A stretch of DNA of 64,000 nucleotides from Phaeodactylum tricornutum CCAP 1055/1 (Eukaryota > Bacillariophyta > Bacillariophyceae > Surirellales > Neidiaceae): NCBI RefSeq assembly GCF_000150955.2, contig NC_011681.1:295501-359500 (forward strand), given 5' to 3'. Of the stretch, positions 1-64,000 are shown one piece after another. A model generated the notes under the pieces. It had not been told where the DNA came from, did no database searches, and saw only the letters and a list, made by a program, of their open reading frames with translations. Each line of letters starts with the position of its first letter. Positions within the stretch are counted from its first letter, which is position 1. A program made the translations under genes and the position numbers.

Positions 1-992
1 TCAGCTTGTTCCCAAACCGCCGATAAGGTAGCTCCAACAAAGTCGGGACCAAAACGTGATTGCTCCCCGGTTATTTGCAACGAGGCACCCAACGTGGCTG
101 GTTCGAGCACACTGACGAGACAATCAATCGATGCCCCCGAAGTCAGGGCGTCATCATCCAAGTCGTCAAATAAAATAACCGGAGGAGCATCGGCAGCGAT
201 TTTACCCTTTTTGTCTAACACTGGTGCTTCACCTATTCGGTAGTCTCGGCAGAATCCAGAACTGGTAAATGTCTGTAAAACTGCTTGCATCGAAGGAATT
301 GTTGCCGTTGCGCTACCACGTATAGCGGTACTTTTGTTGGGAAGTAAACCCTTCTCCTGCATGTTATTCAGCAAATCACGGCCAATCCCTCGAATAAATC
401 TATCGCGGTCAACAAAGTTGGGCAACAGATCCGCCGCGGTGCGCCACAATGCGTAGGAAGTTAAATCAAAGTAGTATTGATCGGATACTAGAGCGTTCTC
501 CCAGGGAGCTTTGGCATAAAAGCTTTTGCGAGCCTTTTCACGATATGCCCTCAGCCGTTGCTGTATATTTCTTTCTATTTCATTCGAGTCTTGTGTATTG
601 GATCGCGACTGAAGAATAGTTTGCACGAGCGTGGCGATTGGCACACACGACGCCGAGCAATCGTCGTTGAGCAACAGCGATAGTAAGGGCTCTTTCAATG
701 TCCGTGGCAGTGGAGGAGTCGGCGACAGCGAAGGCAACACGTTACCTTCTCTCTTGTTTCCACTTACGGCGGATCGAATGTAATATTCGAAGTCAAGTTC
801 AGCGGCTCCTCGGGCGGCTTGCGCCTGGGATGGAATACCAGACACGACGAGCAAACCCGTAGTCGCCTTGCCGATCCAGGCAACTCCTTCATGTACAGCT
901 TGCCGACGAGAAGATGAATTTACAGTCCATGATACGACAGCAAGAGGTGCTATTGATATGACCAAAAGCAATCTCGCGTACATCAGCATCAT
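1..992 (-). CDS. Predicted thylakoid-lumen protein of unknown function, 3' end outside window
   Basis: The frame is open from ATG at 992 to the window edge (about 330 codons seen, no stop), so the C-terminus is missing. Residues 1-20 form a hydrophobic signal peptide ending VVS|WTV, with an aromatic residue at +1 as in diatom plastid presequences. It is followed by SSRRQAV, a hydrophobic stretch and SQAQA, which looks like a twin-arginine thylakoid transfer signal. The rest is soluble and mixed, with a CSASC motif and a short acidic run (FDDLDDDA) near the end. I recognise no domain. A plastid lumen location is inferred from the bipartite presequence only. Confidence 0.7.
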   Translation of the reverse strand, partial: MMLMYARLLLVISIAPLAVVSWTVNSSSRRQAVHEGVAWIGKATTGLLVVSGIPSQAQAARGAAELDFEYYIRSAVSGNKREGNVLPSLSPTPPLPRTLKEPLLSLLLNDDCSASCVPIATLVQTILQSRSNTQDSNEIERNIQQRLRAYREKARKSFYAKAPWENALVSDQYYFDLTSYALWRTAADLLPNFVDRDRFIRGIGRDLLNNMQEKGLLPNKSTAIRGSATATIPSMQAVLQTFTSSGFCRDYRIGEAPVLDKKGKIAADAPPVILFDDLDDDALTSGASIDCLVSVLEPATLGASLQITGEQSRFGPDFVGATLSAVWEQA

Positions 993-1447
993 GTTTTAAG
1001 GAAACCAAAATCCCTATGATTTATTGGTTGACAACGTGAGGTCAACAACAAAATGATCAACATTTGTCAGACTTTTCATTGATCTACAGTTACAATTATA
1101 AGAATCAAACTCTATTGGTCAACCTTCGTCGTCGTAGAAGGTTTGCGGGCCTTTCGTGGGACAAGGATGTCACAGTGGGCTTTGTAGGCGCTGTCGTGTT
1201 TGACAAATGGAAAAGCCTCTGTTCTACTTGACAAATAGAGACACAAGCTGTCTACCTCCTGAGTTGTTGTGTTTCAAAAGTATAAATGAGAATGACTGTA
1301 ATGAAGAGATAAAACAGTCACATGGCGTGGCTGATACTAAAGCTCTTTGGGCAGCTCGAAATCGTCGGGCACCGACCGTAGGTGCTCCAAAGAAATCCGT
1401 GAACTGTGAAGAGTGCAGCTTAACCAAATACGTTCCCGAAAGCATAA
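993..1447. other. Intergenic spacer
   Basis: This 455-bp spacer lies between the 5' end of the left-edge gene and the 3' end of the EXS gene. Only short shadow frames are present. I see no RNA gene or repeat. Confidence 0.5.
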
Positions 1448-3762
1448 CTAGTTTGTGGCCCACAGTCCCAAGCCCACAAAAGCGACGGCCCACAAGAAAA
1501 GCTCCAGTATGAAGAGACGTTGGCGCATTCTTTCGTTACATTCCAAAAATCTCCGAAAACGATCCCGCAAACGAAAAGATGATTCGTCTTGCAGCTGTGG
1601 AGAGCCCAACCACGACGGCAGCCGCACCTTACTACTGCCATCCGACATGCTCGACATTTCCGACTGGTCAGCATTTTCTTCATCCGGCTCATCGACACTT
1701 TCAATCCGTGAGTAGCTCGCGTTGCCATTCTGCAATTTGATCGTCTCATTTTCCAAAAACAAGAATCCCCAAAGTGCGCGACGCAAAATTTCAGCCAGAG
1801 GTAGTAACACCCCTACGTAGGTCTTGGTATCCGACGAAAAAGTCGTCACTTGCTCCTCCCCCGATGCCGACAAATGGTAAGCAGGAATATAGCACAGCAT
1901 CCACGTAAATCGAAAGAGTGTATTGTATACAAAAACCTTGTAGTAAAACGCTTCGCTTTTGTACAACCGTTGTGGTCGTAGTTTGATTTGTTTGTAGCTC
2001 GGGATAAAGGTCACGATCGCGACGAACGTTTTCCGAATCGGGCGAGTGCAACTCTCCAGGAAAGGCAAGACATACGAATTCGGTCGGTAGGAAGATAAAC
2101 TGGCGAACCAAACCTGGTCAGTATCCGTGGCTTGATCCGACCGCGTTTCGATCACAAATAGATCCCAGTCCATGATGGTATCCCACCAAATTTGGTATAA
2201 CATGGATGCAGCAAAACACACGAGCCACCATATTGATCGTCGGTCTTCCCGATGCGTCATACCGTACAAAATAACTACCGAAGCAGACAAGTATTTGAAG
2301 GCATTGCCGAGATAGGGCCACCGTTTCCCCGTATCGTACGACTGCCGAAGGGTTTGCAGAAACTTCCACCACAGCGGTAGCAATGCCGCCGACGGCAACA
2401 CAACGTTATGCAAAATCCAACTGCGCTCCAAGTAACTTCCACTTTCAGACAACCCGTACGTTTGCGAGAGCGTACCCCAAATAACTGTCACGTAGTATGA
2501 CAAGGCAAACAAAACATCCTGACACGGTCGCACCAACGAAGTAACAACGTCCCCAATAAAGCAGTCGCGAAAGCGTGATCGGTGAAAGGGTGCCGTCGCG
2601 GTAAATTTCATGGTGGACCAAAATCGCATCCGTCGTCCCGGTGGAAACATCGAACGGACCACTAACACCGACAAGAAAATGAGGGGTAGGATTTTGGCAG
2701 GAAAGTCTGATCCATACTGGTCCATGTGATTGTAGGCCTCAATGTAGAGATGAAAGTTGAACAAAATAGGCATGCTCAAATCCAACGCTGCACCCACTAC
2801 CGATGGACCGGACGGTGCGTACTCGGCCGACTGGGTGGACGTAGCCGATGATCGAAAAAAGAAAAAGGAGCCCAAACGAGTAAATTGCGGATGGTTTTCT
2901 CGGAAGCGTTCCACTCCGCGGGTCAAGCGACTACCGCGTTGGTGTATGCCGGTCTGTGGCGCGTTCCCGCTAGGTGTTGTGCTGCCTGAATTAGCCTCTT
3001 CGGATAGAAAGAATTCAGATTCAGCTCCGGTAGATGTGCTTATTCGATTGTCTTCGTCCAAATGCTCCGTGTCGTCTTCATCCCAGCTGTTGACGAATTC
3101 TTGTATAGATGATATGGACGATTCGTGGCTCAAGGTCCTTGACCGTACGGGGCTTTGGCTATTCCTCTGTACGACTCCAGCGCTATTTGCGGTCGCAGCG
3201 TTCGTACGCGTCAGTTCTAGCGCCGGTATAGTCCACCCCGCCGCCACGTCTCCCTCGTCGGGCGAGTGCGAGATAGCCTCCACGGTCCGTAGAGGAGCCG
3301 AGTCGTGGCCCATCGAAACGTTGTTGGCATCGTCCAAGCCGTGCCGTTGTCCGTGTGCAGTTCCCGGCAGAAAAAGAAGTTCGTCACAGGCAATGCCGTT
3401 GCGCCGCCAAGTGCGTAAGGAATACGCACACATCATGAGCGTAAACGCAAACAAGGCGGGTCCTGGACAGCACGCAAACATATTGAATCAGACCAACATT
3501 ATGTGTGAGTCAAGTAGATTCTGCTGCAATCCGAGTGTCTGCGCAACAAAAGTACCAGAGTGTCGTACTATGCTACGAGGGGAAATCTATTGAAACGATT
3601 GTACGTACCGCGGTACACGCGCAAGCTGGAGACATCGTGTGTTTTGGTCGTCAAGTCGTAGGCCAAAATGGCACCCAAAATAACCAAAACGGTTGCTTTC
3701 GGCTTCAGTACTCGCTCGGATACAACAAAAGATCCCACAGCAGCCAAGACGGAGAGATCCAT
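1448..3762 (-). CDS. EXS-domain (ERD1/XPR1/SYG1-type) multi-pass membrane protein
   Basis: Two exons are proposed, 3609..3762 and 1448..3462, with an intron at 3463..3608 (GTACGT donor, TCCAG acceptor, phase 1), giving 722 residues. The EXS signature is clear in the second half: DVVTSLVRPCQD, WWKFLQTLRQSYDTGKRWPYL, NAFKYLSAS, FRFTWML and RRALWGFLFLENE. There is no N-terminal SPX domain, so it is closer to ERD1-type proteins of Golgi or endomembranes than to SPX-bearing phosphate exporters. A long Ser/acidic loop (about residues 80-240) separates the first two membrane spans from the EXS core. A second reading starts at ATG 3481 and lacks exon 1, but exon 1 adds a hydrophobic segment in the right phase. 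The substrate is unknown. Confidence 0.82.
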
Positions 3763-4642
3763 GGCAATCAACTACTGCACACGAAGGACAGGAGTTGTGC
3801 GCTCTGGTGGTTACGTGTTGTATCTACCGAGCCAACACCGACCCGTACCCACAGCGCAAACGTTATCGCCGTTGCTTGGGTAGAACGATTCACAATCAAT
3901 AGACACCGTCGGTCACTCGCAAGAACGGACAAGGGAAGGGGGAATACAGAGACAGCAGCACTCGAGTTTCCACGGAAGAACGATAGGGTGGAGTCTCAAC
4001 TGCCTTCCGCTCCCGGGTGGTACACTCTTTCGGCAAGGGAAAAGTCGGGTGAGGCCGAGTCGATCCAGAGTGGTTTTGCGAGGCTCTTTTTCCTCGCCGG
4101 CGTCCCTATTTTCCGCGAACGGGATGTGTACACATACAAACTTATGGGACTATCCAGCGCTGTAATATAGAGAGTATTTCTGCATTTGAAAAGATCAAAC
4201 TAATGTTCAAAACGTGGAGGGGAGTATTCGCGGACCTTACGTGGCCACGACCAGTCGTGTAGCTTCCCGAGACGAATACTGCGTCTCGCCGAAGGAAAAA
4301 TTAGGGTAACCAGGTTTCATTGGCCAGATGCAATCGTTCCAGTACCGCCACCACGCCAAAATACCCGTTTGCTTCGGTTGGAACTTGACAATTAACACAC
4401 AAGCCATTAACAATAGTGGGAATAAAAACTACGGGTACCGGTGCGGAACTCCGAACCAGATTGGAATCGACAATGAATCAAGCAATTTTTTTGTCATTCT
4501 ACGAATCGATTTACTTTGTAGATGGTACATACGACTTTGAAGAACGCCACACACCTCGCATTGAAAATGAGTAGGGTTTTACGTGATTTCATGGCAATTC
4601 TTTTCTTCAAACACGCCCCACAATGAGAATTACTACCTACTT
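3763..4642. other. Intergenic spacer
   Basis: This 880-bp region lies between the EXS gene start and the GT90 gene end. Plus-strand frames here (one of 221 codons overlaps the EXS exon 1) have no recognisable domain and look like shadows. No repeat or RNA gene was recognised. Confidence 0.45.
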
Positions 4643-6601
4643 CTATGAGAATTCTTGCTGAAAGAGGGGGCCTCGCTTCACTACCATTCCTGGACGAAAG
4701 TGAGCTTCATACCGACGCAACATTTCTCCATTGATTGCACGATTGTCGCTGTCGGACTGATCGTCAAAGAGGAGGTCACGAATCCAAAGCTGACCCCTTG
4801 ACGCAATCTTCTGGGCCTCACGATCGTGTGAGAGAATCCACTCAATCTGCGTATCCATGTCAGAGAGATCGTCCTTTAACGGAATGTAGTGCACGTATGG
4901 CTCTAGAAGCTCTTCCATGGCCCACGACGATACAGTGGGCTTGGGAATCATGACCACCGAGTTGGAGTACAGTCCCCATTTCAATCCTGAGGCAACGTCA
5001 TTTCCTTCTATGAAGACTAACATTTTGTACTTTAAAAGTTCGTCCCGCGCAAGATTCCTGCTAACGATAGAAAAGTTTTCAATTTCCGTCGGTACGGTAT
5101 CAGGCAAAACCCTGCTGAACCTGGCGTCCACTTTGGTCGAATTGTGGTGGTCTAAGACAAGCCGACAGCGTAGATTTTGGAAGCATCGCTCGTGAGGTGA
5201 TATGCTTGTATTGAAGTATCCGCTGGTTACTCCACGAAAAACGGCGGTGTTCCGTTTGTTTTCCCAAGGGACGTCCAAAGTTGGAAGTAGCTCTATTTCT
5301 TTGTAATGGCGCCACGCTCCCATTTTCCAAATGATCGATTCCAGGTTTCCTCTATTTGTCCGTCGGGTTGGCAAAGTGGCGCAAGCCGTAGACGATGCCT
5401 TCATAAGAAAATCGCTTGTACTTGCATCATCCCAAACAGGTCGTATTTTGGTAAAGTGAGGTACGGCAGGCTTTGGAAACTGTCTTCTCGGCTGTCCGAC
5501 GTCATTCAAAGATCTCGAACTCCGCGAATCACCGATTTGAACAAACGCAATTGCGGGCTCAAAACTGGTCAAGTTGTCCGTCTTGTTGGTCTGATTCTGG
5601 TACACCATTAGCAGTTTATCACGAAGCTCTGGACAATAGCGACTATGGACAACTTGTAACTGATCGGCTTGGGGGTTGAGTTGGCACGAATCGAGCGAAT
5701 CTTTGTCCAACGCAAAAATAAGGTCGTGAGTAGCCTTTGCAGATGCTTTCAAAACCACCGAGAGCGAGTCGACCTCCGGTCCGTTTTGACGCTGGAGTAC
5801 AAAGGAAGGAAAGCAATTTGGCTGACTACTCTCATTCTTGAATATGTTGTCCTCTTTGGCATTCTTCGTCATTGTTGTACTTTTTTCGTTACACGCAGCA
5901 TACTTGACAACATGTAACAGCTCAGTCTCATCGCAGGGTGGCTCGTACCAAGAGGACATATAAAATTGAACTCGTTGGTCTATTGTTGGAAAGCGGAGCA
6001 AACGCTTTCCCGGGTCCGATGCCTCGGATGTGAGTTTCACAGTCAATCCGATTTCAGTGGCTGGAACCCATATCCTTGAATTATTTTGAACCCACAAATG
6101 GGCATTCTCAATCTTATAAGAGGATGAGTTGGTGAGTTTGGCGTGTTTCCACTTCCGCTCTGAGTGATCAAGGACACATCTTGAAGTCCTAGCTGTAAAC
6201 CTGGTTGTCTTTCAAGCTTACGATTTTCCGAATGCAACCAAACTTACAATTTTGCTGGAATCATCTGAGATATACGGGTCTGCGTAGTCAAGGATCCGTG
6301 AGCTGTCCGAATAATGCATCAAGGAGGAGTCGCGCTCCACAAAACCTTCGTCCCTCACGACCTCCCACATATTCAAGCCAACAAGGAAGAGCGGCAGAAC
6401 GAGCATTGCAAACCTGAAGGAGCACATTGGTTTGCCATATCTGATTACGTGCTCGAGGCAGGGCATGCTGATGGTGTTGTTTTTTATTTTATCGTGGGAC
6501 CTGTGAACCAAATGGAAAGAGTGAAGGCAGTGATGAGTAAAAACCATAAGATCATCAATCGGTCGGAATCCTTCAAACGGGGGAAATTCATTGACTATCA
6601 T
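4643..6601 (-). CDS. Glycosyltransferase family 90 (CAP10-like), type II membrane protein
   Basis: Exons 6248..6601 and 4643..6157 are joined across a 90-nt intron (GTAAGT donor, TCAGAG acceptor, phase 0) to give about 622 residues. Exon 1 supplies a signal anchor (RFAMLVLPLFLVGLNMW). The C-terminal half carries GT90/CAP10 features: WKMGAWRHY, the arginine-containing FRGVTSG, KYKMLVFIEGNDVASGLKW, YSNSVVMIPKP, EPYVHYIPLKDDLSDM and the hydrolytic-repeat-like REAQKIASRG. Such enzymes transfer sugars (xylose or glucose in known cases) to glycans or proteins in the Golgi or ER lumen. The acceptor cannot be told from sequence. Later in-frame ATGs just before the anchor are possible starts. Confidence 0.82.
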
Positions 6602-6741
6602 TGTGATATGTGTTTCGACAGAATTTCTAGCTAGGTATAGAAGATTTTGCTAACTGTAAACGCTTCCATTGCTGTCGTAGTAGTACTTGTATAAAGGAAA
6701 ATTTCATGTCAAATATTTTTCTGACGCATGCTTCATTTCTA

Positions 6742-6748
6742 TATAAAA
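6742..6748 (+). promoter_or_regulatory. TATA-like box
   Basis: TATAAAA lies inside TATATAAAAG, 41-47 nt before the ATG at 6789. The spacing would put a transcription start near 6772, just ahead of that ATG. Inferred from sequence only. Confidence 0.3.
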
Positions 6749-6788
6749 GATCTCGTCCTCATAGCATCAAGTGTTGAATGCAAGGGAT

Positions 6789-7943
6789 ATGCTACGTTGT
6801 TTACAATTAACATACACATATAGTGTCAAGCGTGTCGCGAAAACCCCTCCTACCCTTCATCCCAGGTCTACTAGCTTGCCAAACCTCTCCAGTCCCTACG
6901 GAAGGATTCACATTTCTCCTTCTTCGAGGAAAAATCCATTCACGCAAGAACCACAGCAGCGTCACAAGTGGATGACAATGGCAAACTCTTTCAACGACGA
7001 CAGCGACTTAGAAAGCGTCTTTCAATGGATTCGAGAAGGGAATCAGCATCTCGCCGACGAAGATTGGTGCAGGGCTGCCGAACAGTTTGGACGCGCCCAC
7101 GAAAAATTAAACGACTTGGCTTTAAGAGCCCAATCCACGGATGGTGACGTTGACCCTGAACTGCCAAAGATTGTGTCCTTATATCATCAGCAAGCTTGCG
7201 ACTATCTGCACCGATCTCGAAATGCATTTTTGACCATGTTGCGAAAAGAAACCGATCAGGACAAGGATACGACCGATGCCGAACCGGCCTTTCGTTCCCT
7301 CACGGAAGAGGAGGCCGACCGAAGGTTGCGACTTTTTGTGCAGCTGTATGGAGGTAACCTTGAGGTATCAATAGTAGAAAATGTGCCAGCTACAAAACCA
7401 ATCGCGGACCAAGAAAGCAGTTTGGCGGATCGATTGGCCAGTCTCAACGCATCATTGCCGCAAGGTTTCAAAACCTCTGACCAACGCATGCTTGACATAG
7501 ACCGGGGATTGAATCGCCTTGGGCTATCTCTATACTCGAGTCGAGATGAACGACCAAAAATTGAAGTGCCACAATCTGAAGAGGACCAAGTTGCTTCCAT
7601 TATTGCACAGACGAAGGACGAAATGCGGTTCCAACCACCAGAAGCAGTTTCCTCGATACCAGCCGTAGAGATTGATTCATCGGTAGATGATTCCGAAGAC
7701 GACGAAGACGATCAGTCCTCCGCAACAGGGGAATCGTTATCACCTGAAGATCGGCTGGCAATCCAAGAAATTGTGGTCGAAGCGCAGACGAAGTTGGCCG
7801 AACTCCTTGCCATGCTAGAACTAGATCTCAATGCTGGCGAAGCTCCTCAACCGTTGGATCAGCCGTCGGCACGAAACATACTACAGTCCGCCCGCCGGCA
7901 CCTGCAAAACGCATCTCGGCAATGGAAAGAAGCTCGCTTGTAA
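6789..7943 (+). CDS. Hypothetical protein with N-terminal helical (MIT/TPR-like) region
   Basis: 384 residues from the first ATG of the frame; an internal ATG at 6972 (MTMANS) is an alternative. The first 65 residues are basic and low in acid, compatible with an organelle presequence or a wrongly extended start. From 6972 on, a helical segment (WIREGNQHLADEDWCRAAEQF) resembles MIT or TPR-type hairpins. It is followed by an acidic linker (DDSEDDEDDQ) and two more predicted amphipathic helices near the C-terminus. I do not recognise a catalytic domain. It is divergent from the GT90 gene across about 190 bp. Confidence 0.7.
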   Translation: MLRCLQLTYTYSVKRVAKTPPTLHPRSTSLPNLSSPYGRIHISPSSRKNPFTQEPQQRHKWMTMANSFNDDSDLESVFQWIREGNQHLADEDWCRAAEQFGRAHEKLNDLALRAQSTDGDVDPELPKIVSLYHQQACDYLHRSRNAFLTMLRKETDQDKDTTDAEPAFRSLTEEEADRRLRLFVQLYGGNLEVSIVENVPATKPIADQESSLADRLASLNASLPQGFKTSDQRMLDIDRGLNRLGLSLYSSRDERPKIEVPQSEEDQVASIIAQTKDEMRFQPPEAVSSIPAVEIDSSVDDSEDDEDDQSSATGESLSPEDRLAIQEIVVEAQTKLAELLAMLELDLNAGEAPQPLDQPSARNILQSARRHLQNASRQWKEARL

Positions 7944-8259
7944 AGCATACCTCGAAAACGCGAAACGCTATTATTTGCTTTCTATTTGCGCCACAGCTTC
8001 CGGTGGCCGCAAAGATGGTAGTCGGCACCTTAAGTTCGCACATTTCGATCAAAGCATATCAAGCGTTATAGCATATATTGCACTCGAAACCTTCAAAGCG
8101 TTCCGAATAATACACATTTGTTGTATCTTGTTAAAAAATAAGGCCCTATCACACATCCCTGTCCCCTGATCAATAAATTTTCGCTCTAAAACCGCTCTCA
8201 CTTTCCTGTTGATATCCCGCCAGACGTGCAGTACCAAATCATTTGGGACGATTTGGAAT
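7944..8259. other. Short convergent spacer
   Basis: These 316 bp lie between the 3' ends of two convergent genes. No structure was recognised beyond AT-rich 3'-UTR-like sequence. Confidence 0.45.
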
Positions 8260-10206
8260 CTACTTGGTGTCCAGCTCGTGTTTTCTCACCAGACGTTGTT
8301 GAAGGTAATTTTGTTGGAATTCTTGCACTCTCGGGGCCAGTAGCTCGTTCCACATAGCCGATCCAGAGGGTACAGCTTTGTCACCCTGGTTGTCAGGCTG
8401 TACCAATGTCACCAAATTTCGGCGTCGATTGACTCCAGCGCTGTACATCCACATGCAAGACTTCCAAAATCCTACTAACCAAGAACGAAAGTCCACCATT
8501 CCGGCCGGCATCTTCTCGCCTGACGATGATAGAAGTAACAAATCGTGACACACGTTTACCAAATGACAGTCGTTTGCCAATTCATCCAAAATATTCGAGC
8601 AGTGAAAATCAACGCCTTCCAACGTCAAATCCGAGATCTCCAGCATTTCAATACCCAGCAATCCAATGCGCTCCAAAGCTTGTTTGTGTGCGCTTTCGTG
8701 AACTATATGCGGAACATTTTGCCAAGTAACAGGCACATGTGGCTTTGGCAGATGTAATTGCTGCACCAGTGTGGTGGGGGCAGTTGATGATACTTCGCCC
8801 ATACGTTGTCTCCACGCGTTGGCGTATTGCTGTAGCATAAGGACGTCACCTTTCATACCTCCATACTCGGCACGAGCTAGCAAGGCCCATATAAGTACAT
8901 CGTCACCCGAATCCAGGCTCGACAATGATATTCTTGAATGTACAGTATCACCTTCCGTAGAGTAGGGTAATGGATCCTTGTACGGACAGCCGGCAATTTC
9001 AAAAACAATTTGTAGAACCTGTCGACATAGCTGAGGGTTCAGGACGTAATCTTTCGAATGTGCCATCATGAGCCACACAAGTAACGGAAGGGCGGGGTGT
9101 AAGGTTGAATCTTCAATAGCGATAATGGGCAATCTTCGGAGCAGCTCTCCCAAACTCTTATCAATCAGCTCCATAGCAACCTTGACAGCTGGCAAGGGTT
9201 TACGTCGGCGAACCGCCTTTTGCAAAATAGATTTCAGCACAGGGACAGACAAGCGCGAATGTCTACGGACCCATCTATGTGATGGTTCAATGTCAGGATA
9301 CGAGGGAATGGCCGTTGAAAGTGTTACTTGAACAATTTTGGGATGCTCCGGAGACGATGTTAACGCGTCTTCATCATGTGACGTTCGTGTCTTGACAAGT
9401 ACAATGGCGGACCAAGCTACGGGACCAGGAGAGTCCGAAGTATCAAACAATAAGGAAATACTACCATCTTGGCTCAAGTGTAGCACTTGCTTTGTTGGTT
9501 TAGGTCGTGAGAAGGTAGCTTTCGAGGAGTTCATCATGTGGGAGAACACGTTTGGGACTTTAGTTTTTGGCTGCGGTGGTCGTTCCGCACTGTCCGGGGT
9601 CACTTGGTAAGTCCGGTGCTCTGTTTGGTCTTCCTCTGAAGTCTGTTGTGTACCAAATTTAGTTGCAAACGCTTCGTCTCCGTTATCGGGAGCTGGGTAG
9701 TTGCTGGGCGTGTCTTCAGTAGTAGTCGGTTTGACAATGGTTTTGTTTTCGATCCGCTGCGGAGACCGCCCAGCTATTTCCGCTGGCACCATTTTTGGTA
9801 AAAATGCAGAGTTGACTGAATCGGTTTTATTCGTCGCAATTTCTTGGTCTTCTTCTATTGTGTTTCGAGGCAATGAATGCGTAGACGTAGACGTCTGCTC
9901 GGTTAAGGCAGCCGTCTCCATCGGATGAGACGGTTTTCCTATTTCCACAGAAACAGCCTCCACTTTGTTTACCGTGTCCTCTCGTCCGATATACGATCCT
10001 TCCCTTTCACAAATATTTTGAGCTCGTATACATTTATCCAAATGCAAATTGACATTGCTGGACGGAACATGCTTGCCACACCCCGCGGGGCAAACGACGA
10101 AGCGACTGCTCGCGGCACTCGGTTTCTTACTGTTTCGGGGATTCATGAGTAAGCCAAACGCGTCGAGAGCGCCATTGCCCGCTGCCCGGTCGCGCTTCCG
10201 CGGCAT
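8260..10206 (-). CDS. UBZ4-like zinc-finger protein, probably nuclear
   Basis: 648 residues. The N-terminus is strongly basic (MPRKRDR). Residues about 39-59 form a C-x3-C-x11-H-x3-C zinc finger (CPAGCGKHVPSSNVNLHLDKC) like the ubiquitin-binding UBZ4/RAD18-type fingers of DNA-damage proteins. The middle is Ser/Thr/Pro-rich and probably disordered. The C-terminal 350 residues are helical, with ARAEYGG and FWKSCMWMYSAGVNRRRN motifs that I do not match to a known catalytic domain. A ubiquitin-dependent DNA-repair role is inferred from the finger alone. Confidence 0.75.
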   Translation of the reverse strand: MPRKRDRAAGNGALDAFGLLMNPRNSKKPSAASSRFVVCPAGCGKHVPSSNVNLHLDKCIRAQNICEREGSYIGREDTVNKVEAVSVEIGKPSHPMETAALTEQTSTSTHSLPRNTIEEDQEIATNKTDSVNSAFLPKMVPAEIAGRSPQRIENKTIVKPTTTEDTPSNYPAPDNGDEAFATKFGTQQTSEEDQTEHRTYQVTPDSAERPPQPKTKVPNVFSHMMNSSKATFSRPKPTKQVLHLSQDGSISLLFDTSDSPGPVAWSAIVLVKTRTSHDEDALTSSPEHPKIVQVTLSTAIPSYPDIEPSHRWVRRHSRLSVPVLKSILQKAVRRRKPLPAVKVAMELIDKSLGELLRRLPIIAIEDSTLHPALPLLVWLMMAHSKDYVLNPQLCRQVLQIVFEIAGCPYKDPLPYSTEGDTVHSRISLSSLDSGDDVLIWALLARAEYGGMKGDVLMLQQYANAWRQRMGEVSSTAPTTLVQQLHLPKPHVPVTWQNVPHIVHESAHKQALERIGLLGIEMLEISDLTLEGVDFHCSNILDELANDCHLVNVCHDLLLLSSSGEKMPAGMVDFRSWLVGFWKSCMWMYSAGVNRRRNLVTLVQPDNQGDKAVPSGSAMWNELLAPRVQEFQQNYLQQRLVRKHELDTK

Positions 10207-10693
10207 GGCGTACGAGTAAAGGAGTCGTCAGTCGATTTTACGAGGATTCCAGTGTCACTGGATAGACGGTATCGATACGTTGGCCATTTCCCAATGAGTT
10301 GATGGGAACCAAACGGATTTGTGCGGATTATTGTTGTGGAAACTACGCAACGTACAACTAGTGAGCCAATCGATTACGGGATCGTGTTGCTGTTTCTTGC
10401 GAGTTTTGCCCGTCCGATATCTTGCACTACCTATCTGTTGCGGCCACTGCTAGCGCCCAATACTACTTTTCATTAGCAATACTATTACTACTACTAGTAG
10501 TAGTGTTACTACAACGTTCTTCTTGTGGGGGTTTTGCATTCCCTGTCACTGTTAGGCCAAAGAAGCAAGAATTGGGGGAGTTTCAGTCCGACACGTATCG
10601 TACTGTCAAGCCTACTTCTAGATTGCTTCCCTCGCTGCTCCTCACTACTCCGTGTGCTGTACTGCCTTTCTTGTCCGGTAATTTAGTGTGAGT
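10207..10693. promoter_or_regulatory. Divergent promoter region of the UBZ and EXO70 genes
   Basis: This 487-bp region separates two divergent start codons. It contains the 18-nt perfect palindrome ACTACTACTAGTAGTAGT at 10487..10504. An open stretch at 10422-10691 lacks an ATG and is probably 5' UTR. Confidence 0.45.
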
Positions 10694-13232
10694 ATGCCAC
10701 CGTCCGCGTCGTTACCGCAGCGTCGGACGGAGCAGCTGGCCAAGGCCATGGCGACGTTGAGCAAGACGACTCGGGATGCGAGTCAATGTTGCAGCCAACT
10801 CAACGCTCGCGCGCGACAGTTAGACAATCTGACCTCTCCTGCCTCGGACGCATCCAGTATGCTGAGCCGCGCCAATGCCAATCTCGCCGCGACCCTGGTT
10901 ATGATCAAAGACGCCCGCGAAAAATTCGATACCGTCCAGGACGTAGAACCAGCTATTGAACGTCTGCACAAAATAGTGGCGGAAATGGACGAACCACAGA
11001 AAGATAATTCAACTCGTGTACCGTCGAGGAGGAATCTGAGCAATCGAGTTGCCCTCACGGAACAGGATGTGTACGCGGCGGCGGATTCGATGGAGTTGCT
11101 GCGGGACACGTACGAGTACTTTTGTTTGCATCCGAGTTGGAAGTCCTCGCCCTCTACCTTGGCAGGGCTGGAGCGGGTGCATCAAATGGGCTTGGATGCC
11201 ATGTGCCGGCTCGTCTTTTTGCATTTGCGGCAAGCGGGCTCGGCCGTGCGACCGCAGCGTACAACTCGCGGAGTCTTGTCGAGCCAAGAAACGGCGTCAG
11301 AGGTACGCTTTGACTGGGAGAGCCGTTTGCGTTTCCAACGTTTTTCGTAAGCTTTCGTTTTTTACCACTCACTGCTTTCCTTTTTTCTTGTTGTTTTGTA
11401 GACACGCCGTCGACTTACGGCGGCGTTACAACACCGCGATCTGCTCAAATCAATTGGAGAGTTCGAGGAATATCAGCCCGTCGAAAAGCGTCAGCTGCGT
11501 GAAATGCAGGTTATTTTCGAGTGCCTCGCTAGTCACGGCTACAGTGTGCAACGCGCCAGTCATAAGCGTGAGCCACCCGGTCTATCCCAGGTCTTGGGGT
11601 TGTCGGCGCAAAAGATTATTCGTACCGAAAAAGTAGGCTCCGGCTGTTACTCGGCTGTCACCAAACATAATCTGCAAACGGGCTTTCCGCAACTTGATCA
11701 CTACGCTAGAGCTCGCCAGCAAATGGGGTACGCCAGTCTCGACAATTATTATCGTCGCCTCAAAGCAGAACGCAAGAAAAAGACGGGGGAACAAGATGAA
11801 GCCGATGCCGCAGCCCGGGACGCGGTCCGGTGCCTCGAACACGCTATGATTCTGGTAGCGGGCGAAAAACACATCTACCGTGTTTTAGTGTTGCCATCCA
11901 TGCGGCGGAAAGACGACGATTACGATGATGAAGAGGAGGAAACCTTGAGTCCTTTTTACAAGAAGGGCTGCGCTGGAGCATACGCCTACATTGTTGGAGC
12001 TGTGGTAGATAGAGCTTTGGACATTATTGAAATCGTTTTTTTGAAGGAGGGTGGGATCGGACAAATGTCGGGATCATCTAAATCGGGCGCCAGCTTGGCT
12101 ACTACCGTGGGAGTTTTGACCGTGGAACTGGCTGCATCGGCCGCTGCGGCGGGTTTACGGATGCTCGACGGTGTACGCATGCTGGGGCCTTCACTCTCGA
12201 AGCTCTGTGAAGTGCGGGTGAATGACGGAGAAACGGAAGCCAATTCTAGTTTGGCAGCCATACTGTGTATCGCAATTCATCGCACTACCGTAAAAAATTC
12301 GGCGAAGACATTAGAAAATCTTGCCAAAGCGATTCAGGAAGATCCACTGAAAGGTCCGCTGCACCGGCCAAAAGATGCGAGCGTGTCGACTGTGAGCTCT
12401 GACGTCGTTCGTGCCATTAGACTTATTTCCCCTTACGTCAGTGCATACAAAAGTATTTCCAAGAGACGGTACGTAGGCCTTGCGTAGTCCCGCAATCAGC
12501 CCTGGCATCTTTTTCGAGCGTTGTCTCAACATTTTCTCTTGGTAAAGCGCACTTCCCTGGGATCCTAACATGGGTGAAGAGGCTGGCGAGCTCGATTCTT
12601 ATGTTCGTTATCTTGTGATGCGCCTTTTGAATTCTCTGAAAGGCAAGGCTTTGAATTATACTCGCGACGGACGGGACGATAGTCAGGCAAAGAGCAGCCT
12701 TTTCTTAATCAACAACTCTTTCTACTTGCTGGAAGAACTTGGCCCCGGCTCATCAGATCAGGAGAACAAAAACGACTCCGAGCATTATACCATCGAGGGA
12801 TCCTGGTTTATAGATAAGGTAAATAAGATTATGGAATCAGAGAAGAGCAAATATCTCGGACACTGGGAGGCTCTCAACACACACTTGACAGCTGTCGGTA
12901 CTACTGATATCGAGTATCAAAAAAACGACGAGAATGTCCTGTCGTTGGAGAGTGGACGACTGATCAAACAGCGCTTTTCTGGTTTTAACGAAGATTTTGA
13001 GCGGACTTTTGCATTGCATAAAAAGCTTTGCGTAATCGACAATCGTCTCCGACTTCAGCTCCAGGGTGATGTAGCTTCCCTTTTCCTTCCGCGTTACCGT
13101 AAATTTTACGACAAATACACCAAGCTCCGTTTTTCCAAGAAGCATCAGGAGGAGTACACGAAATACAGCCCCGACACAATAGCCAAGATGCTTGGGGAGT
13201 TGTACACGAGTCCGGAACCAGCTTCTCGTTGA
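10694..13232 (+). CDS. EXO70: Exocyst complex subunit EXO70
   Basis: Three exons are proposed, 10694..11302, 11402..12468 and 12548..13232, giving 786 residues. The introns are 99 and 79 nt, GT-AG, in phases 0 and 2, and both restore the family frame. The C-terminal Exo70 fold is recognisable: YVRYLVMRLLNSLKGKALNY, LFLINNSFYLLEELG, FNEDFERTFALHKKLCV and LFLPRYRKFYDKYTKLRF. The N-terminal helical rod (TRDASQCCSQLNARARQLDN) is typical. EXO70 tethers secretory vesicles to the plasma membrane by binding phosphoinositides and other exocyst subunits. A central acidic loop (DDDYDDEEEE) is a local insertion. Confidence 0.9.
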
Positions 13233-13289
13233 AAGTTCTGAAACAAATCCTAAGTATATTGTGTTACCATAGAGAATAGTCTTGGTAAA

Positions 13290-14516
13290 TTATTTTGGAG
13301 GGCTTTGCTTCCCTTGCATTAAAGAGTTGACCTGTTTCCGTAAGCGATCCTTGAGTTCCTGTTTGTTGCCACTGGTTTTCAACCCTTGCGATTTAAGAAT
13401 ATCCTTGAGGCGTTTAACTGTAAGTATGTCGATTGGATCGTTTGCATCCTTGGATACCCGTACTTCTTGTGTAGGCTCATCCAGTGACACCCGGGCACTA
13501 TCCTCGGCAAAAGCAGCCCGAGTAAAATTCCGCGTCTGTTGCACGAATGTTTTGTTCGTTTCTTTGTCAACGTGCACTGGAATTGTGTTATGCCAAGGCG
13601 AAGTGGTGTCCAAAAAAGGTATTTTAGTTGACGGCATCCTCTCTTCGCCACTGCCGCCAATCTCATCCTCGTAGGGCTTTGAGAGTCGTTCTAGCTCGCC
13701 TATCTCGTTTGTGACATATTCTGTTCCGTCTGCTTGCTGAGTGACCTCTTCGTCTGACAAATATCCCGCTTTGGTCAGTTCATCCATATTTTTTTGCGTA
13801 AGATTCATTCCCGATGAAAACATGGTCTTATCCACCATACTCATGTCGATATTGTCAATATCGACCCCCAATTTTGCTGCATATTCACGAACATTGAGCT
13901 TCTCTGGCTCATCGTATTTTCGCTCTAACACTTCTTCCGTATCATCTACGTAGATACCCTTCCAGTCATAGTCAACAACTTCAAAGTCATCCTTCGGCGT
14001 ACGGACGATTTTTTCAATCGTTACCGTGACTTGCCGTTGGGCGAAGTCGTCCTGCAAGTCCGAGATCACCCAGTAGGTGCCGTCCAGGTTAACCTTTCCG
14101 CGTAGTTTGCGAGAGCCATCGAGTAGAACAATCGTTTTGGATCGATCTCCATTGCTGCCTTTCTTGGTCTCGGATTTGTATCGTAAATCAATTGACCTTC
14201 CCGTTGGTTGAAAAATAATGTTTTTGGCAACAACGTCAGCAGGGACAGTGACGGTGACGTCGATTTCAAATGCTTCTTCTTTCCAGGTGTAATTTGTTGC
14301 AATTCCATAGCCGGAGAAAAGGCGTAACGAACGGCAAGAGCATTGATTTGATACTAATGGTTGCAAAAGGGAGTTGGGGCTAGCCCCACTGATGGTCCGA
14401 TGTTCATACCTGACTGTGATTAAGGATAGAAAGGCCACCGCCCTTTCCAAAAATGTTCCTAAAAAGAAGCAAGATGCCAGAACAGGGACCGTTACAGTCT
14501 TTCTCGATCTTTTCAT
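13290..14516 (-). CDS. Plastid-targeted CS-domain and SAP-domain protein
   Basis: 408 residues. The N-terminus is a signal peptide ending RAVA|FLS, the diatom plastid pattern. Residues about 70-185 read as a p23/NudC-like CS fold (YTWKEEAFEIDVTVTVP, YWVISDL, VTVTIEK). A disordered acidic linker follows, and residues about 360-400 form a SAP helix-extension-helix (LTVKRLKDILKSQGLKTSGN, KQELKDRLR), a DNA-binding motif. CS folds usually act as HSP90 co-chaperones and SAP modules bind nucleic acid, so a plastid nucleoid or chaperone role is an inference. It is convergent with EXO70, 57 bp apart. Confidence 0.78.
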   Translation of the reverse strand: MKRSRKTVTVPVLASCFFLGTFLERAVAFLSLITVRYEHRTISGASPNSLLQPLVSNQCSCRSLRLFSGYGIATNYTWKEEAFEIDVTVTVPADVVAKNIIFQPTGRSIDLRYKSETKKGSNGDRSKTIVLLDGSRKLRGKVNLDGTYWVISDLQDDFAQRQVTVTIEKIVRTPKDDFEVVDYDWKGIYVDDTEEVLERKYDEPEKLNVREYAAKLGVDIDNIDMSMVDKTMFSSGMNLTQKNMDELTKAGYLSDEEVTQQADGTEYVTNEIGELERLSKPYEDEIGGSGEERMPSTKIPFLDTTSPWHNTIPVHVDKETNKTFVQQTRNFTRAAFAEDSARVSLDEPTQEVRVSKDANDPIDILTVKRLKDILKSQGLKTSGNKQELKDRLRKQVNSLMQGKQSPPK

Positions 14517-14659
14517 AATGTTCTGTAGACAGTATTATTAAAGAAAGGGAAACTTTGTACAATGCCGGTTGGATTCAATTGACAGTGAACAGCTTTTGTT
14601 CATTTTCACCTCAAAGACAGTAGTAGTGGCTGGAAGCAAATGCAAAAGACCTACCTACC

Positions 14660-14770
14660 TGTCAAGATATAAGTGAATATGCTTGATATACCTTAAATGT
14701 GACGAGGTCAAACGACGTGATTTGGGGATAGCGCTCCGTGGTTCAATTCCATGGCACGTTAATTTTGACA
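14660..14770. repeat. Left terminal repeat of the small LTR element
   Basis: 111 bp, identical base for base to 15006..15116. It contains GGTTCAATTCC, similar to a pol III B box, so a tRNA-related origin is a second reading. Confidence 0.75.
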
Positions 14771-14820
14771 TGGTAACGTCCGGGAGTTCGATACCCGATT
14801 TGAAAAAGTCTTGATTTGCC

Positions 14821-14986
14821 GACACCTGACCTGGGGTGGATAAAGAAGAAAGGGGTAGGGGTCATCTCCTAAGTGGGGAGGATGGCTCAGGGGCAAAGTA
14901 ACTTGTCGACACCTTACTCGGGTGGATAAAGAAAGGAGGGGCAGGGGTCATCTCCAGCGTGTGGGGAGGATGGCTCAAGGGCAAAG
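14821..14986. repeat. Imperfect tandem pair inside the LTR element
   Basis: Two copies of about 79 bp (14821..14898 and 14908..14986) share GGTGGATAAAGAA, GGGGTCATCTCC, GGGGAGGATGGCTCA and GGGCAAAG. They make up most of the interior of the element. Confidence 0.7.
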
Positions 14987-15005
14987 GAATATCAAGCAGG
15001 GAGGA

Positions 15006-15116
15006 TGTCAAGATATAAGTGAATATGCTTGATATACCTTAAATGTGACGAGGTCAAACGACGTGATTTGGGGATAGCGCTCCGTGGTTCAATTCCATGG
15101 CACGTTAATTTTGACA
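15006..15116. repeat. Right terminal repeat of the small LTR element
   Basis: 111 bp, identical to the left repeat at 14660..14770 and immediately followed by the second copy of the target duplication. Confidence 0.75.
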
Positions 15117-15325
15117 CCTACCTACCTTTGCACAACAAGTACATTCACCACAAAATTTCCCAGGATAAGGATGCGCAGTATTCATGTAAAATTTGATTGG
15201 CCCACAGAATCTTGATCCTTTGGGAATCACAGATTCGCTGACTGCGCCTTCGTTCCTTTGTGGACATCCCAGGTTCCCCAATGAGAATATTCCACTTTTC
15301 CTTCAATTGTCTCATATATTTTACC

Positions 15326-16293
15326 ATGGCGACGAGCATTACAAAGGCCGCCGTTTTCCGAGCGATTGCACAAACACGCCGATCATGCAAACGCTTTCAA
15401 CCGGAGAGAAAAATTCCGCCAGAAAGCTTGAAGGACATTTTGCACTCCACTATTGTAAGCACAACCAGCTCGAACGGAACCAGAGAAAGAAAGCTTCCGA
15501 AGCTGTCGTCGCTGCCAGATATGAAGTGAAACTAGCGAGTTTATTTGCTGATGCAAAAGTGTGACTTGAATCATTACGACATACAATTTTTGTGTGGTTA
15601 CGGAACTCATTTTGTTTATGCTTGTCTACCTTGCAGAGAGCGCCTTCGAGTTTCAACCTTCAACCAACTCAAATTATTGTTGTACAGAACGAGGACAGGA
15701 AAAATAAGCTTGCAGAAACAGCTATGATAGGACCAGGAAATCAGTTTCGAACTCGACAATGCTCAGCATTAGCTGTATTCTTGGCTGATTTGGAAGCAAG
15801 CAAACGCATTTCACGAATCCAGGAGCTTGAAAAGGACTGGGGCCAAAGAGATCCTACATATTCGGCGACGATGCCTTTGACGACTTCATTCCTGATTGGC
15901 GAGGGCCACGCCGCAACATTGTTGAAATCACTGGCAATACGCACTATGTCTGAGCTTCAGCCCATGCCAACTGCTGAGCCGGTAGAAACCTGGGCGTATA
16001 AAAATACCTCGCTGGCGGTGCAATCTTTCACGCTAGCGGCCGCGAGCCACGATCTAGCGACTTCGATCATGGAGGGGTTTGATGCCCGAAGAGCCAAAGA
16101 AGTTTTACATATTCCTGATCGATATGGAATTCCCATGATGGTGGCAGTAGGATACGAATACGAGGATCCTACCACGTCTCAGAGCTTGACGCCTCGTTTG
16201 GATATGCAAGAGGTCGTTTTTGGGGATTCTTTTGGTTCGCCTTTGGACCTCACATCTGCCAATCATCCCATTTCTAACGCAACGAGCGCTTAG
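15326..16293 (+). CDS. Nitroreductase-family flavoprotein
   Basis: Exons 15326..15454 and 15637..16293 (intron GTAAGC...TTGCAG, 182 nt, phase 0) give 261 residues. The first exon has the opening FMN-binding signature (QTRRSCKRFQPERKIP). The splice joins it exactly to PSSFNLQPTQIIVVQ, the conserved second motif. Later come WAYKNTSLAVQSFTLAAASH and PMMVAVGY, usual for the family. These enzymes use FMN and NAD(P)H to reduce nitro compounds, quinones or related substrates; the actual substrate here is not predictable. Start 15326 fits the family length; an open extension upstream lacks support. No clear targeting signal is seen. Confidence 0.85.
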
Positions 16294-16539
16294 CCTTTTT
16301 TGATCGAATTTAAATATTCTAGACAAATGCTCGTTGCAATTTAAGTTGATCTTTGTATTTACTCGCAACCATGTGCTTCACATGAAAACCAAAGCAGCCA
16401 ATCCGTCCCGCTGCACCTCAAGCAATCGAACTTTGTAAAATTGGCTCAGAAAAAAAAAAAAACCCAAAGGAGCAGCACTAACACGGACCTGTCTTCAATG
16501 GCAGGTATCACTCGACCTGCAACCTAGGCCTATTGAACA

Positions 16540-17753
16540 ATGTCATGGACGCTGACTTTACTGGTCTCCCTTCTTTGCTGGAAATGGTCAAAGGGGCTGA
16601 GCTCCGCTGATCTGACTTTTCTTTCGCTGAGTCGGGAACCAGAGAATAAGAGTATCATCTCAAGCACCTGTGATAGGGTTCGAGTAGGAAATTTCAAAGC
16701 AAGACTTGACCTGTTCTACCTGTACTCGATTGAATTTTTACGTAATACAGCTGTGAATCTTGATGATGTGGAGCAATTGCTCGCAACAGCCGTCGCCCAT
16801 GCTCTCGATGATTGTGACGACCTCCAACAACCGTTGTTTGCCGTGCAACTTTCTAGGAATCATTGGTTTTTGACTGGTGGTATGAATAGCTTTTGCAAAC
16901 TGTTTTTGCCATCATTCAGGCAGCCTCCTGACTTCAATTTCCTTGATGTTTTTTTGTAGGCGAATGCAACTCAATGTCAGCGTACAATGAATGTCGTACT
17001 GTGCGTGGTATTACTTCCATTTTGCTGGAGTCGGGAGCACCCGAAGTGGAGGTCAAAGCTTACTCTACAATCGAAAGTCTTCTGCGAAATGAGAATGTTC
17101 TGCGCGAACTTATTGGCCCAAACGTGGCCCAGACCTCCTTTGAGTATTCAACTGGCGAAAATCTCGTTCTCCTGGATAACAACACAGACAATAGTAGCGC
17201 GATGAATTCAAGTTCCGTTATTGTGGTAGCGGTAGCTGTGGTGATGATGGCCTTTTGCATAACAGGAGTGTCTTTCTATGGGATTTGGCGATGGAAGGTT
17301 GCCAATATGAACGACGCTTGCGCCGTATCCCTAAAAAATCGAATTGCACATCACCAAGCAAAGAGGCGACATTATTTTAGTGAGCTTCAAGACAACGCTC
17401 AACTCGCATATGGCTGGATGGCAACAGATCCGCACCAGTTGAATGGACAATCAATTACCTGGAGCGCATCGGATCTGACATCTGACTCTCACACTATAAA
17501 GAGCAGTCTAAGATTGGATCGAATAGATGAAGAAGTTGACTCCGAGGAGGGCGATACGTCTAGTGTCGGATCACAGCCAGATTCATCAAAGAAAGCTGAA
17601 ACCGAAAAAGGCGAGCACCTGAACTTCGTCGCTCATTGGACTGATGTATCGATCAATCCAGTGGCCAGTGCGAAATGCAATATTGAAATTCGGAGCAGGC
17701 TTGAAGCTGAAGGTGAGACGCTGGTACTCAAATCAAAGATTTTGATTTTATAG
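16540..17753 (+). CDS. Single-pass membrane protein with signal peptide, unknown function
   Basis: Exons 16540..16879 and 16960..17753 (80-nt intron, GTATGA...TTGTAG, phase 1) give 377 residues. Residues 1-21 form a signal peptide. The luminal or extracellular part has few cysteines and a VKAYSTIESLLRNENVLREL stretch reminiscent of SEA-like or adhesion domains, though not convincingly. One transmembrane helix (SVIVVAVAVVMMAFCITGV) is followed by a basic WRWK stop-transfer and an acidic, Ser-rich cytoplasmic tail. The tail may continue: a GTGAGA donor at 17713 and an acceptor at 17753 would splice out the stop and add 58 in-frame codons to about 17930, but that intron would be only 41 nt. Confidence 0.65.
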
Positions 17754-18301
17754 TAGAGCAGAAAATACTTACAGGCATTCGCTTTTTGGCAGATGGCTCA
17801 AAAGATCGATACGGCAAAGGCGTTGACGCCAATATCGAAACAGCGCAATTTGAATTGCTTGCCACACCCTCTCATCAGACAGCTGCAGGAGTAAAATATC
17901 CCGGAGATATCTAAATCCTCGTCTCCGGTCCTCGAGCTAGCTCAACCGGAACTGAATACTTTCTGTTCTCTCTTTCAATTCGCCTTTGGAACAAAACGAA
18001 GCGAGCACGCCTCCAGATTCACTCTCTGAAGACCTTCAACTCTACAAGAGCATGGAAATTGTAACAAGTGAGCACCCTGCTAGCAAATTAGAGCGACATC
18101 GGTAGACTACCAGGGGCAGAAACCTTCCAGTCGTCGATGGAAGCTACGTTGACAAGAGCCTCAGCAACTGGTCTCGGACATTTCTTCTGAAACTTCAGTA
18201 AATGTACTCCAAGAAGAGTTTGACTTCTGCGAAATTTTAAGTACAACACAAGGTAGAGGCCCAGTCGGTATACAATCCATGTTTGTAATTCTAATCATTG
18301 T
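17754..18301. other. Spacer, may hold extra 3' exon sequence of the gene at 16540
   Basis: 548 bp between convergent genes. 17754-17934 is open in one frame with coding-like composition, which supports a possible spliced extension. Beyond it I see nothing specific. Confidence 0.35.
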
Positions 18302-20845
18302 CTAGTCGACAATATTCTGACTCCATTCCGGCTGTAGCCGTCTCAATATACTGTCAATGTTATCCCCACTTCGTGAGTTTCCCTGATCACATGTTTTGCA
18401 TACAAGCGTTCGGTAAAGTCTTGGGCTTGCGTTCCGAAGTTGAGAAAGTACGAAACCATCCATTACACCATTTGTGCAGCATTGATCAAACAACTCTTCC
18501 ACAAGTTGTTCTCGCTTTTCGCTCTCGGGCAGTAGATTTGTGATTGCCTTGAACAAAGTTCCAAAAGTGATGTTATTTGGACTTGCATTGTGGAGGACAG
18601 AAACCTTTCTAAATGTTCTCATTGCAGTTTCAAACGCATCTGCTCTTCCTTCAGCGTATCGATAATACGCGCAGCAGTTAATTACAGAAGAGTAAGTTGT
18701 CACATCAGGTTGAACGATTGTCAATCCTCTCTCGTAGTCGCCCTCAAGTTTCAAAAGAATTGCTTCCGCCTTACGGAAACTGTCCTTGTCTTTACTTCGT
18801 GCTATAGCTTTGATCACAATATTAGGCATCATGATCGATACGTGAAATCCTCTTTTTTCTAAAGAAACAGCCTCCATATGATTGAAAATCTGAATAGCCC
18901 GGTCTGCGCCTCCGTTCTCTGCATTATTTGCCCATGCATTTAAAACCGCACAAAGGCTCACTTCATCAGGTCGCACGAGATAGTCTCCTGCATCGTACTG
19001 AGCTTCCATCCATTGGAAAATTTGTTCGGCCTTCTTGGCCGCTTCTCGATCTTTCGACTTTGACCAGGCATGTATCAGAGTATTGAAAATTATTCGCGTC
19101 GGTCGAACATGGCCGAGACCTAAGGCATACAGACGCATCATACGGTCGACTGTTTCCTGCGCGCGGGTGGCTGCATTGTTGTCATTTCTTCTTACGAATG
19201 CATCAATTGCTGTTACATAGGAAACAGTATTTGGGCGGATATCAGCTTCTTGTGTTTTCTCATAGCCTTCCTCCATCAGCTTCAAAAGAGACTCCATCTT
19301 GTCAAGAGAATCCTGTCTTCTTGAATGTCCCCATGCTCCCATTACAGTTGTATAGCAGACGTAATTTGGCCGAACCGTCGTACTTCCGTTCCGGTGTAGG
19401 GTCTCGAGCCTTTGTAGAACCCTTTCGGCGTTTTCAGCAGCGTCGTGTTGGCCGCAAGTCGACCATGCCCTCAGCACAGCTGCCCACGTTCGTACATCAG
19501 GCATAACATCACGTTCGCCTTCTTCTGCTCGCTTGAACATTTCCTTCATCAAAACTTCTGTTCTTCTTGCGAATTTAACACGAGAGACTCCGTTCGCACG
19601 GCTCAAGGCGTTAAGAACCGCGTTGTATGTGGTTGTGACCGGTTTCAGGTTCTCGATAGCTCCAGACTCGTAAAGTTTGTACATTCTTCGTAAAATAGCT
19701 TCGGCCAATTTGGGAGCTCTTGGATCAAGACTGTTTGCGACAGCACGAATCGCTGTTGCGTAAGTAATAAGGCTTGGTTTGACGTGGTACACTCCCCTGG
19801 CGTACATCCCTTCCATTTTGTCCAAAATTTGCAATGCACGTGACGCCGACTGCAATCTTTCACGCTTACTGACAGATTTTGACCAGCAATTGAGTACAGA
19901 TGTATATGCTACCATATCGACCTGTACTCCAAATCGCTCCATTCGCTCGAGAGTAGCTTCTGCTCGTGTCGCCAAATCGCGATCTTTGCTCCTCGCCAAT
20001 CCTCCGATAAAACTAGTGTATGTTAATACATTAGGACGCACTGCGCTCCTTTTTGCTTCCCTTTCTCCTACCTTTTTATCAACTGAAGCTTCCATTTCTT
20101 CGAGTAAGGACTCGGCTCGCTGCATCGCTGCACGAACGGTACCAGTTCGTCTGCACCAAGCCTCCACCACGATGCTCCAGACCTTGACGCTCGGTTCCAT
20201 CTTGCGTTTTTGCATTCGTCTCATTAATGCCTCAGCTTCAAATGCTGGATGACCGGTTATGTCGTCTCGGGCACAATTTGCCCAGCCTTGTGCAACCAGC
20301 ATGTAAATTCGTTCCGTCGGCACCAGTGGTGAACAGCGGCCACCTTCGATAGCCTCGTCCGATATTCGTTCCATGTAGTCGAGTATCGAACATGCAGATT
20401 CGACGTTCCCTACTCCAATATGAGCTTCTATTACTGTGGCGTAGCACGTTGCATCTGGTTCAACCGTAAACGGATTCTCGGGGTCTTTCCAGTGAAGCTC
20501 CTGCATGATCTCTAAGGCATCCTGCGCCTTGGCCGGGTCGTCCAACGCCAGATTTTGTAAATCCATATTAAAGTGCGCCAACGATAACTTTTCACCCCAA
20601 AATTCGTACGACAAATCATCTCGACTTCGATTTGTTAATGGACTTCTCGGTAAACAAGCTGAAACAGTCTGAATTTCGTTCGTGCCCTCGCTTGAAATAG
20701 CGTTTTTTGCTGATATTTTCAAACGACGCCGCCCATTCGGCGTCGAAGCAAACGCACGCGCAGAAAATGAGTAGCTGAGCAAGAGAATCAAGTAAAAGAC
20801 GCCAAAAAAAAGTTTCCTCGCTCCTGTACTGGTGGTGTGTAACAT
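18302..20845 (-). CDS. Plastid-targeted pentatricopeptide repeat (P-class PPR) protein
   Basis: About 847 residues from ATG 20845; an upstream in-frame ATG at 20941 would add 32 residues but would bury the signal peptide. The chosen start gives a hydrophobic signal (KLFFGVFYLILLLSYSF) ending SARA|FAST, the diatom plastid cleavage pattern. At least a dozen PPR units follow, often 37-40 residues long with insertions, for example VRPTRIIFNTLIHAWSKSKD and VQVDMVAYTSVLNCWSKS. No DYW, SMR or other C-terminal domain is seen. P-class PPR proteins bind single-stranded RNA and act in organelle RNA processing, stability or translation. The plastid transcript target is unknown. Confidence 0.88.
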   Translation of the reverse strand: MLHTTSTGARKLFFGVFYLILLLSYSFSARAFASTPNGRRRLKISAKNAISSEGTNEIQTVSACLPRSPLTNRSRDDLSYEFWGEKLSLAHFNMDLQNLALDDPAKAQDALEIMQELHWKDPENPFTVEPDATCYATVIEAHIGVGNVESACSILDYMERISDEAIEGGRCSPLVPTERIYMLVAQGWANCARDDITGHPAFEAEALMRRMQKRKMEPSVKVWSIVVEAWCRRTGTVRAAMQRAESLLEEMEASVDKKVGEREAKRSAVRPNVLTYTSFIGGLARSKDRDLATRAEATLERMERFGVQVDMVAYTSVLNCWSKSVSKRERLQSASRALQILDKMEGMYARGVYHVKPSLITYATAIRAVANSLDPRAPKLAEAILRRMYKLYESGAIENLKPVTTTYNAVLNALSRANGVSRVKFARRTEVLMKEMFKRAEEGERDVMPDVRTWAAVLRAWSTCGQHDAAENAERVLQRLETLHRNGSTTVRPNYVCYTTVMGAWGHSRRQDSLDKMESLLKLMEEGYEKTQEADIRPNTVSYVTAIDAFVRRNDNNAATRAQETVDRMMRLYALGLGHVRPTRIIFNTLIHAWSKSKDREAAKKAEQIFQWMEAQYDAGDYLVRPDEVSLCAVLNAWANNAENGGADRAIQIFNHMEAVSLEKRGFHVSIMMPNIVIKAIARSKDKDSFRKAEAILLKLEGDYERGLTIVQPDVTTYSSVINCCAYYRYAEGRADAFETAMRTFRKVSVLHNASPNNITFGTLFKAITNLLPESEKREQLVEELFDQCCTNGVMDGFVLSQLRNASPRLYRTLVCKTCDQGNSRSGDNIDSILRRLQPEWSQNIVD

Positions 20846-21493
20846 TCTGTCGTGGCCGGAAGACTCCCACCAATGAGACAAGGTCACACATCTCCGAAAA
20901 GGGGGAGCGAAGCGCGGCAGGCTCATAGCGTCTTGCTTCATTAAAATTTTCCCGTAGCCTGATTATATGATTGGCAATCAAATAGTGAATTTATTCTTAT
21001 CACTCAATCATCATTGGACCGTTTGTCTTTTTGTGTGCCAGCGTTGATGTCGACCAGGTTCGATTGATTTGCGACAGCTCACGGTCAGTATTTGTCCACG
21101 AAAAACTGTAAGCCAACTGACTACCTTCTTTTTATTTTACAATAAATGTAAAATGAAATATTTGAATACGCTAACTGTAAATTTAAAACGAACTCAATCT
21201 CCACCCCGGTGACCAATAAATTCCAGCTACCGTTTTATTATCCGTGAACCTTGAGTGTTACAACCCAGATGCTCGATGCATCTAAAAAAAGACACACAAG
21301 GAATCCAGTACACACTGATTTCTTTCGAGATTCACCGATGAAACAAGGATTCTCCCGATGTGATCTCGTTTCTATGGATTTCGACAGAAGGCATGACACA
21401 GAATGGAAATCTGTTGATAGTGGTTGTTGCAAGTTTTCGCATCGGGCACACCGATTAATCACAAATCTTTTCTTCACCTCCCATTAGACAAAT
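20846..21493. promoter_or_regulatory. Divergent promoter region of PPR and cytochrome c6-like genes
   Basis: 648 bp between two plastid-protein genes. It contains the recurrent motif TAACTGTAAA at 21172..21181 and an AT-rich stretch at 21120-21190. No coding frame was supported. Confidence 0.45.
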
Positions 21494-21949
21494 ATGACAG
21501 CCTTCAGTCTCATCGTTTCCATAACTGCGATTTCCTGTCTAATTTTGAATACAGTTGCGGTATCCAACCACCGTAGTTTGGCCTTTGCGGTGCCAGAACA
21601 CCACGACGAAAGCGCCGGTAAAGGAAAACATATTGCTGCTTGGACTGCCACTGCCACTCTCGCCCTCTCGTTGACCAGGATACCGCTTGCGATGGCAGAA
21701 GATAGCACCAATTTCCAACAGGGCGCTAGACTTTTTGAATCGAATTGTGCTTTATGTCACATGAACGGTGCGAAAACTCTAAAGAGCGCCGCGGAGCAAA
21801 AGTTTGACAATCTCAACCCAGCCACCCTGCTGACATACTTGGAGAACGAGCAACCACACAAAATTATGCCGTTTCACTCTACTTTTTCTGACAAGGACTA
21901 TCAGGAAGTGACTTCGCATGTACTCGACCAGCCCATCGACCAAAACTAA
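21494..21949 (+). CDS. Cytochrome c6-like protein, thylakoid lumen (copy 1)
   Basis: 151 residues. A signal peptide ends near SLAFA|VP, followed by a second hydrophobic lumen-transfer signal (WTATATLALSLTRIPLAMA). The mature part of about 83 residues has the haem-attachment motif CALCH, a likely axial methionine in KIMPFHSTFSD, and the c6-type end VTSHVLDQ. Cytochrome c6 carries electrons from the b6f complex to photosystem I. The usual NNV residues after the CxxCH motif of canonical PetJ are absent (MNGAKTLKS), so it may be a c6-related paralogue rather than the main carrier. Confidence 0.82.
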   Translation: MTAFSLIVSITAISCLILNTVAVSNHRSLAFAVPEHHDESAGKGKHIAAWTATATLALSLTRIPLAMAEDSTNFQQGARLFESNCALCHMNGAKTLKSAAEQKFDNLNPATLLTYLENEQPHKIMPFHSTFSDKDYQEVTSHVLDQPIDQN

Positions 21950-22493
21950 TCATACACACACAAAAGTTGACCCCTTTGTCATCTTGGTCGGTCTAGAACC
22001 TCTGATACTGGCGAGACATAGGAATTTCCTTCAATTTGCGCTGGTGTAGCACGATAAATTCATTTACGTTTACGATTCATTAGTTCTTTTCAACTATTAA
22101 TGCTAAAAGGGAGCGAAGCGTGAGAGCCGATCTTATCGGTTGTGCACTATCGACTTCTGTCCCTGGCCGTCGATCGGGAAACAAGGGAGTGTTCTCATGT
22201 CAGTCGTGACCGTTCTCCACAGATTTTCCGATGGTTCGGATTCTGCTTGCGAGCATAAAATGTAGATTTCTCGACGGCGTTGATTATGGCGCAGAATCTT
22301 GCTCCAATGCGAATCCAGGGTTCTACACGACTCGTCCTTTTTCAGTCAACTGCCTCTGGCACCATGCAGTCAGAAATCCAAATCTTCATAATGTTTTGTA
22401 GATGACACAAATATTTTTTCGACACATACGGTTCATCACATTTTGTATTTCGCTTGTTTGCTTTCCCTTTCTTCCCATTCCTCTTATCTACAT
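21950..22493. other. Spacer between tandem cytochrome c6-like genes
   Basis: About 545 bp that presumably holds the 3' UTR of copy 1 and the promoter of copy 2. Only short shadow frames are present. Confidence 0.45.
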
Positions 22494-22501
22494 TGACGTC
22501 A
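22494..22501. promoter_or_regulatory. Perfect CRE palindrome TGACGTCA
   Basis: TGACGTCA abuts the ATG of the second cytochrome c6-like gene, inside the wider palindrome TTGACGTCAA. CRE-like TGACGT elements mediate CO2/cAMP responses of a carbonic anhydrase gene in P. tricornutum. Function at this site is inferred. Confidence 0.4.
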
Positions 22502-22966
22502 ATGATGCGGGCTAGCAACCTTGGGTTCCTTGTTTTGAGCTCTTGTCTTTTGTCGTATTTTGCCACGGGATTCTCGTTGCGTGCATCGAGCCCATACAGA
22601 GAACGAGTTTCTACATTGTATGTCATCAAACCTGGTGGGTGGCTTGCGGGGGTGGCTGCTATATCTATCACTTTAGCATCTCCAATTTCAGCCACGGCTG
22701 CTGCCGATGTTGGGAATGGATCCGAACTCTTTAAGGCGAACTGTGCAGGGTGTCACGCAGGAGGTGCGAATTTTCTTGCTGAAAAGAAAACTTTGACGAA
22801 AGAAGCCCTGGAAAATTTTCAGTCTTTGGACCAACAAAAGCTTCAAGATTTTGTGCAGAATAAGATGCCTCACAAATTTCTACCTTTCAAGAGTCAGTTC
22901 TCCGACTCTGACTATAGCGATGTCACGTCCTACGTACTCGACCAGGCCATTGGACATAAGTGGTAG
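22502..22966 (+). CDS. Cytochrome c6-like protein, thylakoid lumen (copy 2, axial Met replaced)
   Basis: 154 residues from ATG 22502; an upstream in-frame start would add 16 residues before the signal peptide. The signal peptide (LGFLVLSSCLLSYF) ends ATG|FSLRA, then a lumen-transfer signal ends ATAAA. The haem motif is CAGCH, followed by the c6-like AGGANFL. The closing region (MPHKFLPFKSQFSD, VTSYVLDQAIG) aligns well with copy 1, but Leu stands where copy 1 has the axial Met of IMPF. A Met six residues earlier (KMPH) might substitute. Tandem duplication with copy 1 is evident from order, strand and shared presequence architecture. Confidence 0.8.
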   Translation: MMRASNLGFLVLSSCLLSYFATGFSLRASSPYRERVSTLYVIKPGGWLAGVAAISITLASPISATAAADVGNGSELFKANCAGCHAGGANFLAEKKTLTKEALENFQSLDQQKLQDFVQNKMPHKFLPFKSQFSDSDYSDVTSYVLDQAIGHKW

Positions 22967-23182
22967 AGGATACGGGATTTCTGAGATAGTTATATAGTAA
23001 TTGCTAGCTAGCTAAAGAAAGCAAATCGTGATTTTCTTTGAGTAGAATGCGCACACAAAATCTCGGTTCTGGCGGAACATTGAAGGAAATCAAATTTCCA
23101 GTAAACAGCATTGTTTCGATCACCCACTTGTCACTGATCTTTCAATCTGAACTGCCCCGAACGCGGAAGCGCGTTTTGCATC

Positions 23183-23899
23183 TCAAACAATATCGGGAGC
23201 GTTCATCTCTAAGCCGGTCGTTGTGCAGCAGTATCCGGGAAATTCCTTGTCGTCATGCGTGTGTCGTGTCATTTGGATAATGGAACAACACCCGCAAAAG
23301 AACATACAACATACGTCTTCTAGCGCTTCCGGACAGATTTTCGAAGAAATACGGTAGTGATTTCTCATGTGGCGCCGGAGATTGGCTCCCGTCCAAAGTA
23401 ATAAAATAATGCTATACAGCATAATCAGAACCATTCCCACAGCTGGCAACAAATTCCCAACAATCAGAGCAAAAACGAAAGAGAGAACCAGTTTGTTGTA
23501 GGAAAGACTCGTCTCTTCCGAACAGTCTTTTTTGCCTTGCCAGTTTAGGCGAAGCCGGGACACCAGTTGGGCTATTAATACTGGGGCGCAGCAGATTGCC
23601 ATCCAAAACGTAGCTTGAGTCAAGACGTCAAAACAAGCGCATAGAGGGTGCCTCCACCGCCCGAATGGAGCCCCGAGATCATCAGACTCAACAACTTCTT
23701 CGCTACTAGAGGGCTGGATTGCGATTGTTACGTCATCATTCGTTTGGCGATCTGGATAAGGTATTTCAAATTCTTCGTCTTTCTCAACTCCACCTACTGG
23801 AACCTTCACGGTCAGAGGCCGGCCCTCCACCATTACATCGAACGTAAACCCCTCTTCCAATGACGCGGGCGCGACAACGAGAATGGTTTTGTGATTCAT
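23183..23899 (-). CDS. PLAC8-family cysteine-rich membrane protein
   Basis: 238 residues from ATG 23899 (a TTG three codons earlier is unlikely). After an N-terminal beta-like region (VMVEGRPLTVKVPVGGVEKD) there are two hydrophobic segments (TFWMAICCAPVLIAQLV; LVLSFVFALIVGNLLPAVG plus a third) and the C-terminal motif CMFFCGCCSIIQMTRH that marks PLAC8/Cys-rich proteins. Family members influence cell size, metal transport or calcium entry in other eukaryotes. The role here is not predictable. It is convergent with cytochrome c6-like copy 2, 216 bp apart. Confidence 0.8.
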   Translation of the reverse strand: MNHKTILVVAPASLEEGFTFDVMVEGRPLTVKVPVGGVEKDEEFEIPYPDRQTNDDVTIAIQPSSSEEVVESDDLGAPFGRWRHPLCACFDVLTQATFWMAICCAPVLIAQLVSRLRLNWQGKKDCSEETSLSYNKLVLSFVFALIVGNLLPAVGMVLIMLYSIILLLWTGANLRRHMRNHYRISSKICPEALEDVCCMFFCGCCSIIQMTRHTHDDKEFPGYCCTTTGLEMNAPDIV

Positions 23900-24214
23900 T
23901 TTTTTCAATTGTGAGGTATGAATGAATATGCCGTTCTCCCCGCTCGTGTCGCATCGTCCATCAATGAAAATGAGGTGCTAGGTTTTGGTGGATATTTCTC
24001 GTTTTCTGATTTGAATATTTGATCCTGATTTGCTTTGTCGTTGAAGAGATTTGTTTTTGAATTATTTGTATAGGTAATAGACATGTCGGGGACACCATGC
24101 TACATGGTGGAAGGAGGCAATGCTTATGCCGTACAATAAGCAAACAGATCGGCGATCAAAATTGACGCCAATATTTTATCACTAGCTAGAGTAGTTGTCT
24201 ATTCTACCGGCCAT

Positions 24215-24232
24215 TGTCCTCAGCTGAGGACA
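24215..24232. repeat. Perfect 18-nt palindrome, left copy
   Basis: TGTCCTCAGCTGAGGACA reads the same on both strands. A 17/18 match sits at 25116..25133, and both are followed by GAATT after zero or one extra base. Confidence 0.6.
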
Positions 24233-25115
24233 TGAATTGACAAAAAATGGGCCAAATCCTTTAGACGTGGTACAAAACTATACAGATAAAAGGGATTTAG
24301 CTATGATGGTTTAGAAGCACATTTTACCACATAAACTAGAAGTTACATGCATCAAACTTGTACTCCAAACGCTTTAACTGCCATGCAAGGCAGCCCAGGT
24401 GTTGGGCAAAGCCACATCTCCGAGCGCAATCACTCTGATTTTCAACACGATAAGGGCAGGCTATTAAATAACCTCGAATTCTAAGTATAGGATCCTTCCC
24501 CGGTATTTCTAACAATGCACCAAGCCTGAGACATCAATCACAATCAAGTATTGGGAATGGGATGGTCATTTCATTGACATCTGAACAAGCCATTTGGGTT
24601 GCTAAAAAATATCGATAATTTCTCTGTTCACTGTCATTTCTGTCACTATTTGGTATTTGTCGTGAAATGACCGTCAGTCATGTGTCCGTACTTCGGACTG
24701 ATAAAGGAACAAACGGACGAACGTCTAACTGACGTTGGGTGGAAAATATATGTATTCATGTGATGAGAATTATCTGTTTAGGAAAGCAAGACTATGTGCG
24801 ATGAAGCAAGCGAAGTTCAAATATGATTAATTGGAACAAGAGCAAATGTTGGCGAGAATGAGCGGTTGAAATGAGCGAAGTCAATCGTGTGAAAAACACA
24901 TTAGAAAATAGGTTTAAACCCCACAATAAGAACAAGAGTTTGGAAGGAAGTTGACTAACTGTTATCCTACGTAGAGTGAGCAGAGAGGGTCGAGATTTCA
25001 ACAGGTATTCAAGCTTGCTACTTTACCCCAAGTGGTTTTAGAGCATGCTGAAGACAATGGTATCATTATTTTAATTGGATATAAATAATTTGTTTGTTAT
25101 AAAAGGTCTGGAAAC

Positions 25116-25133
25116 TGACCTCAGCTGAGGACA
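25116..25133. repeat. Near-perfect 18-nt palindrome, right copy
   Basis: TGACCTCAGCTGAGGACA differs from the left copy (24215..24232) at one base. The pair could mark the ends of a small element of about 0.9 kb. Confidence 0.55.
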
Positions 25134-25283
25134 GAATTAGAATAGAAACTCTAGAAGTATGGTAGGAAGGACTCACCAGTGCGCAATATCGTTCTCTGTC
25201 AGCTTTCAAAATAATAATTTGAAAGTAGACACCAGCTTATTTACAGTTGGTCAGTTTGCTACCTCTCAGTCTACCTGATTGAG

Positions 25284-26336
25284 CTAGCTCGGCTGACGGC
25301 GCTGGTTCTGTTTCAGGACGGCCATTACCTTCTTTGCCATTTTCAGATACCTCTTCCGCATTTCTTCGGCAGCAATACGATAAGGGTTACTGGGATCACT
25401 GTTGTATTTCAAGGCGTTTTTCAGCATAAGTTCCACGTCCGAAAAGAAGCCTCCAAGATTTTCGTATGTCAGACTGTCTACCTTTTGTTGAATGTACGAC
25501 AGATTCATTGGTGTCTCAATAACATCGAAATAGTCAGGAGCGCCAACCGAAGCACAGTTTTCTCGATCGATAACAATTCGAAAAGGATTGATACCTCCCA
25601 AATGAGGGAAATCCATATCCCAAAGCTTTTTGAAGATAGGGTAGTAGATTCTCCGTAGTGCTTGTTGAGGAGTCTCAACAGTATTTCGACGTTGCTCGAT
25701 CTCTTCTTCTCTTTGACGACGATCGTCATCCTCTCGCTTGCGACGTGTTTCTTCTTGCGCGCGCGCTTGCTCGCGCTTTTGTTCCAGCTCAGCTTGCTGT
25801 CGAGCTGCTTCTATTTGCTCGGCAGCAGTAGTGGGAACAGGGGTGAATGCTCTCGGAGGGACTTTCTCGCGATTCTGCAAGCCCATAGCAATTCCTTCCA
25901 TGTGCCGTCGACGACTCATTTCATCCATACCATTTCGTCGAGGCAACGAGGACAGAGTGGCTTCCAAAAGCGCCTGTTGCTCATGATCTTTGGCCTCTCG
26001 AAGAGTCAACGCAGCACGCATTTTATCCTCTTCCAATGGCTGACGCTGAGAAATTCGATCATAGAGGTCCTTACCTCGATTTTGTTCGATATAATTTTCG
26101 ACGCGTTCTCGGAGGCGGGTTCCAACGCGTTTGTAGATGCGTCCTTTAGGGAGAACCGGGCGGCGTGGTGTCACAACGCCATTCATCAATAGTCTCTTAT
26201 AAGTTGGATCTAACGGTTCACGTTTCCGTAATTTGAGCATGACGGACCGAAGTTCGGCCCGTAAATCTTCTTCATTCGATGTGACTTTCGTAACGGGAGC
26301 AGCAACACCTGCAGGGTTTGACGAAGGCGTCGACAT
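25284..26336 (-). CDS. Single-bromodomain protein with charged coiled-coil
   Basis: 350 residues from ATG 26336. Residues about 170-230 are a highly charged Glu/Arg coiled-coil (EEIEQRR and similar). The last 125 residues are a bromodomain: ALRRIYYPIFKKLWDM, then the ZA-loop end APDYFDVIETPMNLSYIQQK and the acetyl-lysine asparagine in NALKYNSDPSNPYR. Bromodomains read acetylated histones, so a chromatin role is likely. The arrangement (coiled coil then one bromodomain, no ET or kinase domain) does not let me name an orthologue. Confidence 0.85.
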   Translation of the reverse strand: MSTPSSNPAGVAAPVTKVTSNEEDLRAELRSVMLKLRKREPLDPTYKRLLMNGVVTPRRPVLPKGRIYKRVGTRLRERVENYIEQNRGKDLYDRISQRQPLEEDKMRAALTLREAKDHEQQALLEATLSSLPRRNGMDEMSRRRHMEGIAMGLQNREKVPPRAFTPVPTTAAEQIEAARQQAELEQKREQARAQEETRRKREDDDRRQREEEIEQRRNTVETPQQALRRIYYPIFKKLWDMDFPHLGGINPFRIVIDRENCASVGAPDYFDVIETPMNLSYIQQKVDSLTYENLGGFFSDVELMLKNALKYNSDPSNPYRIAAEEMRKRYLKMAKKVMAVLKQNQRRQPS

Positions 26337-27284
26337 ATTCACAGAATCACAAGCAAAGGGGCTTTACAGTTTACGCAAAATATGATACCAACTACCGTCA
26401 CTATTGACTTTTACAGTTAATGTAAGCCAATCTCTCTGCTTTAGAAGTTGAGTAGTATCAAATACCTGTCTAACTCCAGGTAGCAGCAGAATACTTGTGA
26501 TGAAATGACCGGTCGTCATGTGTCCGTATGTCAAAATTAAAGTGCCGTAGAATTACACCACGGAGCGCCCTCACCGAATCGCGTCGTTTGACCTCGTCAC
26601 ATTTAAGGTATATTTATAGCTAGCATACTCATTATATCTTGACATCCGTAATGCTGGAGTCGAATCAAAAATGGATTGAAAGGATGACCGTCGTACTCTG
26701 ACGTGGAGAAGAAACTTACAGAAAGTTACAACTAATATAGGTCGTAGGAAGAAAAGATTCGTAATTATGTCATAGACCATTTTGACAAGGATACGATCCA
26801 GAGCTAGCAACGAAGGAATCAGGAGCCACATTTTACAGTTTCTTTCAGAGATTTCGTTCTCGTCGCTAGAGTACAATGTATTGAAATCAAGCAATTATAC
26901 TTTACAAAGTAAAGCAACGTTTTTGATCATCGATAAACTGAGGTAGCGTCATACTCTATACACTGGCTCTCATCGCCGCAAACAGCTCAATTAAAATTTA
27001 TTCCGCAAGGAATACAGTCTGGGTACCCGCTTCCAGTGCCAGCACTGTGCGCTTGTGTGGAATGTAAAAGCCGTACCGTATCAGCAAATGAAGCTTGCTC
27101 AAGGAAAGCCGGAAAAGGTAGTTGAGAGCAAACCAAATCAAAACAGGTTGACGATTTCCGTGGCTACGAGGCGGAGCTGACGAAACATTCCTTCAGTGCA
27201 GATTACAGATGCTTTCTCCAAGATCTGCTACGACTTTTGAAGTCAACTTTACTTTCTACACATCCGCCACTCTTGTATTTGAAA
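26337..27284. other. Intergenic region containing a solo LTR
   Basis: 948 bp. It holds the solo LTR at 26529..26644, the motif TTTACAGTTA at 26410..26419 and two one-base variants (26363, 26832). The remainder (26650-27284) shows only shadow frames. Confidence 0.5.
26529..26644 (-). mobile_element. Solo terminal repeat related to the element at 14660
   Basis: A 116-bp sequence on the minus strand is clearly related to the 111-bp terminal repeats at 14660 and 15006, but diverged. It is bounded by TGTCAA/TTGACA ends and flanked on both sides by TCCGTA (26523..26528 and 26645..26650). A single repeat with an intact target duplication is the usual product of LTR-LTR recombination. It is older than the copy at 14660. 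Confidence 0.7.
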
Positions 27285-28586
27285 CTACAACTCATCGCAT
27301 GGCTGGCCGTGAGGACTCTCTCCATTGTCATGATACATGAGATGCGCTAGTCTTGACTCGTCCTCCCCGCAAGCCGAAAGCATGGAAAGCCAGAGATCGG
27401 CTTTCGGACGCGAAGATTTTCCGTCTTCGCAAGGTAAGTGATCACAGATTCCGGAGTATGCGATATCTGGTGGTCCTCGACAAGGCAACCAACAACCACG
27501 TTCGATTTCGCCTTCCAACTGCCCCGCGGCCCAGCTACTAGCGCCGACGAAGAATGATACGTCTTCACGATTAAGAGCACCAGACAAGACCGAATTGGCA
27601 GCCTTTAAGACGTCCCCTTTGTACATTATAGCTCTGTCCGAGTGTAAAGCTGTACTTTCGTCTTCCGTCAATGTGACCATGGGTAAGACGGTTCCACCTA
27701 TCTGAAGATTAGCATGCCTTTCCGGAGATGATGCATGGAGCATTTGCAAAGACATATGTACTGGACCACCCTCCCGTACCGAAGATCCACTAAAGGCTTG
27801 CATGATGTCATCGGGAAGTGGTTTTAGAACTTCCTCCAGAGACAAAGTCTTTCCAGATGATGACGATGTAGCGAGACGATTGACAATCAATCCATAAGTT
27901 CCATAGTTTGATGTCGGGACCTCGTCCCGGTTTTCGTTCTCCCCTGTGTGGTCCAGAATGCAAATAACGCTTCTTCGAAAGTATCCAGAAAGATTAGGAT
28001 GGGCGATCAAAAATGATCCAGGTCTCAAGTAGCTGGATGGTGGTCGCAACGAGAGTGGCTTCACGAACCTTGCCGGTTGTCGGGGATGGGGAGTGGGGGC
28101 TTTTTGCTCCAGTATATCCGCCCACGCCAGTTTCTTGTTCAGCTCTCGAAGCGCTAGAAAGGAAGTTTCTTTCCGCGTGATTATATCAAAGTGCGAAGAG
28201 ACACAGCCAGCTGATTCTTTAAACTCTCGTCGAATAATATTTGTAAAGTGACTGGCGTCTCCTATATGGCTCGGGAACTGCATTTGTCGGATGCCCAACT
28301 CACCGTTTTCCGAAATGACTTCTCTGAGCAGACGACGAAAAAGAACGTGATGCGCCTCGTTTTCCTCATTCATCGGCTCGCTAGCTTCATCCGCATCCGT
28401 CGGCGTTCGATACCGAAGAAAGTCTTCCCAACTTTCATCCTCGAAGCCAGCACGATGTAGCAAGCAGGAAAAGACTTTCGCGTTCGGAGAAGGGAAACAA
28501 AAAGGCTTGGCAGATTTTAGCAACGACCTGTATAATCTTCGGAAAAGCAAAGATGTTTGCGGTGCGTTTGATGGCAAGGCTGCCAT
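27285..28586 (-). CDS. YqgE/AlgH (UPF0301, DUF179) family protein with N-terminal extension
   Basis: 433 residues from ATG 28586; the frame stays open 53 codons further upstream but that part is probably 5' UTR. The C-terminal half is the AlgH fold: RPGSFLIAHPNLSGYFRRSV, YGLIVNRLA, VREGGPVHMSLQMLH, VSFFVGASSWAAGQLEGEI and WLPC. The N-terminal 200 residues are helical and not recognised. The start (NAPQTSLLFRRLYRSLLKSAK) is basic and amphipathic, compatible with mitochondrial or plastid import. In bacteria the family's biochemical function remains unclear. It is divergent from the KFGD-repeat gene. Confidence 0.85.
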   Translation of the reverse strand: MAALPSNAPQTSLLFRRLYRSLLKSAKPFCFPSPNAKVFSCLLHRAGFEDESWEDFLRYRTPTDADEASEPMNEENEAHHVLFRRLLREVISENGELGIRQMQFPSHIGDASHFTNIIRREFKESAGCVSSHFDIITRKETSFLALRELNKKLAWADILEQKAPTPHPRQPARFVKPLSLRPPSSYLRPGSFLIAHPNLSGYFRRSVICILDHTGENENRDEVPTSNYGTYGLIVNRLATSSSSGKTLSLEEVLKPLPDDIMQAFSGSSVREGGPVHMSLQMLHASSPERHANLQIGGTVLPMVTLTEDESTALHSDRAIMYKGDVLKAANSVLSGALNREDVSFFVGASSWAAGQLEGEIERGCWLPCRGPPDIAYSGICDHLPCEDGKSSRPKADLWLSMLSACGEDESRLAHLMYHDNGESPHGQPCDEL

Positions 28587-28955
28587 GGTCAAGATGGGAA
28601 TATCTGATTGTCCAATTGCACTGTGTTCCAAATCGTACTCTGCCAGCGATTGCTGTTGGAGTACTCCTCCAAAACAGAAAATTTGCTTCTCACAGTCAAA
28701 ACGATGAAATGGAATAGAATACGGAATGTGATATCCAAAGAACATATTCCCAGAGAAGAAAGAAAATCCATCACTGACGTCACAGAATTGACACGTAATA
28801 CATAGTCACACACCATGACCATAGCACTTACGTCAATTTCGTTTCGTGTTTTCGTTTTTTGAGAAAAAGCATAGCAACACCGATGTGGTTCTGAGATAAA
28901 CGTTTCGATCTGTAGAGAAGATCTGGCTTTTTCTACCTGAACTCGGAACATATCT
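28587..28955. promoter_or_regulatory. Divergent promoter with CRE-like sites
   Basis: This 369-bp region separates two divergent start codons. It contains the palindromic CRE at 28775..28782 and a half-site TTACGTCAA near 28829. Confidence 0.4.
28775..28782. promoter_or_regulatory. Perfect CRE palindrome TGACGTCA
   Basis: TGACGTCA lies midway between the YqgE-like and KFGD-repeat start codons. With the nearby ACGTCA half-site it resembles the paired CO2/cAMP-responsive elements described for diatom carbonic anhydrase promoters. Confidence 0.4.
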
Positions 28956-29828
28956 ATGGTGAAGAGTTGTGATCTTATCCTAATCGTCGTTTCGGGAGTA
29001 CTAGTTACAGTCGCAAATGGCTTTTTGGGCACCCCTTTCGCGGGACGCGGATTGGTAACTACAGCGGCAACATCGACACTCTTATCCGAAAACAAGCAAG
29101 GCTACAAGTTTGGAGATATAACGCGATCCTTAACTAAGCGATCAACAAATCGAATAAAAAGCTTGACCGGGAAGGATAAGTATGAATTCGGTGATCTATC
29201 TCGATGGCTTGACCAGCAAGCTAAAGAGACGGTGACTACTATGACGGGCCAGGACACGTACGAAATCGGCGACTTGACTCGCATGGCTGATCAATTGGCA
29301 AAAGACAAGATATCCAATTACACTGGGAAAGCGGGCTACAAATTTGGTGATTTATCGAAAGAGATTCTGCGACGTACTTGGGAGGGCGAGTATCTTTTGG
29401 AAGACGTTTGGTTGGCGCTCAAACTGTTGATTTCGTATGGTTTGGGTATTACCTCGCTGACTCGATTGATGCCTATCAAGGTACTTTTGGAACTTATCAA
29501 TGTAGGGTTGGCACAACAAGCAACAGGAAGGGCAATGGAAGTATTGGCAGGGACATTGGATGAACGCATGAAAGCTGCGCTGACTGGAAATTCCAAATAT
29601 CAACTTGGCGACATTACAAAAGATAAACTCACTAGAGCGCTCCAAGAATTCACCGGCAAAGAAAGCTACAAGTTTGGAGATATTGGTCAAAAGATCTCCA
29701 GCCTAGCCACTTATTCCGGAGAGCAGACAAACACTAAAGAAATCCATATCTTGGATGACAAAACTATGGCAGCTGAGCTTCGTAGTTGGGATGCAAAATT
29801 CCAAAAAGATGCTATGGACAAAACTTGA
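28956..29828 (+). CDS. Plastid-targeted protein with KFGD repeats
   Basis: 290 residues. The signal peptide (LILIVVSGVLVTVA) ends near ANG|FLG, the plastid pattern. The mature protein carries six copies of a unit of about 26 residues, Y-[KEQ]-[FIL]-GD-[LI]-[ST]-[RK] followed by a helix and TGK or TGN: YKFGDITR, YEFGDLSR, YEIGDLTR, YKFGDLSK, YQLGDITK and YKFGDIGQ. A hydrophobic stretch (LALKLLISYGLGITSL) interrupts the array after unit 4 and could be one membrane helix. I know of no assigned function for this repeat. Six repeats with a membrane segment suggest a structural or scaffold role. Confidence 0.75.
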   Translation: MVKSCDLILIVVSGVLVTVANGFLGTPFAGRGLVTTAATSTLLSENKQGYKFGDITRSLTKRSTNRIKSLTGKDKYEFGDLSRWLDQQAKETVTTMTGQDTYEIGDLTRMADQLAKDKISNYTGKAGYKFGDLSKEILRRTWEGEYLLEDVWLALKLLISYGLGITSLTRLMPIKVLLELINVGLAQQATGRAMEVLAGTLDERMKAALTGNSKYQLGDITKDKLTRALQEFTGKESYKFGDIGQKISSLATYSGEQTNTKEIHILDDKTMAAELRSWDAKFQKDAMDKT

Positions 29829-30579
29829 AATTGGTAGCGTACAACCGCATTACTAAGCAAGTGGATCAACTGTAAACTAGTTGTGTTTTGTTGCATACCT
29901 CTTCTTCGGCCGGTGATAAAGTGACCGTAGTATTGGAGAAGTACCCCTAATTAGGTTTCTGTAAATCAATACGTACGACGTACAGATTCTTCGTCACCGC
30001 TGGCTCGCCATCTTTGTCTCCTCCCTGCGGACAAACCCGTGTCCCTGCTGGATACAACGCATAGACCTGCGACCCGTGCGTCCCACGCTCACTGCATGCA
30101 TGCCGGTGCGGTGGACCGACACAACCATTCCCTCCCAGACCACACCCGACCGGATCTGTGCTTTGCGCCGACCCAGCTCACCTCTTCTCTATTGTGAAGA
30201 CGATTTTGCGGATTCCGGAAGAGCCTCTGTAATTGGGACTTCAATCGCAAAAATTGAACCTCTTGCGACGCAACATATCGGCCTACAGTTTGTTGGGAGG
30301 CGGACAGTTCCGGCAAACGCCTTGGACCATTTCTCGGTTTCGTAAAGTCTCTGTAAAAATTGGGATCTGACAGCATTCACAAAAACGCTGATAGGGGGGT
30401 AGCAAATTCAAAAGCTGGCAGGATATGGAATAGGGGGAAACGTTAAAGCAGCCACTCGTCAAGGAATATTGAGTTGCGCCTTGGTTGCTATATTTTAAAC
30501 TTGCCGAACAAAACTCATCAAAAGAAAAAATCTTCTCTTCGCCTGCATTCAATCACAACAAAGAAAACATAGAAGCGAC
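29829..30579. other. Intergenic spacer
   Basis: 751 bp between two plus-strand genes. CAACTGTAAA lies 39 bp after the KFGD gene stop, at 29867..29876. No coding frame is convincing. Confidence 0.45.
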
Positions 30580-31758
30580 ATGAGCGAACGTATGATTGAG
30601 ATCCAGCGCGCAAGACTTCTGGCAGCTGGGAAAGGAAACAGTAACGTTGCTACCGCTTCAAATGGCAGTGCTGCTGGAGGATCCGCTTCTGGGGCACATC
30701 CTGCCCTAGCCAGTACTGCATTGGGGTCGCAAGCAGCTGGCTCAGTGCGGCAAACTCCGCAACAAGCAGCCGCTACCGCCATGCTTCAAGAAGATCAGCA
30801 TCTACTTCGTTTTTTGCAACGGCTACAGGAAAGGGAGGAGAGCTCGGGCTCGGGAGGTCCAACTGTACCGACTGCACTTTCTCGCCGACTTTTACATAGA
30901 CAGGGCGCTGGTTTTCTAGATGAATCTGTTTCTGCCGTGGCATCGGCTGCCGCCGATAGATTCCTAGCCACCATATTGCAGCAGGCCATTGCCTGCCGCG
31001 ACCAAAGACTCAAAGGAGCCGAGATGGTTAGAGAAGCAGCGCGACACCGAAAGCGACATGCTGAACAATTTGAAGCCGATGCTGACGACCGAAGGAGGAG
31101 AAGAAAGGAACACGACGAGCTCCGTGAGAGTAGCAACCTTGCCACCATTCAAGCCGCGGATTCCGTGAAGAGGGCCTCGAAGGCCGGCACTTCTGAAACC
31201 GAAGGGGGTCCAACGAATTCCAAAAAGAAGAAGAAAATAGAAGACAGCCTAGTAAATGGATTTAAAATCAAACGGAAAAAGATTGACGACGAAGAAGAAG
31301 CTTCGTATGACTCTATTGACGAAGAAAACGAATACTATCAGGCCTACTACGGAGGTAGCGCCGATGAGGTCAGTTCCGACGAAGAAGAGGATAATGAAAT
31401 GCTAATTCTACGTGACGTCGCTCGTCCTTTAGAAACTTGGAATTTTCACGTTGCTGGGAAATTGGGCATGGACCCTGCCTTTGACGAAGAAGATAAATTA
31501 GATGACAACGGTCTCGAACGACCTGAATTCGCCCTGAACGAAGAAGCTCAGATAAACAACTTCGACATTGCAGTAAACGAAGAAATTAAAGGTGCTGGAG
31601 ACGGTTCCAAGGCTACAATTTTTACGAAAGGAACTGAGGATTCGTTTGTAAAGGGGAAGCAAACTGTAGCTAACAGTAAGCTATCATCCTCTCCCTCTGC
31701 AGGTGGCGCGTCTCAAACAAAAAGTGGCTCGCCTTCGAAATCGTTCGAAGACGGATGA
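30580..31758 (+). CDS. Acidic nuclear protein with TAF10-like histone-fold segment
   Basis: 392 residues. After a low-complexity Ala/Ser/Gly N-terminus, residues about 95-160 read TALSRRLLHRQGAGFLDESV and AAADRFLATILQQAI, which resembles the TAF10 histone fold (a hydrophobic GF, then D, then a KF-like helix). A basic stretch (RRRRKEHDE), a Lys-rich nuclear localisation signal (NSKKKKKIED; KIKRKKIDDEE) and a strongly acidic tail follow. TAF10 is a shared subunit of TFIID and SAGA. The assignment is tentative because the match is short; a general acidic chromatin protein is the alternative. Confidence 0.65.
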   Translation: MSERMIEIQRARLLAAGKGNSNVATASNGSAAGGSASGAHPALASTALGSQAAGSVRQTPQQAAATAMLQEDQHLLRFLQRLQEREESSGSGGPTVPTALSRRLLHRQGAGFLDESVSAVASAAADRFLATILQQAIACRDQRLKGAEMVREAARHRKRHAEQFEADADDRRRRRKEHDELRESSNLATIQAADSVKRASKAGTSETEGGPTNSKKKKKIEDSLVNGFKIKRKKIDDEEEASYDSIDEENEYYQAYYGGSADEVSSDEEEDNEMLILRDVARPLETWNFHVAGKLGMDPAFDEEDKLDDNGLERPEFALNEEAQINNFDIAVNEEIKGAGDGSKATIFTKGTEDSFVKGKQTVANSKLSSSPSAGGASQTKSGSPSKSFEDG

Positions 31759-31913
31759 AGAATTTCAAGTGTGGAAAGGTTTTTGTCTTGATCCATTATG
31801 TAGCGGTGTTATTTTCCAAATTGTCGTCAATACCCTTTCACACGCGAAAAATTTCTAGAGCAATTGGGCTTAAAAAGTGTCAATGAAGCCAAAACCTACT
31901 ATTGTTCGGCTGC

Positions 31914-33048
31914 TTAGGTGGAGTTTGTGCGCCGTTTGGTACCATCGGTTCCACAAAAGCCAATCCACGCATCAAAACTTTTTAGTTTGCTTTCAACTTT
32001 GCCCAACTTAGCAGTAGACTGCATCTTTGTCGGCATTGCAACCCAATTGTTGCTAGAGGGACAGTATTCAGGATCTCCCATCCACCGAGTTGCAAAATCA
32101 CGACTCCAAATTTTTACAGTATGGTTGGTGACTAGCGATCGGCCCGTAACAGATTCTGTCATGAGCCCGTGCATCTCTTCGTTAGCCGGAAGGTTGACCC
32201 TTGGTGCATCAGATCGATAAAGATCCTTATCCCATTGCATCTGAAGATCATTTAACATCAGCTGGTTAAACGCGATTTGATCATTGCACTTCTGTTCGTT
32301 TTGGCAATACTTCATAACCATTTCAAGGAATAAAATGCTTCCCTTGGTAGCCCGAAACCATTGACGTCCGCCACAAACAACAAATCCCATTTTCTCAAAG
32401 ACCGGTACGGGAAATCTTCCTTCGTACGCGTGTATGACATCATAGGATTCGTCCCAGAACTCTGATAAGGGAACGTGTCTCATAAAAATGTTATCTATGT
32501 CGGTAAGAAGAATACTAACCCCTGCCCGCATCTTTTTAATGGCGAACTGCAGTCTTTTCATCATAAGTTGTCTGAAAAACCCAAGAACAAAGCGCTTGCG
32601 TTCGGGACTTTCGATGAAGTCTTCTTCCACGGATGTAATATTTTCTCTATTTAATTCATCGACTGCAGTCGGATTAAGGCAAACAATCACAATATCGTCT
32701 GGCGCGCATCCAACTTCCAGCAAACGATAGTACCAGCGTTTGGCAATAGGAACAAACTTTTCTGTCCGTAAATCCGACGATCTTCATCAATGGCAGACTC
32801 GCAATGGGAAAATTAGTGGATTGATTGACAGTGAGAGAAGTTTCGACCACGGTTTCCCTCAGTTCCTGATAAGCTCCAGAAATTTCGCTTAGAAAGCCTA
32901 GACTTGCATTTTTCCAGAGCCCTCGGAACAGTATGGCATATACAAATGACGAGGAAAGGAAGGCAGCGGCTACACAAACGTACCAGACACATTTACGTGT
33001 AAGTCTTGCAAACGAGAGCCCCTCTGAATCTGATTTTAAAGCGGCCAT
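31914..33048 (-). CDS. Nucleotide-diphospho-sugar transferase (Nucleotid_trans type), frame interrupted once
   Basis: Two overlapping frames together give a type II membrane enzyme. The first begins at ATG 33048 (an open extension upstream lacks an ATG) with a signal anchor (VWYVCVAAAFLSSSFVYAILF) and runs to MKIVGFTDRK. The second continues KFVPIAKRWYYRLLEVGCAP with the DxD motif SILLTDIDNIFM, then HAYEGRFPVP and DQIAFNQLML. The join falls in a run of four T's at 32758..32761 (AAAA on the coding strand). No intron fits there, so one base is extra relative to an intact gene: sequence error, allele or recent pseudogene. The donor and acceptor sugars are unknown; Golgi location is inferred. Confidence 0.7.
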
Positions 33049-33748
33049 GAGACAGCTAACGAATGCGAACAAAGAAAGAAATGCAATTCTTTCGAAATCA
33101 CTAGCTGTAATGTAAGAGTGGGGCTGACTGTGGGTAGTTTGAGAAAGCAGGGGCTTTTCAAAAGACAAGCTGTGATATCTGACTTCGGTAGAGAAAACTC
33201 GTGCACTTTCACAATCACAAAAAATCCCAAATCTTTGCAGTCCCTCAAATCGACAAAAATTGTCTGACTAGCCCTTTCCAGAATTCCTGGTAAGGTATCG
33301 ACTATATATATTCCATCAAAAGAAGATGGCTCCAATATATAGAACAATGCCATTTATTTAAATTTTCATTTTTAATCAATATCACTGTTCGCTCCTTGAC
33401 ATATATTGTATTTTATTTAACGAGACCAATGCATACATTTCAAAGTGTATACAGGTGACCGGAAATATTAATAGTGAAACTAACATAGGCCTGGCCCGAA
33501 TAGGGAATCAGTGGGGAGAAAAATACCCGGATGTGGAATTACTATCTGCGGAGAAAGTGCGGCCGTCCATCGTCCTCTCGTCCAGGCCCCGCCTGCTCGT
33601 CTTCCTTTGGCTGCATTTCCGGCCTCAATCACGTATCAAGACCGTTCGCCGATCATTTCCCTAGACCAGCATTCTGGGTTTGTACCACCTTGCTTTGCAG
33701 CTGGCTCTGTCTTCCCCTCATCTACTCTCACAGACATAACAGTCGTTC
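33049..33748. other. Divergent intergenic region
   Basis: 700 bp between the glycosyltransferase and the next plus-strand gene. Part of it (33049-33290) is open in the glycosyltransferase frame but without an ATG. An AT-rich stretch at 33355-33420 is promoter-like. Confidence 0.4.
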
Positions 33749-34471
33749 ATGGCGCTTTCAGGTTTTCGTTTTGCTCGCTCCATTGCCGTTGTTTCAGCTC
33801 GGTGGCCACAAACTCGAGCTGTTTCGACCGCAGCGACTCTGACCAGGTTTACAACATGCTTTGGTGATGGCATCCATCTAGGTATGCTTAGGCGTCAGCA
33901 CCAATCATTACCGTTTTCGACTTCCGAATCCTCCAGCTATTCACCGCTGGTATGGTGGAGAAATCGGCAAGAAAAGAAGGAAGAGGTGAAGTATAAAGAG
34001 CGGCTTCAGGCCATGGCGAACAAGGAGGATTGGACGATCGGTGACATGAAAGAGGAGCTTAACGATGTTGTGAAATCTTGGATTTCGAAAATTCCTGTCA
34101 TTGGAAGCAACAAAGAAATTCTTGCGGCCAAGCGAATGCACAAAACGGTTACCGGTTTGGCCGAGATTATTGGAGACAAGGCTACTTCGGAGCGCCTGGG
34201 TAACATGACACGGGTTGAAAAATTGAAAGCGTCTCTGCAAGGAGAATCCACCGTCGAGGACATCAACATATTGATCCAACAGTTTGACTCGATGAGCTTG
34301 ATGCATAAGGTTGTTCGTCGACGAAAGTTGGAAGGAAAGAAAATTCCAGAAACAGCAGAGGCTGTGCAAACCATGATGCAGACGGAAGGTCAAAGACTTT
34401 TGACGAAAACCCAGAAAACAAAGATGATGAGCCGCACCAAAGAAATAATGCGCAAGTCACGCAGACGGTAG
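33749..34471 (+). CDS. Probable mitochondrial protein with SRP54 M-domain-like region
   Basis: 240 residues. The first 55 residues are rich in Arg, Ser and Ala and nearly free of acidic residues (FRFARSIAVVSARWPQTRAV), a typical mitochondrial presequence. The remainder is helical: DMKEELNDVVKSWISKIPVI, then RVEKLKASLQGESTVEDINI and LIQQFDSMSLMHKVV. These parallel the SRP54 M-domain order (a first helix, IPG loop, gly-ser turn, then a helix reading like LLKQFxxM). The RNA-binding RRIARGSG motif is not conserved and there is no GTPase domain. The resemblance is by eye and needs a profile search; a purely hypothetical helical protein is the alternative. Confidence 0.65.
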   Translation: MALSGFRFARSIAVVSARWPQTRAVSTAATLTRFTTCFGDGIHLGMLRRQHQSLPFSTSESSSYSPLVWWRNRQEKKEEVKYKERLQAMANKEDWTIGDMKEELNDVVKSWISKIPVIGSNKEILAAKRMHKTVTGLAEIIGDKATSERLGNMTRVEKLKASLQGESTVEDINILIQQFDSMSLMHKVVRRRKLEGKKIPETAEAVQTMMQTEGQRLLTKTQKTKMMSRTKEIMRKSRRR

Positions 34472-34590
34472 CAGGTTCGAAGCAGATTAAAAAATCATGA
34501 CTACTTGTAGCATGTGTAGCCAGAATGTACATGTCCAAAGACGGCAATACCAAAACATTCTTTCGCCAAAAGAAGCAATTTAGTCATCCA

Positions 34591-35370
34591 TTAATTTGTG
34601 GACTTGGTTGGTAACGTGAACTTGCCACCTTTGGATTTACTCTTGAGATAGTAGTAGAAAAAGTCTGCATATAAAAGCGTTTGAACCACTCCGCAAAAGT
34701 ACACAACCCAGTGATGTTTATAACCCTTCTCCGTGTGCGCTCGATAAATCCAGTTGACAATGTAAAGTGCCCGATAGGCTCCCATGAAAAAGATATAGTT
34801 CCCCGTGAGGTTTTCTACCTCGCGGTATCGCTGCAAAACTATGAGCTGCGGAAGAATAGCAATGGATTCTAGGTAGATCGAGAAAGTCCAGAGCAGCTCG
34901 ACCATATCAAATCGTTTTGAACCAATCAAATGAGTAATCAAAGCGATCGCAAAGCACGGCGCTACAGCAAACTTCCAGTGCAGAAACGTATCCTGGGACT
35001 TCTCGTATGTAGATTTAATCGGTTCCTTAAAGCGAATTGTGTAGACAATTGACGCCGTCGAAACAATGTAAAGAACCTTCATGACGGAGTTGTAAATCGA
35101 AAAAAAGTTGAAGAAAAGATCGAGATAGCGCGTCACAAAAACCAAGAGAAAGAGTTCGTTTGTTCGCAACGAAATACCTGATCACAGCAGCAGCGTTAAT
35201 AAAGCTATCTTTGAGCGACTACAACATTCAAAATGTGAGGTTACCCCTACGTAGCTGCCGTGACAAGTCTTACCTTGCGCATTTTTCGCCACGCGTAGCC
35301 GTAGTAAAAGCACGATGATGCTAAAGACATGGCACATGTCTCCTGCCAGACGAAAAATATTCATACTCAT
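34591..35370 (-). CDS. ERD2: ER lumen protein-retaining receptor (KDEL receptor)
   Basis: Exons 35274..35370 and 34591..35177 (96-nt intron, GTAAGA...ATCAG, phase 1) give 227 residues, the normal family length. The splice yields KNAQGISLRTNELFLLVFVT, matching the family signature G-I-S-x-K/R-T/S-Q/N-x-L. Further hallmarks are RYLDLFFNFFSIYNSVMK, FSIYLESIAILPQL, GNYIFFMGAYRALYIVNWIY and FFYYYLKS. The seven-helix receptor retrieves K/HDEL proteins from Golgi to ER. It fits the secretory theme of this window. Confidence 0.93.
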
Positions 35371-36977
35371 CGTAAAAACAGGTCTTTCTCTGATTGCAGT
35401 GAGTCGAAAGGTAGGAAGGTACAACAAATCTTTCAGAGTGGCTTACAGTTAACCACAGCAACAACTGCAATGCGATAGTTACAACAAGAGAATGACCGCA
35501 CATACGAAGCATACACAAACGGTCGCGAAAAGACCGATCTGGATTTGGTTCGTGTTGTCTGTGACTGCCCAAAATTTGTCTCTGGGGGCGGGCTGGGCTG
35601 TCCGTCGTCCAGTTTGCCGTTCACCAGTAATCCCGGTGGCCGACTACGCACGCTCGAAAAAATAGCCAAAGTTCCGATGCTGCATCGTAAAACTTTGAAA
35701 CTCCGGAGACAACTGACTGTGACAATGACTCTGAAGAGTTTCTTGATCCTCTCTACTTGAAAGAGAACAGGCACCCAATGATTCCACGAAGTCATTATCG
35801 AGTTTGGTCTAAAGCTCTTCTGTCCTTATTCGCCTTCCCCTGGCGAATCCGTTCTGTCTTGACAAAAATGCTAGCAGAAGTTTATGCTACCTACCACGTG
35901 CCGTTCATCGTTAGAACTACTGGGACAGCATTGGCACGAAAAAGAAACCGATACGCATGAATTCGTTGTGTTGGAAAAACGCGAATTTTAGTATTAGGCG
36001 AGGAGACTCCAAATTATACAGTACGGCAAAAAAGGGCTTGGAAACCGTATGTTTACCGCAAGCCTTAGCAATGTGTTGAATGCTTTCTGAATTGGCAAAC
36101 CGAAGGTTTATGACACTGGATTCGTTCCCACAGGCTACCAGGAACCCTAGGTAGAACGAAACCCATCTGTTTGAAAGCTTTCGGTACAGAGACACCAATG
36201 TGGCTTTGTCAAATCTACCGGGACACTCAAGATTTTGCGTTGTCGACGCTGAGCAGAGTTGTATTTTCGGGCGTACGGTTTCTGTCGCTTCTGCGCGGAA
36301 CGACATACCTACACGGCCAGCCGTTTGATTCTGAGTTTCTCGTTGTCTGGCTTGGCGACGCTGCGCAACCGTTTCAACAAAGAACTCCACGAGGCCTAGG
36401 CAGCGGCTGCAAGCTCTTGAGCTCCCGCACCAAGCGCAATTCTGTATTCAAAAGCGGTAGAGGGGCATGACTACTCGCATGTGTTATCCGTTTTTTCCTT
36501 GTTCCCAGACCTTTTGAAGGACAAAAGTGTTAGCGGAGTGTTTCCGGCTTCTATGAAGTCAATCTTTTTTGACCATTTGCCCTAGGTCTTGAGATGGCAT
36601 CATAATACTCAGTTTTGGACTACTTTGCAGCAGTCGTCTCACCTGTTGCAACAACTGAGGCAGATGTCTTAATGAGGTATACATGACAAAGTTTTACAGT
36701 TTCATTGACAATATCATGTGCGTGGAGTTGTCACGTGCAGCTTTTGCGCACTTTGAGAGACTGAAGAATGAGCAATGATGTGTTTTGATTCTGTAATACA
36801 AATAGACCACGCGTTTGAGCGGACACATGATAAGTCTTGGATTTCTACTGAAAAGATGATGCTCAAGCATAGCTTTCACATGAATATGAGTAATTTTCTG
36901 TAACGGTAGGAGACTATGGTACAAATTATGCAAAATCTATTTGAGTAACGTGTTAATGTGCAGCAGATCATGCGTAT
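35371..36977. other. Long region without a supported gene
   Basis: 1.6 kb. Several frames of 70-157 codons occur on both strands (the longest, 35917..36390 minus, 157 codons), but none shows a domain, targeting signal or splice pattern I trust. CTTACAGTTA occurs at 35442..35451 and TTTACAGTTT at 36693. It could hide an RNA gene or a fast-evolving gene. Confidence 0.4.
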
Positions 36978-37964
36978 TCACCAATCGCACGTTTTACATT
37001 CCTTACTAGACATGCTAGAACTCTCAATAAAGCTCACCCGCATAGATCGGATCTCCGACGTTCCAAACCAGGCCATGAGATTTTCGTCTCCGTTGCATTC
37101 TACTACAGCATTGCACATATTAAATAGCCAAGCCGAATGACCAACAACTGCAATTTCCTGCTCAGGTCTTGTGCGTACAAAATTGGCCAAAAAATCGTAG
37201 ACGCGGTCTGCTTGGGCTAATAGACATTCCATTTCTTCATGTTTGAACAGTGTATCTTCCTCACCGGACACAACATAGGAAAAGTCAATGTAGGGGAACT
37301 CTTCCTTGGTCTGTGACAAGGGACGTCGTTTGTTGCAAACAAGGAAACCCAAATCTTCACGGCAGCCCTCGTGCGCAATCCAAGGAACTCGCGAACGGTG
37401 GTCGGCGAAGGAAAAGTGTGCCGTTTGAATAGCCCGGTGCAAAGGCGATACAATTATAAGATCAGGATTCATCAAGGCGGCAACAGACCGCTTCTCGATT
37501 GCTTCTTGTCGACCAAGCGCAGTCAAAGGAGCATCCAAAACTTCGGGGTGAACAAAAGGATTCTTATCAGGGTCGGAACTATCGATGTCGACAGTTTTCC
37601 CAAGTTCACGCCACGTATTGCCGATGAAATTATGGTATCCTTGACCATGTCGTTGAAAATGAATAATCTTGGTATGAACCTTTTCTTCGTTGCTGGTGGC
37701 ATTTTCGTCACCCCCAGTCCATTTTCCCGAAGAATCGGGACTCACGAGCTGGGTTTTGATGACGAAGGGACGTTTGACGTCCATGGCTCCACATTTTCGA
37801 AGTTTTTTACGTTGAATCTTCATTATTTTGTCGTGGAGCTCCTTTTGAGACGTAATTGTCTCGGCAGGCGAGGTAAAGCCCAAGCAAGGGACAACGGTAG
37901 CGGTCATGATGAGGAATAAAATCTCTATGCTAAGAACTAGAGTCGTCAAGGGGTACTTCAGCAT
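36978..37964 (-). CDS. Histidine phosphatase (phosphoglycerate mutase-like), plastid or secretory
   Basis: 328 residues from ATG 37964. A signal peptide (LTTLVLSIEILFLIMTATVV) ends PCLG|FTSPAE, a plausible diatom plastid site. The branch-1 histidine phosphatase core follows: the phosphorylated His in FQRHGQGYHN, SPLHRAIQTA, the general-acid region GCREDLG, and the second His in VGHSAWL. Family members include phosphoglycerate mutases and phosphatases of sugar phosphates or phosphoproteins. The insert PDKNPFVHPEVLDAPLT resembles fungal and plant phosphatase-type members more than glycolytic mutase. Substrate unknown. Confidence 0.87.
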   Translation of the reverse strand: MLKYPLTTLVLSIEILFLIMTATVVPCLGFTSPAETITSQKELHDKIMKIQRKKLRKCGAMDVKRPFVIKTQLVSPDSSGKWTGGDENATSNEEKVHTKIIHFQRHGQGYHNFIGNTWRELGKTVDIDSSDPDKNPFVHPEVLDAPLTALGRQEAIEKRSVAALMNPDLIIVSPLHRAIQTAHFSFADHRSRVPWIAHEGCREDLGFLVCNKRRPLSQTKEEFPYIDFSYVVSGEEDTLFKHEEMECLLAQADRVYDFLANFVRTRPEQEIAVVGHSAWLFNMCNAVVECNGDENLMAWFGTSEIRSMRVSFIESSSMSSKECKTCDW

Positions 37965-38734
37965 CGAACCAGGGAAGGGAACGGCTAGACTGTACAGCTG
38001 ACGCAATTACTAAGCATATGTGATATACGAATGTTTCATCGTCATCTGCGCCGCGTTCTCGGTCGGTTGGCATACGCTGACGATGCATGCTGACTCGTTT
38101 AGATAGTTGCTCCATAGAATAACCTCATGTCAAGTGTCTGTCATGTGTACGTTAGACTAAGATTGGCCTGCTCAGGCAGATCATTCCATAATTTGTGTTT
38201 TGCTCTGCTTTCTACCTACATTAGTGATCTTGTGCTATCCTTTATACAATTCTAGTCGGTTATCACTGTATTATCTAGAACCGCACAATTTCAGAGCCGG
38301 TATGCCCCCATGGCAAATTCAGCTACTGCTTGATTTATTCATTTGGCATTAGAAACCTATTGCACTAAAATGGAGGTTTGGCATTGACAAGGCTGAGGAT
38401 TTTGCCGTTGCACTAGGCTTGGCCAATGATTGGTTTGTGGACAAACTACATTTGAATTACTTAGAATTTCCAAGTTTCAAGTCCAATATAGGTAGTCACC
38501 GGCTTCAGCGTATACACACTATGAACCACTGACAATCCGTAAGAGTGGTGGGCCGCGCCTACAAGTCAAGAAATACTTGTAAACACCAACGGTGATTGCA
38601 TAGTGGATCCTCAAGATTGGGCGGCATCAGAAAGATGCCTTTGTATCCCCAACAAATACCACCTAAGTAGACACATTGCCTCCACTGTAATTTCGCCAGC
38701 TTCCCCCTGTGAGGTAAAGTCCGCAATTTCTCCT
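37965..38734. other. Intergenic spacer
   Basis: 770 bp between two minus-strand genes. No coding frame, repeat or RNA gene was recognised. Confidence 0.45.
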
Positions 38735-39733
38735 TCAATCCTCACATGGATCACTGGACAAGAAATGTACCGGGACATAGTATGTAAAGAAACCCACAGA
38801 TCGAGGACTCAATGTAACATGCAAGACTACTACTTCGTTCTCAACGAGACACAATAGTGCCGATGATGCTAAGTTGGTATTTTGCTGCCACTGTAAACAG
38901 GAAGTGAGCTTCTTGGTTTCAATTTTGACTTCGCAAATGTTTGTCGTGTTTTCTTTACAGGCGTCAGGGCGAGGTATAAGTCGATGAAAGAAGGTTCGTA
39001 TTGAGGCACCATCCGTGTCAACGCTTAAAGTCAGATCTCCAGTTTTCATGTTGCCTTTCAGTAGGACAGTGGATGCGATAGGACGTAGCCGTTCCACGAT
39101 GGTACGAAGCGGTTGTTTGTTCCCATTTTCGTGCATTAATTCAAGCTGGACATCCGGTAATGAAACCTGGGGTGGAAAATGGTATTGCATTTCCGCTACT
39201 CGACAGACACGAACAGGAATTGCATGGTGAACTTTAACCATTCCTCCATTTGAAGCTGAGCTTGTGTATGCATCCAGACAAAGACATGGAATATTGTTAC
39301 GTTTGGCCAGCTTCAGAACTGTGTACTGATGCTCCAACGAGACCTCGTGTGATAAAAGCGTGTCGGCTTGAAAAAGAGAGCTCCGGTCTTGTTGGATAGA
39401 TTGCAAGGCGGTACGCATTTGAACCAAGTCAAGTTCCATGACAATGGCGTTGTTTGTAGCATTACTTTCGATCCGATGTTCGAAAAATATTCCACCACCA
39501 GCCTGTAGCTCGGCAAAACATGCAATACCGTCCGTATCGGTCATCTTGCCTTTAGCAGAAAGCCTCATCACCATTTCATCCAGATACAACATGCAACTAT
39601 TTTTCATCCAAGAAGACGCGGACGCCGTATGCAACTGATCATTGGAGGACGACGAGGCAATGCGCGAAATAGGACCGATCAATTGGTACAATAGTGATGC
39701 TTGTTCTGGCGCCAGCTTCGCCCTGAATTTCAT
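38735..39733 (-). CDS. HUS1: Checkpoint clamp subunit HUS1
   Basis: 332 residues, starting MKFRAKL exactly as HUS1 proteins do. Family features include the PCNA-like folds with GIACFAELQAGGGIFFEHRI, NNAIVMELDLVQMRTALQSI, TVLKLAKRNNIPCLCLDAY, HHAIPVRVC and LPDVQLEL. The length is close to the animal protein (about 280) with a few acidic and Ser-rich insertions. HUS1 forms the RAD9-RAD1-HUS1 clamp that activates ATR signalling at damaged DNA. No intron is needed. Confidence 0.88.
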   Translation of the reverse strand: MKFRAKLAPEQASLLYQLIGPISRIASSSSNDQLHTASASSWMKNSCMLYLDEMVMRLSAKGKMTDTDGIACFAELQAGGGIFFEHRIESNATNNAIVMELDLVQMRTALQSIQQDRSSLFQADTLLSHEVSLEHQYTVLKLAKRNNIPCLCLDAYTSSASNGGMVKVHHAIPVRVCRVAEMQYHFPPQVSLPDVQLELMHENGNKQPLRTIVERLRPIASTVLLKGNMKTGDLTLSVDTDGASIRTFFHRLIPRPDACKENTTNICEVKIETKKLTSCLQWQQNTNLASSALLCLVENEVVVLHVTLSPRSVGFFTYYVPVHFLSSDPCED

Positions 39734-40069
39734 TTTGTGTTACGGTATTAGCTGTCCAGTGCCAATGTGATGGGAGATATATATTCTACGTAAAAGCCAG
39801 GCCTTACGTTAGGAATAAAATAATTGCTGTTCTATAACCGAAGGTTGGACGTCGGGAGGGGGCTGCCTCTCTAGTAGCATTTCTCTACTAGCTAGAGAGG
39901 GAGGAAGTACAGGAACGATTTATCCTATTGGAAGAGCAAACCAAAAACCTCAAGGTTCGTGTGAGAGCCCTGATCGATCCGCAAATTAGGGTCGTACACT
40001 GTGACTATCTATATGTAGCTGTTTACAGTTAGCGATTTACGAACTAATTGTAAGGTATTGGAACCTCAT
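39734..40069. other. Spacer with hairpin and recurrent motif
   Basis: 336 bp. An inverted repeat at 39865..39899 (CCTCTCTAGTAG against CTACTAGCTAGAGAGG) can form a stem. TTTACAGTTA lies at 40022..40031, just after the kinase stop. Confidence 0.5.
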
Positions 40070-41791
40070 TCAAAGTGCCTGTGAGTTTTCTCGAAGTCTT
40101 CGAACAACCTGAAAGATGTCAAGCCGCTTTTTCGGATCTGGTTGCCAGCACCCGTCTATTACTTCGACTAAAATTTTCTCCTCAAGACTGCGGTTTCGGT
40201 AGCGGATATCAATCATGGGTCGCTTCCCCGTCAAAACTTTTTCTTGCACAATAGCATCATCTTCATTTTCGTAGAAGACCCAAAGCCCAGTCAACTAGTA
40301 TGGCAAGAACAAGAAAATGGTGTCAGTTAACTTGAAAACAATGCGGAGGCTGTCACAGCTCTTTATGTTCAACCTACCAGACTGTACAAGCAATTCCCAA
40401 AGGAATAGACGTCGATCGCTTCGTCTAATTCTCCGGCTTGATATTCCTCCGGTGAACGATTCTGGCCCAAAAAATGATTACTCTCAGATGAAGTAATTGT
40501 ACAACTCAAACTGGTCAGCAAAGATCATACTTACATTTCCAAATGCCTGTCCATTGTTGTATGAACAGTATGCCTGTGTGGAGTCGTTCCAATCTAGGAC
40601 ATACGCTCTATTGAAGTCGCCCAACTTCAATATTCCGTCTTTGGTTTGCAGCCATTGTCGCAACTGGATATCGTCGTGAACAATAACACCACCGTGATAG
40701 CCATGAAGAGCTGCAATCGATTCGGCCATGGCGAGAGCCATGCGGAATTTTTCTGACGGCGTGAAATCATTTTGTGGTGAAAGATCTGCGGGTTGATCAG
40801 CCCCTAGGCCAGGATTCACATAGCCTGATCCGGCGACAACGTATCGCTCAACTTCATACGATATGGCTTCAGCTGCCACCGAGCCTCCGCAATGACCGTA
40901 AATATCAACTATGGACGGGTTGCTGGACAAACGCTCCATCACGTTTGCTTCACGATGGACCTGATGCAGGGTTTTGTAGTTTATGTCAAATTCAAATTTG
41001 GATGTTTTGAGAATAAGCCTGCCAAGTGACGCAGAGCCTGCGACCACCCAAACATCACGATAATAGCCGCTGTTGATATAATAGCTGTCGAGTTCAGTTA
41101 CTCCGGAACCCTGTCGGCCTTGTGAAGCTTCAAAATATTCACGTTCGAGTGGCATCTCGTGAAAGGCGTTGCAGGTAGGAAAGTGAAAGAATGCCCAGTG
41201 CGGCTGCCGACAAGATTTCTGGTTGCTTATCAATTCGTCTTCATGCCAGTACCTAAAAGCGATTCGGTCTGTATTCGGGACTGTCTTGCGGATATTCGGG
41301 GCTATCTGATCCGTTACGCGTATTCCTTCATTGCTTGACGGAATCTCGTGTGACGCAGCTTCACGTTTTTTTTCAGTAGTTCCGTCCTCGTTTACAGTTG
41401 GTAGAAAAATTTGTGGCTGAATAATTGGTGTCCTCCCTATCTGGTTGTTGTGGAGAAGAATACCACTAGCTTGGCGAATGGAAGTGACTGTTTTCTCGCT
41501 AACATCAGAGTACTGGTGCAAATGGTCTCTGCGTATCGCATGATGATGCACCGTTTTTCGAAAACTTTTAAGCATGCAAAAAGAAAAAAGCAAGAGAACG
41601 GCGACCAACAGGATTGTCGGAATTTGCCTTTGTTGTTTTTGCAGCTTGCGAGCTACAGGCAATTCACCTTTGACTTTCTCCGTGCCACATCGCTCTGCCG
41701 GCACCACGACGGGCTTCCTCCATTCTTCTGTTCGAATCCCAGTCCCAACTGGATGTCTCCTGTGCACATATTGACTATGCGTCATAGACAT
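40070..41791 (-). CDS. Divergent membrane-anchored protein kinase-like protein
   Basis: Exons 40535..41791, 40378..40461 and 40070..40294 (introns 73 and 83 nt, GT-AG, both phase 0) give 521 residues. One transmembrane helix (IPTILLVAVLLLFSFCML) near residue 60 makes it type II. The kinase fold spans the C-terminal 300 residues: GRLILKTSKFEF (candidate ATP lysine), VIVHDDIQLRQWL in place of HRDxKxxN, KLGDFNRAYV in place of DFG, then NRSPEEY (APE region), DVYSFGNCLYSLLTG and CWQPDPKKRLD. Catalytic Asp is present, but the loop Asn is Gln and DFG is DFN, so activity is uncertain. I recall similar DFNRA proteins as a diatom family, unverified here. Confidence 0.8.
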
Positions 41792-42047
41792 TCACATCGA
41801 GATGAAGGACAGTGCAGGCTGAAGCTTCCATACGTTGCTTTCTTGAGATTTGAAAACTTTTGCGCAGAAGGAGCACAGGACGACCATCCTGTCATGTGAA
41901 ATCACAAAGGTTTCCTGTCACACGATGGCCTTTCAGTCGTGTGATACCTTGTGAATCCTCATAGCTGTCGCGCGACATGAAATTTCACTCGCGCTTATCT
42001 TTGCAGGATCACAGGCGCCATTCTTGACAGTGACGAACTCTTCATAG
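41792..42047. other. Divergent spacer between kinase and dehydrogenase
   Basis: 256 bp separating divergent start codons. It contains short inverted TGTCA-CACGA type sequences (about 41910-41945) and is probably a shared promoter. Confidence 0.35.
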
Positions 42048-43247
42048 ATGCTTCGTTTCAGAAGCACCACACCGTCAGGAGTTGGTCAAGGGGGTCGAGA
42101 TCGTCGTATTGACGCTTTCTTCGAGCAGGCAAAAGTTGCTGAGGTAAGCAGTAAGCAACCGATCATATTAATTAGCTTCACTCCTATGCAGGCTGTTCGC
42201 TACCACGGCGCAAACGTTGCGTTGACGGTCGAATCGATTCCCAGGCCCACAAACTTGGCCGACAACGACGTCCTAATCCAGGTTCAAGCAGCCGCGTTGT
42301 GCCACACCGAGCTGCACTTTGCCGACGGTACGCTAAATCTAGGGGTTGCTCCCATGACACTAGGGCACGAAGCTTGTGGAATAGTAATCCAAGTTGGTAA
42401 CAGCGTTCCCGATACAAGAATTGGCGAACGTGTCATTCTGTATTACTACGTTGGTTGCGGATCCTGCCGATGGTGTCTGCAAGGTGACGAGCAAATTTGT
42501 GGATCACTGCAGGCCGAATTTGGCTTTATAAGCGACGGTGGTCTAGCAGAATACATCAAGGCGCCTTCTCGTAACGCCGTGCCGCTACCTAGCAATATTT
42601 CTTTCGTCGACGCCGCCCCCATTGGTTGTGGTGTAACGACGGCGGTCCACGCGAGCAAAATAGGAAGGGTCCAGAAAGACGATTGGTGTTTGGTATATGG
42701 CGTAAATGGCGTTGGTTTCGGTCTCATACAGCTTCTGAAAAATCATTACGGTGCCAAAGTGATCGCTGCGACCCGTTCTCCAGCCAGACGGAAACTGGCG
42801 CTCGAACTGGGCGCCGACGTATCCATTGATACTACAGATTCCTCGACTGTGGCCAAAGCAGTCCACCAAGCAACATATGGGGCTGGTGCAGATGTCATCT
42901 TTGAGTGCGTTGGACGGCGTGAAACAATGGATGCGTGCGTTGGCTGGGACGGTGCGTTAGGTAAACGTGGTCGTTTGGTTTTAGTCGGATACGAGGCTGG
43001 AAGTGAGCACGAATTTCGATGCCATCCGATTCCAATGATTGTACAAGAGCAATCCGTTTGCGGTAGTGTTGGTGCTACTCTCAATGATCTCAAGGAGGCA
43101 CTTGAATATGTTTCCTCTGGAAAGGTCAAAACCATTGTGGACAGCCTCCTTTCCTTGCAGGATTTTCAGCGTGGCATAGATAAAATCAAATCATGCGACT
43201 GCATCGGAAAAATTGTTTGCCGACCCGCAGAAACCTCATTTGGCTAG
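42048..43247 (+). CDS. Zinc-dependent alcohol dehydrogenase (MDR superfamily)
   Basis: 399 residues from ATG 42048. The family usually starts at the residue seen at ATG 42186 (MQAVRYHG), so the first 46 residues may be extra. A GTAAGC...ATGCAG pair (42144..42191, 48 nt, in frame) could also be a short intron. Catalytic zinc ligands are seen in CHTELHFADG and GHEACG, the structural zinc cluster is C-GSC-RWC-LQGDEQIC, and the NAD(P) fold contains GVNGVGFGLIQL. Substrates are unspecified alcohols or aldehydes. No clear targeting signal is seen, so it is probably cytosolic. Confidence 0.87.
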   Translation: MLRFRSTTPSGVGQGGRDRRIDAFFEQAKVAEVSSKQPIILISFTPMQAVRYHGANVALTVESIPRPTNLADNDVLIQVQAAALCHTELHFADGTLNLGVAPMTLGHEACGIVIQVGNSVPDTRIGERVILYYYVGCGSCRWCLQGDEQICGSLQAEFGFISDGGLAEYIKAPSRNAVPLPSNISFVDAAPIGCGVTTAVHASKIGRVQKDDWCLVYGVNGVGFGLIQLLKNHYGAKVIAATRSPARRKLALELGADVSIDTTDSSTVAKAVHQATYGAGADVIFECVGRRETMDACVGWDGALGKRGRLVLVGYEAGSEHEFRCHPIPMIVQEQSVCGSVGATLNDLKEALEYVSSGKVKTIVDSLLSLQDFQRGIDKIKSCDCIGKIVCRPAETSFG

Positions 43248-44207
43248 TTATACACACTTTTCCCCCGCGAGGCTGAGATGTGTAGCTCGAAGAAGCAGGT
43301 GGAGGCCAATGTTTTTTTTTGCTGGCAGACCAGTTTGATTCCTTCGCTGGTACGGCTGCATTGCATCCAGAGCAAAATTTCGAGGGCGAGTGGACACCTT
43401 GGTACTGTAACATGTATGTCACTGTTCTTATGAGGGTCTTTATGCTCCACTTTCGAGACAGCGCATAATTAGTATTTAAAAGGTGGTCTTTTCTTTGATC
43501 TATTATTGATCGAGTCTGTCTAGTTCATTACAGAGGAACATTAGCGTATCTACCTAAATGTCTGATTTGGCTGACTGTGAATCAAATTTTTGCTATCGAT
43601 GCATATTCGGTTTGTCTTCGCAGTCGTGGAGCGGCACACAAAAGAAGAAATTTTCCAGTGCAGTTGTTCGTACCTTCGTAGTTCGAAATCATATTTATTG
43701 TGCCCTTGAAAGTCGCTCTCAGATCCTTGCATTAATTAAAGCATATAACCATGCCTACATAACCCGTCGCATCACGTACATTCTTTCTTACAGTTAGCAG
43801 GTGTACATCTATTAGTCTACTGGCAATATTATGCGGATCATGTCGATAGGAGCTCAGAACAAAATGTGATCCTTCACAATATGGCACAGCAGCAAACTAT
43901 TTGCCACACGGCACCTCGTAACTTTCCATCCGCGCTTTTGATGTTTTGTTCAATGTGAAGGGTAATGGGGACGCAATTCAAGTGCTTACTGGATCGATAT
44001 TCGTCTGCCAGACAGTCCACCTTTGTGGTGCCAAACCTCGTCCTGGTAGGGTTTTGTGAAGATACGGACATTGCAGCACCAACGCAAGAGCAACCAACCT
44101 ATAGAGAATACAGCTGATTTAGAGGTCTTGTACAGCTTGTCGTCTATTGACTGTGAAGCATTCTATCCAGAAGGGATTTTCCCTTCAGTGCAATTCTGGA
44201 GGGCTCG
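43248..44207. other. Intergenic spacer
   Basis: 960 bp between two plus-strand genes. CTTACAGTTA lies at 43787..43796. Short frames of up to 80 codons show no recognisable domain. Confidence 0.45.
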
Positions 44208-47200
44208 ATGGAATCGATTGCTGACGTCCAAGATTCAATTTACGGGAAGGGAAATGGGCCGCCTATTCTGCCCCACACAGACGACCCAAAGGCTGTAACA
44301 CATCCTCGTAAACATCCCAGTGGGCACGGCGAGACTAATCCTTACACTCCAACAACAGTGCATGCAGAGAAAAAATCCTCGGATGATGAGCTGGCTTTTC
44401 CAGCATCTGAATTGCCAGAGGGTTTTCCCCGCGAGCTGTCATTCCGAGCTCTGGCAGCCTACTCATTGATTCGAACTTTGAGTATACAACTGCGGCTGTC
44501 ACCCTTCACACCCAATGTATTTTTACGAGCACTGAACCTCCCTTATCCGAATCGTTTGCTAGGGCAAATTCATGTGGCAATTCTTCGTCTTTTACTCGGC
44601 AGTTTACGTATGGGGTACCACTGGGGTAAGGGATTTTCTCAAGTTGTGGCGAAGAAGCGAAAATTGGATGGATTGCGTTGGCCTTTGCGAGCTGGTGATA
44701 ATTTGGAATTTCTGGACACCTTTTCATGGCCAATCTTTTACTACGATTATTGTCATTTGACTGCTGATATCCTCCACACTGCAATGACTGACACAACCGA
44801 TTATGTAGACGTGCGTCATCTGGATACATCATCTATCAAATCAGATCGGCTAGAGGGCGAGGATCTTGATTGCTCCGTCGGCCCAACATCGTTTGACTCA
44901 CCATCAGTCATATATTTGAATATTTTGGAGGAAGAAAATGACGAGGACGAATACATGGCAGAAGATGACTTTGTTCAAGCCGATTCAGATGAAGATTTCG
45001 ATGCGTCAGATCGGCCAATGAAGAAGCGGAAATCATCGTTTTTCACCGCGGCGACAAAATGTTGTACATATTCGGCATCGGGGTCGCTAGTACATGACAC
45101 TTCTTTGCAAGATCAAGCCCAAATGGCAACAATGCAACAAGATGAAACCACCGCACACGAAACATATCTGCATAATGAGTATTCAAACGTGTCATCCAAT
45201 GGCACAAAAATAGGGCTTAAAACGTGTTCAGCTTATTTATCGGGAAAAGTTCTGTCAAGTTCCTTTCCACCAACTCTACTCGAGACAAAAAAAGAGGAAA
45301 CGGTTCATGATCTCGAAGTTCGGCTGGAAAGGTCCTTGGATCGAATGAATGAAGAAGGGGGCTTCGGTGGCTCTTCTTGTATCCCTATGCACCCAGGGTC
45401 TCCTGTTCCATTTTCGATAGAAGGTGACACGAGCGTTTCTTCCACGGATGTTCGGCAACCTGATCGAAGGCGCGTGTACCAGATACTCCCTGTATGTTCT
45501 GAGTCGAGAAACGAGGTAAGTTCGCACCAACAAGAAGAGAAAATTGAGAATGATGGAGTCGCCTTCAGGCACAGCTCAGAATGTGATAGCGAGATAGCTT
45601 ACGTCCTTGCTAAAAAGACGTACAGCGCAGACCAATTCAAATATGATCACGCACACAACGAACTTGCGACCATAATGGCTTCAACCGCGGCTGATTGCTC
45701 ATTCTTTCAACCTACTCTATCGGAAGAAGGGAATAGCGCCAGATGCAAGTCGAACAAAGACGACGCTTCAAGCAAGTTTACAGTGAATGAAATTTGTACT
45801 TCACCCCAATCAGTTGGGTACATCCATAGTAAAGCAGCAATAAGGGTTCAGACATCAAAGCAACATACGAATGTGGAACACACTGCCTGTAAGAATGAGC
45901 CACGTGAACTCGGAATTGGTACGACTGATGATGACTCGTCCAGGGACATAGAGCATGCCTTAAAACCCAATGAAGAAAAGGAGAGTAGGGAGACAGGAAC
46001 CTCTTGCCTTTCGCGTGGCAAATCTGAGCTCTCAGGCAGCAGCACGGAGTCACATAAATTTTCAGATGTTGGCGATCCGTGGGCTCACTTTCAACCACTT
46101 CTTCGGATGCGCTCTGGTGAATCATATTTTAGCCTTCCTCTTGAAGACAAAGTGACGATTCTTGAATTTCTGATCGACGAATTGCTATCGGTCGATGTTA
46201 TAGCGGCAGAAATGGCACGGCGACACTTGTCGAATTCAACACTTCGGTTTACCTGCGAACAAAATCTTTCAGTTGCACAATCACAGGCCGCAGACAATGA
46301 GGATGTGTGCGCTGTTTGTAGAAAAGAAGGCGAGCTACTGTGCTGTGACGGATGTATTTTCAGCTACCATAAGAAGTGCCTTGGCATATCGGAAAATGAG
46401 GAAATATCTGACGTCCGTTGGCATTGCCCTGAATGTACACTTGTAGATCCTGCCAGCTTTGGATCATTCCAACATGTCAGAAAGGAATGCGTTGAGTGGT
46501 TTACAAAGGAGGATTTAAAAATGGAGCCTCAATTGTTTGAAGGTCTCACAGAGCCCTTCTGCCAGTCTTTGTCAAATTCAAATTTTCTATGTCCTCCAGT
46601 GCTCGAATGTGTCAGTTCCAGAACAGAAAACCCTTCCGAATTCTTGATTGTTCACGGGTTTATTTTTGGTCGCGCCTTGCGTGGGGCAAATGCCGATGTC
46701 AATGTGTTGAACCTTGCACGTGTTCGACACATGTTTCTAGGATTACCACCGAAAATTTTGTCCTCTTGGCCGTTTGCCCAGGTACCGTACGATCCAAGCC
46801 ACCTTTATAAAGACTACATCCTTGCAAGTGGCGCTCCTTATTTCTCTGGACTGCCTGAGCTGTACGATCCCTCAGTCTATTTGAGCAAATATCGCTTGGC
46901 ACCGTATCCTCCACCTATACGGAAAGATGTTGAGCCTAGCGCTTTCGACTTCGAGCATCAATGTCATCCGGCTAGTTACCTGGAAGTGTCGCGGAGACTT
47001 GACAGCCGCATGTCGAACGATATGTCGGTCATAAAATTGCTTCGAAACCGTCTTTTCGACCATTTCAAGATGATCAGAGAATATTTGTTGTCTCTCGAGA
47101 TTACTCTAGGGAGAGCCTGCCTCCTTGACGAATTCTGGGGCACTCATCGGAGTGCAACAGGTGGTACAACTATCTGGGCTCGCAATGTTAAAATGGCAAA

Positions 47201-50074
47201 GTCTGCCCAACGGTTATCAAACTTAGCGGTCAAACTCGTAGATGCTACTCACCCCAGAGCATTCCTGGAGACATGGTTTGACCACGCTGTCAAGGTAAAA
47301 GGCTTTGACGCCAAAAACGGTACAGCTGTTTCCAAGGAAATGAGCGACGCTATTCCGATATGTCCGGATAGCAACCCTACATTAGAGTCTTTGAATCGGC
47401 ATTGGGAACGATGTCCCCCATCTGCTATCTTTTGTCTTCTTGCGAAGGAAGGTAAAAGTCTTAGTAACTGGGTTGGTGAGTATAGACCAGATCTTGTAGC
47501 GAAAGCTATCCATCGCTCGAAACGGAAGAAAGGAGTCGAAAATTCTTCCCCCCATTTAGCCGTCAAAAACATGAATGTTGGACCGAAGCGTTTATCAGTG
47601 AACGGTCATACTCCAGGGACGTTTGCTAGACGTGAACACCTTAGGGAAAAGAGAGAGTCGGCAGATTCACCTGGAAGCTCTTCTTGTATGCACAACTTCG
47701 AAAAAAGTGGAAAAGAACTGGTCGTGGATTTGCCTGATAAGGAACTGTTTATGAAGCCTTTACGTAAGAGGAGGCGGTTTGATCGAGGCCTCCCTGACAA
47801 GGCACAACTGGAGAACTTTGACCCAAAGAGCGTAACCAGCGCAAAAGCAATTCTAGAAGCCAGGAAGCGAGCGAAAGTCACCAAGTTTGTGGAGCAACAA
47901 AATCCTATATTTATCAAAGAAATGCCCTGGCCGGTCGCTGGTCGAAAGTTGTTTGATCCTGTAGGGTCGCTGTCTCCGTCAATCGTGCGGAGTCTAGCTC
48001 GAAGCGCTGGAGGGTTGCGGGCTCCCTTTGTCACGTACATACCTTCCTACGAAGTAGGGCAAATGTCGCACTACCATGTTTGGAGAAAGCGCACCCGTTT
48101 GTGCGCAAGTTTCGAGGAGCTCAGCTATTCTCTTCGAATGCTACAAACGTTCGTGGATACTGGGGTGGGTGCTCGGAATGTTTAGCCATACTCTTACTTC
48201 TAGCAACATCTAACACGTTGACATTTATTTTTAAGACTATCCGAAAATGCGTGGTGATGGGGCAGCGGTATACGTCAGGAAAAGCCAACACCACTTCTCG
48301 CGTAGTCGCTTCTCACCGTGATATTGAAGATGGTATCGAATTCTACCTCGTAAAAGAAGATAAATCTCAACAAAAGGGGCGGTGGTTCTCTTCATTCAGA
48401 GTCGACCTTCCTGTTCTTGTCAACGAACGTATGTCTCGAAGGACCATTTTGATCCAGCAATGCGAAGAGCGGCAAAGTGTAGCAAAAACGGCCAAGGCCA
48501 AAGCTGATTCAATAAAATGTCAATTTTCCGCAGCTGCTGTCAAGGGTAAAAAAGAGGCTGTTTTCCGAAAAACCGCCAAGGCTGGCCACAACAAGTCAAA
48601 GGCTGTCGTCAATCGAAAGGTCGATGCAACTCTAAGGAAGAAGCATGCTCCCGTAGCTCGTGCACCAACAACTCAAGATTCTGGTATTGACCCTCCTGAT
48701 CGATTATCTTTGTCTAGAAGAGCCCCGTATCAGTGTGCAGAGAAGGCCGGGACAGGTCCATTTTCTTTCAACATTGCTTGTCTATCAAAGAAAACAATCG
48801 CTAGTGAGGCCTCCCTTCTCTTGCTACTGCATAGGAATCACGTAAAGTTACTCATTCAGAAACATCTTCCAAACACACAATTACTGGAGAGGGAGTTGCA
48901 AAGGCTTCGTTTTTGCCACGCAAACAAGCTGAAATCGATAGTGATCTCAACTGGCACTCAGGTATCGGATGATCAAATTCTGGACCAGTTTAAGCAAGTC
49001 GAGAGGGAGGTTGCACAATGTGAATCATATCCTGAAACAACCCTACCCACACGCGCAGAGTACAAACAAATTGCTTCAACTGTCGCTACGAAAAAAAATG
49101 CCAGACTACAGCATGCCACCTCATCTCTTCAGGGTTCTAATAACCCCTGCATACCAAGGGGAGAATTTGACAGGACAGTGAACACGTCTTCCAATGACAA
49201 TCGTCTAGTCACCAACAATGTGAACCAAGTACCTTCTGGCTTGGCCTCGGACTACCAACGAAGATTTGAGTGGCCGGGACAACCATTTCTTAATACGTTC
49301 CAACCCCAACCATGTCAAATACCTGAACAGAGGTCTACATCCAAATATGAGATGGTAGGTTCTCCTTCAAAGCGTATTATTGCAAGCACTAGCGAACAAA
49401 ATCGTTTCGGATACCACGCAGCCCCAATGCAAAATATGGATCACACTCTAACAAACATGCAATACAACGTAATGCCCCAATTCGAAAAGGGCTCGAGGAA
49501 CTCACAAACAACTCAGCAATTGAACAATAGCCGGTCTTCGGTGTCACATTACTCCTCTCCTTCCCAGCATTCTTTCCGAAATCCGGTACAATCACCCACA
49601 CATGCATCTTTCAATGAATCGCGTGTTGAATACCATCCCTTACAAAAGCAGCACGTCCAGCAGTCATTCCCTTCACATAATTGTCATTTCGCCTCGTTTC
49701 AGCAACAGCAGGGTCAGCAATTTGAACTGCCGGCCAAGTTTAATTGGATGAGTTATTCGACGCAACCTACGCAAGTTTCCGTGCATCAATCAGGGACACC
49801 GCCGCTGCACCAGTCGATGACGCACTCTCAATACGGATATTTACAAGCAAATCAAAATCAGCCGATCACTCACAAAGAAATGATGCAGCAAAGTCCGGCT
49901 GTGTCCTCAAATGCGTATCTTTTGCAGAATCAGCAAATGACTTGTGCAGCCGGCGTCGCACAGGGACCTGAACATGATGCTGCAGCCTTGTCTCATCCTG
50001 GTTACCTTGATCCTACGCCAATAGAGCAAATGAACAAGCAGATGGCATCATTCTTTTGCTGGCCAAATTCTTAG
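44208..50074 (+). CDS. DDT-WHIM-PHD chromatin-remodelling accessory protein
   Basis: Two long frames join across a 71-nt intron (exons 44208..48164 and 48236..50074, GTGGGT...TTTAAG, phase 0) into 1,931 residues. Residues about 70-150 are a DDT domain (FRALAAYSLIRTLSIQLRL, GQIHVAILRLLLGSL). WHIM1 follows near 640 (LEDKVTILEFLIDELLS), then a PHD finger near 699-745 (CAVC, GELLCCDGC, YHKKC, WHCPEC). The splice links LRMLQTFVDTG to TIRKCVVMGQRY, then HRDIEDGIEFYL, as in the WHIM2/3-type region of BPTF/ISWI partners. A basic patch and a Gln/His-rich tail close the protein. The domain order fits an ISWI-type nucleosome remodeller subunit. Confidence 0.82.
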
Positions 50075-50979
50075 TCACGTTGACAGTATATGCACATGTA
50101 TATAGCGACACTCTAAGAATTTACGGTTAGGACAAGTCTTCCAGAAAGAATTACGAGAGTGTTGAGGTTCTCGAAATACGCCAATGAGCGTTTTTTTGTT
50201 TGCGGGGTGCGATATATAAGAGCTGTTATCAACAGCAGCATATAATATCGAATCCCTTACTGGACACGCAATCGATAGGATGAGGAAGTGCGACGGCATC
50301 GTTTGCTTCTTGCAGATATAAGGCTACAATGTCGCGCATTCCTTTATTAGACAGCATAGGATACAAAAAGCAAAATATTCGTTGGTAGGCACCCCCGAAA
50401 CTATTCTATGCCCATAATAAGAGACTGAACAGACAGGCTTCGACAACTAGATAGTCCCGTGAAGTCTTCGTGAAAAAACGGAAATTGATTTCACTTTAAA
50501 ACAAATGGCTCAGGACTGTCGAGGCAAGCTCTAGCCCCTGTAACCTTTCTCTTAGGGACACGTAGAACATAACGCAATCCGTGAAATTTGTGCTTGTTGG
50601 CAATTACCCCGCTTTCTGACCAACGTCGATGTCAACATTTGATATAGACTTGAACAGAAGCTATTTTCAGAAGCGGAAGAGAATCATTTACTTTTGAAAG
50701 CTACACAGTTATATAGCCGACCACCATTTAAAAACAGCTTGTTTCCCGAAAGACAGCGTACCAGAACGAAGCGTATCCCCCAAAGCAGCCAAAAGAGGAA
50801 ATACCGGAACAAAGAGGAACGCGACAAGTCAACTTTCGAGTTTATGGTTAAGCGTAAATGCAAAACGTACCAACATTTTACAGAGTTTGTGTTTTCCCGC
50901 CATGGTCAGGTTTCCCGCCCCATTCGTTTGTTGTAAAGATAGCCGTTTTATCTTTCACGAAACTGCGACCAGTTTTTTG
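50075..50979. other. Convergent spacer
   Basis: 905 bp between convergent genes. A basic 80-codon frame (50694..50936) has no recognisable features. AT-rich blocks are seen near 50200-50240. Confidence 0.4.
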
Positions 50980-51561
50980 TTATAGCAGCGGCACGTTTAC
51001 GTTATGATATTCCTGTACAGCGATTCGTACATTCCTATCAAAATCTTTGGACTGAATGATGCCGTTCTCGAAAAAGGTATTGATCGGGAGGATTGGATTC
51101 ATCACGTAGCTTATGTAATGGTTGTGGAGCTTTGCCAAAAAATTCTTTACCGAAGATTCCTTGCATGGATGCTGACATAAAGCCAGTAGTTTAATATTTG
51201 TCGCTGTGAGATGTCCAAACACGATGCGATCGCCTTCCTCTAGCAACTTTCCGGTCCAGCGGGTCGAGATTGGTGCCACGCCCTCCACTCCACGCCGAAG
51301 TGGCATCGTACCATCCGGCTTGCTCTTCCCTAGCTTTTCTTCTAGCACATCTAAGGCACTGTGTACTAAAAATTGGGAATCCAGAGATAGACTTCTTGCC
51401 ATACCAAATTTTTTGCCATGCTCCACGAAACCGAAAGGGTCGTCTACAACACTTGCAGTTTCCATCAACGATTCATTGCCAGTCTCGATACATTTTTGAC
51501 AGTCGCAAAGATACAAAGGTTCGTTGGATTTACCAAGAACGGCGATACCGAGAAGAGTCAT
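50980..51561 (-). CDS. TRAPPC2L: TRAPP complex subunit 2-like (TRAPPC2L, sedlin-fold)
   Basis: 193 residues. It opens with IAVLGKSNEPLYLC, the longin/sedlin strand of TRAPPC2L. It continues with FLVHSALDVLEEKLGKSKPD and ends with LAKLHNHYISYVMNPILPIN and SKDFDRNVRIAVQEY, all typical. A 40-residue insertion after the first strand (CDCQKCIETGNES and following) adds to the usual length of about 140. TRAPP complexes tether vesicles and activate RAB GTPases between ER and Golgi. Confidence 0.88.
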   Translation of the reverse strand: MTLLGIAVLGKSNEPLYLCDCQKCIETGNESLMETASVVDDPFGFVEHGKKFGMARSLSLDSQFLVHSALDVLEEKLGKSKPDGTMPLRRGVEGVAPISTRWTGKLLEEGDRIVFGHLTATNIKLLALCQHPCKESSVKNFLAKLHNHYISYVMNPILPINTFFENGIIQSKDFDRNVRIAVQEYHNVNVPLL

Positions 51562-52011
51562 CTTCGTTAGGCACTAACGCACCAGAGCACTTCGTCGCAA
51601 TTCTACCAAATTGCTTTGTCGCTTTCCAGGCAACAGACGCGTAGCTTCCTCGATTATGGTACGATGTTTGATAGCCAGGATACCGGACGATTCCTGTTTT
51701 GGCAAAATCCACGTAGTGTCATCCTGATACACAATGGGACTAGGACATCCAATGATGCATGATCGGTAAATTTTAATATCCAACCACAATAATCAATAGA
51801 TGTCTCACTTATGTCTGGTCTGTATCAACAACGACGTTAAAAGGCACCATACAGAAAGCCATCCAGTTGCGACGATGCCGATTGACTGTGAACACAGGGA
51901 TGTCACAGTCAAAGCAAGGTATCCACATCAAACCCGCTCCTTCTCGCTAAAAAACGCCATTGGGAAGACACATTAGAAAGTACAGAAGGGCGGATTCCTT
52001 TCTTCCGTGTC
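51562..52011. other. Divergent promoter region
   Basis: 450 bp between the TRAPPC2L and START-like genes. Only shadow frames are present. Confidence 0.4.
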
Positions 52012-53238
52012 ATGGCGTTTGCAGAATATGTCACCAAGGCTTTCTCAACGCCGACAATCTCGTTTCTAGCCCTTCTGGGGGTCCTCCAATGCATTTCGCC
52101 GGCCCACGCATCAATCCCGCCTCGTCGAAGCTCCTACTACGACGACTTCGTTTCACTCAGGGGCTCGACAGACATCGCCGAGCATCAGTTTCACCGGCGT
52201 CCTTCTTATAATGGGCATCCAGATAGCCAATATGTTGCTTTATCGGACAACAAATCGAACCCGTCCTCGTTGCAAACTCAGGTTCGGAAGATGAGTGCGA
52301 TCAATCGTCTGCTACAGCCTTTCGTCCGACGAGACACCAGCTCCACGTTAGCCACTGACACTTGCCAGACCGTCGCAAGATCTGCTCTTGAACGAGTTTC
52401 CGACGATCTTACCGATGATGCCCGTCGTCCTGTAACACGGCATGTTAGTTTACGACTCCGTAGGCGGACTGTTACCGAAGAGGAACGTGCCGACGTAAAA
52501 GAAATTGTATTACCTGCCATTACGGACCCGATCATTGACACTGCAACGTGGGAGCGGCTGACGGGACGTGAGTTTCAGGAACATCCCGAACTTATGCAGG
52601 ACTTGGCCGTTATGGGTGAGCAGGTAGCTCGAGTGGACACGTCGAACACGTGGATAGCGTGGACTTGCCACGACAAACAAGAAATGGATTTGGCTGCTGG
52701 CGATATTCAAACCTGGACTGGTAAATCGAAAAGAGATGGGTATGGATCAAATTTACCTTGGATCAAAACTCGTTCAGTTGTACCAATGACCCCAGTAGAA
52801 ATGGTTGATTTGCTCATGGATTCATCCCGTGTGACGACGTACAATCCATGGAGTATTGGCAGGGAAGATTTATGGGTATCCGAAGACAATAACTCCAAAA
52901 TTGTCCGGAATCGCACCCAGCCACCGCTTGGCTCCAAAGTCATGGTTGCCACGACGCTACTGCATGCGCAACAGCTCGACGACGGCGCATGGATGTTGGT
53001 CAGCCGAGCCGTTGGTGGCGATGTGTACCACGACAGCTCCGACAAGAATGCCAGCAAGTCGGACATATTACTTGGGGTCAACCTGTTGGAGCCATATAGC
53101 GATCATTCATCAGTGTTAACAGCAGTTACCCACGTTTATTCTTCTGCTGTTCCATTGATGCTCGCCGAACGCCTGGGAGTGAAGAGTGCCGTAAAATTTG
53201 TCAAGGACATCAGATCCGCCAAAATACCTGCAATATAG
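52012..53238 (+). CDS. Secreted or endomembrane START/SRPBCC-fold protein
   Basis: 408 residues. The N-terminus is a signal peptide (TISFLALLGVLQCISPAHA). After a basic, Ser-rich linker, the last 240 residues resemble a START lipid-binding domain: TRSVVPMTPVEMVDLLMDSS, LLHAQQLDDGAWMLVSRAV, SDILLGVNLLEPYSDHSSVL and AVPLMLAERLG. START domains bind sterols, phospholipids or ceramide in a deep pocket. The ligand is not predictable. No transmembrane helix is seen after the signal. Confidence 0.75.
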   Translation: MAFAEYVTKAFSTPTISFLALLGVLQCISPAHASIPPRRSSYYDDFVSLRGSTDIAEHQFHRRPSYNGHPDSQYVALSDNKSNPSSLQTQVRKMSAINRLLQPFVRRDTSSTLATDTCQTVARSALERVSDDLTDDARRPVTRHVSLRLRRRTVTEEERADVKEIVLPAITDPIIDTATWERLTGREFQEHPELMQDLAVMGEQVARVDTSNTWIAWTCHDKQEMDLAAGDIQTWTGKSKRDGYGSNLPWIKTRSVVPMTPVEMVDLLMDSSRVTTYNPWSIGREDLWVSEDNNSKIVRNRTQPPLGSKVMVATTLLHAQQLDDGAWMLVSRAVGGDVYHDSSDKNASKSDILLGVNLLEPYSDHSSVLTAVTHVYSSAVPLMLAERLGVKSAVKFVKDIRSAKIPAI

Positions 53239-53292
53239 CTACAGCGGTTTCATTTAATAGCAAAGCATTATATTCGCTATCCATGCGCGATA

Positions 53293-54867
53293 TTATCGTT
53301 CATCCATTTCAGAGACACCGGTGTGACGGCATTTCTCGTCACGCTCAAGAATTCGCCGCCACCGACGATTCGTACGAGTAATCTCTCCCGGCATATGATT
53401 CCTTAGGCGTTCTATAACCTTCTTGCCATAGGAAGAATGACAAAACGCCTTCACAGAAAGCTGCACCGTCCTATTGCTAGGTCCACTACCCAACGTCAGC
53501 TTGACACAGATCGCGAAGTGGCCTTGTAAAGGCAGAAACGCTAGTCGCTGAGCTGAGCTCATGTCTGACAAACAGCCGCTGATATCGTCGGGCAACGCTT
53601 CATTTCTCGTCCATTCAGTCGAAGGCGATTTCTCTATTGCTGTGAAATAATAGTCGCTGGTGTTGCCCTCGCGACCAAATCGGCAAGTGGTTTCCAGCCC
53701 AGATAAAGTATCAAAGTACATTTTCATGCGCTCCAGCACCGCGTCCATTGGTTGTGGTGTCTCTCGTAAATCAATAGAAACGTCGTATTGCCAGGGTTCC
53801 TCGGATACGACAGCTAAAGGAGAATCAAGTTTGGGTCGTAGAAAAGTCCACGCCAAGAACCATCGCGTCCAGTGACCTGGACCAAACTCTGTAGCCACGA
53901 CGTGTGCAGGACCCAACGCTTCAGTCACGATATGTTTCAAACGGATCCACGATTCCTTCTTGCCACACATGCAGCACGTCCAACCAGGAATCGATTCAAC
54001 TCTTTGTTGAAGGAAGAGTTGCAGACAATCGAACAACGTATCGGAAACGAAACCAACCTCCCCACCAGGGTAGGATCCTTCGTGGGCTGTCATGTGTGTA
54101 CGCTGTCGCCCATCCCCTGTTCGCATGGCCGTATATTGGGATTCTTCTGAAGGTTGGTTGGAATCGTAAAAGGGCGGATTGGTGATACAAAAATCGAGTC
54201 TAGGCTGTAAAGTTATACCGAACGCAGGTGCAGCAGTTGCGATGGCCAGCAAACTCTGCCACAGCGGACCTCGATCCGCTAAAGTTTCCTTTGTATTAAT
54301 CTGACGTTGTTGCTGTGTCGAAGGCGGCACCTGCAGGACTTGAATGCTGGACTGAAAACGATTGACTTGCACGTTAGCACGAGAAAGTTCAACCGAAAGC
54401 GAATCAATATCGGTAGCGTAGATTTTCGTGGACGGCATTGACGCAAGGAACAGTAATGGGTAAATACAAGAAGAACCGGTACCAACATCTAAACCGGTAA
54501 AGGATTCTGCTGCGCGTCCTCGATGATCCTCGAAGTGTTGGGTCGAAGCTAGGAGTGGGAGCAACTCGGTTCCGACCCAACGCACCATGAAGTAGCGGTT
54601 GGGGACGGGGGGACAGAGTCGATCATCCGGTATGTGAGGCAAGGCGATACCGAAGTGAACGTGTAGTAAAGCTTTGGTCAAAGCAATCGTAAAGTCTTGC
54701 GTGACGTGTGCCGACAAGGGACCTCCTTTGGTCTTTTGCGATGCTTGGACACTGTGGTAGGCACGGCCAAAGGCCGGAAATTGCCGTGAAAGCTCTTCGA
54801 AGTTTGGAGTGATCAGTGCCTCGAACGAGACGGTATTCACCGGGGAATCTCGCTTACGTTTTGACAT
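53293..54867 (-). CDS. METTL16: METTL16-type N6-adenosine RNA methyltransferase
   Basis: 524 residues from ATG 54867. The frame continues 104 codons upstream, but the family starts near this ATG. The family core is plain: LITPNFEELSRQFPAFGRAY, the start-loop IPDDRLCPPVPNRYFMVRW, SAM-binding LDVGTGSSCIYPLLF, ATDIDSLSVELSRANVQVN, and catalytic NPPF near residue 228. C-terminal parts (GKKESWIRLKHIV, ARWF-like GHWTRWFLAW) match RlmF/METTL16 catalytic domains, then a diverged tail. METTL16 methylates U6 snRNA and some mRNAs, controlling SAM synthetase in animals. Nuclear location is likely. Confidence 0.87.
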   Translation of the reverse strand: MSKRKRDSPVNTVSFEALITPNFEELSRQFPAFGRAYHSVQASQKTKGGPLSAHVTQDFTIALTKALLHVHFGIALPHIPDDRLCPPVPNRYFMVRWVGTELLPLLASTQHFEDHRGRAAESFTGLDVGTGSSCIYPLLFLASMPSTKIYATDIDSLSVELSRANVQVNRFQSSIQVLQVPPSTQQQRQINTKETLADRGPLWQSLLAIATAAPAFGITLQPRLDFCITNPPFYDSNQPSEESQYTAMRTGDGRQRTHMTAHEGSYPGGEVGFVSDTLFDCLQLFLQQRVESIPGWTCCMCGKKESWIRLKHIVTEALGPAHVVATEFGPGHWTRWFLAWTFLRPKLDSPLAVVSEEPWQYDVSIDLRETPQPMDAVLERMKMYFDTLSGLETTCRFGREGNTSDYYFTAIEKSPSTEWTRNEALPDDISGCLSDMSSAQRLAFLPLQGHFAICVKLTLGSGPSNRTVQLSVKAFCHSSYGKKVIERLRNHMPGEITRTNRRWRRILERDEKCRHTGVSEMDER

Positions 54868-56350
<1,483 letters not shown>

Positions 56351-56652
56351 AGACAGCAAAGCCGACCTCTGTCTCTATCCACGTTCACTGCCAACGTAAG
56401 CGAAACGATATGCTTCCGGTATTCGTTGTCGATCCCTCTTTGTAGTAGCCCCAAGCAGATTTGTATCGACTGTAGACCTCTTTTTTTAAGTTATTGACGT
56501 CGTTTTGCACGTCGGCGATTTCGCCTATACTCGTTGTTTGTCTTCCTGTAGGGCGGTGCACTGGACGGGCTTCATTGGTCTCGTTTCTACGCAATTCCAA
56601 TTTGGCGTTCAATAATCTTTCGTCTCATCTTTGACACCGGTAACATTTACAG

Positions 56653-58504
56653 TTAGTCGTTTTTGGTATTCTTGGAGCTTCCGTCCGACATGACTTCCAA
56701 GGCGGTGCGGAATCGTGTCAAGATTTGCTTAATTTGTTGTGCTTTGGTTGCGCCAACAATAAGTAGAAAGAAAAAGACGACCATGTAAATGTGATGCAGG
56801 ACCTCGGAGCTAGCTCGGCACGTGGCAGAGTGCGATGAGCAGGTCAAATCGGTAAACCAACGCAAGATCGCCGAAACCGCAGCAATGGCCAAAGGAATTA
56901 AATATCTGTTCGTGTCGAAAACAAGAGAGTGTTCAGCATCAAATGCAACAATACAACGAACGGCTTCTCTTTCTTAAAAAAACTTACGTTTCCATGCCAG
57001 CTAGCGGGTTCCGTCCCGTGTTGAGTGATTCGTACACTTGAAAATTATCCTCGACTTGATCGAGGAATTTGCCCTTTGCTTGATCAATACTGTTTCGGCT
57101 GCCAAATGTGGCGACGGACTCAAAGACAGTCAATGCCTTGCTGCGAATCATACCGTGTTCTTCTTGTAACTCCTCCGGTCGAACGTAGTTGCTACAGCGC
57201 GGTCCGGCAATTCGATCCATCTCTTCTTTGTAGGCAGTGACCGCGAGGTGAACTGCGTTGGTATTGTTGGCCGACGCCGTCGCTTCCAACAATGTAGCTG
57301 CCGTGGGAAACTTCGCTCCCGACGCAAACATATCCGCGTATGCTTGAATGTAGCTTCCTAGTTCAGCTGCACTCAACGTTCGTCCATGTATCACCTTGGC
57401 TTCCAAGTTATCTGGTGAAAATACTCGCTTGCAATATCGATCCAATAGGTGCATGAATAAGGGCTGAATTGACTCCACGTCACCCGAAAACTTCTTTTTG
57501 GTAACGGCCAATCCAGGATGGCAGAGCCCATAACACGTAACGTTTGCAAAACACGACAAAATCTGTTGGCGTGTATCTTGGAGATCCTTGGCATCACGGT
57601 CAGCAATTGCCGTTTGCAAGTATTTCTCCATGGACTTTTCCATGGCTTCGCAATCCTCGTCGTCTTCTTCATCTTCAAAGTGCTGCCAATCTCGAACCAA
57701 AAATTCGATTTTCTGGAAGGGCTTGGGTAAATCGTTATCGTCACCCTCCTTTTTCGACTCCTCAATACCGTCATTGACGGCAGTTCGCGCGTATTCACTA
57801 AAGAGTGCCAGTTGCTGCAAGTTGTCTTCCTGAATCCTCTTGTCAACGTTGTAGATCTGATAGCTGCTCAGCAGTGTACTGAAACCAAAAATGGATGCCG
57901 TCAACGACATGGTGGTTTCGTGATCAAACATTCCCTGCGTATCGACCAAGAGAACCGCGGTCGGGTGTTCCTTCCCGGTTTCGATAAAATGAGGATGGCT
58001 CCACATCCAAATACCAGTCGTATTTCTATCGCTGCCTGCCTTCCATTCAAACCCTTCGTTTCCTAGCGATTCGATGCGTTCGTACCAGGGTTCTGTATTT
58101 GTAGCATCGCTTTTTTGATCTGCTTGCACTTGGTAAAGGTACCGCAGAAACCAACTCAACAAGAATGATTTACCCGTTCGAAAGGCGCCGACGACGGAGA
58201 CGATGGAAACGTCCCATCCCACTGGAACTCGCGACAAAATCGCTTGTAACTTTTCCTCTTCAAACTTGAACGCATAAGCATCCTTTTCACTCCCAATCGA
58301 TACAATTTGGAGGGCCTGAGGCTTTGCTTCGTCGTCTGTGGCAGCAGCGTCGTCGTCCTCTTCTTTGCCCGGACCGGAATCAATCTTTTCGTCGACAGTG
58401 AGAGCCTCTACCTCGTCGTCGGAAACCACAACCGCCGGAGCGGATTGATCTCCCGTTTTGGTTTCGTGTTCCACCAGGACACCAGAATCGTCAGTGTCTG
58501 ACAT
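56653..58504 (-). CDS. Atlastin-like (GBP/dynamin-related) ER-shaping GTPase
   Basis: Exons 56988..58504 and 56653..56905 (82-nt intron, GTAAGT...AACAG, phase 2) give 589 residues. The GTPase domain has G1 in VVGAFRTGKSFLLSWFLRYL, G2 near GSDRNTTGIWMWS, G3 in LLVDTQGMFD and the family-specific G4 FLVRDW. A helical middle domain follows. Exon 2 adds two closely spaced hydrophobic segments (YLIPLAIAAVSAIL; HHIYMVVFFFLLIVG) and an amphipathic tail (QIKQILTRFRTALEVM), the layout of atlastins that fuse ER membranes. The N-terminus is acidic and disordered. The stop codon overlaps the recurrent intergenic motif at 56646..56655. Confidence 0.88.
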
Positions 58505-59624
58505 TTTTTTCGTTGCCAAAACCGACTTCGTGGATGTACAACGAAGTCTTTCCAGAGAACGGCATCGACGACGGCGACGATGATTTGATTCCCATCACGT
58601 TACTTTTTTCCGTCGTTCGCATCATCGTCCTACGCTAGCGAAAACGTCACGAAGGCAGACAGACCGAGAATGAGAGAAACTGGAAGTAAAAACCGGAATA
58701 CGGAATGTAAAGCAAACCGTACACGATCCCAAACTGTCCGTGTGAATTTCCAACCTAGCGAGAGAGACAAGAACACCATTGGTATTCAATAGCTTTCCGT
58801 TACATTTTCCGGAAGAGTGCTAGTCAATGAATTTAAGCCTGCTTTGATTAACGATTGGAGTGCTTCCTCATCCTGGTAACAATGAGGCAAGAAGCTGTGA
58901 ATAGAGTGGTTGCGAAGAAGCTATAACTGCAAATAACCAGACTTGGGAGTACTCGACAGGAGAAAATAATATCCAGAATCCCGGCATTTTTATCTTCGAC
59001 CTAATTGGATGCACCGCAAACAAGAAAATTGTAAGACACAAGTTGCCGCTACAACACCGCAATGTGCTGTCAAAATGTAGTAGGGGCACTGACAATCGGG
59101 CCGTGGAATGGACCGGCGACGGACTCGATTGCCTTCAAAAAGGCAAACCGAGCAGGAAGCGCAAAAACTGCACTCCCAAGTGTTACCAATCCATGAAAGA
59201 AAAACGCGTAATAAAACACGTTTCCGTGGGCCTTGATGCTAATAACCTCTACAGTCCCTCTAGCATCCGCATGAAGGTATCCGGGTGTGACATTTGTTTG
59301 ACCCGGAACCGAAAAAGGAGGCGAATTCACGGAGCAAAATAGTGGCTTACCTGCTATACGTCATCAATAAAGAAGTGGTTGTTTGTGAGCATGGGTGCAA
59401 AAAAAAACTGCTACCAAAAGGGACGGAATGCTGCCAAGCTACAAGCTCCGTACGTGATGAGTCACTCGTCAAAGCTAGCGAGCTTGGTCATTACTGTCGC
59501 ATTTACACACCAAAGCCGGACACGCATGGTGAGGAAATGGCCGGCTGTGAGCGGTTGCTTGATTCCTGTAAAACCACGTTGGCTCTATAACACACACGGG
59601 GGCACAATCGACAGTCACTGACCT
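58505..59624. other. Intergenic spacer
   Basis: 1.12 kb between the atlastin start and the TruA end. Frames of up to 100 codons on both strands show no domain or signal. No repeat or RNA gene was recognised. Confidence 0.45.
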
Positions 59625-60890
59625 TCAACTACGAACCGGTTGCCAGTCGATTGCTGCGTCGTACTCGACGTGTTCCAAAACAAGAGCGTGCGGCGGCGCG
59701 CACTCCACTTGCAAATTGTTCCGCGACTGCGTGAGAAGCATTGCTGCGACGTTGTCCAGAGTCAGTTTACCAGTGCCCACGCCAACCACAGTGCCTACCA
59801 AAAACCGGATCATTTTGTAGAGGAATCGGTCTCCGGTGACGGACACCACGTACGTTTCAGTATCCAACCAAGTACTCTGGTGTTGTATACGAATGCTAAT
59901 GAGCTGACAAGTCGTATTTCTCATTGTAAACTTGATCTTGTTGTCCGAGCCTCGCGGTGCACCTTGAAAGGCAGCAAAATTGTGCGACCCTTGCAGTATT
60001 TGGCAGGCTTGCTCGGCTTGGTCGAGAGAAAAGGTAGAAATTGCTCGATCTAGATGCCACACATAGAGACGCTTTGTGGGATCCGCGCGTGTGCCTACGG
60101 AAACGACGTACCGGTAGGTCTTGTGGCGACAAGACAACGTCGGGTGAAAGGGCAGAGCACTGATCGCAGGATTACATCCGGTAACGTGGGGGTGAGGCGT
60201 TGGGGCAATCCCCATAATAGAAATGTCGTGTGGCAACATACGGTTCAGCGTAAAGGCCAATTTTGTCAGGTTCATGGGGAGCTGCGTAAAGTAGGACGTA
60301 TCCGTAGCGTTGCGCGGGTGAGGTTGTCGCTTTCCCGGGATGGACCAATCCACTACGGGATCATCATTCGGCGAGGTAGTTTCGTGTAGACAGTAGATTT
60401 GCGCCATCATACCGCGGGCGTGCACGCCCTTGTCGGTACGGCTGCAGCCCTCCACGACGACTCGTTGGGGATCAATGTTGCCGTACACCTTGGATAGACA
60501 GTACTGGATTTCTCCCTGTACGGATCGTACCGTACCATCGTAGTTGCCACGATTCCGTCGGCGGCGTCGAGACCTGGTCGAGTAGCGAGGCCTGGCGGCA
60601 TTCGACTCACGATCTTTCGGATCGTTGCCCGAACTCCATCCATAAAATTGCCGGCCGTCGTAACTAACATGGAGGAGTGCGGACGTCAAGGGTTGTTCCG
60701 TGAAGTTCACGGCCACAGGAGTTACTTCGTCCGCGCCCCAAGCTACCGTGCGTAACGCTGCATTCCGTTGGAAGTTCGGGTTTGCGGCTACCGGCGGGAG
60801 CGCCAAGGCAGTGATACCTGGACAGGCCAACGATGCACACGCACCGCCGAAGAGAGTCAGCAGCCAAGCAGTCGTCTCGTGCCCGACCAT
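59625..60890 (-). CDS. tRNA pseudouridine synthase TruA family
   Basis: 421 residues. TruA features are LLHVSYDGRQFYGWSSG, the catalytic Asp in VVEGCSRTDKGVHARG (about residue 152), KLAFTLNRMLPHDISI, KTYRYVVSVG, QGSHNFAAFQG and FLYKMIRFLVGTVVGVG. An Arg-rich insertion (STRSRRRRRNRG) splits the first domain. The enzyme makes pseudouridine at positions 38-40 of the tRNA anticodon arm. The N-terminal 40 residues are hydrophobic (AWLLTLFGGACASLACPGI), suggesting plastid or other organelle import, though the cleavage site is not the classic F/W type. Confidence 0.88.
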   Translation of the reverse strand: MVGHETTAWLLTLFGGACASLACPGITALALPPVAANPNFQRNAALRTVAWGADEVTPVAVNFTEQPLTSALLHVSYDGRQFYGWSSGNDPKDRESNAARPRYSTRSRRRRRNRGNYDGTVRSVQGEIQYCLSKVYGNIDPQRVVVEGCSRTDKGVHARGMMAQIYCLHETTSPNDDPVVDWSIPGKRQPHPRNATDTSYFTQLPMNLTKLAFTLNRMLPHDISIMGIAPTPHPHVTGCNPAISALPFHPTLSCRHKTYRYVVSVGTRADPTKRLYVWHLDRAISTFSLDQAEQACQILQGSHNFAAFQGAPRGSDNKIKFTMRNTTCQLISIRIQHQSTWLDTETYVVSVTGDRFLYKMIRFLVGTVVGVGTGKLTLDNVAAMLLTQSRNNLQVECAPPHALVLEHVEYDAAIDWQPVRS

Positions 60891-61482
60891 CGATCATTCT
60901 GTGGCGCTTTGTGACGCCAACGTTATCAGTATCGACCTGATATTGGATCCGCGTTCACAAACGACAATCGGTGCGACCAACCGTTGGGAGTCTAGAGAGA
61001 TCTATCTCCGTTGCTCTGTAGAAAAGGCGAGTGATTGCAGTAAGAGAATCAATTACTTCAGGTTAAAAATGTGTGGTGGAACGGAGAACTGTCCCCGCAT
61101 CGGGACCCACTCGTTGTGAAGTCACGTATGACTTCACAAGAAACGAAGTACTCATTCCCGGTATGTCTTTAGGTCCCGTAACAGCTCCATGCGGTATTCA
61201 AATCTCTATTTCTAGAGAGACACGAAAGGAACACTACCCATTGACTGTCAACGGGCTCGGCTTGCTTTGTTCCAAGTGCTTCACACAGTGTGTCACCTGC
61301 TACCATGAGAATAGCAGAGATCACTGCGCGTGCTTCAAACGACCAAAGCAGCCGAGAGTCCGACCCGACGAGCTGGTAATAACCTCTTTCTCACAGTCAG
61401 TCCTTCGATTGGTAGATTCACACATTCACGTCGTGGCAAATCTAGTTGTTACTATAATTCCTAGTCAGGCACTGCGTTCGTC
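60891..61482. promoter_or_regulatory. Divergent promoter region of TruA-like and MATE genes
   Basis: 592 bp between divergent starts. Plus-strand frames here lack recognisable features and are taken as 5' UTR or shadows. Confidence 0.4.
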
Positions 61483-63037
61483 ATGACCCAAGATTCCGAG
61501 TCACCTGCAGCGCCCCCTTTAGGTCTTGAAACGGAGCCGTTCGTGCACAAGACGCCGGTGTCGCTTTCGGATGACGATTCCATCTGGTCGGACGTCAAAG
61601 ACACGTTGATCCTCGGCTTTCCCATATTCCTCGCCATGCTCTCCTGGGTCGGTATGAAGACCACCGACTCTGCCTTGTTGGGACACGTATCGGCCGATGC
61701 CCTGGCAGCCTCCGCCTTGTCGGACTTGTGGACCATGTGCTCCGCCGTTCTCATACAGGGAAGGGTTCTCGGTATCCTCTGTGGCGCCGCCGTCGGTGCC
61801 GGCAATCCGAAACTTGCCGGAGTATACCTCCAAGTCTCTTACTACGTCCTGGGCGGCGTCTGCGTCTTGGTCTTTGCGTCCTGGTACGTCACCGAATACG
61901 TGTGGTTGGCCTTTGGCTCGGATCCAAAAATTGCCCACATGGCGGGATCCTACGCCAAAATATTGGCCTGGAGTATTCCGGGACAATTGGCCTTTGCGCA
62001 ACTCAGTCAATTTTTTTCCGCCCAACGCATCATGGCACCCGAAGTCAACGCGTCCTCCTTCGCCATGTTGGCGAATCTCGTATTGGGATTGGTTTTCGTG
62101 CTCGGTATTCCTTTTCCACAATGGGACGGGTTTGGCTTCGTCGCTTGCCCGACCGTGACTTCTATTGTAGTCTACGTACAGCTTTTTGTGCTTTGGTTCT
62201 TTTACATATACATCAAACGGCTACACGAACCGTGCTGGGGCGGATGGGATTGGAAGGCAATGACCAAGGAACGCGTCCGGATTTTCAGTGATCTCTACTT
62301 TCCCGCGGCCTTGGGTATGGCGTCCGACTTTTGGCGAGTCGCCGTGGTGGGAGCCGTCGCTGCTAAACTGGGAGAAGAAGAAGTAGCCGTCTTCAATACT
62401 TCGTATCGCATCATGTGGATTGTTTTGATTTTAGTCAACGCGCTCTCCAGTGCCGCCGGAATCAAAATGAGTATGCGGCTTGGAAATATGGACCACCACG
62501 GTGCCAAGCAGGCTGGTGAAGTGGGAATATATATGTCTGCGGCTATTTTGTCGTTTATCGGATTCGGAGTGGTCTGGAAAATTCGATGGTTCGGTCGCAT
62601 TTTTACCAACGATCCGGTCTTTTTGGATCTTTTTGAAGAGGCCAAATGGCCGTTCATGGTCACACTAGTTCTCATGAATCTGTCCGTGGCCATTGAACGA
62701 ATCCCTTACGCCATGGGACGAACCAAGGAGGTTTTCTGGCTCGGTTTTGTGGCCAGTTGGGGCGCTCAGGTACCAGCGGTTGCTCTGTTGACGACTTACT
62801 GGCGGTCCGACCTGGTGGGTCTCTACTGGGGCATGGCTTCCGGATACGCCGTCCTATCTATTTTGTACGGCTACGTGACGCTCACAAGGTACGTTGAGAT
62901 GATGGGATTGAAGCTGAAGGTAATGGTACAACAGTGGTTACCTTCATGCTCATGCTTGACTTTTGTTGTGGCGTTATAGTGACTGGAAATTGTACGCCGA
63001 ACTGGCCCGTCAACGGTCCGAAGTCTCCGATGACTAA
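61483..63037 (+). CDS. MATE-family multidrug/organic cation antiporter
   Basis: Exons 61483..62888 and 62980..63037 (91-nt intron, GTACGT...TTATAG, phase 2) give 487 residues. The second exon supplies the ending SDWKLYAELARQRSEVSDD, matching the W-x-K/E-x-A-x-x-A-x-x-R end of eukaryotic MATE proteins; without splicing the protein would end in unrelated sequence. Twelve hydrophobic helices are seen. Signature regions are TTDSALLGHVSADALAASAL, ILCGAAVGAGNPKLAGVYLQ and GMASGYAVLSILYG. MATE carriers export cationic compounds or organic acids in exchange for H+ or Na+. Substrate and membrane are unknown. Confidence 0.9.
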
Positions 63038-63483
63038 CGGTAAGCCTCGGGGGTTGACATCGTGACGCCTTTGTCTGTAAGCGATTTACGAGCGTTCCTT
63101 CAGGGGATCTGCATTGGATTTGTATTGGCAAGAGTCGAGGCTAATGTTGGAGAAGTACATCGACATTCTTTTTTGGAGCGCATCGTGATACACGTTTTCC
63201 ATACTACTTTCAATACTACTCAGGTTTGTATACATGACCTATGTTAAGTGTAAATCGGCATTATTCATCATAGCAGCAAGGTAATGCGCGCTAGTTTACC
63301 TACTAGGTGTGCGTGCCCGAATAGCTTGTACTACTGTAACTGTTAGGATCTCCGCTTCTGGCCTTCTTCCGCCCTGGAATTCGGTGTCGTTGGACGTTGG
63401 ACGAAAACACATTTATTGGACACACAAAAGGGCCAGAAATTTCGTTCAGCCAGTTCGCCGCACCGTATCTAGTCTACACGACC
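63038..63483. other. Intergenic spacer
   Basis: 446 bp between two plus-strand genes. No coding frame or repeat was recognised. Confidence 0.4.
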
Positions 63484-64000
63484 ATGGTGGATCCACCTTC
63501 GGTCACCGCAGAGACATCCTACCCAGGTCCTGCAGCGCCTTCAGACGGAAGAGTGCAGCAGGTTGAATCAAATGATTCTAGGTGGATGAACCAAGTACCG
63601 AGTCTCCCTTCTGTGTCGATTCATCCTGGTCACTTTTTTCTGTTTGCGAGTCTACCGTTCTGTGTCGGCGCTTACCGTGGCTACCGACGCCCTTTGGAAC
63701 GTATGGTGCAGGATATTTTGCAGCAAAGAACGGGAGGACGTGTTCATATTGCCGATATCAAAAGTGCCGAGGAAGATGTGCGCCGAGCCGTAGCGTCGGC
63801 CGTGGCTTCAAGGGCGTTGAGTGTTGCCTCGCTGGCGAGTGTCGGAACGTTCGGTCTTTTCACGGCCAGCATCTTCTACGCGCTCAGATGCCAGACCTTG
63901 GGGGAAGCCATGGAAGTGACAAGAACTTGGGCACACGAGCGACGGAAAGCTTTGGATCGGTTTATGGGTACGGCAGGACGAGTCGATGAATCCCACCCCG
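63484..64000 (+). CDS. Small membrane protein, TMEM242-like, 3' end outside window
   Basis: The frame is open from ATG 63484 to the window edge (172 codons, no stop). Two hydrophobic segments are seen: HFFLFASLPFCVGAYRGY and SVASLASVGTFGLFTASIFY. The second is followed by ALRCQTLGEAMEVTRTWAHE. The order (small-residue helix, short loop, second helix reading SLxxxGxxGL, then a leucine-x-E/D amphipathic helix) recalls TMEM242, an assembly factor of mitochondrial ATP synthase and complex I. The match is by eye and weak. The C-terminus is missing. Confidence 0.6.
   Translation, partial: MVDPPSVTAETSYPGPAAPSDGRVQQVESNDSRWMNQVPSLPSVSIHPGHFFLFASLPFCVGAYRGYRRPLERMVQDILQQRTGGRVHIADIKSAEEDVRRAVASAVASRALSVASLASVGTFGLFTASIFYALRCQTLGEAMEVTRTWAHERRKALDRFMGTAGRVDESHP

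Follow-up and report, generated by a model that had tools for sequence, protein, structure and literature searches.

A gene-less 457-bp TRIM family in Phaeodactylum tricornutum and a likely Copia helper

At positions 14660 to 15116 of the stretch of Phaeodactylum tricornutum DNA analysed here (64,000 nucleotides, called the window from here on) lies a complete element of 457 bp that is bordered by two terminal repeats and carries no gene, which raises the question of what kind of element it is, how it was inserted, and which enzymes could have moved it. Working from the letters alone, an earlier note on this DNA had described identical 111-bp repeats with TG...CA ends within a target duplication, and this was borne out, as 14660-14770 and 15006-15116 form a pair of 100% identical 111-nt repeats with TG...CA ends, and CCTACC lies on either side of the element. 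Its description of an element without a gene, with a candidate primer site and a purine tract in the right places, also held: no open frame of more than 58 codons overlaps the 457-bp element (the 58-codon frame lies mostly in the flank), and both signals are correctly placed, with a primer-site match of 7 nt and one C among the purines of the tract. The features are given below in window coordinates.

14654..14659, no strand: left target duplication CCTACC.
14660..14770, plus strand: left 111-bp terminal repeat (LTR), 100% identical to 15006-15116.
14736..14754, with a second copy at 15082-15100, plus strand: T-arm/B-box-like hairpin CCGTGG-TTCAATT-CCATGG in the LTR, of putative function.
14771..14781, plus strand: putative primer-binding site TGGTAACGTCC, directly 3' of the left LTR, its first 7 nt complementary to the 3' end of tRNA-Arg(TCG).
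14771..15005, plus strand: non-coding internal region of 235 bp, containing two diverged repeats of ~86 bp.
14995..15005, plus strand: purine tract AGCAGGGAGGA, directly 5' of the right LTR.
15006..15116, plus strand: right 111-bp LTR, 100% identical to the left LTR.
15117..15122, no strand: right target duplication CCTACC.
26529..26644, minus strand: solo LTR of this family, older and 84% identical, bounded by the 6-bp duplication TCCGTA at 26523-26528 and 26645-26650.

Two divergently oriented genes flank the element: on the minus strand a frame that starts at 14516 and encodes SAP and CS domains, and on the plus strand a nitroreductase-like frame. The site itself is a CCTA repeat, so that the CCTACC duplication is readable as 6 bp or 10 bp and the longer reading also fits.

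The genome that holds the window (27,450,724 bases in 88 contigs) was searched with the element, a step that the earlier note had proposed for the repeat; places outside the window are written as contig and position. The search returned 31 matches, which grouped by position give 24 places, these match counts being lower bounds: five copies with two LTRs, three damaged copies that keep internal sequence, and 16 places with an LTR only, among which two pairs have common flanks.

Two-LTR copies: the window; C30:223312; C6:878896; C25:381633; C6:917567-919309.
Damaged copies with internal sequence: C1:833998; C18:256351; C3:1385065.

Besides the 457 bp of the window copy, the two-LTR copies measure 457, 543 and 551 bp, with a chimeric relative of 1,743 bp, and the copy at C6:878896-879438 has an additional internal repeat unit. 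Between the C30 copy and the window copy, one base in 457 is different. A second complete copy this similar, together with many repeat-only copies that have duplications of their own, excludes chance or a local duplication; the latter, which the earlier note had weighed, is rejected by the 24 dispersed places, since the sequence is neither unique nor free of duplications elsewhere. When the old C3 copy was used as the query, its 22 matches all fell at places already known. The joined flanks of 5 of the 10 prepared insertions were searched as well, and no contiguous empty site was found in the assembly.

Two observations concern individual LTR-only copies. At C87:15163-15328 and C27:382824-382989 the copy has an internal partial duplication of the LTR, with identical flanks on both contigs, and these are probably two versions of one locus. 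The sequence beside the solo LTR of the window (26480-26528) also adjoins the end of the truncated C1 copy near C1:834340 (L041), reading TACGGACACATGAC...GTCATTTCA, and is perhaps another repeat.

Target duplications were scored in 16 distinct insertions with both ends intact, comprising the five two-LTR copies and 11 distinct solo LTRs. Left out of this count were C9:20222 and C27, whose flanks are the same as those of C9:47874 and C87, together with C24, C19:401615 and C2, whose ends are not intact, and C1, C18 and C3:1385065, in which one end is lost or decayed. An exact 6-bp duplication flanks 14 of the 16; these 14 duplications are all different, and none has an exact 4- or 5-bp duplication. 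The remaining two (C13:458479 and C4) have one mismatch, and the C4 duplication, GAAGCT/GAAGCG at 6 bp, can alternatively be read as an exact 5-bp GAAGC with an extra T before the LTR. The 16 target sites have in common a weakly palindromic pattern, GTN[NACGTN]NAC, in which the brackets enclose the duplication. Its strongest column is an A at position 8 (13/16 sites, p 8e-6 uncorrected), a T at position 5 not being raised by itself (5/16). Leave-one-out site scores average 2.1 bits and are positive in 13 of the 16 sites, and mirror pairing is strongest about the midpoint of the duplication, at 0.321 against 0.188-0.295 on 23 other axes. The summed palindrome score was reached by none of 200,000 random draws, the consensus having been drawn from the same 16 sites. 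Integrases leave palindromic signals of this kind at their target sites, and the insertion signature is consistent with a DDE integrase that makes a 6-bp staggered cut.

An LTR retrotransposon makes each copy from one RNA, so that the two LTRs of a copy are identical at the start and carry the variants of their parent. We compared the 17 LTRs of exactly 111 nt among the 27 extracted: G54 occurs in both LTRs of C6:878896 and T32 in both LTRs of C6:917567, and each is absent from all the others. Private variants are thus common to both LTRs in two of the five pairs and to none of the other three, and such paired private variants are the mark of reverse transcription, with both LTRs of a pair coming from one template. 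They bear directly on another way of reading the family, in which the 111-bp unit is a short MITE-like DNA transposon with TGTCAA...TTGACA ends and a 6-bp duplication, and the 457-bp form consists of two such units around captured DNA. The excess of repeat-only places over two-repeat copies (16 to 5), the 6-bp duplications that the repeat-only places carry as well, and the inverted ends TGTCAA/TTGACA, which go beyond TG/CA, would all suit it; however, a composite would need gene conversion to acquire the paired variants at C6:878896 and C6:917567, and the primer site and purine tract are in the right positions, with a purine-tract junction that is that of a Copia family (see below). The paired variants largely refute the composite, which we regard as very improbable. 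As in LTR retrotransposons generally, the purine tract lies directly before the right LTR. The non-autonomous TRIM that the earlier note had proposed is supported by the structure of the copies, the 6-bp duplications, the variants paired in 2/5 copies and the solo repeats.

The same LTR pairs say less about age. Differences within the pairs number 0 of 111 in the window copy, 1 in C30, 0 in C6:878896, 2 in C6:917567 and 16 in C25. The description of the window copy as very young agrees with its 0/111 differences and with the single difference in 457 to the C30 copy, but 0/111 bounds the divergence at about 2.7% only (our own estimate by the rule of three); a 111-bp LTR pair is a poor clock, and great youth is weakly supported.

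The putative primer site is a recurrent part of the family, as the window copy and four of the seven other places with internal sequence (C30, C6:878896, C25 and C18) have TGGTAACG directly 3' of their left LTR. TGGTAAC, the first 7 nt of TGGTAACGTCC, complements the 3' end of the tRNA-Arg(TCG) gene (GTTA plus CCA), a short and weak match. Forty tRNA genes, read from 51 matches found, entered this comparison; among the four best matches shown, only that to tRNA-Arg(TCG) reaches the 3' end of the tRNA, and it is slightly outscored by a match of 10 nt with one mismatch inside tRNA-Thr. Allowing up to three mismatches, the primer-site 18-mer occurs at 20 places (9 in the reversed control), six of them TRIM copies and the other 14 with three mismatches, none of the 14 being at a tRNA place found in the genome. 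The primer-site pattern CATGGTAAC is found at 245 places, below the 305 of its reversed control.

Among the Copia elements of this genome, L044 (C9) and L052 (C47) have 14 and 15 nt perfectly complementary to the anticodon arm of tRNA-Asn(GTT), the primer sites of L045 and L046 are close to tRNA-Ile, and those of L047 and L048 gave no convincing match to the 40 tRNA genes. Internal tRNA priming is known in other Copia elements (PMC10886601, as far as its accessible text goes). We rejected CATGGTAAC as a Copia primer site: the two matches upstream of a Copia reverse transcriptase, among the matches listed, belong to an inverted pair. This pair, GTTACCATG...CATGGTAAC, is found in a Copia family at C1:1145166-1145191, C1:1151258-1151283 and C9:92040-92065, the two on C1 being 6,092 bp apart. 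By eye it recurs about 6.1 kb apart at C1, C3 and C9, and therefore lies in the ends of the Copia family, not at its primer site.

One two-LTR copy carries host sequence. The relative at C6:917567-919309 (L031:4068-5810) is 1,743 bp long, with LTRs that are 98% alike and the duplication TGCACG, and is without a primer site. The first 456 bp of its interior are 99.8% identical to C4:1174434-1174889; a single-copy stretch of ~1 kb follows, which has no other match in the genome and holds a 140-aa frame, and the final part is the terminal 42 bp of the TRIM's internal region. The frame gave no Pfam family above the cut-off and no relative in viral contigs, and it occurs once in the genome, if a diverged neighbour (36%) in another frame is left aside. 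This arrangement could have arisen by template switching before insertion or by gap repair afterwards.

An element without proteins needs a helper, and the earlier note had expected one in the genome. A specific candidate has now been found from the sequence at the junction between purine tract and LTR. The 27 nt at 14988-15014, of which 18 precede the start of the LTR and 9 follow it, match a Copia family with two copies, on C1 at 24/27 and on C7 at 25/27.

C1:314640 and C7:252091: copies of the candidate helper Copia family.

The last 9 nt of the purine tract (CAGGGAGGA) and the first 9 nt of the LTR are identical in the C1/C7 family, and the 14-mer formed by AGGGAGGA and TGTCAA lies 774 bp downstream of RVT_2, on the same strand, at both C1 and C7. 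As a control, the best of 126,870 other window stretches reaches 18/27, and the same junction in seven other Copia elements at most 13/27. In the C1 copy, RVT_2 lies within an uninterrupted frame of 1,447 codons, and the C7 copy has a stop. The common junction came to light in a purposeful genome search for eight purines followed by TGTCAA, a pattern that occurs at 152 places (156 in the reversed control). Exact AGGGAGGATGTCAA is present at at least eight places among the matches listed: four of the TRIM family, the two Copia copies (C1:316160 and C7:251304) and two more. These last two, C15:348172 and C18:18530, have no listed RVT_2 nearby and may represent decayed members or solo LTRs of the C1/C7 family. 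In the same list of matches, AGGAAGAATGTCAA recurs at C8:190537, C8:208212, C13:881974, C13:887020, C19:304217 and C19:306594, and is perhaps another repeat family.

The stretch common to the TRIM and the Copia family covers precisely the sequence required for second-strand priming and integration, and we consider the C1/C7 family the likely helper. Several points speak against it: the Copia LTR, of more than 380 bp, is unrelated to that of the TRIM past the first 9 nt, six other Copia elements have 4-5-bp duplications, two of these six differ from the TRIM in their tRNA-Asn anticodon-arm primer site, the 7-nt primer match of the TRIM is short, and the junction pattern is no commoner than its control. 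The six come from nine Copia loci that were fetched; their duplications, read by eye, are AATAC, TAAAG, TCGC, AACGC, AGTCG and CACTT, and at 4 or 5 bp they do not make these elements obvious helpers. Of the other three, L049 has no clear duplication, and L050 and L051 have no usable LTR pair.

A different helper, from another Copia group or a lost family, would leave the common 27 nt as a relic of shared ancestry. Such a history would agree with the sampled Copia elements, which showed neither 6-bp duplications nor a 3'-end primer site, and with the 278 of 289 plant TRIM subfamilies for which the accessible part of PMC4717578 gives no recognisable encoding relative. We judge it unlikely, as the matching 27 nt coincide exactly with the purine tract and LTR end, which the enzymes of an element have to recognise, the same 774-bp distance recurs in two Copia copies, and no Gypsy-type helper is apparent. 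The genome gave three RVT_1 matches, of which C7:935560 is LINE-like by eye, the others being C7:931954 and C13:547766. Two of the three thus fall within C7:931954-936189, where one is a 295-aa stretch resembling a LINE-type reverse transcriptase by eye; the accessible Phatr3 table lists putative SINEs as the only non-LTR elements (PMC5859163). A search of the genome for the integrase domain PF00665 gave no match, and is uninformative because even the Copia elements gave none.

The 457-bp element is therefore probably a TRIM that depends on reverse transcriptase and integrase supplied in trans, with the C1/C7 Copia family as the most likely source; the dispersed copies, the duplications, the variants paired in two of five copies and the common junction are direct observations. 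According to this model, TRIM RNA would be reverse-transcribed from a tRNA primer annealed at TGGTAAC, and second priming would start from the purine tract AGCAGGGAGGA. The linear DNA would then be inserted with a 6-bp stagger at the weakly palindromic sites GTN[NACGTN]NAC by enzymes that the C1/C7 family may supply, and LTR-LTR recombination within single copies would leave solo LTRs behind. The family may still be active at present.

How the RNA is made is a separate matter. Each LTR contains a B-box, GTTCAATTC, inside a 6-bp T-arm, and RNA polymerase III could make the genomic RNA by means of this B-box/T-arm-like hairpin, as proposed for Helenus (TRIMp3). The motifs, which were sought after the fact, also comprise a B-box 3' of the primer site, GTTCGATAC, and the A-box-like TGGCTCAGGGG and TGGCTCAAGGG. 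Two B-boxes arise in 0.35% of shuffles and a T-arm with at least 5 pairs in 0.65% of 2,000 shuffles, but two A-boxes arise in 5.7%, and here they are located downstream of the left-LTR B-box. Likewise, folding is better than in shuffles for the entire LTR (z -2.32) but not for the hairpin part by itself (z -1.14), and covariation is absent in the T-arm. The hairpin agrees with tRNA-Thr(TGT) at 15 of 16 nt; against this, the best tRNA alignments score 27 and 26, where the 95-99% levels of 200 shuffles are 26 and 28, and no Rfam tRNA model matches at the element up to an E value of 5. In addition, polymerase III could terminate within the left LTR at a TTTT close to its end. We consider transcription by polymerase III rather unlikely, and the hairpin-based resemblance to Helenus/TRIMp3 a lead only. 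Less likely again is a stramenopile TRIMp3 in the full sense, transcribed by polymerase III, using a Copia integrase with an unusual 6-bp stagger and able to carry host sequence. The Rfam search gave nothing relevant at the element; sub-threshold matches of the old C3 copy to SNORD14 (E 0.3) and drz-agam-1 (E 0.78) are taken as chance.

The helpers of TRIMs usually cannot be identified, since 278 of the 289 plant subfamilies are without an encoding relative (PMC4717578, accessible part). In this small genome a TRIM family occurs together with a candidate Copia helper. The two agree in exactly the signals for second-strand priming and integration and differ in the rest of their LTRs, which makes testable what a passenger must have in common with its helper. 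The 6-bp duplication sets the integrase of the TRIM apart from the six other Copia elements with readable duplications.

In P. tricornutum itself, the LTR elements are described as Copia type, with no Gypsy type, in the accessible text of Maumus et al. 2009 (PMC2806351), which also reports higher Copia RNA levels under nitrate starvation. The CoDi Copia elements of that study have TG...CA ends in 23 of 26 families, as the TRIM does, and are of the type of the candidate helper; unlike the TRIM, they code for proteins, are far longer and have the duplications TTCC and ACAAG (4 and 5 bp). The accessible part of the Phatr3 annotation paper (PMC5859163) names TRIM/LARD among the new classes for this species and gives 27 putative copies covering 7,291 bp, so that the kind of element was already known here. 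These 27 are possibly the family described in this work, with its 24 places, but they stand in that part of the paper as a count alone, with no structure, duplication, helper or sequence. The earlier note, which knew of no description in diatoms, must be corrected on the existence of these entries and stands as regards a described family; we found no description of a TRIM family in a diatom in the titles or abstracts of the literature searched.

Helenus/TRIMp3 elements (Kojima 2024, PMC10886601, accessible text) are likewise short and non-coding, with a primer site and a purine tract, and the fungal ones are also tied to Copia. They differ in their duplications, of 4 or 5 bp as against 6 bp in the diatom TRIM, and in an LTR that holds a tRNA-like piece, where the diatom LTR has a T-arm/B-box and no full tRNA-like sequence was found in it. 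The hosts named are fungi, animals and plants, and a word search of the paper gave neither "diatom" nor "stramenopile".

The closest likeness is to the TRIMs of Gao et al. 2016 (PMC4717578), as far as the accessible part of that paper describes them. The element has their size (457 bp, under the 1,500 bp without gaps by which they are defined, the 1,743-bp chimeric relative lying above it), their two LTRs, no retrotransposon protein and several copies, and its solo LTRs have differing target duplications as theirs do, of 4-6 bp. That it belongs with the ordinary TRIMs, a known kind of genetic parasite of which it is a new example, is well supported. Compared with the examples of that study, which have 5-bp duplications, it lives in a diatom host, makes duplications of 6 bp, and shares its junction with a Copia family that can be named.
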